A stretch of 41,526 nucleotides of DNA, from positions 1-41,526 of the forward strand of contig CAJQLI010000022.1 in the NCBI GenBank assembly GCA_905479125.1, written 5' to 3'. Shown piece after piece: positions 1 through 41,526 of this stretch. The stretch's first letter is position 1. The number at the start of each line of letters is the position of its first letter. A program made the translations under genes and the position numbers. The notes beneath the pieces were generated by a model. The model made no database searches, was not told the origin of the DNA, and saw only the letters and a program-made list of their open reading frames with translations. This stretch comes from an uncultured Alphaproteobacteria bacterium. Lineage in GTDB: Bacteria > Pseudomonadota > Alphaproteobacteria > MPNO01 > UBA830.

Positions 1-514
1 TGCGAGCGGTCTTAAAATCGTCATGGCGACCGGCGACAGCGCCCGCACTGCTCAGGCCGTTGCCGCGAAGCTCGGTATTACGGACGTCCGTGCCGACCTG
101 CTGCCCGAAGACAAGGGCGCGCTGATTGCGGAACTGCAGGCGGCGGGAGCGAAGGTCGCCATGGCCGGGGACGGGGTGAACGATGCACCTGCTCTGGCCC
201 AGGCCGATGTCGGCATTGCCATGGGTACAGGCGCCGATGTCGCTATTGAAAGTGCCGGCATCACGCTGGTTAAAGGCGATCTGACCGGCATCGTGCGGGC
301 GCGTATTTTGGCAAAGGCCACCATGGCGAATATCCGCCAGAACCTGTTTTTTGCTTTTATCTACAACACCGCGGGCGTGCCGATCGCCGCGGGCGTGCTG
401 TTCCCGGTCTTCGGTATCCTGCTCTCGCCGATGTTCGCGGCGGCGGCGATGAGCCTGTCATCGGTATCGGTGGTGGGCAATGCGCTGCGGTTGAGACGGG
501 TCCGGCTCGGGTAA
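1..514 (+). CDS. copA: Copper-translocating P-type ATPase, C-terminal part (truncated by window start)
   Basis: Frame is open from base 2 ([17 protein letters not shown]...). Contains the P-type ATPase hinge motif [23 protein letters not shown] and the terminal Cu-ATPase TM motifs [13 protein letters not shown] and [15 protein letters not shown]. Confidence 0.93.
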
Positions 515-530
515 GGCAGGTCCGCCGGTT

Positions 531-1022
531 CTAACCCCGAACCCGGTTTATATAATACCGACCCGGGTTAACGCCCTCGGGCAGTGGCTGGGCTTCCCAG
601 TTGCTGACCGTGTATTCCTGATCGCTGCACACCAGACCGCCCGGCGCCATCAGCGCGTTGACGAGGGGGGCGATGGTGGCGACCAGCTTTGCGTTCAGAT
701 CCCGCCTGCTGGAACCGATATCGCAATGGGCGAGGGCGGCCGGTGCGCCGATACGGCTCATCGCGTCCGCGAGGGTTTCAGTGACGTCACCCAGGATCAT
801 GTGATTGTCATCAGGGGTGCAGTCCGGGTGGGCTGCGACGCGCTGGTCGAAGACGAAAATTTCGCGGTCGGGGAACAGGTCGCGCAGGTGATCGTATGTA
901 CGGCCGTTGCCGAGACCGAGTTCCAGGATCGGGCCGGGCACATCGGCGATCATGTCCACTGCCATGTTCAGGCAGTCACGTTGCGCCGAGACGCGCCGGA
1001 TAAAGGAGTCGAGTCTGCTCAT
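531..1022 (-). CDS. Class I SAM-dependent methyltransferase-like protein
   Basis: 163 aa. Glycine-rich motif PILELGLGNGRTYDHLRDLFPDREIFVFDQ resembles SAM-binding motif I followed by an acidic strand end. Confidence 0.7.
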   Translation of the reverse strand: MSRLDSFIRRVSAQRDCLNMAVDMIADVPGPILELGLGNGRTYDHLRDLFPDREIFVFDQRVAAHPDCTPDDNHMILGDVTETLADAMSRIGAPAALAHCDIGSSRRDLNAKLVATIAPLVNALMAPGGLVCSDQEYTVSNWEAQPLPEGVNPGRYYINRVRG

Positions 1023-1097
1023 CGGAGAGGTCTCATTCTGTCTGGTTTCTGATATCGCCGCCTACCGTCCTGCGGTAAGCGGCTGCTGGCTTGCCGT

Positions 1098-1547
1098 TCA
1101 CGGGGCGCTGTTGGCCTCGCGGAGTTGTGCTGTCGTGGCTTCCAGCCTGTGGGCGAGCTCGCGCATGATTTCGACCGACATGTCCGGGAATTCGCTGATC
1201 AGCCGGAAGAACAGGTCCTTGGTGATCGCCAGTGTCGTCAGTTCGGTTTCGGCGCGGATCGTTGCCGTGCGGGGCACATCAATCAGGATCGCAATTTCAC
1301 CGACGAAGTCGTTCATGCCAACCTTGGCGACGGAGAGCTCTCCGTGCGGGGTGTCGACCACAACGTCCGCCTGCCCGTCGAGAATGATATAGGCGGCATC
1401 GCCCGGGTCACCCTGGTGAAACAGTTCCTGACCTGCGGGAAACGTCAGCCGTTCGCTGGTAAAGGCGAGCAGTTTGAGTTTTGACGGTTCGATTTTTGCA
1501 AACAGCGGCACGCTGCGCAGGGCCTCGACCTCTTCGTTCAGGCTCAC
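1098..1547 (-). CDS. Cyclic nucleotide-binding (CAP/CRP-like effector) domain protein
   Basis: VPLFAKIEPSKLKLLAFTSERLTFPAGQELFHQGDPGDAAYIILDGQADV...VGEIAILIDVPRTATIRAETELTTLAI is a typical cNMP-binding fold with the phosphate-binding cassette. No HTH is seen. Confidence 0.88.
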   Translation of the reverse strand: MSLNEEVEALRSVPLFAKIEPSKLKLLAFTSERLTFPAGQELFHQGDPGDAAYIILDGQADVVVDTPHGELSVAKVGMNDFVGEIAILIDVPRTATIRAETELTTLAITKDLFFRLISEFPDMSVEIMRELAHRLEATTAQLREANSAP

Positions 1548-1613
1548 ATCTTCCTCCCGGACTTACTTCTGAAAATCATACGCGTCGTCTGTTTCAATGT
1601 CATCGCGGCAAAA

Positions 1614-4265
1614 CTATTCAGCCTGAACCAGATCGTGCAGGGCGGTGCCTTCGCGATTCAGCTCCTCGAAGGTTCCCTGTTCAATCACCCGGCCCGATTT
1701 CATCACCAGGGCGCGGTCGAAATCCGACGCCATGGACGGGCGATGTACGGCCCAGATCAGGCCGCGCCCGTCGAATTCCTGTTTGAGCCCTGCAAGGATC
1801 GCGGTCTGCGCGGCACCGTCCAGGCTGCCGGTTGCCTCGTTGAGGATCAGCACATCCGGGCGTTTGAGGATGGCGCGCGCAATGCCGAGCTTCTGCCGCT
1901 GGGCACTCGACAGGCGTCCGCCACCATTGCCGACATGGAAACTGAGACCGACTTCCATCACCGCGGCCCGCAGACCGAGATCGTCTATCACCTGGGCGAT
2001 AATCTCACCGACACGTTCGCCGCCCCGTGCCTGACCGTAGGCCAGTTTGCCGAACAGGATATTGTCCTGCAGCGATGCGGCAGCGTTATATCCGTTGACA
2101 TCAAAGAGTTCGACCATGCCCCTGAATTCTTCCGGCAGGTTGGCGGCGAATGCCTTGCGGGCTTTCAGAATGCGTTGTTGCAGGTCGTCGTCGATGACGC
2201 CGAGGCGATGGCGCGCGGGCGATACCTTGAATGGCAGGGACAACAGCATCGTGCGTTCTTCCGGGCGCAGGGTTGCAATACCATCGCGGTTTATCCGGGT
2301 CAGTATGGCCTGGTATTCCGGCAGGTCCTCGGCGGAAATAAAACTGAACTGTTCGAAGAACGGATGACCCGGCGGCAGGTCGGCGAACAGTTCCGTCATC
2401 GTCGACGCGATCTGCTGTCCGGTATCAAGCAGGACGTCGATCAGGCCTTCACGCTCTAACAGGTCGATCACATAGGTATTTTCGGCCAGGCGTTCCATGT
2501 CGAATCCGCTGCCGATAGGCGTGCCGAATAGCAGGTTTTCGCCGAGGGTCGCATTGTCATTGTATTTTTCAGGATCGAAACCTTCGACAAGCGCCGCGAT
2601 TTCAGGGTCCGTCAGCCGGGTATGAAATTCGGCACGTGCTTTCAGGAACTGTTCTGCGAGACCGGGCTGGGTCGCCGGGTCGATCGAACCGCGCAGCCCC
2701 AGCTGATAAATATCGCCGTCGAGCGTAACCATTTTAAGGGTCTCGAAGATCCGTAATAGCAGGGCATGGTCGTCCGGCGCGTCCGCCGCATCGTAATCGA
2801 TCCAGTCAGCGTTGATGTCATCCGTCGAATTGCCGGCAGCAATGGCCTCCACCCGCCATTTCTCTGTCGCCTGACGTGTCTCGTCATCGTATTCAGCATC
2901 CCGCAGGGGCAGGTGCTTGACGCCATAAAGCAGGTTGTCCCGCACCGTCGTCGAGAACATATAGGCGGACGATCCGACATAGGCGAGCCTGCGCCCGGTG
3001 ACCGCTTCCGGCAGAGTGTCTGCTGCCTGTCCGCCCAATCGCAAGGTCCCTGCAGTGGGTGACAGCAGGCGTGCGAGCATTTGGGTTGTTTCGTCCTTGC
3101 CTGACCCACCACCGCCGATAATGGCGACGTGTTCTGCGGCATCGACCATGAACGACGCGCCTTCGACCAGAGCGGCGCCCGTATCGTCAATAAGGGACAG
3201 GTTGGACGCTGCAATTTCTCCCGACAGGGGTGCGATCGCGTCAGGTTCGTCCAACTGGCGCGATTCTTCTGCCAGTCCCACCGGCTGGAACTGTTCCATG
3301 ACCTGTTCGTACTTGATCTTGGCGTCCGCCTGGCGCTGATAGAAGTTCAGGAGTTCCTTCCAGGGGGCTGCAAGATCTTTATGGGCCGCGATTGCCGCCA
3401 TCAGCGTGCCAATTTCGAGCTCGCCCTTGATCGCAAGGTAGCCGCCAATGGCATAGAACGAGAAAGGGCCCAGCTGGTTGATCGTGTTGTTCAGGAACTT
3501 GACGATGAATTTCCAGATATAGATCTGGAGGCGGACTTCGTAGATCGCTCCAAGCCGGTGCGAAAAATCGGCCCGTTCGCGGCGTGCGGTGTTATGAGCG
3601 TGAATTTCCTGGACCCCGGCGACGGTCTCGCCGATCCGGTCCGATAGCTGGCGGACCAGGCGTACGCGTTCCTTGCCGAGAAGGTTAACGCGGCGTTGCA
3701 GCTTGGGGATCAGGTATCCCTGCAGCGGATATAGCGCGACGGCTGCAAGCGCCATGTACCAGTTCTGCACGAACAGAAAGGCCAGGATGACGATAAGATA
3801 GCCACCCTGAAAGATCGGCAGCTTGAAAGCATCGCCGATAAACCCGCCGAGCGGCTCGACTTCGGCGGTGACCATGGTCACGATCTCGGATGACGATGTT
3901 TTGCGGAACTGCGGGAGTGGAAAGCGGAGAACCCGGCCGTAAAGGTCGAAACGGAGCCTGCGCAGCATCCGTTCTCCGGTAATTCCGGCATATACGTTGA
4001 TAACGTATTTAAATGCCTGGTTTATGATCACCAGTCCCAGGAATATGCCGCATAGCAGCCATAGATACTCGACCTGGTCGAATTGAATCTGTGACACGGA
4101 TGTCGGGAAAGTCGTGTCTTTTCCCTGAATCGCGCTATTTACGATCAGTTTCGGTAGTTCGTAGAACGCATACAGGAACGGGAAGGATGCCGTCGCCATA
4201 ATCGTCAACACCACTTGGCGGCGCATCGAATAACGGATGATATAGCGGTAAATGCTTTTTTCCAC
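1614..4265 (-). CDS. ABC exporter-like protein (TMD-NBD) with degenerate and interrupted nucleotide-binding domain
   Basis: 883 aa. N-terminal ABC_membrane-like TMD (RMLRRLRFDLYGRVLRFPLPQFRKTSSSEIVTMV...). NBD remnants GGGGSGKDE (Walker A-like), LSSAQRQKLGIARAILKRPDVLILNEATGSLD (signature/Walker B-like) and WAVHRPS (H-loop). Confidence 0.85.
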   Translation of the reverse strand: MEKSIYRYIIRYSMRRQVVLTIMATASFPFLYAFYELPKLIVNSAIQGKDTTFPTSVSQIQFDQVEYLWLLCGIFLGLVIINQAFKYVINVYAGITGERMLRRLRFDLYGRVLRFPLPQFRKTSSSEIVTMVTAEVEPLGGFIGDAFKLPIFQGGYLIVILAFLFVQNWYMALAAVALYPLQGYLIPKLQRRVNLLGKERVRLVRQLSDRIGETVAGVQEIHAHNTARRERADFSHRLGAIYEVRLQIYIWKFIVKFLNNTINQLGPFSFYAIGGYLAIKGELEIGTLMAAIAAHKDLAAPWKELLNFYQRQADAKIKYEQVMEQFQPVGLAEESRQLDEPDAIAPLSGEIAASNLSLIDDTGAALVEGASFMVDAAEHVAIIGGGGSGKDETTQMLARLLSPTAGTLRLGGQAADTLPEAVTGRRLAYVGSSAYMFSTTVRDNLLYGVKHLPLRDAEYDDETRQATEKWRVEAIAAGNSTDDINADWIDYDAADAPDDHALLLRIFETLKMVTLDGDIYQLGLRGSIDPATQPGLAEQFLKARAEFHTRLTDPEIAALVEGFDPEKYNDNATLGENLLFGTPIGSGFDMERLAENTYVIDLLEREGLIDVLLDTGQQIASTMTELFADLPPGHPFFEQFSFISAEDLPEYQAILTRINRDGIATLRPEERTMLLSLPFKVSPARHRLGVIDDDLQQRILKARKAFAANLPEEFRGMVELFDVNGYNAAASLQDNILFGKLAYGQARGGERVGEIIAQVIDDLGLRAAVMEVGLSFHVGNGGGRLSSAQRQKLGIARAILKRPDVLILNEATGSLDGAAQTAILAGLKQEFDGRGLIWAVHRPSMASDFDRALVMKSGRVIEQGTFEELNREGTALHDLVQAE

Positions 4266-4532
4266 GGTGATCCCGCTTGTGGCGCCAAGAAGAGCAAGAA
4301 GAGAATGTCTTCAGCTTTTACAGTACTGGCGCAATTTTTACGACAGGCGACCGCAAAATGGCAAATACGTTGTGAGAGGATACGTAGCTGCCGCTTTCTG
4401 TGCAGTGACGGCTGTCACAGCGACGCGGGGCCTGTACACCTAGAATTACCAAAACCGGAACGCGGTAATCTCAGGTTGGGCGTAAGGGCTAGCTGTGCGA
4501 TATTCGCGCAAATAGTACGAGGTGGATACAGG

Positions 4533-5753
4533 ATGATATCTGAGAGGGGCCATCAGCGCGCACTCATATACAGCCACGACAGTTTTGGTCTGGGCCACCT
4601 GCGTCGTTGCCGGGCTATCGCGCATGCGCTGGTTGATCAAAATCCGGATATGTCCGTCATTATTCTGTCCGGGTCGCCCATTATCGGTAATTTCGATTTT
4701 CGCCGCCGCGTCGATTTCGTCCGTGTGCCTGGCGTTATCAAGCTGCGGAACGGCGACTACACGTCTTACAGTCTCGATCTCGATATAGAAGAGACCGTCG
4801 CGTTGCGGGCCTCGATCATCAAACATACTGCTGAAATTTTCGATCCCGATATCTTCATTGTCGACAAGGAACCTCTCGGCCTGCGCGGCGAAGTGGCTGA
4901 AACGCTCGAAATGCTGAAAGAGCGGGGCACCCCGCTGGTGCTTGGCCTCCGCGATGTCATGGACGAACCCTCCCTTCTGGCCCCCGAATGGAAACGTAAG
5001 AACGTCATGCCGGCACTGGAAAACCTGTATGACGAAATATGGGTCTATGGCCTGCCGCAGATATGCGACCCGCTTGCCGAAATCGACCTGACGCCGCAGG
5101 TCCGCCGCAAAATGGTGTTTACCGGCTATCTTGAGCGTGAGGACGCGCGCGGCGCTCCGACGGCCGACCATGCTATTCCGTTTGATCGGCCCTATCTGCT
5201 GGTAACGCCCGGCGGTGGCGGTGATGGCGAAGCGCTGGTCGACTGGGTCCTGCGGGCCTATGAGACGGATGCGACTGCGCCTTACCCGGCATTGCTTGTT
5301 TTCGGTCCGTTCATGCAGCAGGAAAAGCAGGCCGAATTTGCCCGGCGGGCGGCGGCTCTGAAACTGGTCGAAGCGATAACGTTCGAAGCGAATATCGAAC
5401 CGCTAATTCAGGGCGCCGCGGGGATTGTCGCAATGGGCGGCTATAATACGTTCTGCGAAATTCTGTCCTTCGACAAGCCAGCGCTGGTTGTGCCGCGCAC
5501 CGTGCCGCGAATGGAACAGTATATCCGTGCCGACAGGGCCCAGGAATTGGGTTTGCTGCGTATGCTCGTCGATGACGGTGTCCGCCGCGCACAGGATATG
5601 GCAACGGCGCTCCGCCATCTGCCGCAGCAAAACCGTCCGTCGGACGTCGTCGTGCCGGGCCTGCTGGACGGGTTGCCCAATGTAAACCGGCTGGCGCGCC
5701 GGCTCAGCGACAGGCGTGGCAAATCGATTGCCGCCGTCGCCGAGAGCGGATGA
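4533..5753 (+). CDS. MurG/GT28-like glycosyltransferase family protein
   Basis: ORF 4215..5753; ATG at 4533 (MISERGHQRALIYSHDSFGLGHLRRCRAIAHAL) is the preferred start. GHLRR N-terminal motif and C-terminal GGYNTFCEILSFDKPALVVPRTVPRMEQYIRADRAQELG donor-site motif. Confidence 0.82.
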   Translation: MISERGHQRALIYSHDSFGLGHLRRCRAIAHALVDQNPDMSVIILSGSPIIGNFDFRRRVDFVRVPGVIKLRNGDYTSYSLDLDIEETVALRASIIKHTAEIFDPDIFIVDKEPLGLRGEVAETLEMLKERGTPLVLGLRDVMDEPSLLAPEWKRKNVMPALENLYDEIWVYGLPQICDPLAEIDLTPQVRRKMVFTGYLEREDARGAPTADHAIPFDRPYLLVTPGGGGDGEALVDWVLRAYETDATAPYPALLVFGPFMQQEKQAEFARRAAALKLVEAITFEANIEPLIQGAAGIVAMGGYNTFCEILSFDKPALVVPRTVPRMEQYIRADRAQELGLLRMLVDDGVRRAQDMATALRHLPQQNRPSDVVVPGLLDGLPNVNRLARRLSDRRGKSIAAVAESG

Positions 5754-5769
5754 GCGGATACGACATTTT

Positions 5770-7023
5770 ATGACGGGCAGGACTGCTATCGTCGTGAAGG
5801 GATATCCGCGGCTATCGGAAACCTTTATCGCCCAGGAAATCCGTGGACTCGAATTGCGCGGGATGGATATCGAGATCGTTTCCCTGCGACACCCGACCGA
5901 AAAACACACTCATCCCGTTCATGCCGAGATAGAAGCGCCTGTGCGCTATTTACCGGAATATCTTTATCAGGAACCGCGACGGGTTTTCGCCGCCTGGCGG
6001 GCGGCGCGGAAACTGGCGGGATACCGGGCAGTTCGCCGGACCTGGCTGCGTGACCTGTGGCGCGACAGGACACCCAACCGTATTCGCCGGTTCGGGCAGG
6101 CGCTGGTACTGGCGCATGAACTACCGGATGATATTGATCATATTCACGTTCATTTCCTCCACACACCGGCCTCGGTTGCACGCTATGCCGCCGAGATGAC
6201 CGGAAAACGCTGGACTGTTTCGGCCCATGCGAAGGACATCTGGACGTCCCCCGACTGGGAAATCCGTGAAAAGCTCGATTCCTGCGACTGGCTGGTGACA
6301 TGCTCCGCTTATGCGCGAAATCATCTGGCAGGTCTTGATTCAAGCGGCACGCGGGTCGAGCTCGTCTATCACGGCCTCGACAGCTCCCGCTTTCCGGCGG
6401 CCCCGGAAAGACGGCCAATGCGCGATGGACGGGACCCGGATGATCCCCTGCTTATTTTGTGTGTCGGGCGTGCCGTCGAGAAAAAGGGCCACGATATCCT
6501 GCTGGACGCCCTCGGTCGGTTGCCCGATGACCTCAACTGGCGGCTCTGGCATATCGGCGGTGGCGAGTTACGCGATAAATTGCGCGCCCAGGCGGAACGC
6601 CTCGGTATTGCTGATCGTGTTGAGTGGTTCGGGGCGCTTCCCCAAGGCGAGGTTATAGAACGGTATCGCAACGCTGACCTTTTTACCCTGGCAAGCCGGG
6701 TCGGGGATGATGGTGACCGGGATGGCCTGCCAAACGTATTGATGGAAGCGCAAAGTCAGGCACTGGCCTGTGTCGCGACCGATGTATCGGCGATTCCGGA
6801 ATTGATTGTCGATGGTGAAACCGGCGTGTTGATCCCGTCAGAGGACTCGGCGGCGTTGTCGGCGGCGATTGTCGATCTGGCAGGAAACCCGGAACGCCGC
6901 CTGTTCCTGGGGCGCGCCGGTGAGGCCCGCGTTCGTGGTACGTTTTCGTTCACCGTAGGTGTCGACCGGCTCATCGAGAAATTCGGTGTGGCGGATGACG
7001 CGGCCGGCCGCGACGCCGCCTGA
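5770..7023 (+). CDS. Glycosyltransferase family 4 protein
   Basis: Preferred start ATG 5770 (MTGRTAIVVKGYPRLSETFIAQEIRGLE). GT-B features: LCVGRAVEKKGHDILLDALGRL, WHIGGGELRDKL, EWFGALPQGEVIERYRNADLF, DGLPNVLMEAQSQALACVATDVSAIPELIVDGETGVLI. Confidence 0.9.
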   Translation: MTGRTAIVVKGYPRLSETFIAQEIRGLELRGMDIEIVSLRHPTEKHTHPVHAEIEAPVRYLPEYLYQEPRRVFAAWRAARKLAGYRAVRRTWLRDLWRDRTPNRIRRFGQALVLAHELPDDIDHIHVHFLHTPASVARYAAEMTGKRWTVSAHAKDIWTSPDWEIREKLDSCDWLVTCSAYARNHLAGLDSSGTRVELVYHGLDSSRFPAAPERRPMRDGRDPDDPLLILCVGRAVEKKGHDILLDALGRLPDDLNWRLWHIGGGELRDKLRAQAERLGIADRVEWFGALPQGEVIERYRNADLFTLASRVGDDGDRDGLPNVLMEAQSQALACVATDVSAIPELIVDGETGVLIPSEDSAALSAAIVDLAGNPERRLFLGRAGEARVRGTFSFTVGVDRLIEKFGVADDAAGRDAA

Positions 7024-7038
7024 GATGGTGAGTTGAGT

Positions 7039-7173
7039 ATGCAGATAGCCTTTCCCGCCTCGATGTTTGGTTCGCCTGTTATGTCTGCTGGCAGGTCGGC
7101 GGGCGAGCACCATGCTGCTCGCTACCGCCGCAATAAAATTTCTGAAACCACAATGAAGGTCTACGCTGCATGA
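7039..7173 (+). CDS. Putative small protein (44 aa), unannotated sORF
   Basis: ATG 7039 preceded by GGTGAG; translates MQIAFPASMFGSPVMSAGRSAGEHHAARYRRNKISETTMKVYAA; its TGA overlaps the ATG of the next gene (ATGA at 7170). No homology evidence. Confidence 0.3.
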   Translation: MQIAFPASMFGSPVMSAGRSAGEHHAARYRRNKISETTMKVYAA

Positions 7174-7769
7174 CGCCTATTGCACTCATTCGCCATGGTC
7201 CGACCGACTGGAATGCGGAACATCGCCTGCAGGGCCGTGTGGACAGACCGTTATCTGATGAAGGACGGGAAAAGGTTTCGACCTGGGCAGTTCCGGATGC
7301 CTACAGGGACTTTCACTGGGTCTCCAGCCCGCTGAGCCGTGCGCAGCAGACGGCGGCGTTGTTATCGCTCGACATCAAACAGCTCGAACCGGCCATTATC
7401 GAGATGGATTGGGGAGATTGGGAAGGGCACACCCGTGACGAGCTGGAGGTGATTTATGGAGACGAGGTCGGGAAGCGCGCGGCGCTAGGGCTCGACCTGC
7501 GGCCGCATAATGGCGAGAGTCCGCGCGACCTGCGTGACCGGTTTGGTGTCTGGGTGCGCAGCGTCGTGGAGACGGGTGTCCCCACCGGGGCTGTATGTCA
7601 TCAGGGGGTAATCCGCGCTGCCCTGTCGCTTGCGACAGACTGGAGCATGGTCGGAAAACCGCCCCAGAAAATGGACTGGGCCAGCGTGCACCTGTTCAAC
7701 GCGCACGCGGATGGGACACTCGAAATCGCAGAACTGAATATCAGCCTGTCACAGGAAGATGCCGGGTGA
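7170..7769 (+). CDS. Histidine phosphatase family protein (phosphoglycerate mutase-like)
   Basis: Catalytic motif LIRHGPTDWNAEHRLQGRVDRPLSDEGREK; SSPLSRAQQTA; EMDWGDWEG; VCHQGVIRA. Confidence 0.93.
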   Translation: MTPIALIRHGPTDWNAEHRLQGRVDRPLSDEGREKVSTWAVPDAYRDFHWVSSPLSRAQQTAALLSLDIKQLEPAIIEMDWGDWEGHTRDELEVIYGDEVGKRAALGLDLRPHNGESPRDLRDRFGVWVRSVVETGVPTGAVCHQGVIRAALSLATDWSMVGKPPQKMDWASVHLFNAHADGTLEIAELNISLSQEDAG

Positions 7770-8929
7770 GCAAGCCACATGTCTTTTTCTGGGTCCAGCA
7801 TCTTCTGGGTATCGGTCACCTGCAGCGCACCGCGACCCTTGCACGTGCTTTTCGGCGCGCCGGGATGACGGTCACCGTTGTATCGGGCGGGCATGAAGTT
7901 CCGGGACTGGATCTGGGCGGGGCAACGCTTGTGCAGCTGCCGCCGGTCCGCGCGGCGGACAAGTATTTCAAAATCCTGGTCGATGATACTGATTCCGAAA
8001 TTGACGATGCTTTCCGCGAAAATCGCTGTGAATTGTTGCTGGCCGCCTATCGTGCGGCCGTACCCGATGTGGTGATCACCGAGTTGTTTCCGTTCGGCCG
8101 CCGGCAGCTGCGCCGGGAATTGACGGTTCTGCTCGACGCGGCCAGGGCACAACCCGTGCCGCCTCTTATCGTTTCTTCGGTCCGGGATATCCTGGTCGAG
8201 CCACCGAAGCCCGAACGGGTCGCCGAAATGCTTGAACGGGTCGAGACCTATTACGACCGGGTGATGATCCACGGCGATCCCACATTGATTCCCTTCGATG
8301 AGACCTTTGCCCATGCGGACCGGATCGCTGATCGCGTGGCTTATACCGGTTACGTTGTCGACATGCCGCAAAAGGTACCCGGCGGCCCCGGAACCGACGA
8401 GGTAATCGTGTCTGCAGGCGGCGGTGCCGTCAGCGAGGAACTGTTCCGTGCCGCGATGGCTGCCCGGCCCCTGACCCGTCTTGCCAACCGGACATGGCGC
8501 ATTCTTGCCGGGCACGCCCTGGCGGATGACGTGTTTGCGTCAGTTGCCGGGGATGCGCCTGAAGGTGTTGTCGTTGAACGCGCCCGGTCCGATTTTCCGA
8601 CACTGATGGCGAATTGTACCCTTTCGATCAGCCAGGGGGGCTACAACACGGTGATGGAAATGATGACCGCCGGGACGCGTGGCGTCATCGTGCCTTATGC
8701 CGGTGGGCTGGAAACGGAACAGACGCTGAGGGCGCGGCTGCTGGAGAACCGCAGCGGTATTCGCACGATTCCCGAAGACACGCTGAACCCGGCGGCATTG
8801 GCGGCGGCAGTCGATGCTGCGCTTGATGCCCCTCCCCCCGACGCGTCGGGGCTGGATACCGGTGGCGCTGACAAAAGTGCTGCTTTGATCGAAGTCTGGC
8901 TTGGCCAGAGAGAAGGAAATGTTGCATGA
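7766..8929 (+). CDS. MurG/GT28-like glycosyltransferase family protein (paralogue of 4533..5753)
   Basis: GTG start at 7766 overlaps the TGA of the phosphatase (GTGA). SKPHVFFWVQHLLGIGHLQRTATLARAFRRAGMTVTVVSGG and SISQGGYNTVMEMMTAGTRGVIVPYAGGLETEQTLRA. Confidence 0.83.
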   Translation: MSKPHVFFWVQHLLGIGHLQRTATLARAFRRAGMTVTVVSGGHEVPGLDLGGATLVQLPPVRAADKYFKILVDDTDSEIDDAFRENRCELLLAAYRAAVPDVVITELFPFGRRQLRRELTVLLDAARAQPVPPLIVSSVRDILVEPPKPERVAEMLERVETYYDRVMIHGDPTLIPFDETFAHADRIADRVAYTGYVVDMPQKVPGGPGTDEVIVSAGGGAVSEELFRAAMAARPLTRLANRTWRILAGHALADDVFASVAGDAPEGVVVERARSDFPTLMANCTLSISQGGYNTVMEMMTAGTRGVIVPYAGGLETEQTLRARLLENRSGIRTIPEDTLNPAALAAAVDAALDAPPPDASGLDTGGADKSAALIEVWLGQREGNVA

Positions 8930-9693
8930 CCGGATGGGATCGATTGTCGATCGAACTCGATGCCTGGTCGGCGGCAGGCCGGGCCGCTGAATTCTGGTGG
9001 CGGGATGACGATGCGATCGACACCACGCCGGCGCTGGACCGCCTGCTTTCCCTGCGGGCCGCCCTGGACCTGCCATTGGCGCTTGCGGTCATTCCGACCA
9101 ATGCCAGCCCGGCGCTTATCCCGGCGCTGAAGGGGCAGGCGGGTATCGATATCCTGCAACACGGCTATGCCCATGTCAGTCATCGGCCCGAGGATGAAAA
9201 GAAGGCCGAACTCGGGGCCGACCGGGATCTCTGGGACATCGCGCGCGAGGTGTCCGATGGACGTGGGCGGATGCTTGGTCTGTTCGATGGTGATTGGCTC
9301 GATGTCATGGTTCCGCCGTGGAACCGCATAGACCCTGCGGTCATAAACCTTTTGCCCGGATTGGGGTTTCACGGCCTGAGCACGTTCAACGCACGCGCGG
9401 CGGACGGTATCTCCTCTGATCTGACTGTCGTTAATACCCATGTCGACATCATCGACTGGGTCGGAACACGGGAATATGCCGGTGATGACGCCGTACTCTC
9501 CGCCGCGGTTGAACACCTGGCGGCGAAACGCACAGGCAGTGCCGACCCGGCGGAAGCGACCGGTATTCTGTCCCACCATCTGGCGCATGACGATGCCTGT
9601 TGGGGATTCATTGAAAAATTCGGGCGCTTCACCGCGCTGCACCCTGCGGTCAGGTGGCGGTCGGCCACCGACCTGTTCCCGGTGTCGTCATGA
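8926..9693 (+). CDS. Polysaccharide deacetylase family (NodB-like) protein
   Basis: WWRDDDA (DD metal-site motif), LALAVIPTNAS, ILQHGYAHVSH (H-x3-H) and VMVPPWNRIDP. ATGA overlap with upstream gene. Confidence 0.85.
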   Translation: MTGWDRLSIELDAWSAAGRAAEFWWRDDDAIDTTPALDRLLSLRAALDLPLALAVIPTNASPALIPALKGQAGIDILQHGYAHVSHRPEDEKKAELGADRDLWDIAREVSDGRGRMLGLFDGDWLDVMVPPWNRIDPAVINLLPGLGFHGLSTFNARAADGISSDLTVVNTHVDIIDWVGTREYAGDDAVLSAAVEHLAAKRTGSADPAEATGILSHHLAHDDACWGFIEKFGRFTALHPAVRWRSATDLFPVSS

Positions 9694-10217
9694 CCGGATC
9701 CACGTCGCACCGTCATACGTTCAAGTCGCTGACATCCGATTATACCCGGTCCTTTGGCGGTGTTCTGGTGATGGTCCTGCCGCTTAGCAGCGTCGAAACA
9801 ACCGGGACGGTCGCCTGGGCGCTTGCGGCCGGCGCCTTGTTGTTTGCGGTTTATGGTTTCAACACAATCCTGCGGCACCTTGGTGCCGTCGAATGCAATG
9901 ACACCGGCATATCTGTTTCGGGGCTGTTCAGGCGGTCTGTCGCATGGACGGAGGTAACGGATGTACAGGTGCGCTATTTTTCAACCCGGCGCGATGGAAG
10001 AAAAGGCTGGATGCAACTTGTCGTCAAAAGTCCCACTGCAAGTATCCGGATCGAATCGACTCTTGCCGGGTTCACAGATATTGTTGGGGCCGCGGTGGAC
10101 GCCGCGAACACGAAAGGCATCGACCTTTCATCAACGACGCTCGGAAACGCAGAAGTTCTGGGCGTTAAAACCGGGTTATTCACGTCAGGCAACGGATCCC
10201 CATGCCGGATCTCTTAA
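9690..10217 (+). CDS. Hypothetical membrane-associated protein
   Basis: ATG 9690 overlaps stop of deacetylase (ATGA). Hydrophobic N-terminal segment (VLVMVLPLSSVETTGTVAWALAAGALLFAVYGF), then a PH-like/YdbS-type strand-rich C-terminus. Function unknown. Confidence 0.7.
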   Translation: MTGSTSHRHTFKSLTSDYTRSFGGVLVMVLPLSSVETTGTVAWALAAGALLFAVYGFNTILRHLGAVECNDTGISVSGLFRRSVAWTEVTDVQVRYFSTRRDGRKGWMQLVVKSPTASIRIESTLAGFTDIVGAAVDAANTKGIDLSSTTLGNAEVLGVKTGLFTSGNGSPCRIS

Positions 10218-12082
10218 ACGTCAACGACCTCAAGGTCGAATTCCACGTGACGGAAGGTGTCGTTCGCGCAGTCAACGGTGTGAGCTTTCGCGTGCCGGCA
10301 GGCAAGACTGTGGCGCTGGTTGGCGAGTCCGGCTCCGGCAAGTCAGTTGTGTCCCAGACGGTCATGGGCATCCTTCCGAAATCGGCAAAGGTCACCGGCG
10401 GCGAGGTGATTTTTCACGATCCGCGTGACGGTTCAGTCACCGATCTGCTGACCCTCGACCAGGATGGCGACAAGATGCGTTCGATCCGCGGCGGGCGGAT
10501 ATCGATCATCTTCCAGGAACCGATGACTTCGCTTTCGCCGGTACACACGGTGGGAGACCAGATTTCAGAAGCATTGTTTCTGCATCGAGAAGTCACCAAG
10601 GCTGAAGGGATGGAGCTGACGGCGGAAATGTTGCGGCTGGTCGGATTTCCGGATCCGAAACGGGCACTCCGCACCTATCCGTTCGAGCTGTCCGGCGGGT
10701 TGCGTCAGCGCGCGATGATTGCGATGGCCCTTGTCTGCCGCCCGGCACTATTGGTCGCGGATGAGCCGACGACGGCGCTTGATGTGACTATTCAGGCGCA
10801 GATTCTGAAATTGCTGAACGACCTGCAGTCGGATCTGCAGATGGCCGTTCTGATGATCACCCATGATCTTGGCGTGGTCGCGAATGTCGCTGATGAAATC
10901 GTCGTGATGTATCACGGCGGCGTATTGGAACGCGGAACGCTGGACGATATTTACCGCGCCCCCGGGCATGATTACCTGCGCGCACTTCTCCGGGCGGTGC
11001 CGCGGTTCAACATGAAACCGGGCGAACGTCTTATACCGCTGCGGGAAATTGAACACCGGACCGGTCACCTGCTGGCGGAACGTGAAGAAGAACCGGTCAA
11101 GCTCGATACGCCGTTGCTTCGGGTAACCGGTCTGACCAAATCCTACGAGCTTCGAAAGGGTGGTCTGTTTGCCGCTGGCGATACGCAGAAAGTACTGGCG
11201 GTCGATGATGTCAGCTTTTTCGTGCGCCAGGGTGAATGTCTGGGCCTGGTCGGTGAATCGGGTTGCGGCAAGACGACCCTGTCGAAAATGATTATGCGGG
11301 CGCTGACACCGGATTCCGGAGAGGTCGTGTTCAACGACCGCGGCCAGGACGTTGATCTGACGCAGCTGACTGAAAAGGAACTGCTGCCGTATCGGCGCAA
11401 GATACAGTTCATGTTCCAGGACCCGTTCTCGTCTCTCAATCCGCGGATGACCGTGTTCGACATCATCTCGGAGCCGTTATTGATCCATAAGATTGGCGAC
11501 AAGGAATACCGCGCCGAGATGGTGCAGGAGCTGATGGCGCTGGTTGGTCTCGATCCGCGCTCGCTGAATCGCTACCCGCATTCATTTTCGGGCGGACAGC
11601 GCCAGCGTATCGGTATCGCGCGCGCCCTGGCGCTCAAGCCTGAATTACTGTTATGCGACGAGCCCGTATCGGCGCTCGACGTCTCGGTACAGGCGCAAAT
11701 TCTCAATCTGATGAAGGACCTCCAGAAAGACCTGGGGCTGACCTATCTTTTCGTTTCCCATAACCTCGCCGTCGTCGACTATATCGCAGACCGCATCGCC
11801 GTTATGTGTGCCGGGCGTCTTGTGGAAACGGCGCCGCGCGATGTCTTGTTCCGCGCGCCCGTCCATCCCTATACGCGCGCGCTGCTTTCCGCGGTTCCCA
11901 AGCCCGACCCTGATTCACGGCTGGACCTGTCGGCGTTGATGGAAGGCAAGGCATCGATCCCGTCCGAATGGCCCGAACCATTCACGATTGCCGATAGCCG
12001 AGACATGACACTGGTGGATCTCGGTGATGAGCATTTTGTCCGTGCCGATCCAACCGCCGATATGAAGGCGTTCGTCGCATGA
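10202..12082 (+). CDS. Dipeptide/oligopeptide-type ABC transporter, fused two-NBD ATP-binding protein
   Basis: Two complete NBDs: [39 protein letters not shown] and [39 protein letters not shown], each with the C-terminal oligopeptide-type extension ([25 protein letters not shown]). Confidence 0.96.
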
Positions 12083-14013
12083 TGTTTCTGAGGGTATCTG
12101 TATTGGCCGTGGCATTTGCAGCGGCCGGAGTGATGACCGGGACGGCGACGTCGGCTTTCGGCAGGGATATGCCGTTGATCGAATCCCCGTTGCTTGCCGC
12201 CAAAGTAACGAAGGGTGAATTGCCGCCTGTCAGCGAGAGACTGCCTGTAGAGCCGCGTGTCGTGAAGGTCGCAAAACCAGGCCTGCATGGCGGCACGATG
12301 CGAGTGGTTTTCGGTCGGTCCAAGGACACGCGTATCATGGTCGTTTACGGCTATGCGCGTCTCATGACCTACGATGCGGAGTTTATTATCCGCCCCGACA
12401 TTCTTGAACGCGTCGATGTTGAACTCGGCCGGGTGTTCACGCTGCATTTACGGAAGGGACATCGCTGGTCGGACGGTCACCCCTTCACCACCGAGGATTT
12501 CCGCTATTGGTGGGAAGATATTGCGAACGAGCGTGCGCTGTCGCCGCTCGGCCCGGCAAAGAAACTGATCGTCGCGGGCGAGGCGCCAAGTGTCGAGATT
12601 ATAGGCCCGTATACGATCCGTTATTCCTGGGGCTCTCCGAATCCGCATTTCCTGCCGGCGCTGGCATCGGCGACGCCACTCTATATCTACCGGCCGGCGC
12701 ATTATCTGAAGAAATTTCATCAGCGCTATGCCGATCCGGAAAAGCTTGCCGCGCTGGTTGAGAAGTCCGGTCGGCGCAATTGGGCGGCCCTGCATAACCG
12801 GCAGGATAATCAGTATAAAAACGACAATCCGGACCTGCCGACCCTGCAGCCCTGGGTCTTGCAGACGAAGCCGCCGTCACAACGTTTCCTGTTTGACAGA
12901 AACCCCTATTTTCACCGGGTTGATCAGAACGGTCGCCAATTGCCTTACACCGACCAGGTTGCAATGGGCGTGGCTGCAGCCGGTGTCATCCCGTTGAAGA
13001 CAGGGGCGGGCGAAAGTGATCTGCAGGCGCGCGGGCTGGCGTTCAGCGACTATACATTCCTCAAAGAGGCTGAAAAGCGCGAGAATTTCAAAATTCATTT
13101 GTGGCAGACCGCAAAAGGCTCTCACCTGGCACTGTTCCCGAACCTCAACGCGAAGGATCCGGTCTGGCGCAAGCTGTTCCAGAACGTGGAATACAGACGC
13201 GCCCTGTCGCTGGCGATAAACCGGCACGAGATCAACCAGGTGATCTATTACGGGTTGGCGACAGAGGGCCAGAATACTGTGTTGCCCGGCAGCCCGCTGT
13301 TCAAAAAGGAATATCTCGATGCCTGGGCGCTGTTCGACTTGAAGGCGGCGAACGCCAAACTTGATGCAATGGGGCTGACAAAACGGGACTCGCGCGGCAT
13401 TCGGTTGCTGCCCGATGGCCGACCGATGGAAATCATCGTCGAGACCGCGGGCGAGGACACGGAACAGACCGACGTGCTGGAACTCATCCATGATTCGTGG
13501 CTGGCAGCCGGGGTAAAGCTTTTCACACGCCCGTCGCAGCGTGAAGTTTTCCGAAATCGAATTTTCGCAGGTGAAACGCTGGTCTCGATCTGGTCGGGGC
13601 ATGAGTTCGGCATTCCCAATGCGGACACCATTCCCGACGAATTTTCGCCGACGGACCAGCTTCAGTTGCAATGGCCTAAATGGGGCCAGCATTTCCAGAC
13701 CCGCGGTCGCGCCGGTACGCCGCCGACGGACGAGTACGCTCTTGAACTTCTGAAGCTCAACCGGGCCTGGGCCTATGCCCGATCGCGTCAGGAACGCCGG
13801 GATATCTGGCGCCGGATGCTGGAAATAAATGCGGACCGTGTGTATTCAATCGGTCTGGTCTCTGCTGTGCCGCAGCCCGTGGTGATCAATTCCGACCTGA
13901 AGAACGTGCCGGTCAAAGGTGTTTTCAACTGGAATCCGGGGGCGCATTTCGGGGTCTACATGCCGGATACGTTCTGGTTTGATAAGGCCGAACGCCGACA
14001 GGCGCAGAAATAG
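12079..14013 (+). CDS. ABC transporter substrate-binding protein, SBP_bac_5 (peptide/nickel/oligosaccharide) family
   Basis: Signal-peptide-like N-terminus; FTLHLRKGHRWSDGHPFTTEDFRYWWEDI; YRRALSLAINRHEINQVIYYGLA. ATGA overlap with NBD gene. Confidence 0.93.
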   Translation: MMFLRVSVLAVAFAAAGVMTGTATSAFGRDMPLIESPLLAAKVTKGELPPVSERLPVEPRVVKVAKPGLHGGTMRVVFGRSKDTRIMVVYGYARLMTYDAEFIIRPDILERVDVELGRVFTLHLRKGHRWSDGHPFTTEDFRYWWEDIANERALSPLGPAKKLIVAGEAPSVEIIGPYTIRYSWGSPNPHFLPALASATPLYIYRPAHYLKKFHQRYADPEKLAALVEKSGRRNWAALHNRQDNQYKNDNPDLPTLQPWVLQTKPPSQRFLFDRNPYFHRVDQNGRQLPYTDQVAMGVAAAGVIPLKTGAGESDLQARGLAFSDYTFLKEAEKRENFKIHLWQTAKGSHLALFPNLNAKDPVWRKLFQNVEYRRALSLAINRHEINQVIYYGLATEGQNTVLPGSPLFKKEYLDAWALFDLKAANAKLDAMGLTKRDSRGIRLLPDGRPMEIIVETAGEDTEQTDVLELIHDSWLAAGVKLFTRPSQREVFRNRIFAGETLVSIWSGHEFGIPNADTIPDEFSPTDQLQLQWPKWGQHFQTRGRAGTPPTDEYALELLKLNRAWAYARSRQERRDIWRRMLEINADRVYSIGLVSAVPQPVVINSDLKNVPVKGVFNWNPGAHFGVYMPDTFWFDKAERRQAQK

Positions 14014-14026
14014 GCGGAATGTATAA

Positions 14027-15025
14027 ATGCTGAGATTTCTCGTTCACCGCCTTTTCATCATGATCCCGACACTGCTGGCGATCAGCCTGATCGTGTTTGT
14101 GATTATCCAGTTGCCGCCGGGCGATTATCTGACCAGCTACATCAATGAGCTGCAAAGCCAGGGCGAGTCGGTCGACGAGGCAAAAATCGCATTCCTCCGG
14201 GAACAGTACGGGCTCGACAAACCGTGGTGGCAGCAATACCTCGTCTGGCTGTTCGGGATGCTTCAGGGTGATTTCGGATTTTCGTTCGAGCACAACCAGC
14301 CTGTATCCGAGGTTGTCGGGGACCGGTTGTGGCTCAGCTTCCTGGTGTCGATCAGCACCATCATGTTCACCTGGGCGGTGTCATTTCCGATCGGTGTCTA
14401 TTCGGCGACGCACCAGTATTCCTGGGGCGATTACGGATTGTCATTCCTCGGTTTTCTTGGGCTTGCGACGCCGAATTTCCTGCTCGCCCTTGTGATGCTG
14501 TATCTTGCCAATCGATGGTTCGGCACATCGGTCGGGGGGCTGATGGATGACCAGTTCATCGGCCAGCCCTGGACCTGGGGAAAGTTTCTATCGGTTCTCG
14601 AACACCTTTGGGTGCCCGTGGTCGTTATCGGTACGTCCGGCACGGCCGGCATGATCCGGCGGCTCCGGGCCAACCTGCTGGACGAGTTGCAACGCCAATA
14701 CGTGACGACCGGCCGCGCCAAGGGAATGTCTCCGCGTAAACTCCTGATCAAGTATCCTCTGCGGATGTCGCTTAATCCGTTTATCGCCGATATCGGCAAC
14801 CTGTTGCCGCAGGTCGTTTCCGGCTCGGTTATCGTGTCCGTTGTACTGTCATTGCCGACCACCGGGCCGATGCTCCTGCGCGCCTTGCAGAGCCAGGATA
14901 TGTATCTGGCCGGGGCGTTCCTGATGTTCCTGTCCCTGCTGACGGTGATCGGCGTATTTATTTCGGACATCCTGCTGGCGATGCTTGATCCACGAATCCG
15001 TCTCGGTGGGGGGGCAACGCGATGA
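14027..15025 (+). CDS. ABC transporter permease, DppB/OppB type
   Basis: MLRFLVHRLFIMIPTLLAISLIVFVIIQLPPGDYL start; EAA loop YVTTGRAKGMSPRKLLIKYPLRMSLNPFIADIG. Confidence 0.95.
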   Translation: MLRFLVHRLFIMIPTLLAISLIVFVIIQLPPGDYLTSYINELQSQGESVDEAKIAFLREQYGLDKPWWQQYLVWLFGMLQGDFGFSFEHNQPVSEVVGDRLWLSFLVSISTIMFTWAVSFPIGVYSATHQYSWGDYGLSFLGFLGLATPNFLLALVMLYLANRWFGTSVGGLMDDQFIGQPWTWGKFLSVLEHLWVPVVVIGTSGTAGMIRRLRANLLDELQRQYVTTGRAKGMSPRKLLIKYPLRMSLNPFIADIGNLLPQVVSGSVIVSVVLSLPTTGPMLLRALQSQDMYLAGAFLMFLSLLTVIGVFISDILLAMLDPRIRLGGGATR

Positions 15026-16194
15026 GTCCTCCATCCAGGGGAGATGAGCCGCTTGAACACTGGGTATCGGATGCGCCGTTCGATCCGCATGTCGCCGAAG
15101 CGCTGACGCCGGAACAGGAACGCATCTATATGGCGTCGCAATGGCGCATCATGTGGATCCGCTTCAAGCGTCACAAGCTTGCCGTCTGGTCCGGCGCCAT
15201 TCTCGGCCTGATTTATTTCAGCGTGCTGATCAGCGAATTCATTGCGCCTTACAACTTGAATACCCGGCACACGGACCATATTTATGCGCCACCGCAATCA
15301 ATCAATCTTTTCCATGAAGGCAGCCTGAAATCGCCCTTTACCTACGGTCTCAAATACACGCTGAACATGGAGAACCTGAAGCGAGAATACAGCGACGATG
15401 AATCCCGTGTCGACCGGATTCGTTTCTTCTGTCTCGGCGACAGCTACAATTTCTGGGGACTGATCCCCATGCGGTTCCACCTGGTGTGTCCACCGAAAGA
15501 CGGCACCATGTTTCTGCTGGGCACGGACCGATTGGGCCGCGATATGTTCTCGCGCATCGTTATCGGTACGCGCATATCGCTGACGGTCGGTCTCATCGGG
15601 ATCACTATCAGCTTTGCGCTCGGCATGTTTTTTGGCGGACTTGCAGGCTATTACGGCGGCTGGATCGATAACGTTATCCAGCGTGTGATCGAGGTTATCC
15701 GGTCGTTCCCCGAATTGCCGCTATGGATGGCGTTGTCCGCAGCGTTGCCGGTGACCTGGAGCCCGATCGTCATCTACTTCGGGATCACTATCATTCTGGG
15801 CCTGCTCGACTGGACCGGCCTGGCGCGGGCGGTGCGATCAAAACTGCTGGCGATCCGGGAAGAGGACTTCGTGTCCGCAGCGCGTTTGATGGGCGCGAAA
15901 CCAAGCCGGATTATCTGGCGTCACATGATGCCGAGCTTCATGAGCCATCTGATCGCGTCCGCGACCCTGTCGATCCCGGCCATGATCCTGGGTGAGACCG
16001 CGCTGTCGTTCCTAGGGCTCGGTCTGCGCCCGCCGATCACCAGTTGGGGTGTTTTGCTGGCCGAGGCGCAGAACATCAATGTCGTCGCGCTGTATCCCTG
16101 GCTGATGCTGCCGGTCGTGCCGGTGATTATCGTGATTCTCGCCTTCAATTTCCTTGGCGACGGACTGCGCGACGCGGCGGATCCGTATAAGTAG
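15022..16194 (+). CDS. ABC transporter permease, DppC/OppC type
   Basis: LGTDRLGRDMFSRIVIGTRISLTVGLIG; EEDFVSAARLMGAKPSRIIWRHMMPSFMSHLI; ILAFNFLGDGLRDAADPYK end. ATGA overlap with upstream permease. Confidence 0.95.
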   Translation: MSPPSRGDEPLEHWVSDAPFDPHVAEALTPEQERIYMASQWRIMWIRFKRHKLAVWSGAILGLIYFSVLISEFIAPYNLNTRHTDHIYAPPQSINLFHEGSLKSPFTYGLKYTLNMENLKREYSDDESRVDRIRFFCLGDSYNFWGLIPMRFHLVCPPKDGTMFLLGTDRLGRDMFSRIVIGTRISLTVGLIGITISFALGMFFGGLAGYYGGWIDNVIQRVIEVIRSFPELPLWMALSAALPVTWSPIVIYFGITIILGLLDWTGLARAVRSKLLAIREEDFVSAARLMGAKPSRIIWRHMMPSFMSHLIASATLSIPAMILGETALSFLGLGLRPPITSWGVLLAEAQNINVVALYPWLMLPVVPVIIVILAFNFLGDGLRDAADPYK

Positions 16195-16305
16195 CGCGAG
16201 CCGGATCATCGGGAGGTGGATTTTCTACTTGCTCCTGAAATCACAGGGGCTTATCAGCTGCGCCCCATGACATACACAATTACCCTTGAGCGAATTGCTA
16301 CGGTC

Positions 16306-16327
16306 GCACGCCTTGTCAAAGGCGTGC
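16306..16327 (+). other. Strong intergenic stem-loop (9-bp perfect stem, GTCA loop)
   Basis: GCACGCCTT-GTCA-AAGGCGTGC; not followed by a T-tract. Confidence 0.6.
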
Positions 16328-16398
16328 GGGCGGATGGTCGTGTGTGTCTTGAAGGGACCCGGATAGTTTAGTCCAACTCTTCTTTTTCACAGGCTGAT

Positions 16399-16431
16399 CC
16401 GCCCGCGGGACCCCGCGAGGCGGTTTTTTTA
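16399..16431 (+). terminator. Rho-independent terminator
   Basis: CCGCCCGCGGG-AC-CCCGCGAGGCGG followed by TTTTTTT; about 11 bp stem with one bulge. Confidence 0.85.
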
Positions 16432-16475
16432 TGCCCGGAATTCTGAAAGCCCTAAAACCCTGAAAGGAAATTATC

Positions 16476-16955
16476 ATGGGCGCGTTGACAGATCACAGAC
16501 AGGATCACGAATTTTATCAGAGCACGTATGCCAAGGTGACATTCACCCGCGACGGCGTTGATTGGGATGTGCTGGCCGATATTTATGCCCGCGCCCCGCT
16601 TGCCGAGCGTACGGCCGCCGAGGTCAGGCGCGCCTTCGCCAACAGCTACTTGTGTTGCTTTGCCTGGGTGGATGGCCGGCTTGTCGGCGCGGCGCGGGCC
16701 ACGTCGGACGGCGTTTTCTATGCCACTGTTCTGGATGTCGCGGTTGACCCCGGGTTTCAGGGCGCCGGAATCGGGCAAAAGATGATGCGGGCGCTCCTGC
16801 GCCGGTTGCCGGTTCAGAAGGTGTATCTGACTACCGTGCCGGGTAAGGAAGGCTTCTACGAGAAGCTTGGCTTCCTGCACCAGACCAATGCGATGGGCTT
16901 CTTCCCGCTTGGTGACCGCAAAGAGGCGCTGGAGCGAGGCGTCCTCGTCGAGTAG
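16476..16955 (+). CDS. GNAT family N-acetyltransferase
   Basis: FYATVLDVAVDPGFQGAGIGQKMMRALLRRL (acetyl-CoA P-loop-like) and TVPGKEGFYEKLGF; 159 aa. Confidence 0.93.
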   Translation: MGALTDHRQDHEFYQSTYAKVTFTRDGVDWDVLADIYARAPLAERTAAEVRRAFANSYLCCFAWVDGRLVGAARATSDGVFYATVLDVAVDPGFQGAGIGQKMMRALLRRLPVQKVYLTTVPGKEGFYEKLGFLHQTNAMGFFPLGDRKEALERGVLVE

Positions 16956-16958
16956 CGG

Positions 16959-18053
16959 TCACCCTTCCAGGCTTGAATCAGTCGTCGATTCGAACGGATC
17001 GACGTCGAGTTCAATCCCGATGCCCTGCGCGCGTGCTTTTTCGTAGAGAAGCCGCCCGATTACCTGGTCACCGACGCCCCAGAATGCGTTCTGTTTGAAG
17101 AACGTGATCTGGTTGTCGTCGGTGCGCCCGGCATCGCCGCGCATGACCTGGGCGAGATCAAAGACCTTGTCCCATGAAATTATGCCTTCCTCCGCCGCGC
17201 CCCAGACAATGGCGGTCCGGTCCAGCTTGTCCTGCTCGATCGAGTTACAGACCACTATGTCGGCGCGCTGCAAAGTGGTGTTGTCGATTTCACGCCGGGC
17301 TTCCGAGATGAAACCGGCTTCGTGCAGGCCCTTATTGGATGATACCAGTGAACAGACATGGGCGCCCGGTGACAGCCAGTCGCCGTCGAACGTCGGCACG
17401 TTGGAGTTTGTTGCAGTCAGCACGATATCCATGCCCTCGACCGCTTCGCGGGCGGTATCGACGGCCGTGACCTTCATGCCGAGAATCTGCGCCATCGATC
17501 CGGCGTACCGCTTGCGGTTATCTTCATTCGGGCTGAACACGAAGGCCTCTTCGATGTCCGGCATTGCCGCTTTTACGGCCGCAAGCTGGCCGCGTGCCTG
17601 ACCGCGTGACCCAAGAATACCGACGGTCTTTGAATTTTTCTTCGCCAGCCACTTGGTGCCGACGGCGGTCGCGCAACTGGTCGGAATGACGACGTTCTGG
17701 TTGACGCCCGGAAGTTCTTCGACTTCCAGCTCGCCGACCTGGATCGAGAGCAATCCACCGTTTTCGCCTTCGTAAATAACACGGACACGCGCGCCGCGAT
17801 GCGAATAGGTCTGACGTTTGTCTTCGTTGATGACGATCTTCTCCGTATGGAGGAGTGTTCCTATTGCATTTGCTGAATCCGGTGCGCCAATATGGACTGT
17901 CAGGCGTACGCCCTGCGGCGAATGAATGCGTTGGCGCAGTTCGGCCAGCCAGTCATTTTTTGACCAGTCGAGAAACCCCTGTTCCATGGCATCAACGGCT
18001 TCCTTGATCGTGATCAGCCCTTTTACGTCTTTCGGCCCGAGTACCAGCACCAT
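16959..18053 (-). CDS. Ornithine cyclodeaminase/mu-crystallin family protein
   Basis: SCATAVGTKWLAKKNSKTVGILGSRGQARGQLAAVKAAMPDIEEAFVFSPN (Rossmann dinucleotide site) and ATNSNVPTFDGDWLSPGAHVCSLVS. Confidence 0.88.
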   Translation of the reverse strand: MVLVLGPKDVKGLITIKEAVDAMEQGFLDWSKNDWLAELRQRIHSPQGVRLTVHIGAPDSANAIGTLLHTEKIVINEDKRQTYSHRGARVRVIYEGENGGLLSIQVGELEVEELPGVNQNVVIPTSCATAVGTKWLAKKNSKTVGILGSRGQARGQLAAVKAAMPDIEEAFVFSPNEDNRKRYAGSMAQILGMKVTAVDTAREAVEGMDIVLTATNSNVPTFDGDWLSPGAHVCSLVSSNKGLHEAGFISEARREIDNTTLQRADIVVCNSIEQDKLDRTAIVWGAAEEGIISWDKVFDLAQVMRGDAGRTDDNQITFFKQNAFWGVGDQVIGRLLYEKARAQGIGIELDVDPFESTTDSSLEG

Positions 18054-18116
18054 TTTTGTTACCCCCCTTTATGTCGGATATACTCACAGCCTAATGGTTT
18101 AATCCGATACCTGGTA

Positions 18117-19007
18117 TTGCCTGTGAAAAATTTACCGCAGAATCTCGAAAACGCCGTTGGGCGGACAGTTGTCGCCGAGGACATGATCAGCGCTGCCCCG
18201 ATTGCCGGGCTGATGGCGGCTCTCGGTCATGAAGGCCTGGTGCCCCGGTCAGGTGACGCAGTGCCGCCGCTTTGGCACGGCCTGTTTTGCACGGCGAAAC
18301 TGCCGCCCTCCCGGCTTGGCACTGACGGGCTGGCGAAAGACGAGGGGCTGTTACCGGCGGCATCTGATTATCCGAATAAGCTGTTTGGCGGTGCCCGGTT
18401 CGATTTTCGCCGACCGCTCCGTATCGGTGATGAGATTCGGAAAGAATCAGAAGTGATGTCCTTTGATCGGAAGGAGGGCAGGACGGGCCCGTTCATTGTC
18501 GGCCTGATCGAGCATCGTGTTTCCAACACTGACGGGATTGCCGTGGTGGAACAGAACGACATTATCTACCGGGCGGCGACAGGACCGGCTCGAACGCTGT
18601 CGAATGGCGGGCAGGCCAAGCCCCCTGAACCGGCAAAACTGCCAGCGGCACCGGTCTGGTCACGGACAATAACGCCGGACCCGGTGTTGATGTTTCGTCA
18701 TTCGGCGGTAACATTCAATAGCCATCGTATTCACTACGACCGCGATTACGTTCGGGAAAAAGGCTATCCGGGCTTGCTGGTTCAGGGAACCCTGATTGCG
18801 CGGATGATGCTCGATATGGTGGCAACCGAGGCACCGGCATTTGAAATTGGCGCATTCTCGTTCCGGTCCGGCCGCCCGATCTATGACGACGGTCATTTCA
18901 CGCTTGGCGGCGCACCGTCAGCGGACGGAGATTGGATCGACCTGTGGGCGGCGGACCATGCGGGAAGGGTTGGGATGACGGCAAAGGCGCAACCGCCGGG
19001 TCTCTGA
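18117..19007 (+). CDS. MaoC-like/FAS1-type dehydratase (HTD2/mesaconyl-CoA hydratase-like)
   Basis: Two hot-dog-like halves: FGGARFDFRRPLRIGDEI and FRHSAVTFNSHRIHYDRDYVREKGYPGLLVQGTLIARMMLDM. TTG 18117 or GTG 18123 start. Confidence 0.8.
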   Translation: MPVKNLPQNLENAVGRTVVAEDMISAAPIAGLMAALGHEGLVPRSGDAVPPLWHGLFCTAKLPPSRLGTDGLAKDEGLLPAASDYPNKLFGGARFDFRRPLRIGDEIRKESEVMSFDRKEGRTGPFIVGLIEHRVSNTDGIAVVEQNDIIYRAATGPARTLSNGGQAKPPEPAKLPAAPVWSRTITPDPVLMFRHSAVTFNSHRIHYDRDYVREKGYPGLLVQGTLIARMMLDMVATEAPAFEIGAFSFRSGRPIYDDGHFTLGGAPSADGDWIDLWAADHAGRVGMTAKAQPPGL

Positions 19008-19526
19008 TCACTGTTTGGCGTCAGGGTCTTTCGGCGCATTCGCTTTTTGCCAGTCACGCGCTTTCTGGCGTGCTTCGCGCTGCATCTCCCGGGACAGGAA
19101 GCGCCCGACCTTCGCGGTATAGGAAATGGCGTCCTTGTTGCCCCCGCGTCCTGAAATGATGAACCATTTCAACGCTTCGACCATGTCCTGCTCGATGCCC
19201 TCGCCCAGCATCAGGGCTGAGCCCAGGCTCTGCTGCGCATCGGCGTTCCCGAGATTGGCGGCCTTCAGAAACAAATCCGTTGCCGCTTTTTCGTCTTTCG
19301 TGATCCCGCGGCCCGATGCGTACATCTGGCCGAGTACATACATTGCCCCGGCATCCCCGGCCTCGGCGGCGGGTTGTAGATATTTCAGCGCTTCTTTGTA
19401 TTTACCGTGCTGGAATGCCTGAATGCCTTTTTGCGCAGACGCGTAGGCCGCGTGTGTCGCAAACAACGCGAGCAGGAAGGCGATTGTTCCCGACCGCATC
19501 ATGTTTTTGAATTTTGCCATACCCAT
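19008..19526 (-). CDS. Sel1-repeat (TPR-like) secreted protein
   Basis: Signal peptide followed by repeats AGDAGAMYVLGQMYASGRGITKDEKAATDLFLKAANLGNADAQQSLGSALMLGEGIEQDMVEALKWFIIS. Confidence 0.9.
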   Translation of the reverse strand: MGMAKFKNMMRSGTIAFLLALFATHAAYASAQKGIQAFQHGKYKEALKYLQPAAEAGDAGAMYVLGQMYASGRGITKDEKAATDLFLKAANLGNADAQQSLGSALMLGEGIEQDMVEALKWFIISGRGGNKDAISYTAKVGRFLSREMQREARQKARDWQKANAPKDPDAKQ

Positions 19527-19571
19527 CGCTCAGCCTTACACCAATTAAGTGCCGGTGGGTACAGCGGATCT

Positions 19572-20135
19572 TTAAGTGTTCTGGCCCGGTTTCCAGAGTA
19601 CGTCCGTTTTGCCATCGTCATTGGCGGCACGCGCCATCACGAAAAGAAGGTCCGACAGCCTGTTCAGGTATTTGAGACCATGAGTGTTGATCGGTTCCTC
19701 TGCAGCGAGGGCCGTCAGCACCCGCTCGGCGCGCCGGCAGACCGTGCAGGCCAAATGCAGTGAAGCCGCAAAGTCCGTTCCACCACGGAGCACGAATGAA
19801 CGCAGCGGTTCCAGATTTTCGTTTGCCTGATCGATTTCGCCCTCCAGGCGGTCCACCTGGCCCGGCTGGATGCGCAGGTTGCCGTCTGTGTGGTCATCAC
19901 CGGGACGTGTGACGTCCGCGCCGAGATCGAACAGATCATTCTGTATGCGCGACAGCACGGCATCGGTCGTTTCCGGATCGGCGAAGCGCCGTGCCAGCCC
20001 GATCATGGCATTGGTCTCGTCGATGTCTCCCTGGGCGTGGACGCGTAGCGAATATTTCGCGACCCGGCTGCCATCGCCAAGTGAAGTTTCGCCGCCGTCA
20101 CCGCCGCGTGTATAGATTTTGTCGAGTTTTACCAT
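19572..20135 (-). CDS. Cob(I)yrinic acid a,c-diamide adenosyltransferase, PduO-type
   Basis: MVKLDKIYTRGGDGGETSLGDGSRVAK (TRxGDxGxT motif), FVLRGGTDFAASLHLACTVCRRAERVL, YLNRLSDLLFVMAR. Confidence 0.96.
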   Translation of the reverse strand: MVKLDKIYTRGGDGGETSLGDGSRVAKYSLRVHAQGDIDETNAMIGLARRFADPETTDAVLSRIQNDLFDLGADVTRPGDDHTDGNLRIQPGQVDRLEGEIDQANENLEPLRSFVLRGGTDFAASLHLACTVCRRAERVLTALAAEEPINTHGLKYLNRLSDLLFVMARAANDDGKTDVLWKPGQNT

Positions 20136-20153
20136 TGTGTTCTTTCGGATAAG

Positions 20154-20873
20154 TCAGGGTTTCAGAATCATCGTATCGCCGCGGACTTCATAGCCCGAGA
20201 GCCTGTTCAGAAATGCCAGCCCGAGCAGTGATTCCGTCAGGCCGTTCTGGCTGATGGCCGCCTGGACGTTTCGTGCACGGATCGGGCCCACGGATATTTC
20301 CGCGAGCGACACCCCGGCCGACCACGCAGTGCCGTTTGCTGTCTGGGTGCGTAAACCGTATCGAAGCCGGTCGGTATCGAAGCCGACAGCGCGGGCGTCG
20401 GCAGGACTGAGCGCAACGAGGCTGGCGCCTGTATCCACCAGGAACCTGACGGGCTTTCCGTCTACGGTGGCGGTCAGCCGGAAATGTCCGTCACCGCTTC
20501 GCCGGATGGCGACATTGCCTTCGCCCGTCATCAGGCCCATGTCTGGTCTGAGTTCGCCGACAATACGATTGCCCATGTTCTGAAAGTCCGTCCGGTAGCT
20601 GTAGCCGAGCACCGCCACTGCGCCGATCGCGACCCAGACTGCCGCATGGCGCAGCATTGTGCCCGCACCTGTATCCCTGCCGGCCATCAGTGCACTGGCG
20701 AGTACCACCAGTAGAATGACGTGATGCGCCAGATATGGCTGGGCGTCGGCATTGGACAGGACCCCAGGGAATTGCCAGCTGAGCAGGTAAAGCAGCCCGG
20801 CCGCGGCAAGCGAGCCTAGGAGCAGCCATATCCAGAATGGTTTCCGTGGTTTTTCGGAGCCGTGATCGGTCAT
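20154..20873 (-). CDS. TIGR02281-like clan AA (retropepsin-like) aspartic protease
   Basis: VRFLVDTGASLVALSPADARAVGF catalytic DTGAS; TESLLGLAFLNRLSGYEVRGDTMILKP C-terminal ILG-like motif; N-terminal TM segments. Confidence 0.9.
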   Translation of the reverse strand: MTDHGSEKPRKPFWIWLLLGSLAAAGLLYLLSWQFPGVLSNADAQPYLAHHVILLVVLASALMAGRDTGAGTMLRHAAVWVAIGAVAVLGYSYRTDFQNMGNRIVGELRPDMGLMTGEGNVAIRRSGDGHFRLTATVDGKPVRFLVDTGASLVALSPADARAVGFDTDRLRYGLRTQTANGTAWSAGVSLAEISVGPIRARNVQAAISQNGLTESLLGLAFLNRLSGYEVRGDTMILKP

Positions 20874-20942
20874 GAAATGGATGTAGCGCGCATCAACCTA
20901 AAATGCGAGCATCTGCGGACAGGATTGTCGATTCGCGATAAG

Positions 20943-20958
20943 AAGTGTATATACACTT
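20943..20958. promoter_or_regulatory. Perfect 16-bp palindrome, candidate MarR operator
   Basis: AAGTGTATATACACTT is its own reverse complement; lies 2 bp upstream of the preferred MarR ATG (20961). Confidence 0.65.
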
Positions 20959-20960
20959 AT

Positions 20961-21425
20961 ATGGCAGATCAAAAAACTTCCCAGAAGCCGATCCAGGTAA
21001 AAGTTGCGTGGCACTGCACGTGTTTTAACGTTCGCCGGGCCTCCCGCGCGGTCACGGAGTTCTACGACGGCATCATGGCGCCGAGCGGTATCAAGGCGAC
21101 ACAGTTCACGATGCTGGGCGCCGTCGCGTTGATGGGGCCTGCTTCCGTGACCCGGCTTGCCGAACATTTGGCGCTCGACCGGACAACGCTGACGCGGAAT
21201 CTGAAAGTCCTTGCTGAACAGGGCTTTGTGGAAATATCTGCGGGTGAGGACCGGCGTGAACGCGTGGTGCGCCTGACTGCCGAAGGTCAGGCGGCTATCG
21301 AGCGGGCGACACCGGTATGGCATGAAGCACAGGATGCCCTGACAGCGCGTTTCGGCGAGGAACGCTGGCGCCGGATGATCGAAGATATGAATGACTTGGG
21401 CGCACTGGTTGAAGAAACCGACTGA
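20961..21425 (+). CDS. MarR family winged-helix transcriptional regulator
   Basis: GIKATQFTMLGAVALMGPASVTRLAEHLALDRTTLTRNLKVLAEQGFVEISAGEDRRERVVRLTAEGQAAIERA. ATG 20961 preferred over 20862. Confidence 0.93.
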   Translation: MADQKTSQKPIQVKVAWHCTCFNVRRASRAVTEFYDGIMAPSGIKATQFTMLGAVALMGPASVTRLAEHLALDRTTLTRNLKVLAEQGFVEISAGEDRRERVVRLTAEGQAAIERATPVWHEAQDALTARFGEERWRRMIEDMNDLGALVEETD

Positions 21426-21529
21426 TCGCTGAAACCAGTTGTTTAAGCTCCGGATCCGGCAAGACGGGTCGTTTGCGACCGCCGCGAACAGTCAGTACTG
21501 TGCCGGCTGGTCGGCTGAAAGGATGGTTC

Positions 21530-22615
21530 ATGGAATTCGGCATATTTTCAAACGGGTTCCGCCCGCATACCACTGCGGCGCAAACATATGACGAGGATAT
21601 CTATGAGATCGTCCTCGCCGACCAGCTTGGGTTTCGTGATGCGTATATCAGCGAACACCATGGGGAGCCGCCTTATATAAACCGGGTAGACACCATTCCG
21701 ATGCCCGAATTGCTGATGGCCAAGGCCGCCGGACTGACCAAACATATCCGGATGGGCGCCGCGGTTCGCCTGCTGCATCTTCACCATCCGCTGGATGTCG
21801 CTGTGCAGGCGGCGGTGACAGAACACCTTCTCGGCAAGGGCCGCTTCATCTTCGGGTTCGGATCGGGTTTTCCGTCACCCCTGTTTTGCGAAGAACGCGG
21901 CTTGAGCTTCGATGACCGGCATGCCCGGCTTGATGAATCGCTCGAATTCATCCTGAAATGCTGGGGCAGCGACGACATATTCGACTGGGATGGCGAGCAC
22001 TGGCAGGGCAAGGGAGTCGTCGCGCTACCGAAACCCCTGTCCGGGTCCGGGCTGCCCATGGCGACGGCAACCGATTCAGAATCCACCATCCGGATGTCTG
22101 CAGAACGTGGCTACACGCTGTTATCGGCTTTCCTCGAATCCGCTGAAAGGCTGAAACCCAAGGCCGACCTGTATGAGAAGTACGCCGAGGCGGTGGGCAT
22201 TTCGGCGGCCCGGCGTAACATCACCGCGTCACGGATTGTCTATGTCGCGGATTCCTATGATGAAGCGGTAGCGGACATGCGCGAGGCGGTTACGCACGAA
22301 ATCAGTGTTCAGGCGGAACGCGGTTTTCTCACGATGCTCAAGAATGTCTTCAATCTCGAAGTGCCTAATGACGAAGGGGCAATCGATGTCCTCGCCGATA
22401 CAGGGATGTACCTGCTGGGCGATCCCGAAAGCGTCGCCGCGCGGATAGAGGAATTTTACGATGCCGTTGGTGGTTTCGGGACGTTCCTCATTGTCACCGG
22501 CAAGAACTGGGCGACGCGGGAAAAGCGCGCGCGTTCCATGACCCGGTTTATGGAAGAGGTGGCACCGAAACTCCGTCACCTCGATCCCGGCGAATCACAG
22601 GTTGCTGCAGCGTAA
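21530..22615 (+). CDS. LLM class flavin-dependent oxidoreductase (luciferase-like)
   Basis: MEFGIFSNGFRP...LADQLGFRDAYISEHHGEPPYINRVDTIPMPELLMAKAAGLTKHIRMGAAVRLLHLHHPLDVAVQAAVTEHLLGKGRFIFGFGSG. Confidence 0.92.
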   Translation: MEFGIFSNGFRPHTTAAQTYDEDIYEIVLADQLGFRDAYISEHHGEPPYINRVDTIPMPELLMAKAAGLTKHIRMGAAVRLLHLHHPLDVAVQAAVTEHLLGKGRFIFGFGSGFPSPLFCEERGLSFDDRHARLDESLEFILKCWGSDDIFDWDGEHWQGKGVVALPKPLSGSGLPMATATDSESTIRMSAERGYTLLSAFLESAERLKPKADLYEKYAEAVGISAARRNITASRIVYVADSYDEAVADMREAVTHEISVQAERGFLTMLKNVFNLEVPNDEGAIDVLADTGMYLLGDPESVAARIEEFYDAVGGFGTFLIVTGKNWATREKRARSMTRFMEEVAPKLRHLDPGESQVAAA

Positions 22616-22691
22616 ATTTTCTTTAAGCCGGGGGGCGTTTGCTATCGATGTCCCCTGACACTCTCACAAACAGCTTTATGGCGGCCCTGAA

Positions 22692-23567
22692 TTGATCCTG
22701 AAAATCCTATCCGTCATTGCGCCAGTCTTTGTATGCGCCGGAATCGGGTTTGTCTGGGGGCGGACCGGCAGGGCCTTCGATACCCGCATGGTCGGTGCTC
22801 TCGCATTGAATATCGGCATGCCCTGTCTGGCATTTTCAGCTCTGACCAAGCTGAAGGTCAGCCCCGAAGCCTTCGCCGCGATGGCCGGGGCCTATGCGCT
22901 GGTGCTTGCATGTTTTCTCGGCGTCGGGCTGATCACGATTACGCTGATGCGTCTGCCCGCCCACACTTTCCTGCCGGTATTCACGTCGTCCAATACCGGC
23001 AATATGGGCCTGCCTCTATGCCTGTTCGCATTCGGCCCCGAAGGGCTGGCGCTCGGAATATGCATTTTTGTTCTCTCGTCGGTATTCAGCTTTACCGCCG
23101 GGTGGAGCATTTACGCGGGGCGGGTCGCGGCTGACGTGTTCTACAACAACCCCCTGATCTATGCGGTCGCTGTGGCGCTGATCTTCATGTCCACGGGAAT
23201 AGAGCCGCCGGTCTGGCTTGCCAATACGACGGCGCTGATGGGCGGACTTGCCATTCCGCTAATGTTGATCTCCCTCGGCGTAGCGATTTCCAACATGAAG
23301 GCCGAAGGGGCCGGGCGTATCATCATCGTTTGCGTGATCAAGCTGCTGGCCGGATTTTCCGTCGGTTATGCGATTGCCACAATCCTCGGTCTCGACGGTG
23401 CAGCGCGGGGCGTGCTGATCATTCAATCGGCTATGCCGGTTGCTGTTCACAACTACATGTTTGCGCAGCGCTTCAACCGGAACACCGCGGATACGGCCAG
23501 TATGATCCTTATCTCGACGACGATGGCACTTGCTTGCCTCCCCCTATTGATGCTGATCGTTCTGTAG
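22692..23567 (+). CDS. AEC (auxin efflux carrier) family transporter
   Basis: ILKILSVIAPVFVCAGIGFVWGRTGRAFDTRMVGALALNIGMPCLAF; SSNTGNMGLPLCLFAFG; C-terminal VLIIQSAMPVAVHNYMFAQRFN. TTG start. Confidence 0.9.
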   Translation: MILKILSVIAPVFVCAGIGFVWGRTGRAFDTRMVGALALNIGMPCLAFSALTKLKVSPEAFAAMAGAYALVLACFLGVGLITITLMRLPAHTFLPVFTSSNTGNMGLPLCLFAFGPEGLALGICIFVLSSVFSFTAGWSIYAGRVAADVFYNNPLIYAVAVALIFMSTGIEPPVWLANTTALMGGLAIPLMLISLGVAISNMKAEGAGRIIIVCVIKLLAGFSVGYAIATILGLDGAARGVLIIQSAMPVAVHNYMFAQRFNRNTADTASMILISTTMALACLPLLMLIVL

Positions 23568-23579
23568 CGGGTAGGGCAG

Positions 23580-24461
23580 ATGGAAATTATCAGCCAGCTC
23601 AGCGGTATCGTCGTTCCGGTTTTCATCTGCGTCGCGTTCGGCGTGTTGTGGGCCAAAGTCGGCACGCCCTTCGATACCGGCTTGATCACGTCGCTGGTCT
23701 ATAACATTGGTGTTCCCTGCCTGATTGTCGCGACCTTTCAGAAGGTTACGCTCGACCCCGATGCGATGGCAGAGATCGCCCTGGCGAGCCTCGCCTGTTA
23801 TGTGTCTTTTACCCTGCTGGCCTATCTGCTCATCCGGGCCTTACGCCTGGAAACGGCATCTTATCTGCCCGCACTGATGTTTCCGTTGACCGGCAGCATG
23901 GGCTTGCCGGTTTCCTATTTCGCCTTCGGCGATCCGGGGCTCGCCCTTGCGATTGTCTATTTCGCTATCGGTACAATCGGGTCCTTTACGATCGGTTCGG
24001 CGATTGCGGAGGGAAAATTTTCGTTGCGTGGGGTTTTCCGGATCCCGGTGCTTTATGCCGTCGCGATCGCCCTGGCGATGCAGCTGACGGGGCTGCGGAT
24101 GCCCGAATGGATATTCAATACGGTTGATCTTCTGGGTGGCATGGTCATTCCGGCACAACTTGTCGCCCTTGGGTTTTCGCTGTTGCAGCTTCGGGTCGGC
24201 GGGATGGCGCGGAGCGCTTTTCTCGGTGTGTTTCGTCTGGCGATGGGGGTCGCCGTTGGTTTTTTCATCGCCGACCTGTTCGACCTTACAGGCGCCGCGC
24301 GGGCGATTGTGATCATTCAGAGCGCTATGCCTGTTGCGGTCTCAAGTTACCTTTTTGCCGAGAAATTCAATCGGCAACCGGCTGAGGTCGCCGGGATGGT
24401 TGTTGTGTCTACCGCGGTTTCCTTTATAACCCTGCCGTTTCTTTTGTTGCTGGTGCTTTAA
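23580..24461 (+). CDS. AEC (auxin efflux carrier) family transporter, tandem paralogue
   Basis: IISQLSGIVVPVFICVAFGVLWAKVGTPFDTGLITSLVYNIGVPCLIV; TGSMGLPVSYFAFGDPGLALAIVYF; IVIIQSAMPVAVSSYLFAEKFN. Confidence 0.9.
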   Translation: MEIISQLSGIVVPVFICVAFGVLWAKVGTPFDTGLITSLVYNIGVPCLIVATFQKVTLDPDAMAEIALASLACYVSFTLLAYLLIRALRLETASYLPALMFPLTGSMGLPVSYFAFGDPGLALAIVYFAIGTIGSFTIGSAIAEGKFSLRGVFRIPVLYAVAIALAMQLTGLRMPEWIFNTVDLLGGMVIPAQLVALGFSLLQLRVGGMARSAFLGVFRLAMGVAVGFFIADLFDLTGAARAIVIIQSAMPVAVSSYLFAEKFNRQPAEVAGMVVVSTAVSFITLPFLLLLVL

Positions 24462-24530
24462 TGTATCGTTATCTGCGTGGGACTAATTTCCTTGCCAGCA
24501 CGCGTTTCCTACCCCAAATGCAGGGTACTG

Positions 24531-25157
24531 ATGGATAATTCTCAATTCTCGCTTTCACCGACCGTAATCCGGCTTCTGGTTGCGCTTGCTGTGATCCAGG
24601 CCATCCGCGCAATTCTGCCCTCGGAATTCGACGCCTACCTGTTGTTTTTCCTCGGGTTTGACCTGTTTCGCGGAGGGGAGCTGAATCTGATCTGGATTTA
24701 TGGCGCGGTGACGTCGGTCTTCGTCCACGGCGGCTGGCTGCACCTGTTGTCCAATGCGACATGGGTCGTTGTTCTGTCGCCGCAGATTTATCCGCACCTT
24801 CAGGGAAAACGGTTCATCGCGTTTTTTGTCGTGACCGGCACGGTCGGTGCCCTGACGCATGCACTTTTGAACTGGGGCGAAAGCCAGATACTGGTTGGCG
24901 CCTCGGGTGCGGTATTCGGGCTTCTGGGCGCGGGCGCATACGTCATGATTCGTGGCCGCGACGGCTATTCAAAGCCCACCGCAAAAGATTTTGCCCAATA
25001 TGTTCTGGTGATGATGATAGTGAATATCGGATATGCCGTGCTCAGCGAAGGTAATGTAAGCTGGGAGGCACATGCCGGTGGCTTCTTTGCCGGATTAGCG
25101 TTCTTCCCCTTTATGCGCCGCCGCCCACCGTCACCCGGACTGACGATCGTCCACTAG
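24531..25157 (+). CDS. Rhomboid family intramembrane serine protease
   Basis: VHGGWLHLLSNATWVVVLSPQI, LVGASGAVFGLLGA (catalytic GASG), WEAHAGGFFAGLAFF (catalytic His). ATG 24531 preferred. Confidence 0.93.
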   Translation: MDNSQFSLSPTVIRLLVALAVIQAIRAILPSEFDAYLLFFLGFDLFRGGELNLIWIYGAVTSVFVHGGWLHLLSNATWVVVLSPQIYPHLQGKRFIAFFVVTGTVGALTHALLNWGESQILVGASGAVFGLLGAGAYVMIRGRDGYSKPTAKDFAQYVLVMMIVNIGYAVLSEGNVSWEAHAGGFFAGLAFFPFMRRRPPSPGLTIVH

Positions 25158-26581
25158 ACCGCCGCCGCGAGTTCCGGCCGGTTATATGAGCGAACGATAA
25201 ATTCCTGCATGTATGCCACTTCGCCATATTCCGGCGGTGAATCGGGGTCGACGGGAAAGAGCGCCAGACGTAGCTCGTCGTTAAAGGTCGGCGCATCGAC
25301 GGACCCGGCTTCGTTGAGAATTTGGGCGCCGAACATTGAAAACAGCCGATCCTGATGATTTTTTGTGCCGACGGCAGCGATGATCGCCTTTGCGCCGGAT
25401 TCCGCCGCCAGCGCCCAGAGGCCGCCGAACAGTCTTTGCACAATCCGTCCCTGCCGGTAGTCGGCGTGAAGCACTAACCGGCTTGCTTCTGCGCAATCCT
25501 CACGTCGATAACCGGCGCTTGCCAGGCAGAGATTTATGTTTTCCTGTCCGAACGTGGGGTCGACCAGGGACTGGCTTCTATTGTATCCGGGAAGGGATAG
25601 CCGGGCCGCCCCGATCGGCAGGTCATTCTCGAACAGTGCCAGATGAAAGTTTTCCAGATCCGCCGGGTCCGGATCTCCATAACGAGCACCGCCGGGCCCA
25701 AATAACGGTCGGGCGCCGCCATCGTATAGAATCTGTGACCGCAACGAGCGAATCCAGAGCAGCCATTCGGGCGGTGCATTCTTGGCGACTGGTCCCGGTG
25801 GTTCGAACAGGCGGTGCTCTATCATCCGTCCAGGGCTTCTAAAATCCATCGCCAGTGCGGCGCGGATGCAGTCATCGACAAATTGGCCATATGTTTCGAG
25901 GGCCCTGGCACCGGTGTTCACAAGGGCATCAAGGCAGTCGGGACGGTCGACAAGTAGCTTCTTGATCTCACGCCGGTTGAACAGGGTGTGGGCGGCATCA
26001 AGGGCGACATGTTCCCGGAGGAACGTCAGTCCATCGCGCGCGGTATCGTTTAAAGCACTATCAGCGGCTGTGACCAGTTTCGCACCGTAAGTTAAAGAAA
26101 GCGATTCGATCTCATATTCGAGCGCGATCTGCGCAAAGGCGGTATCGGCGGCGATAATGTTTTCATGAAGGTCGCGATACTGCCGTACACCTGCCGGCGT
26201 ACTGCTCTGCAATATTGCGATCGGGTCAATCACGGCAGAAGAATAACGTTCATTCCACTGACCCGTCAGCGCCTCCAGGTCGGCGATCATCAGTTTATGA
26301 TGTCCTGCCTCATGCCGGGCGTGCGCAATCAGGCTATCACCAAGCTGGCCGAAACCGGTGTCGCGGCATTGTTCTCCGGCCCGATGGATCCAGTCTTCGA
26401 CCGGGCGGGTCATCTCGATCCCGTATGCAACGTAGTGAATCAGGAAAAGATGAAGCAGCGAGGGGTCTTGCCCCGCGGCGCCGAGCAGAGCTAGCGAGGG
26501 CCTGCGAGAGAATGCGTCCCGATGGGGGACAAGACGCCGTTCGTATTCGCTGAAAGGGTCGCTGTCATGTTCATTTGTCAT
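25154..26581 (-). CDS. Two-domain protein: heme-oxygenase-like/TenA-like putative iron-containing oxidase domain + C-terminal GNAT/FeeM-like acyltransferase domain
   Basis: 475 aa. N-terminal helical domain with candidate ligand motifs HARHEAGHHKLM, ALEYEIESLS and REHVALDAAHTLFN. C-terminal ALFENDLPIGAARLSLPGYN...EASRLVLHADYRQGRIVQRLFGGLWALAAESGAKAIIAAVGTKNHQDRLFSMFGAQ. Confidence 0.75.
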   Translation of the reverse strand: MTNEHDSDPFSEYERRLVPHRDAFSRRPSLALLGAAGQDPSLLHLFLIHYVAYGIEMTRPVEDWIHRAGEQCRDTGFGQLGDSLIAHARHEAGHHKLMIADLEALTGQWNERYSSAVIDPIAILQSSTPAGVRQYRDLHENIIAADTAFAQIALEYEIESLSLTYGAKLVTAADSALNDTARDGLTFLREHVALDAAHTLFNRREIKKLLVDRPDCLDALVNTGARALETYGQFVDDCIRAALAMDFRSPGRMIEHRLFEPPGPVAKNAPPEWLLWIRSLRSQILYDGGARPLFGPGGARYGDPDPADLENFHLALFENDLPIGAARLSLPGYNRSQSLVDPTFGQENINLCLASAGYRREDCAEASRLVLHADYRQGRIVQRLFGGLWALAAESGAKAIIAAVGTKNHQDRLFSMFGAQILNEAGSVDAPTFNDELRLALFPVDPDSPPEYGEVAYMQEFIVRSYNRPELAAAV

Positions 26582-26629
26582 ATGCAGTAAACAGGTAAGC
26601 TCATTTTTTCATCCCAACAACGTAAAAGA

Positions 26630-26661
26630 AAAAGGGCGGCCCTTCGCTGGACCGCCCTTTC
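26630..26661 (-). terminator. Rho-independent terminator downstream of the SDR gene
   Basis: Minus strand GAAAGGGCGGTCC-AGCGAA-GGGCCGCCCTTTTTCTTTT: GC-rich stem followed by a T-rich tract. Confidence 0.85.
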
Positions 26662-26683
26662 CCGATTAATCATGCGTGTTGCG

Positions 26684-27439
26684 TCAGTGCATCGCAGAGC
26701 CGCCATCGACGACCAGTGTTTGGCCTGTGATGAAATCGGAATCCTGTGATGAGAAGAACACAAGAGCGCCAATCAGGTCTTCTGGCAGTTGTTCGCGTTT
26801 GATTGCACGTGACGCGGTATTACCATCCTTGACGGCGGTCCACTGATCATCGTTGATCACTTTTTCGCTCATGGTCAGGCCGGGCGCGATACAGTTGACA
26901 GTAATGCCGTCATCGCCGACTTCACGGGCAAGCGCGCGGGTAAATGCAATCTGCGCACCTTTCGAGCTTACATAGTGGAGCAGCATCGGGGTGCCCTTGA
27001 ACACGGTACCAGACGCGATATTGATGATCTTGCCGTAACCGTTCTTTTTCATTTCAGGGACGGCGGCCTTGCTGCAGCTGAAGACGCCGCGCGTATTGAC
27101 CTGCATCACGCGGTCCCATTCGGTTTCATCGATATCCAGGAACGAGCCTTGTTTCAGGTCGGCAAACAGGGCTGCGTTATTGACCAGGATGTCGAGCCGT
27201 CCATAGGTGTCCACCGTCTCGGCGACCATGGCTTTGATGTTGTCCGGGTCCGTCACATCGCAGTGTATACCGATGGCCTCGCCACCTGCCTGCTTGATAA
27301 TGTTAACGGTTGTTTCGGTGTCAACAATGTCGGTGACCGCGACCTTCGCGCCCTCGGCCGCAAGAACTTTTGCATATTCAACGCCGATTCCGCGTCCGCC
27401 ACCGGTTACGATGGCTACTTTTCCGTCAAGTCTTCCCAT
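26684..27439 (-). CDS. SDR family NAD(P)-dependent oxidoreductase
   Basis: KVAIVTGGGRGIGVEYAK, LVNNAALF, YVSSKGAQIAFTRALARE, NCIAPGLT, ITGQTLVVDGGSAMH. Confidence 0.96.
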   Translation of the reverse strand: MGRLDGKVAIVTGGGRGIGVEYAKVLAAEGAKVAVTDIVDTETTVNIIKQAGGEAIGIHCDVTDPDNIKAMVAETVDTYGRLDILVNNAALFADLKQGSFLDIDETEWDRVMQVNTRGVFSCSKAAVPEMKKNGYGKIINIASGTVFKGTPMLLHYVSSKGAQIAFTRALAREVGDDGITVNCIAPGLTMSEKVINDDQWTAVKDGNTASRAIKREQLPEDLIGALVFFSSQDSDFITGQTLVVDGGSAMH

Positions 27440-27471
27440 TTTATTCTCCGTTCATTTATGCGGGGTCGAGT

Positions 27472-27519
27472 CCGGTCCCGTGTTATTCCGGTCCCATGAT
27501 ATTCCGGCCTGATGTTATT
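27472..27519. repeat. Three tandem imperfect 16-bp repeats
   Basis: CCGGTCCCGTGTTATT / CCGGTCCCATGATATT / CCGGCCTGATGTTATT, directly adjacent. Confidence 0.8.
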
Positions 27520-28222
27520 CCAAGCCAAGGAACTTGTTCGAAAAGCCGGGATCATTCAAGAGCGTGTCTTTCGCACCGTCGAGCACGGACCGCCCATTCT
27601 CAATCACATAGGCATGTTCGACAAAGTCGAGCGCCCTGTGAATATTCTGTTCGACCAGCAGCATGGTGACGCCCTCATCGGATATCCGGCGTAGCGCTTC
27701 CATCACTTCGTCTACCAGGATCGGCGCAACGCCCAGGAACGGCTCGTCCAGGAGCAGCAGGTCGGGCGATGACATCAGGGCCCGGCAGATCGCCAGCATT
27801 TGTTGCTGCCCGCCGGACAACGTGCCGGCCATATCGTTGTGCTTTTGTTTCAGGATCGGGAATAGGGCGAAGGCGTGGTCGATATTATCTGCCACACCGG
27901 CGCGTGCAGATTTCGTATAGGCACCCATCTCCAGGTTTTCGCGGACCGTCATTTCACCGAACAGGCGCCTGCCTTCGGGGACCAGGGCTATCCCGGATTC
28001 GACGTTCAGCGGCGGCGAATTTCCCACGATAGAATGCCCGTCATAGCGGATATCGCCCTCCGACGGTGGATAGATACCTAGGATGGCGCCGAGCGTTGTT
28101 GATTTTCCGGCTCCGTTTGCGCCGAGCAGACCGACGCGTGCGCCCGTATCGACATTCAGCGAGAGGTCCCATATCGCCCGTAGTTTCCCATGATCGACGG
28201 CAAGGTTCTCAATCGTCAGCAT
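27515..28222 (-). CDS. Branched-chain amino acid-type ABC transporter ATP-binding protein (LivF-like)
   Basis: GANGAGKSTTLGAILG, TLSGGQQQMLAICRALMSSPDLLLLDEPFLGVAPILVDEV; LivF-like C-terminus. Confidence 0.95.
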   Translation of the reverse strand: MLTIENLAVDHGKLRAIWDLSLNVDTGARVGLLGANGAGKSTTLGAILGIYPPSEGDIRYDGHSIVGNSPPLNVESGIALVPEGRRLFGEMTVRENLEMGAYTKSARAGVADNIDHAFALFPILKQKHNDMAGTLSGGQQQMLAICRALMSSPDLLLLDEPFLGVAPILVDEVMEALRRISDEGVTMLLVEQNIHRALDFVEHAYVIENGRSVLDGAKDTLLNDPGFSNKFLGLE

Positions 28223-29970
28223 TACACGGCCTCCGGAGCAGCGGAGCCGAGATAGGTACGTAGCACGCGCTCGTCCCTGACAACGTCATCCAGCGGCCCA
28301 TCGGCGATGATCGAGCCCTGTTCCATCACAATCACACGGTCGACCACCTGGGCCAGTGCCGAAAAGATGTGTTCGACCCAGATGATTGTGATCCCGTAAT
28401 TGTCGCGCAGTTCGCGGATGTGATTGACGAAGTTTCGTACTTCCATCGGGGTCAGGCCTGATGCCACTTCGTCGACCAGTAACAGCCTGGGTCGACAGGC
28501 GAGGGCGCGGGCCAGTTCCAACGCCTTTTTCTGTTGCAGGTTCAGCGAATCCGCGCGGGCTGACAGGTGGTCCGTCAGCCCGACATATTCGGCGAACTGT
28601 GTTGCGAGACCCAGTGCATCCGGGAGTGACGCGGATACTGCGCCGCGATACATAAGCGGCATCGCTATATTTTCAGCGACGGTCAGGTCCGAGAATGGCT
28701 GCGGTATCTGGAACGTCCGTCCGATCCCCAGTTTGGATGCGTCGTCGCGGCGGGCGCCGGCCAGATTCTGGCCGAGGAAAATAATGTCTCCGGATTTCTG
28801 CTCGAATACCTTGGAGATGCAGTTGAAAAGGGTCGTCTTCCCGGACCCGTTCGTGCCCACAAGGCCGACAATCTCGCCTGCATTGATTGTCAGGCTGATG
28901 TTGTCGACGGCGACATTGCCGCCGAACGCCATCGTGAGATTGCGGCATTCGAGAACCGGTTGCCCTTTCATGTCTGACTGTTTCGGCAGAGGGAGCCCGT
29001 CTGTCATCGTGACACCTGCCGTGGCTTTCACGAACCGGTCATGTTCTCGTCCCAGGAAGCCGATCCACCTGTTATTGCGGATAATTCCGCTGCGCAGCAG
29101 CCCGCCCGGCATGTACCGGCCGATCAGAAGTAACAGCAGACCGAAAATTGCGGTTTGCAAAATCGGCAGGCTGACGATCAGCAACTGGTTGAACAGTGAC
29201 AGGATGATCACGCCGACCACGGCGCCCCACAAGAGCCCGGACCCTCCGAGAAGCGCCATGGCAATCGGGATCAGTGCGACATCAAGCCCGAACACGGTGG
29301 TCGGGTCGATATAAGAGAGCTGCCAGCCCTGAAGTGCGCCCGCGAGAGACGCAAAACCCGCAGACATGATCAGCACCCCGGACTTGGCCGGGAATATTCT
29401 TATGCCGCAGATCTCGGCTGCTTCTTCATCATTGCGGATTGCTTTGAGCGCGTAACCGAACCGGGTCCGTATCAGCCAGACGGTTGCGATGGCGGTCAGT
29501 CCCACGAGTCCAATTGCGAGGTAATAGGCCTCGAACAAAACGTATTTCGGCGGCAGAACAACGCCGTCGGCGCCACCGGTAAAATCGAAGTTGAAGGCAA
29601 GAAGTTCTGTGAGTGGCAATATCGCGAGCGTCGCAAAGGCAAAGTAATCGCCGCGCAGGCGGAACAGCGGGAAGCTGACGACCAGTGCCACGATCGAGGT
29701 GACCACCACGGCGATCACGAAGCAAAGCGCGATCGGAATACCGTTCAGCAGCGACAGGCAGAACGCATACGCGCCGATGCCGTAAAAGGCGAAATGCGCG
29801 AGATTGATATAGCCTGCCTCGCCGCCGACCCAGTCCCAGCTCTGGGCGAGGGTGTAGGAGATCAGCATGGTGAACAGAAGCGTCGTCGTGTAGGCGCTGC
29901 CCGATGTGGGGATCAGTGCCAGCGCGGCAAGAACGAAGGCGCCGCCGAGCCAGTAACGATAATTGCTCAT
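28222..29970 (-). CDS. Fused LivM-like permease / LivG-like ATP-binding protein
   Basis: ORF 28222..30051; ATG 29970 (MSNYRYWLGGAFVL) preferred. N-terminal LivM TM domain (AQSWDWVGGEAGYINLAHFAFYGIGAYAF; EEAAEICGIRIFPAKSGVLIMSAGFASLAGAL); C-terminal LivG NBD (GTNGSGKTTLFNCI; LNLQQKKALELARALACRPRLLLVDEVASGLTPMEV). Confidence 0.94.
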   Translation of the reverse strand: MSNYRYWLGGAFVLAALALIPTSGSAYTTTLLFTMLISYTLAQSWDWVGGEAGYINLAHFAFYGIGAYAFCLSLLNGIPIALCFVIAVVVTSIVALVVSFPLFRLRGDYFAFATLAILPLTELLAFNFDFTGGADGVVLPPKYVLFEAYYLAIGLVGLTAIATVWLIRTRFGYALKAIRNDEEAAEICGIRIFPAKSGVLIMSAGFASLAGALQGWQLSYIDPTTVFGLDVALIPIAMALLGGSGLLWGAVVGVIILSLFNQLLIVSLPILQTAIFGLLLLLIGRYMPGGLLRSGIIRNNRWIGFLGREHDRFVKATAGVTMTDGLPLPKQSDMKGQPVLECRNLTMAFGGNVAVDNISLTINAGEIVGLVGTNGSGKTTLFNCISKVFEQKSGDIIFLGQNLAGARRDDASKLGIGRTFQIPQPFSDLTVAENIAMPLMYRGAVSASLPDALGLATQFAEYVGLTDHLSARADSLNLQQKKALELARALACRPRLLLVDEVASGLTPMEVRNFVNHIRELRDNYGITIIWVEHIFSALAQVVDRVIVMEQGSIIADGPLDDVVRDERVLRTYLGSAAPEAV

Positions 29971-30845
29971 TTCGACTTCCGCCACCCGAAGCCCTGCGGG
30001 AAGATCACCAGGATCACCAGCAGTAATACGATTGAAATCGCCGGGGCCCATTGGGTCGCCCAGAAGAATGATGTGAAGCCCTCGGCAAGGCCGAGGAAGA
30101 TACCCGCGATCAGTGCGCCGACCAGGTTACCGATTCCCCCCAGTATGATGATGGTGAATGCCTTAACCGTGAGCGAAAAACCCATATAGGGATCGACTGG
30201 AAACAGCATTGTATAGAGTACCGCGGCGATCGCGACGATGCCGGATCCGAACGCGAAGGTCAGTGCGTGTACGCGGTCTGCCTGGACGCCGCAGATCGTG
30301 GCGCCGGTATGATCCTGGGTCACCGCCCGCATGGCGCGTCCGAACCAGCTCTTTTTTATGTAAAAATGCAGGACGATCGTAAAAACGATTATTCCGCCGA
30401 GAATCCAGGCTTGGGTTGTCGATACGATGACGTCGCCGAATTCCATTGCTTCGAAGCGGAGCGGGATATTTCGGGGTGCAGGGCCGGCAATCCAGGCTGC
30501 AACGTCGGACAGGATCAGAAGTGCCCCCACCGTTACCAGCACTGACCCGACCGTGTATTCGAAATGACTTCGTTTGGTCAGCGGCTGAAGCAGTTTGTCG
30601 TAAAACACGTAGCCGAATAAACCAAGAACCGGCACCAGCAGCGCCATAATCAGCAACGGATTCCAGGCCGTTGCCGTGAAAATGGCGCTTGCCGCGACAC
30701 CACCCACGGCCAGCAATGTGCCGTGGGCGAAGTTGAGGATACGTGCGACGCCATAGATCAGTGACAGCCCGAAGGCGACCATAGCGTAGAGCCCGCCGAG
30801 CAGTATTCCGCCCAGCGCGATCTGGATGATAATGGAGGCGTCCAT
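29967..30845 (-). CDS. Branched-chain amino acid-type ABC transporter permease (LivH-like)
   Basis: IIQIALGGILLGGLYAMVAFGLSLIYGVARILNFAHGTLLAVGG; MGFSLTVKAFTIIILGGIGNLVGALIAGIFLGLAE. Confidence 0.95.
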   Translation of the reverse strand: MDASIIIQIALGGILLGGLYAMVAFGLSLIYGVARILNFAHGTLLAVGGVAASAIFTATAWNPLLIMALLVPVLGLFGYVFYDKLLQPLTKRSHFEYTVGSVLVTVGALLILSDVAAWIAGPAPRNIPLRFEAMEFGDVIVSTTQAWILGGIIVFTIVLHFYIKKSWFGRAMRAVTQDHTGATICGVQADRVHALTFAFGSGIVAIAAVLYTMLFPVDPYMGFSLTVKAFTIIILGGIGNLVGALIAGIFLGLAEGFTSFFWATQWAPAISIVLLLVILVIFPQGFGWRKSK

Positions 30846-30889
30846 GGTGGTTATGCCATGGATGCCGGGTGACCAACGTCAGTCATGAT

Positions 30890-32104
30890 CTATTGCCAGC
30901 TGGGCGACGGATAGACGAATTTTCCGGTGGCGATCTCCGGAGGCCAGACGATCACTGGTTTACCGTTCTGCACCTGCAGCGTGAAGGCGCCGTTCTTGTG
31001 GGCATAACCGTTTTCGTTGAACTCTATCTGGCCAGTCGGTGAATCAAACGTGCCTTTGAAGAGCGCGGCCCGGACTTTTTCCCGATCGACGGTCCCGGCG
31101 CGTTCGACGGCCTGAACCATTATCAGATAGGCGGATATCCGGGACATCGTCCACGGATATTCGAACATGTCGACGTTGGCGCGTTTCACCAGCTCCTCGG
31201 TAAAATCACTGTATGGCCCCTTTACGCCGGGGTACCAGGGAATTTCACCGGTAACGCCTTCCAGGTCATTGCCTACTTGCTTGTGGAGCTTTCCCGATAG
31301 CAGCGCGTGATGCACGTCCTTTGCTTTGGTTTTAAGCCGCCGCATTTGCTGGATCAGCGGCACGGACGGGCTGTCGAAGGACGAGATATAGATGATATCC
31401 GGTTTACGGATACGCAGCTTGAGCACCAGTGACGTGAAATCCTTCAGTTCGACCGAAAACAATTCATTGCCCAGAACCTTGTATCCGAGCGAGGCTGCTT
31501 TCTTGCTCCAGAATCCCGTAAGCGCTTTGGTGACCGGGTTGTCCTGGGTGATGAAGTAGATCGTCTTTGGCCGCGGTGTCTGTTTGGACATCATGTCGAA
31601 ATATCGGGTCGACCAGTTCGGCACGGTCGGCATCGGTGTGCCCCACATGTATTTCAGTCCGCGCTTGAAGATTGGCGGTGCGGCGACATTGGCCATTACC
31701 ATCGGAATTTTATGCTTTTCGGCTACCGGCGGTACCGGAAACCCCATCGCCGACCAGTCCGGCCCGACGAAGAAATCGACCTTGTCGACCGTCGCCATGC
31801 GCTCAAACAGGCTGACCGCGGTCGAGGGCACACTCTGGTCATCATAGATGATGATCTTCAGGGGCAGTTTTTTGCCGCAGCCTTTCAGATTTACCCCGCC
31901 GTTCTCGTTGATCATCTTGGCGAACTCGATGGTCATGTTGCGCCATTTATCGGCAAGCGTGGAATACCGTCCGGTCGACGAAATCGTGGTGCCGAAAGTT
32001 ACCGGTTCGGTGCAGCTTCCCACCGTCGCGTGGGCCGGCGTGATAAGGGATGTTGCGGCAAGCGCTGCCGTTCCCAGGGCAAATAAGCCAATCGTGTATT
32101 TCAT
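30890..32104 (-). CDS. Branched-chain amino acid-type ABC transporter substrate-binding protein (Peripla_BP_6)
   Basis: ATG 32104 with SD GGGAGG and signal peptide MKYTIGLFALGTAALAATSLITPAHA; FGTTISSTGRYSTLADKWRNMTIEFAKMINENGG... VDFFVGPDWSAMGFPVPPVAEKHKIPMVMANVA. Confidence 0.93.
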   Translation of the reverse strand: MKYTIGLFALGTAALAATSLITPAHATVGSCTEPVTFGTTISSTGRYSTLADKWRNMTIEFAKMINENGGVNLKGCGKKLPLKIIIYDDQSVPSTAVSLFERMATVDKVDFFVGPDWSAMGFPVPPVAEKHKIPMVMANVAAPPIFKRGLKYMWGTPMPTVPNWSTRYFDMMSKQTPRPKTIYFITQDNPVTKALTGFWSKKAASLGYKVLGNELFSVELKDFTSLVLKLRIRKPDIIYISSFDSPSVPLIQQMRRLKTKAKDVHHALLSGKLHKQVGNDLEGVTGEIPWYPGVKGPYSDFTEELVKRANVDMFEYPWTMSRISAYLIMVQAVERAGTVDREKVRAALFKGTFDSPTGQIEFNENGYAHKNGAFTLQVQNGKPVIVWPPEIATGKFVYPSPSWQ

Positions 32105-32120
32105 CTTGGTTTCCTCCCAG

Positions 32121-32156
32121 GCTGCGCGATAGCGGTTTTTTGCTTTGCGGCGCAGC
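32121..32156 (-). promoter_or_regulatory. Candidate expression-platform hairpin next to the SD of the SBP gene
   Basis: Inverted repeat GCTGCGC (32121-32127) / GCGCAGC (32150-32156); the SD (TCCTCCC on plus, about 32113-32119) is immediately adjacent. Confidence 0.4.
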
Positions 32157-32270
32157 GTTGAACACACAGAATAGGGTTTCGCGAACGGCGATCCCGTCGG
32201 AAACAAACAACTCCAATCGGTTCTGGCGTAATTTACGTATGGACTAACGCATGGATAAGTCATCAAGTTC

Positions 32271-32366
32271 ACCGTCCCTTCGCCGGCATTATCCGGTGCA
32301 GGTTCCAGGGGTCGTTCGATGATCGAACCTCTCAGCCGTTACTGGCGGCTCCCCCCGATGGAAGCC
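32271..32366 (-). promoter_or_regulatory. TPP (THI-box) riboswitch
   Basis: Minus strand TTCCATCGGGGGGAGCCGCCAGTAACGGCTGAGAGGTTCGATCATCGAACGACCCCTGGAACCTGCACCGGATAATGCCGGCGAAGGGA. Contains the conserved CTGAGA, GACCCCTGGAACCTG, and CCGGATAATGCCGGCGAAGGGA elements of the TPP aptamer. Confidence 0.95.
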
Positions 32367-32405
32367 CGAATTATGCGCGGGCGATTTTGAGATGACAAGC
32401 AGGGA

Positions 32406-34127
32406 ATGAATTCTCAGATGAACGATACAGTTTATGATTACGTGATCGTCGGCGGCGGGTCTGCCGGGTGCGTGCTTGCAGGCCGCCTGAGCGCCCGGTC
32501 ATCAAACCGCGTTTTGCTGGTTGAGGCCGGTACTGATTACGCGCCCGATAATCTGCCGGAACAGCTGCAGGACGGGTTCGCGGGTGTGGCCTATAACGAC
32601 CTGCGCTTTATCTGGAACAAGCTTCGCGTCACGGTCCCGCCGCGCCCCGGTAACCTGCCCGATACCCGCCCTGACAAACTGTATCAGCAGGCCCGTGTGA
32701 TGGGCGGTGGATCGTCCATCAACGGTATGATGGCGAACCGGGGAAGCCCGCTGGATTACAATGAATGGGTTGATCGCGGCGCCGCCGGCTGGGGCTGGGA
32801 TGATGTCCTGCCGTTCTTCAAGAAGCTCGAATCGGACCGGGATTTCGACGGGCCTTATCATGGCAAGGATGGCCCGATCGGAGTGCGGCGCCTGTTTCCT
32901 GATATCTGGCCCGGCTACACGAAGGCGATCATGCAGGCAGCCGATGACGAAGGCTTTGCCTATCTTGAAGATATGAACGCCGATTTCGCCGATGGCTACT
33001 TTCCCATCACGATCTCGAACATCGACGACAAGCGTGTATCGGCGAATGTCGCCTATCTCACGATGGAGGTCCGCGCCCGCCCCAATCTCGATATCCTCGA
33101 TCAGGCGGAGGTACAGCAGCTTAATTTCGATGGCCGGAAGATTGCCGGTCTGCGGGTCAAACGTCCCGACGGTGAGCGGACGATCCGGGCGAATGAAGTG
33201 ATCGTTTCGGGTGGCGCGACGCATTCTCCGGCGATCCTGATGCGGTCCGGCGTCGGTCCTGCGGCGCAGCTGTCCCATCTTGGTATAGACGTTGTCGCCG
33301 ACCGTCAGGGGGTCGGTCAGAACCTGATGGAACATCCCGGTGTGTCGATGGCGTCCTACATGAAACCGGATGCGCGCCTGCCCAAAGGCATGCGCCGCCA
33401 GATGATCGCGGCGATGCGGTTTTCATCCGGTGTCGAAGGCTGCGGCGAGAACGACATGTTTATCGTGCCGACGAATAAATCGGTATGGCATGCGCTCGGT
33501 GACCGCATCGGCGCCGTGATGGTGTGGATCAACAAGTCGTATTCGACCGGCGAAGTGACGCTGAATTCCGCCGACCCGGGGATCGAGCCCAATGTCGATT
33601 TCAACATGTGCTCCGACGAGCGCGACCTGGTGCGGCTGGTCAGGGCGACGCGCCTGCTGGCAAAGCTGCATGAAAACCCTGCCGTGACCGGTGCGGTACA
33701 TGACGTCTTCCCCGCCGCCTATTCGGAGCGGGTGCGCAAAGTCGGGGAATTCAACAATTCGAACCGGATCAAGACATGGATTGCCGCACAGCTCATGGAT
33801 CTCGGCGGGCCGGTGCGCCGCAGCTTCATCAATAACGTGATTCTCGAAGGGCCGACACTGTCCGAGCTATTGCACGACGACGACACCATCGCCGACTGGA
33901 TCCGCACCACCGTCACCGGTCACTGGCATGCATCCTGCACATGCCGTATGGGGGCATCAGATGATCCCGGTGCGGTGACCGACCCGTCCGCGCGGGTTTA
34001 CGGCGTTGAAGGCCTGCGGGTCTGCGACACGTCGATCATGCCCTGCGTGCCGCGTGCCAACACGAACATCCCGACCATAATGATGGCGGAAAAGGTGGCC
34101 GACACGATTTTGGCGGAAGCGGGTTAG
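32406..34127 (+). CDS. GMC family FAD-dependent oxidoreductase (choline dehydrogenase-like)
   Basis: YDYVIVGGGSAGCVLAGRLSARSSNRVLLVEAG; ARVMGGGSSINGMMANRG; GGATHSPAILMRSGVGP; GHWHASCTCRMG; DTSIMPCVPRANTNIPTIMMAEKVAD. Confidence 0.96.
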   Translation: MNSQMNDTVYDYVIVGGGSAGCVLAGRLSARSSNRVLLVEAGTDYAPDNLPEQLQDGFAGVAYNDLRFIWNKLRVTVPPRPGNLPDTRPDKLYQQARVMGGGSSINGMMANRGSPLDYNEWVDRGAAGWGWDDVLPFFKKLESDRDFDGPYHGKDGPIGVRRLFPDIWPGYTKAIMQAADDEGFAYLEDMNADFADGYFPITISNIDDKRVSANVAYLTMEVRARPNLDILDQAEVQQLNFDGRKIAGLRVKRPDGERTIRANEVIVSGGATHSPAILMRSGVGPAAQLSHLGIDVVADRQGVGQNLMEHPGVSMASYMKPDARLPKGMRRQMIAAMRFSSGVEGCGENDMFIVPTNKSVWHALGDRIGAVMVWINKSYSTGEVTLNSADPGIEPNVDFNMCSDERDLVRLVRATRLLAKLHENPAVTGAVHDVFPAAYSERVRKVGEFNNSNRIKTWIAAQLMDLGGPVRRSFINNVILEGPTLSELLHDDDTIADWIRTTVTGHWHASCTCRMGASDDPGAVTDPSARVYGVEGLRVCDTSIMPCVPRANTNIPTIMMAEKVADTILAEAG

Positions 34128-34522
34128 CCCTTCCGCGTCGACGCGGCGATCATCTCCACTTCCACCAGCAGTTTGGGAGTTGCCAGTCCGGCGACCACCA
34201 GCAGGGTCGACGTGGGCCGGTTCTCGCCCAGGTATTCCTCGCGGATCGCGTTATAGGCCGGAATATGCGCCGGATCGGTCAGGAAATGCGTGATCTTCAC
34301 CACGTCACTGATGCGCAGCCGATTGTGTTCGAGGATGGCGAGGCAGTTATTCCAGGCATTCCGTGCCTGGGAGTCGAAATCGTCCGGGATGTTGCCGTCA
34401 AAATCCACCCCGATCTGACCCGCTGTATAGGTGATCTTCGCATTCTCGGGAATTTCCACGCCATGGGCATAGGGCCCCGCCGGTGGCTGCATCTTTTCAG
34501 GATAAAAGGCACGATTTTCCAT
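34124..34522 (-). CDS. RidA family protein (YjgF/YER057c/UK114)
   Basis: Preferred ATG 34522 (MENRAFYPEKMQPPAGPYAHGVEIPENAKITYTAGQIGVD); NRPTSTLLVVAGLATPKLLVEVEMIAA. Confidence 0.92.
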   Translation of the reverse strand: MENRAFYPEKMQPPAGPYAHGVEIPENAKITYTAGQIGVDFDGNIPDDFDSQARNAWNNCLAILEHNRLRISDVVKITHFLTDPAHIPAYNAIREEYLGENRPTSTLLVVAGLATPKLLVEVEMIAASTRKG

Positions 34523-34700
34523 GGTGGTTTCCTCTATGTGTCGATCAGGTTCGATGACTATTCTATAGGAAGCCGGGGCGACCGCGGCAAGCGCCACCTG
34601 AAGATGAATTTGCAATTTGGTGCCGAGACCCCCTAAAATGCTGTCTGACAGCGAGAAATTCAGGGCAGACCGAGCGTCTGTCCAATACAGGAGAAACCGC

Positions 34701-35768
34701 ATGTTTCTGAAAGATACCTGGTATGTCTGCGCACAGCCCGAGGAAGTCACCCGGACACCGATGGCGCGCACAATCTGTAATGAAAACCTGGTCTTCTGGC
34801 GCAAGGAAGACGGCACACCGATCGTGTTCGAGGATCGCTGCTGCCATCGGCGGATGCCGTTATCGAAGGCGAATCTCGTCGGCGACCAGATGGAATGCTA
34901 CTATCACGGCCTGCGTTTCGACGAGGACGGCAAATGCGTGCATGTCCCCGGACAGACCACGATCCCGCCGGGAGCGCAGGTTCAGAAATATCCGATTGTT
35001 GAAAAATACAACTGGATGTGGATCTGGATGGGCGATCCCGCGCTTGCGGATGAAGACCTGATTGTACCCTACCCCTGGAAGACTGCGGATGACTGGGGCG
35101 ACAAGGGCACCTATTTTTACGTCAAAGCCGATTACAAGCTCGTCGTCGACAATTTGCTTGATCTGTCGCATCTGGGCTTCGTGCATCGTTCCACCATCGG
35201 TAATGCTGCCGTTGCCGAGGCCGCCCGTGTCCGGACGCTGAAGGACGACGATTCTGTCACCGTTGCGCGCTGGACTGTCGGTCAGCCTCCGGCACCGACC
35301 TATCAGAAGATGGGCGGCTGGACCGAGGATGACATCGTCGATCGCTGGCAGATCATCGAATTCCGGATGCCGGGCGCGGTGCGCCTGTTCACGGGTGCTG
35401 CGCCGGGCGCTGCCGAAGGCAAGGAATTCGGGTTTACCGAGATCGACCGTGATGTGCCCGAAGGCGGGTTCGGTTTCCACAATCTCAACTTCGTGACCCC
35501 GGAAACCGAGAACACGACGCATTATTTCTGGTCCAATGCCTATCAGGTTCAGGGTCAGCCGGTGTCGGAAGAAATGACCGAGCTTTCCTACAGGCAGATT
35601 TTCACAGCCTTTCACCAGGATTGGGAAGTCTTCAACAAGCAGCAGGAAAACTGGGACGACAAGCCCACGATCGACACCGTCCAGGATGCGGGCTCAATCG
35701 CTGCGCGCGCCATGATCGATCGCAAGATTGCGGAAGAACAGGGCCAGATGGCGGTCGCTGCCGAGTAA
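34701..35768 (+). CDS. Rieske 2Fe-2S aromatic ring-hydroxylating oxygenase, alpha subunit (VanA-like)
   Basis: Preferred ATG 34701. Rieske ligands CCHRRMPLSKANLVGDQMECYYHGLRFDEDGKC; mononuclear iron motif DNLLDLSHLGFVH. Confidence 0.94.
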   Translation: MFLKDTWYVCAQPEEVTRTPMARTICNENLVFWRKEDGTPIVFEDRCCHRRMPLSKANLVGDQMECYYHGLRFDEDGKCVHVPGQTTIPPGAQVQKYPIVEKYNWMWIWMGDPALADEDLIVPYPWKTADDWGDKGTYFYVKADYKLVVDNLLDLSHLGFVHRSTIGNAAVAEAARVRTLKDDDSVTVARWTVGQPPAPTYQKMGGWTEDDIVDRWQIIEFRMPGAVRLFTGAAPGAAEGKEFGFTEIDRDVPEGGFGFHNLNFVTPETENTTHYFWSNAYQVQGQPVSEEMTELSYRQIFTAFHQDWEVFNKQQENWDDKPTIDTVQDAGSIAARAMIDRKIAEEQGQMAVAAE

Positions 35769-35786
35769 TTACGGCGTTATCGAATT

Positions 35787-35820
35787 AAAACGGCGGTCCT
35801 GCGCGGGGCCGCCGTTTTTT
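35787..35820. terminator. Bidirectional Rho-independent terminator between convergent genes
   Basis: AAAACGGCGG-TCCTGCGCGGGG-CCGCCGTTTTTT. Confidence 0.88.
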
Positions 35821-36754
35821 ATGGGGCGTTCACGATCCGGCGGTAAATCGGCACGGCGACCAGCGGCAGGATATAAATCGGGAACTGGCCGACGACGAAA
35901 TAGACCAGCAGGTCATAGGGGGCGTTCTCGCCCAGTGCTGCCAGCACCAGTGCCGTGTTGGTGTTCCCTGTAATCAGACCTACCGTCAGTGCAGCGCGGC
36001 GGCCGATCCGCCAGAACAGAAGCGTGGCGGCGATTTGCAGGCCGATATTTATTGCGAATGTCGTTGCCGTCACGATCGCCGTATAGGCGGGTTTTGCTGC
36101 GGTGAATTCCGGCAGGCCGGACATCAGCGATACCGCGACCCCGACCATCCCGAATACCATGATCCCGTCCATGCGCGATGCCTGGGCTTTCAGGAAGTCA
36201 GGCCCCAGCAGCTTGCGTGCGACAAATGCGATCAGAAAACTTGCGCCGACAATCCGGCCGAGCCGCCACATAAGTTCGAGCACCGTAACGTCCAGCTCTA
36301 TCCCCAGGAGCCACAGCGCCAGAGGGGGCAGCGTAAATGGCACCAGAGCATAGGATGCGACGGTCACAATCAGGGCGAGGGCCGCGTCGAGCCCGAAAAG
36401 GATACACAGCGCAGAGCCCGACATAATCGGCGTCGCGAGCGCATGGAATACCATTCCTGCGCCGACCGGCCCGTCTATCCCGGCGGCGATGGTAAAGCCC
36501 CACAGGATCAGCGGCGCTATCCCCATTGAAAACACAAAGATGGCGGCAATCAGAACCGGGCGACGGAGATAGCTCTTTAAGGCGGCCGGTTCGATACGCA
36601 TCATCGACAGCGACAGGTTCATGACAATGAAAATTTCCAGCCAGGGCGCGAAAAAATTGGCGAGCGGCTGCCAGGCGATCCCCAGAAAGACGCCGGCGGC
36701 CAGCACCCATGTCGTGCGTCGGGCGACCATTTCGAGTGCGTTCAACAGGATCAT
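35819..36754 (-). CDS. Bile acid:Na+ symporter (BASS)-like membrane transporter
   Basis: ORF 35819..36832, preferred ATG 36754. Polytopic; FIVMNLSLSMMRIEPAALKSYLRRPVLIAA, ATPIMSGSALCILFGLDAALALIVTVASYALVPFTLPPLALWLLG. Confidence 0.65.
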   Translation of the reverse strand: MILLNALEMVARRTTWVLAAGVFLGIAWQPLANFFAPWLEIFIVMNLSLSMMRIEPAALKSYLRRPVLIAAIFVFSMGIAPLILWGFTIAAGIDGPVGAGMVFHALATPIMSGSALCILFGLDAALALIVTVASYALVPFTLPPLALWLLGIELDVTVLELMWRLGRIVGASFLIAFVARKLLGPDFLKAQASRMDGIMVFGMVGVAVSLMSGLPEFTAAKPAYTAIVTATTFAINIGLQIAATLLFWRIGRRAALTVGLITGNTNTALVLAALGENAPYDLLVYFVVGQFPIYILPLVAVPIYRRIVNAP

Positions 36755-37683
36755 GCGCGCATCAATCGGCGGTATACCGGCAGGGCGACCACGGGCAGAA
36801 AATACATCGGAATCTGTCCCAGAACGAAGCACACCAGAAGTTCCGGCGGCGCGCGGTCAGCCAGGGTCACCATCAAAAGTCCCAAGTTTGTGTTGCCGGT
36901 AACCAGACCGACGGTAAGTGCTTCGCGACGGCCCATCCAGAGAAAAAGCGCTGCCCCCACAATCTGCAGCCCTATATTCGCCGCGAAAGAGGCGGCGAGG
37001 ACCAGCACGACATAGTCCGGTCGGGCGGCGACAAACGCGGGCAGGCCGTGGATAATCCCGAAGCCGAAAACCATGACGAAGAGAACGCTGATTCCATCGA
37101 GCGCCCTCGCGTTCTTTAACATAATTTCCGGCTTGATAACCCAACGTCGGATTGCAAACGCGATGCCGGCAGGGATAGCAATCGTCGCAAACAGACGGCT
37201 GAAAAGATCGAAAAACCCGACGCCAAGATCGAGGCCCAGCAACCAGAGCGACAAGGCGGGCAGGGTAATAGGTACGATAGCGTAGGTCGTGACCATCACG
37301 GCCACTGCCAGTGCGGAATCGAGTTCAAGTATCGTTGCGAAGGCGATTGCCGAACTGACCATCGGGGCGGCGGCGAGCAGCACCATCCCCTGGCGAAGTT
37401 CGTCGGGAATATCGATCGGCGTCAGCAACACCCACATCAGGACCGGGGCGGCGATCAGGTTGACCAGTACGATCAGCGCCATCGCTCCAGGGCGGCGGAT
37501 GTAGCCGCGCAGCCGTGCCACATCCAGCCGGAGCATGGCCACCGTCAGGATGACAATGATGGCGGGCAGGATAAATTCCCTGCAGGCAGCAGCCAGTGGC
37601 GGCAGCAGATAGCCGATGACGAAGGCGCTTGCCATCAGCCAGGTGCCCATGGCGGCGACCCGTTCCAGTGCGCTGGGGATCAT
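36751..37683 (-). CDS. Bile acid:Na+ symporter (BASS)-like membrane transporter, tandem paralogue
   Basis: ATGA-type overlap with downstream paralogue; FILPAIIVILTVAMLRLDVARLRGYIRRPGAMALI, AAPMVSSAIAFATILELDSALAVAVMVTTYAIVPITLPALSLWLLG. Confidence 0.65.
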   Translation of the reverse strand: MIPSALERVAAMGTWLMASAFVIGYLLPPLAAACREFILPAIIVILTVAMLRLDVARLRGYIRRPGAMALIVLVNLIAAPVLMWVLLTPIDIPDELRQGMVLLAAAPMVSSAIAFATILELDSALAVAVMVTTYAIVPITLPALSLWLLGLDLGVGFFDLFSRLFATIAIPAGIAFAIRRWVIKPEIMLKNARALDGISVLFVMVFGFGIIHGLPAFVAARPDYVVLVLAASFAANIGLQIVGAALFLWMGRREALTVGLVTGNTNLGLLMVTLADRAPPELLVCFVLGQIPMYFLPVVALPVYRRLMRA

Positions 37684-37705
37684 GGCGCTCCCGTTTCAGG
37701 GTCGA

Positions 37706-38182
37706 TCAATATGAGGTGCCGTCGAAATGGCGGAACGATCGTGTGCCGTCAGCGGGTTTTTCCATGATCATATCGTCATCGGGATAGTGAACTTTTTCGC
37801 TTTCCGACCGGTTCCCGACCTCTAGAAACCGGACGATTGCATCCGATTTGTTTTCCAGCCGGTGCGCATCGCCGGAATTCGCCGGGAAGCATGCGCACAT
37901 GCCCGGCTGCAATACTTCCTCTCCACTATCGGTCACCAGCGTCGGCGTACCGTCGATGATATAGATGAATTCGTCTTCTGCGGAATGCCAGTGCCGTAAT
38001 GCCGATACGGCTCCCGGTTCCATTTCGGTGAGATTTACACCGAACTTGGTCAGACCGTGCGGGTCGCCCAGGGCGCGCCGGGATTTTCCATTCAACGCTG
38101 TATCGTTCGGGGGCGGATACGGGTTGCGCACTTCTGCTTCAATCGTAAGCGGATCGAACGCGGGGGATGGTTTGTCAGACAT
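37706..38182 (-). CDS. Cupin domain-containing protein
   Basis: GAVSALRHWHSAEDEFIYIIDGTPTLVTDSGEEVLQPGMCACFPANSGDAHRLENKSD shows both cupin motifs. Confidence 0.92.
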   Translation of the reverse strand: MSDKPSPAFDPLTIEAEVRNPYPPPNDTALNGKSRRALGDPHGLTKFGVNLTEMEPGAVSALRHWHSAEDEFIYIIDGTPTLVTDSGEEVLQPGMCACFPANSGDAHRLENKSDAIVRFLEVGNRSESEKVHYPDDDMIMEKPADGTRSFRHFDGTSY

Positions 38183-38192
38183 TGGCAGTTCC

Positions 38193-39596
38193 TCAGTTTG
38201 GCAGGAAGTCGTTCAGGTCAACGGTATCGTAGTTGCGCGGCATGGCTTTGGTGAACCTGGCGCGTGCAACGGGGTCGGTAACGGCGGGCTTGGTCGCATC
38301 TATAAGGGTCTTTGTGCCGATGCGGTGCATCGGGCTCTGACCCGGCACGATGTTGGAAACGTTGTCGAGCGACCAGGTGCGCGCGCCGGGGATTTTGATG
38401 ACGTCGCGCTGGGCATCGACCCGTGTGGTCAATGACCAGAAAACCTGGCGCATGTCCGATGCATCGATGTCGTCATCGACGGCGATCGCCAGCTTGGGGT
38501 GCATTTGCGGTCCGGACAGGGCGGCCATCAGGGCGGTCTTCGCCTGCCCTTCGACCCGGGGGCGCAGCTTGATGACCACGGCCATCAGACCGGCAATCCC
38601 GAGACAGCGGAGATCCAGGAGATCGAGCCCGCCTTCGACATTTTTGAGGTGATCCCATAACAGCATATCAATCGCCGTTGCCACCAGCGCCTGTGTATCG
38701 GTCATCGGTGCACCGCATTGCATCGCGTAGAAGATGGGGTCCTTGCGTCGGGTGATCGCCTTTACGTCGAGATATTGCGTGAACCCTTCCATGGCGTAAC
38801 CGCCGGACCCTTCGCCGAACGGGCCTTCAGGTGTCAGGGCATCGGGCGGGATTTCGCCTTCGATGATCATCTCGGCCTCTGCCGGCACCTCAATGTCGAT
38901 TGTCTCGCACTTCACCAGCCGGACGGGTTCGCCCATCAGGGCCCCTGCAATCGTCAACTCGTCGGTACCGTAGGGTGCTGTATAGGAGGAAGAGAAATAG
39001 AGAGCCGGATGGGCGCCAACGACCATCGCGACGGGCATGGCTTCACCCCGTTGCTGATATTTTTCGTATATGCGGAGGGCTTGCCGGGGGCAGATCAAAT
39101 AGCCGGTTCGATTTTTGCCCATAACCTGCTGGCGATGGATCGACATGTTCCGGATGCCGGTATCGGGATCCTTGATGATCGCCATCCCCGACGCGATGAA
39201 CGGGCCGGGGTCCATTTCGGATGTCCACGCTGCGGGGACCTTCGTCAGGTCCACGTCGTCCCCGGTTTCGATTATCTGTTTCACCGGCGCGCCGTCACGC
39301 TCAACCATCACCGGTTCGACCGGATTGCGGACGCGGTTATTGAACGCGTTTATGACGTCGTCCTCGTCGACGCCGAGCCCGATCGCCCATTTTTTTCTGT
39401 CGGTGATGATCTGGTTGCAGGCCCGCCAGCCGGGGAAGCCTGCCAGATTATCGAATAAAGACGCTTTGCCCAGCTGGTCATATGCTTTCCAGCCGATGGC
39501 GGTCAGGTTCTGTAACGGATCGACTTCTTTGGCGAAACGGACGAGTTCGCCCTGTTGTTCAAGGTTTCCAAGATATCCGCGGATGGATTGATCCAT
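38193..39596 (-). CDS. UbiD family decarboxylase
   Basis: GMAIIKDPDTGIRNMSIHRQQVMGKNRTG; MVVGAHPALYFSSSYTAPYGTDELTIAGALMGEPVRLVKCETIDIEVPAEAEMIIEGEI; PEGPFGEGSGGY. Confidence 0.96.
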   Translation of the reverse strand: MDQSIRGYLGNLEQQGELVRFAKEVDPLQNLTAIGWKAYDQLGKASLFDNLAGFPGWRACNQIITDRKKWAIGLGVDEDDVINAFNNRVRNPVEPVMVERDGAPVKQIIETGDDVDLTKVPAAWTSEMDPGPFIASGMAIIKDPDTGIRNMSIHRQQVMGKNRTGYLICPRQALRIYEKYQQRGEAMPVAMVVGAHPALYFSSSYTAPYGTDELTIAGALMGEPVRLVKCETIDIEVPAEAEMIIEGEIPPDALTPEGPFGEGSGGYAMEGFTQYLDVKAITRRKDPIFYAMQCGAPMTDTQALVATAIDMLLWDHLKNVEGGLDLLDLRCLGIAGLMAVVIKLRPRVEGQAKTALMAALSGPQMHPKLAIAVDDDIDASDMRQVFWSLTTRVDAQRDVIKIPGARTWSLDNVSNIVPGQSPMHRIGTKTLIDATKPAVTDPVARARFTKAMPRNYDTVDLNDFLPN

Positions 39597-39707
39597 TCTT
39601 TGTTTTCTTTCGGCTGCGATTGCGTCTGCGGATTATCATCCGGGGGCGGTGAGTTTCTGCCAAATCATGTCATAATCGTCTCCGGCACGCCAACGCAGGG
39701 GAAAATT

Positions 39708-40286
39708 ATGACAGGCACTTCCATCCGGAAAATTGTCACCATCGTTCAGGAAACACGGACCGAAATCGGCCAGAAGATTGATCCGCCGTCACGGCAATGC
39801 GCGGCGATTGCGGTGATCGCCAACCCGTATGCCGGGCGTTATTCGCAGGAACTGCCCGAACTGGAAGCCGCCGGCGCCGAGCTTGGCGATCTGCTTGGCC
39901 AGAAGGCGATGGCGGCGCTCGGTATCGGCGCGGACGAGGTGGAAAGTTTCGGCAAGGCGGCCATCGTCGGTGAAAACGGCGAAAAGGAACACGCTGCCGC
40001 CTGTATGCACCCGACCATGGGGAAACCGCTTCGCGCCGCGGTGGGCCCGGCACCGTCCATTATCCCGTCGGCGAAGAAAATCGGCGGGCCGGGCACGACG
40101 ATCGATTGCCCGCTGCATCACAAGGAAGACGTCTGGACGTTTTCGCATTTCGACGCGATGGAAGTATCCCTGTCGGACGCACCTCGTGCGGACGAAATCA
40201 TGGTGATTATCGCGATTACGGATTCAGGGCGTCCGCTGCACCGGGTCGGCGAGGGTAAGACCTCTGCCGATGTCGGGGGGGACTGA
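39708..40286 (+). CDS. Amino acid synthesis (AA_synth / DUF1185) family protein
   Basis: Preferred ATG 39708 (MTGTSIRKIVTIVQETRTEIGQKIDPPSRQCAAIAVIANPYAGRYSQELPELEAAGAELGDLL); PTMGKPLRAAVGPAPSIIPSAKKIGGPGTTIDCPLHHK. Confidence 0.85.
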   Translation: MTGTSIRKIVTIVQETRTEIGQKIDPPSRQCAAIAVIANPYAGRYSQELPELEAAGAELGDLLGQKAMAALGIGADEVESFGKAAIVGENGEKEHAAACMHPTMGKPLRAAVGPAPSIIPSAKKIGGPGTTIDCPLHHKEDVWTFSHFDAMEVSLSDAPRADEIMVIIAITDSGRPLHRVGEGKTSADVGGD

Positions 40287-40293
40287 ACCTGTT

Positions 40294-40332
40294 TCCGGGC
40301 TTGAATACCGGTGCGCGAAATTCAAGCCCGGA
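40294..40332. other. Intergenic hairpin with 13-bp perfect stem between convergent genes
   Basis: TCCGGGCTTGAAT (40294-40306) / ATTCAAGCCCGGA (40320-40332), 13-nt loop; no flanking T-tract on either strand. Confidence 0.75.
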
Positions 40333-40348
40333 CGTTCGCGAAGACCCG

Positions 40349-41526
40349 TTAGCCTACCGCCCTGCCTGATGTCGGTAGGTCTATGCGGCCGGTTTTGTCA
40401 TAACCGGCGAGCGCAGTTTCAACGAGGGCCTGTGACTTTGCGAAATCATATTCGCGATACAGGTGGGATTTAACGATAAACGGTGCGCCTGCGTAGAACT
40501 TTTCATAGCTGGTGTGGCGCGATGCAAATTCCGAACCGACACAATCCCACGCCAGTTTCATGAACTTGACGCGGTCATCCGCGGGCATGTCAGGTGATTG
40601 TATGTATTTCTGGATAACCGCGTTCATTGTGGGGTTTTCGAAATCGCGAACGCTCGACGGCAACTGGATGAATCCACCGCCGGCCAGTTCCCGAATGATG
40701 TCCAGGAATTCCGGGTACATGCGCGACTGCTGGGCCATGGCTGCATAGGTGATCTGCTTGTTCGGCACGTAAACGCCGTTCTGGTTCGGCTCGGCTTTCG
40801 AGATTTGGGCATCCAGCAACCCTTCATATGTGGCCGCGTGAAGTGCCAGATCGCCAATCAGGCTTTGCACGGGCGGTAGATTTGCAACCCCGTTCATCTC
40901 GGCGATTTTCTGTGCGAGACCAACCATAAACCGGAGTTTCGTGACGAACCGCGTTTGGGCCTGATTGTTCCCGAGCACGTGCGCCGGACCCTCAAACCAC
41001 TGCGCCCGCGCAACATCGATGTCTTTGTAGACGAAGATGTTTTCCCAGGGAACGAAGACATCTTCGTATACGAGCAGGCTGTCTGTTTCATCGAAACGAC
41101 TGGCCATCGGATAATCGAACATTGAATTCGCACCGTCCGCGTAGGAGCGTCGCGAGTATATCTGAACGCCTTCCGCCCAGACCGGGATGGCTACCGAAAT
41201 CGCGTAGGCCTCGTCGCCGGGGCGCATCGGGGTGATGGTCGATAGCTGAACGAAGTCGGAATAGACTGTGCCGGTGCCCAGCATCTGTGCGCCGCGAATG
41301 ACGATGCCGTCTTCGCGTTCTTCGACCACCCCTGCATAGCTGTCCGGAGGATTCTGCTGATGTGCGGGTTTTGACCGGTCAATCTGTGGCGGGACGATGG
41401 TGTAGGTAATATAGGCGTCGTTATCCCGCAGAAATTCATAGAAATTCATGGCGTTGTCGGCGAGATCCTGCCGGCCGTTTTTGGCGAGTACCTGCGGTTC
41501 TGCGGCGAATCCGACGAAGAAAGTCG
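40349..41526 (-). CDS. 4-hydroxyphenylacetate 3-hydroxylase (HpaB) family protein, 5' end truncated by window end
   Basis: Frame stays open past M41449 to window end (...FVGFAAEPQVLAKNGRQDLADNAMNFYEFLRDNDAYITYTIVPPQIDRSKPAHQQ); GIVIRGAQMLGTGTVYSDFVQLSTI; ENIFVYKDIDVARAQW. Confidence 0.88.
   Translation of the reverse strand, partial: TFFVGFAAEPQVLAKNGRQDLADNAMNFYEFLRDNDAYITYTIVPPQIDRSKPAHQQNPPDSYAGVVEEREDGIVIRGAQMLGTGTVYSDFVQLSTITPMRPGDEAYAISVAIPVWAEGVQIYSRRSYADGANSMFDYPMASRFDETDSLLVYEDVFVPWENIFVYKDIDVARAQWFEGPAHVLGNNQAQTRFVTKLRFMVGLAQKIAEMNGVANLPPVQSLIGDLALHAATYEGLLDAQISKAEPNQNGVYVPNKQITYAAMAQQSRMYPEFLDIIRELAGGGFIQLPSSVRDFENPTMNAVIQKYIQSPDMPADDRVKFMKLAWDCVGSEFASRHTSYEKFYAGAPFIVKSHLYREYDFAKSQALVETALAGYDKTGRIDLPTSGRAVG

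Follow-up and report, generated by a model that had tools for sequence, protein, structure and literature searches.

Heme-oxygenase-like dimetal oxidases (HDOs) such as UndA, CADD, SznF, BesC, AetD, and MboA share a helical-bundle fold, a pattern of three histidines and three carboxylates (3H/3C), and an H-x3-D-x2-H element in the last core helix. The motif E-H-X-H-D/E-H is reported for ~85% of HDO groups (PMC11363339; see also PMC13108848). In the available portion of a 2026 review (PMC13108848), validated functions are given for about a dozen of >10,000 HDOs, and SznF, which carries a C-terminal cupin domain, is the only catalytic HDO fusion noted. A different kind of oxidase is found in the TyzA/TyzC and OxzA/OxzB systems, where an N-acyl amino acid synthase with the FeeM/AHL-synthase fold is accompanied by a flavin oxidase, which introduces a double bond into the acylated amino acid (PMC10404671); this oxidase belongs to the nitroreductase superfamily and occurs with a ThiF cyclase. 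FeeM and the AHL synthases BjaI, LasI, and RpaI have a GNAT-type acyltransferase fold and an ExSR-like motif.

The gene described here lies in a 41,526-nucleotide stretch of DNA from an uncultured alphaproteobacterium (contig CAJQLI010000022.1), referred to as the window, and encodes an HDO-like domain and a GNAT-like domain in one polypeptide (Table 1). The first-pass annotation, which reported this combination, gave the correct coordinates, and its observation was upheld; the gene is on the minus strand, and stop codons close the plus strand at the same coordinates. The segments that it quoted were found at residues 87–95 (HARHEAGHH), 155–160 (EYEIES), and 191–198 (HVALDAAH) and from residue 365 (EASRLVLHADYRQG). 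The protein shares with the HDOs the fold, the 3H/3C pattern, and the element in the last core helix but, unlike them, falls below the Pfam cut-off for the family and is joined to an acyltransferase. Its pairing of an N-acyltransferase with a putative O2-dependent oxidase is similar to that of TyzA/TyzC and OxzA/OxzB (PMC10404671), whereas its oxidase is predicted to be a non-haem dimetal enzyme and is covalently attached; no ThiF gene was seen among the identified neighbours. It has the fold and ExSR-like motif of FeeM and the AHL synthases but misses the FeeM and Autoind_synth profiles, and no LuxR was found in five genomes of its family. Neither a fusion nor an operon of an HDO with an AHL-synthase-like acyltransferase was found in the open-licence literature, where the search for a characterised enzyme of this architecture, of which the annotator knew none, also gave no case.

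Table 1. Features of the fusion gene, its surroundings, and the Frankia nepalensis gene pair
Feature	Sequence	Position	Strand	Remarks
HDO-GNAT fusion gene	Window	25154..26581	-	475 aa, ATG start
HDO-like domain, helical bundle	Window	25847..26557	-	Residues 9–245; AlphaFold model and PDB fold matches
GNAT-fold acyltransferase domain	Window	25184..25768	-	Residues ~272–466; Acetyltransf_5 in orthologues and PDB matches
E91-x2-H94, predicted ligands 1 and 2	Window	26300..26311	-	Invariant in 8 homologues
E155/E157/E159, predicted ligand 3 (one of the three glutamates)	Window	26105..26119	-	All three invariant in 8 homologues
H191-x3-D195-x2-H198, last three predicted ligands	Window	25988..26011	-	Invariant in 8 homologues
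E365-A-S-R368, ExSR-like motif	Window	25478..25489	-	E365, S367, and R368 invariant in 3 fused proteins
Terminator-like hairpin	Window	26628..26663	-	15 pairs, T-rich tail; intergenic gap between SDR and fusion genes
Acyltransferase gene	F. nepalensis L034	9872-10585		Overlaps HDO gene by 4 bp
HDO gene	F. nepalensis L034	10582-11439		Overlaps KAS III gene
KAS III gene	F. nepalensis L034	from 11436
ACP gene	F. nepalensis L034	12490-12798

By sequence alone, no solved structure was convincingly related to the fusion protein, and an AlphaFold model was built on an 11-row alignment; both folds, HDO-like and GNAT, were recovered in this single model. The N-terminal domain forms a seven-helix bundle (pLDDT mostly >90), for which the top PDB match obtained by Foldseek was 3dde, a structure with the heme-oxygenase-like fold; CADD (TMt 0.79–0.81) and UndA (TMt 0.66–0.69) were also matched. 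The heme-oxygenase-like bundle proposed at the outset is thus borne out by the model and these matches. The profile search suggested along with it gave a weak match: Haem_oxygenas_2 (PF14518) matched residues 63–230 with 20.0 bits against a cut-off of 28.9, and the relatives scored 16.8–25.7 bits, every member tested being below the cut-off. The genome from which the window comes contains another HDO-family match, near a LysR-like gene, and this one exceeds the Pfam cut-off (L001; G000:C295:12137-12637).

The candidate metal ligands noted in the first pass could be mapped to a predicted site with the pattern E-H-X-H-D-H (E91, H94, E155, H191, D195, and H198; 3H/3C), which is unchanged across eight alphaproteobacterial, Frankia, and myxococcal homologues. 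Of the 113 ORFs with 200 aa or more in the window and related regions, four show the spacing E-x2-H ... H-x3-D/E-x2-H, three of them being members of the fusion protein's family. Sequence and model together support an HDO-type fold with a complete set of candidate metal ligands in the N-terminal half.

The C-terminal domain was modelled as a mixed alpha/beta structure with moderate confidence (means of 10-residue blocks, 35–86). Its PDB matches comprised the AHL synthases BjaI, LasI, RpaI, and MesI and GNAT acetyltransferases; plain acetyltransferases scored almost equally to the AHL synthases, and phosphinothricin/ArsN-type acetyltransferases were near the top. Among matches in the viral library, the top rank went to a phage protein that bears the name N-acyl-L-homoserine lactone synthetase. 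The Acetyltransf_5 profile (PF13444) matched residues 303–384 of the window protein with 19.2 bits against a cut-off of 22.4, which was passed by both orthologues (32.5 and 33.4 bits) and by the Frankia protein (28.4 bits) described below. A match to FeeM (PF21926) at residues 313–424 scored 14.1 bits (17.4 in L005) against a cut-off of 27, and the NCBIfam model for exosortase-associated acyltransferases (exosort_acyl) was weakly matched. Seven residues (R278, R281, D303, D305, D308, R327, and R368) are invariant when the Frankia protein is included; some of these presumably correspond to conserved LuxI-family positions. The fold matches and the motif shared by the three fused proteins agree with the earlier description of a GNAT-like core recalling autoinducer synthases, and a GNAT fold near the AHL synthases, with an ExSR-like motif, is supported by the alignments and the model.

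Two further genomes of the family, G005 and G006, carry full-length fused orthologues with 50–52% identity over nearly the full length; their counterparts in public records are DKQG01000050 (UBA7314) and CAJWSW010000009. Searches of the remaining order, of 385 genomes sampled from the class and 399 from the phylum, and of plasmid and viral sequences yielded no additional fused homologue, and a contig scan by short peptide patterns, which distant homologues may escape, retrieved only the two known orthologues. For the whole gene, pN was 0.29–0.34 against a saturated pS of 0.76–0.84, and the same pattern of pN far below pS was repeated in each half. A recent foreign origin was rejected, the GC (0.58) and GC3 (0.62) contents being near those of the neighbouring genes. 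On sequence evidence, the HDO-GNAT fusion is real, conserved, and under purifying selection.

In Frankia nepalensis, the two domains are encoded by separate genes that overlap by 4 bp and are arranged in the opposite order, so that their association either arose twice or was rearranged. Genes for KAS III and ACP follow, which points to acyl-ACP supply, and after them a pyruvate/indolepyruvate (2-oxoacid) ferredoxin oxidoreductase-like gene. Four myxococcal genomes, three of them from Nannocystis, likewise have an HDO gene with a closely spaced neighbour. The Nannocystis neighbour, located directly downstream, encodes a 222-aa protein without a Pfam match (L031:10787-11455 and L032:10825-11493), and the other, 35 bp upstream of the HDO gene, encodes a 576-aa PilZ-domain protein with a further C-terminal part (L052:9698-11428). 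Their candidacy as acyltransferases gained no support, and neither is counted as evidence: profile comparisons were no better than negative controls, and the AlphaFold pLDDT of the 222-aa protein was 37. The evidence linking the two domains therefore comes from a single fused lineage and a single Frankia operon. The myxococcal genome G1389 contains three diverged HDO paralogues (L053:8615-9376, L054:7958-8815, and L055:7980-8885), in which most metal ligands are apparently lost.

The fusion gene is located between SDR and rhomboid genes in a conserved stretch that carries UbiD, cupin, BASS, Rieske VanA-like, RidA, GMC, AEC, and MarR genes, and it adjoins the SDR gene at the same position in three genomes. 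It is absent from two sister genera, one of which retains the whole stretch (G001; SDR-rhomboid gap, 174 bp) and the other the part from SDR to MarR (G004; gap, 67 bp). Terminator-like sites are as numerous in the region as in the mean of the shuffled sequences, but the hairpin after the SDR gene stands out by its 15 pairs and intergenic location. Among 12 genes compared between G005 and G006, which belong to one genus, the fusion gene is the least conserved (57% vs 68–95%). Because it is absent beside retained neighbours, preceded by this hairpin, and more divergent, it seems to be an accessory gene in its own right and no integral part of the cluster. Conserved UbiD, cupin, Rieske VanA-like, RidA, GMC, and HpaB genes and two BASS-like transporter genes at 32406-41449 of the window suggest a degradative pathway for an aromatic or amine compound. 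The window also carries genes for a branched-chain amino acid ABC transporter at 27515-32272, between SDR and GMC; its permease and ATPase appear to be joined in one ORF of 609 aa, and the transporter genes are absent at that site in the related genomes compared.

The reading that we favour, and hold to be somewhat probable from sequence, model, and analogy, is a bifunctional oxidase/N-acyl-amine synthase in which the HDO half would oxidise a molecule acylated by the GNAT half. At the C-terminal domain, an amine, most likely an amino acid or amino acid derivative, would receive an acyl chain from acyl-CoA or acyl-ACP, and this chain would probably exceed acetyl in length. The putative N-terminal dimetal oxidase would use O2 on the same molecule for desaturation, hydroxylation, N-oxygenation, or decarboxylation, oxidation most likely following acylation, and the product would be a small oxidised N-acyl-amine metabolite. 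We infer metal binding and catalysis by the fusion protein, as well as its substrate class and the order of steps. Retention of the fusion in three genomes with purifying selection in both halves counts for a bifunctional enzyme, as does divergence faster than that of the neighbours, a common trait of genes for specialised metabolism. The genes around it in the window seem catabolic and provide no biosynthetic context.

Alternatively, the HDO half might act first, turning an amino acid or amine that is still free into a reactive species, e.g. an N-hydroxylated or unsaturated one, which the GNAT half would acetylate or acylate to stabilise or detoxify it. Such an order would suit the phosphinothricin/ArsN-type fold matches and the substrates of characterised HDOs, which are mainly amino acids and fatty acids (PMC13108848 and PMC13185094). 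The Acetyltransf_5, FeeM, and exosort_acyl matches and the AHL-synthase folds, however, lean to longer acyl donors, and the KAS III–ACP pair of the Frankia operon also argues against it; we regard oxidation before acylation as unlikely.

The AHL-synthase fold matches and the conserved ExSR-like motif would also be expected of a synthase making an autoinducer-type N-acyl compound that is further oxidised and sensed by a receptor. Against this, Autoind_synth (PF00765) did not report the fusion protein at E<=1 and had no match in the host genome, the adjoining genes include no obvious receptor gene, and Autoind_bind (LuxR; PF03472) had no match in five genomes of the family including the host (83–94% complete), a LuxR-type receptor being the usual, though not strictly defining, partner of an AHL synthase. 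A classical AHL synthase is therefore disfavoured, the idea of a quorum-signal synthase in the usual sense was not supported, and a signalling role of the broader kind appears very improbable. Much the same low probability is assigned to a role on an intermediate of the surrounding aromatic/amine catabolic pathway (UbiD, Rieske VanA-like, HpaB, GMC, SDR, and RidA): the constant position beside the SDR gene would accord with such a role, but its faster divergence does not, and membership in the flanking cluster was rejected by its absence at this site in the sister genera and by the hairpin.

If the fusion protein is a bifunctional oxidase/N-acyl-amine synthase, its product is probably an oxidised acyl-amine metabolite not known before, as no described enzyme with an HDO and acyltransferase pairing was found. 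It is possible, and we put it forward only tentatively, that the protein is a single-chain synthase of a new class of oxidised N-acyl amino acids, e.g. a dehydro-, N-hydroxy-, or decarboxylated enamide lipid, that would bring a new oxidase type into the N-acyl amino acid synthase and oxidase pairing and provide the first example of an HDO joined covalently to its acyltransferase. Because the fusion names the partner reaction directly, the substrate space would shrink to acyl amines, which may be tested in one assay, and the split Frankia operon, with its likely acyl supply genes, offers a second system.
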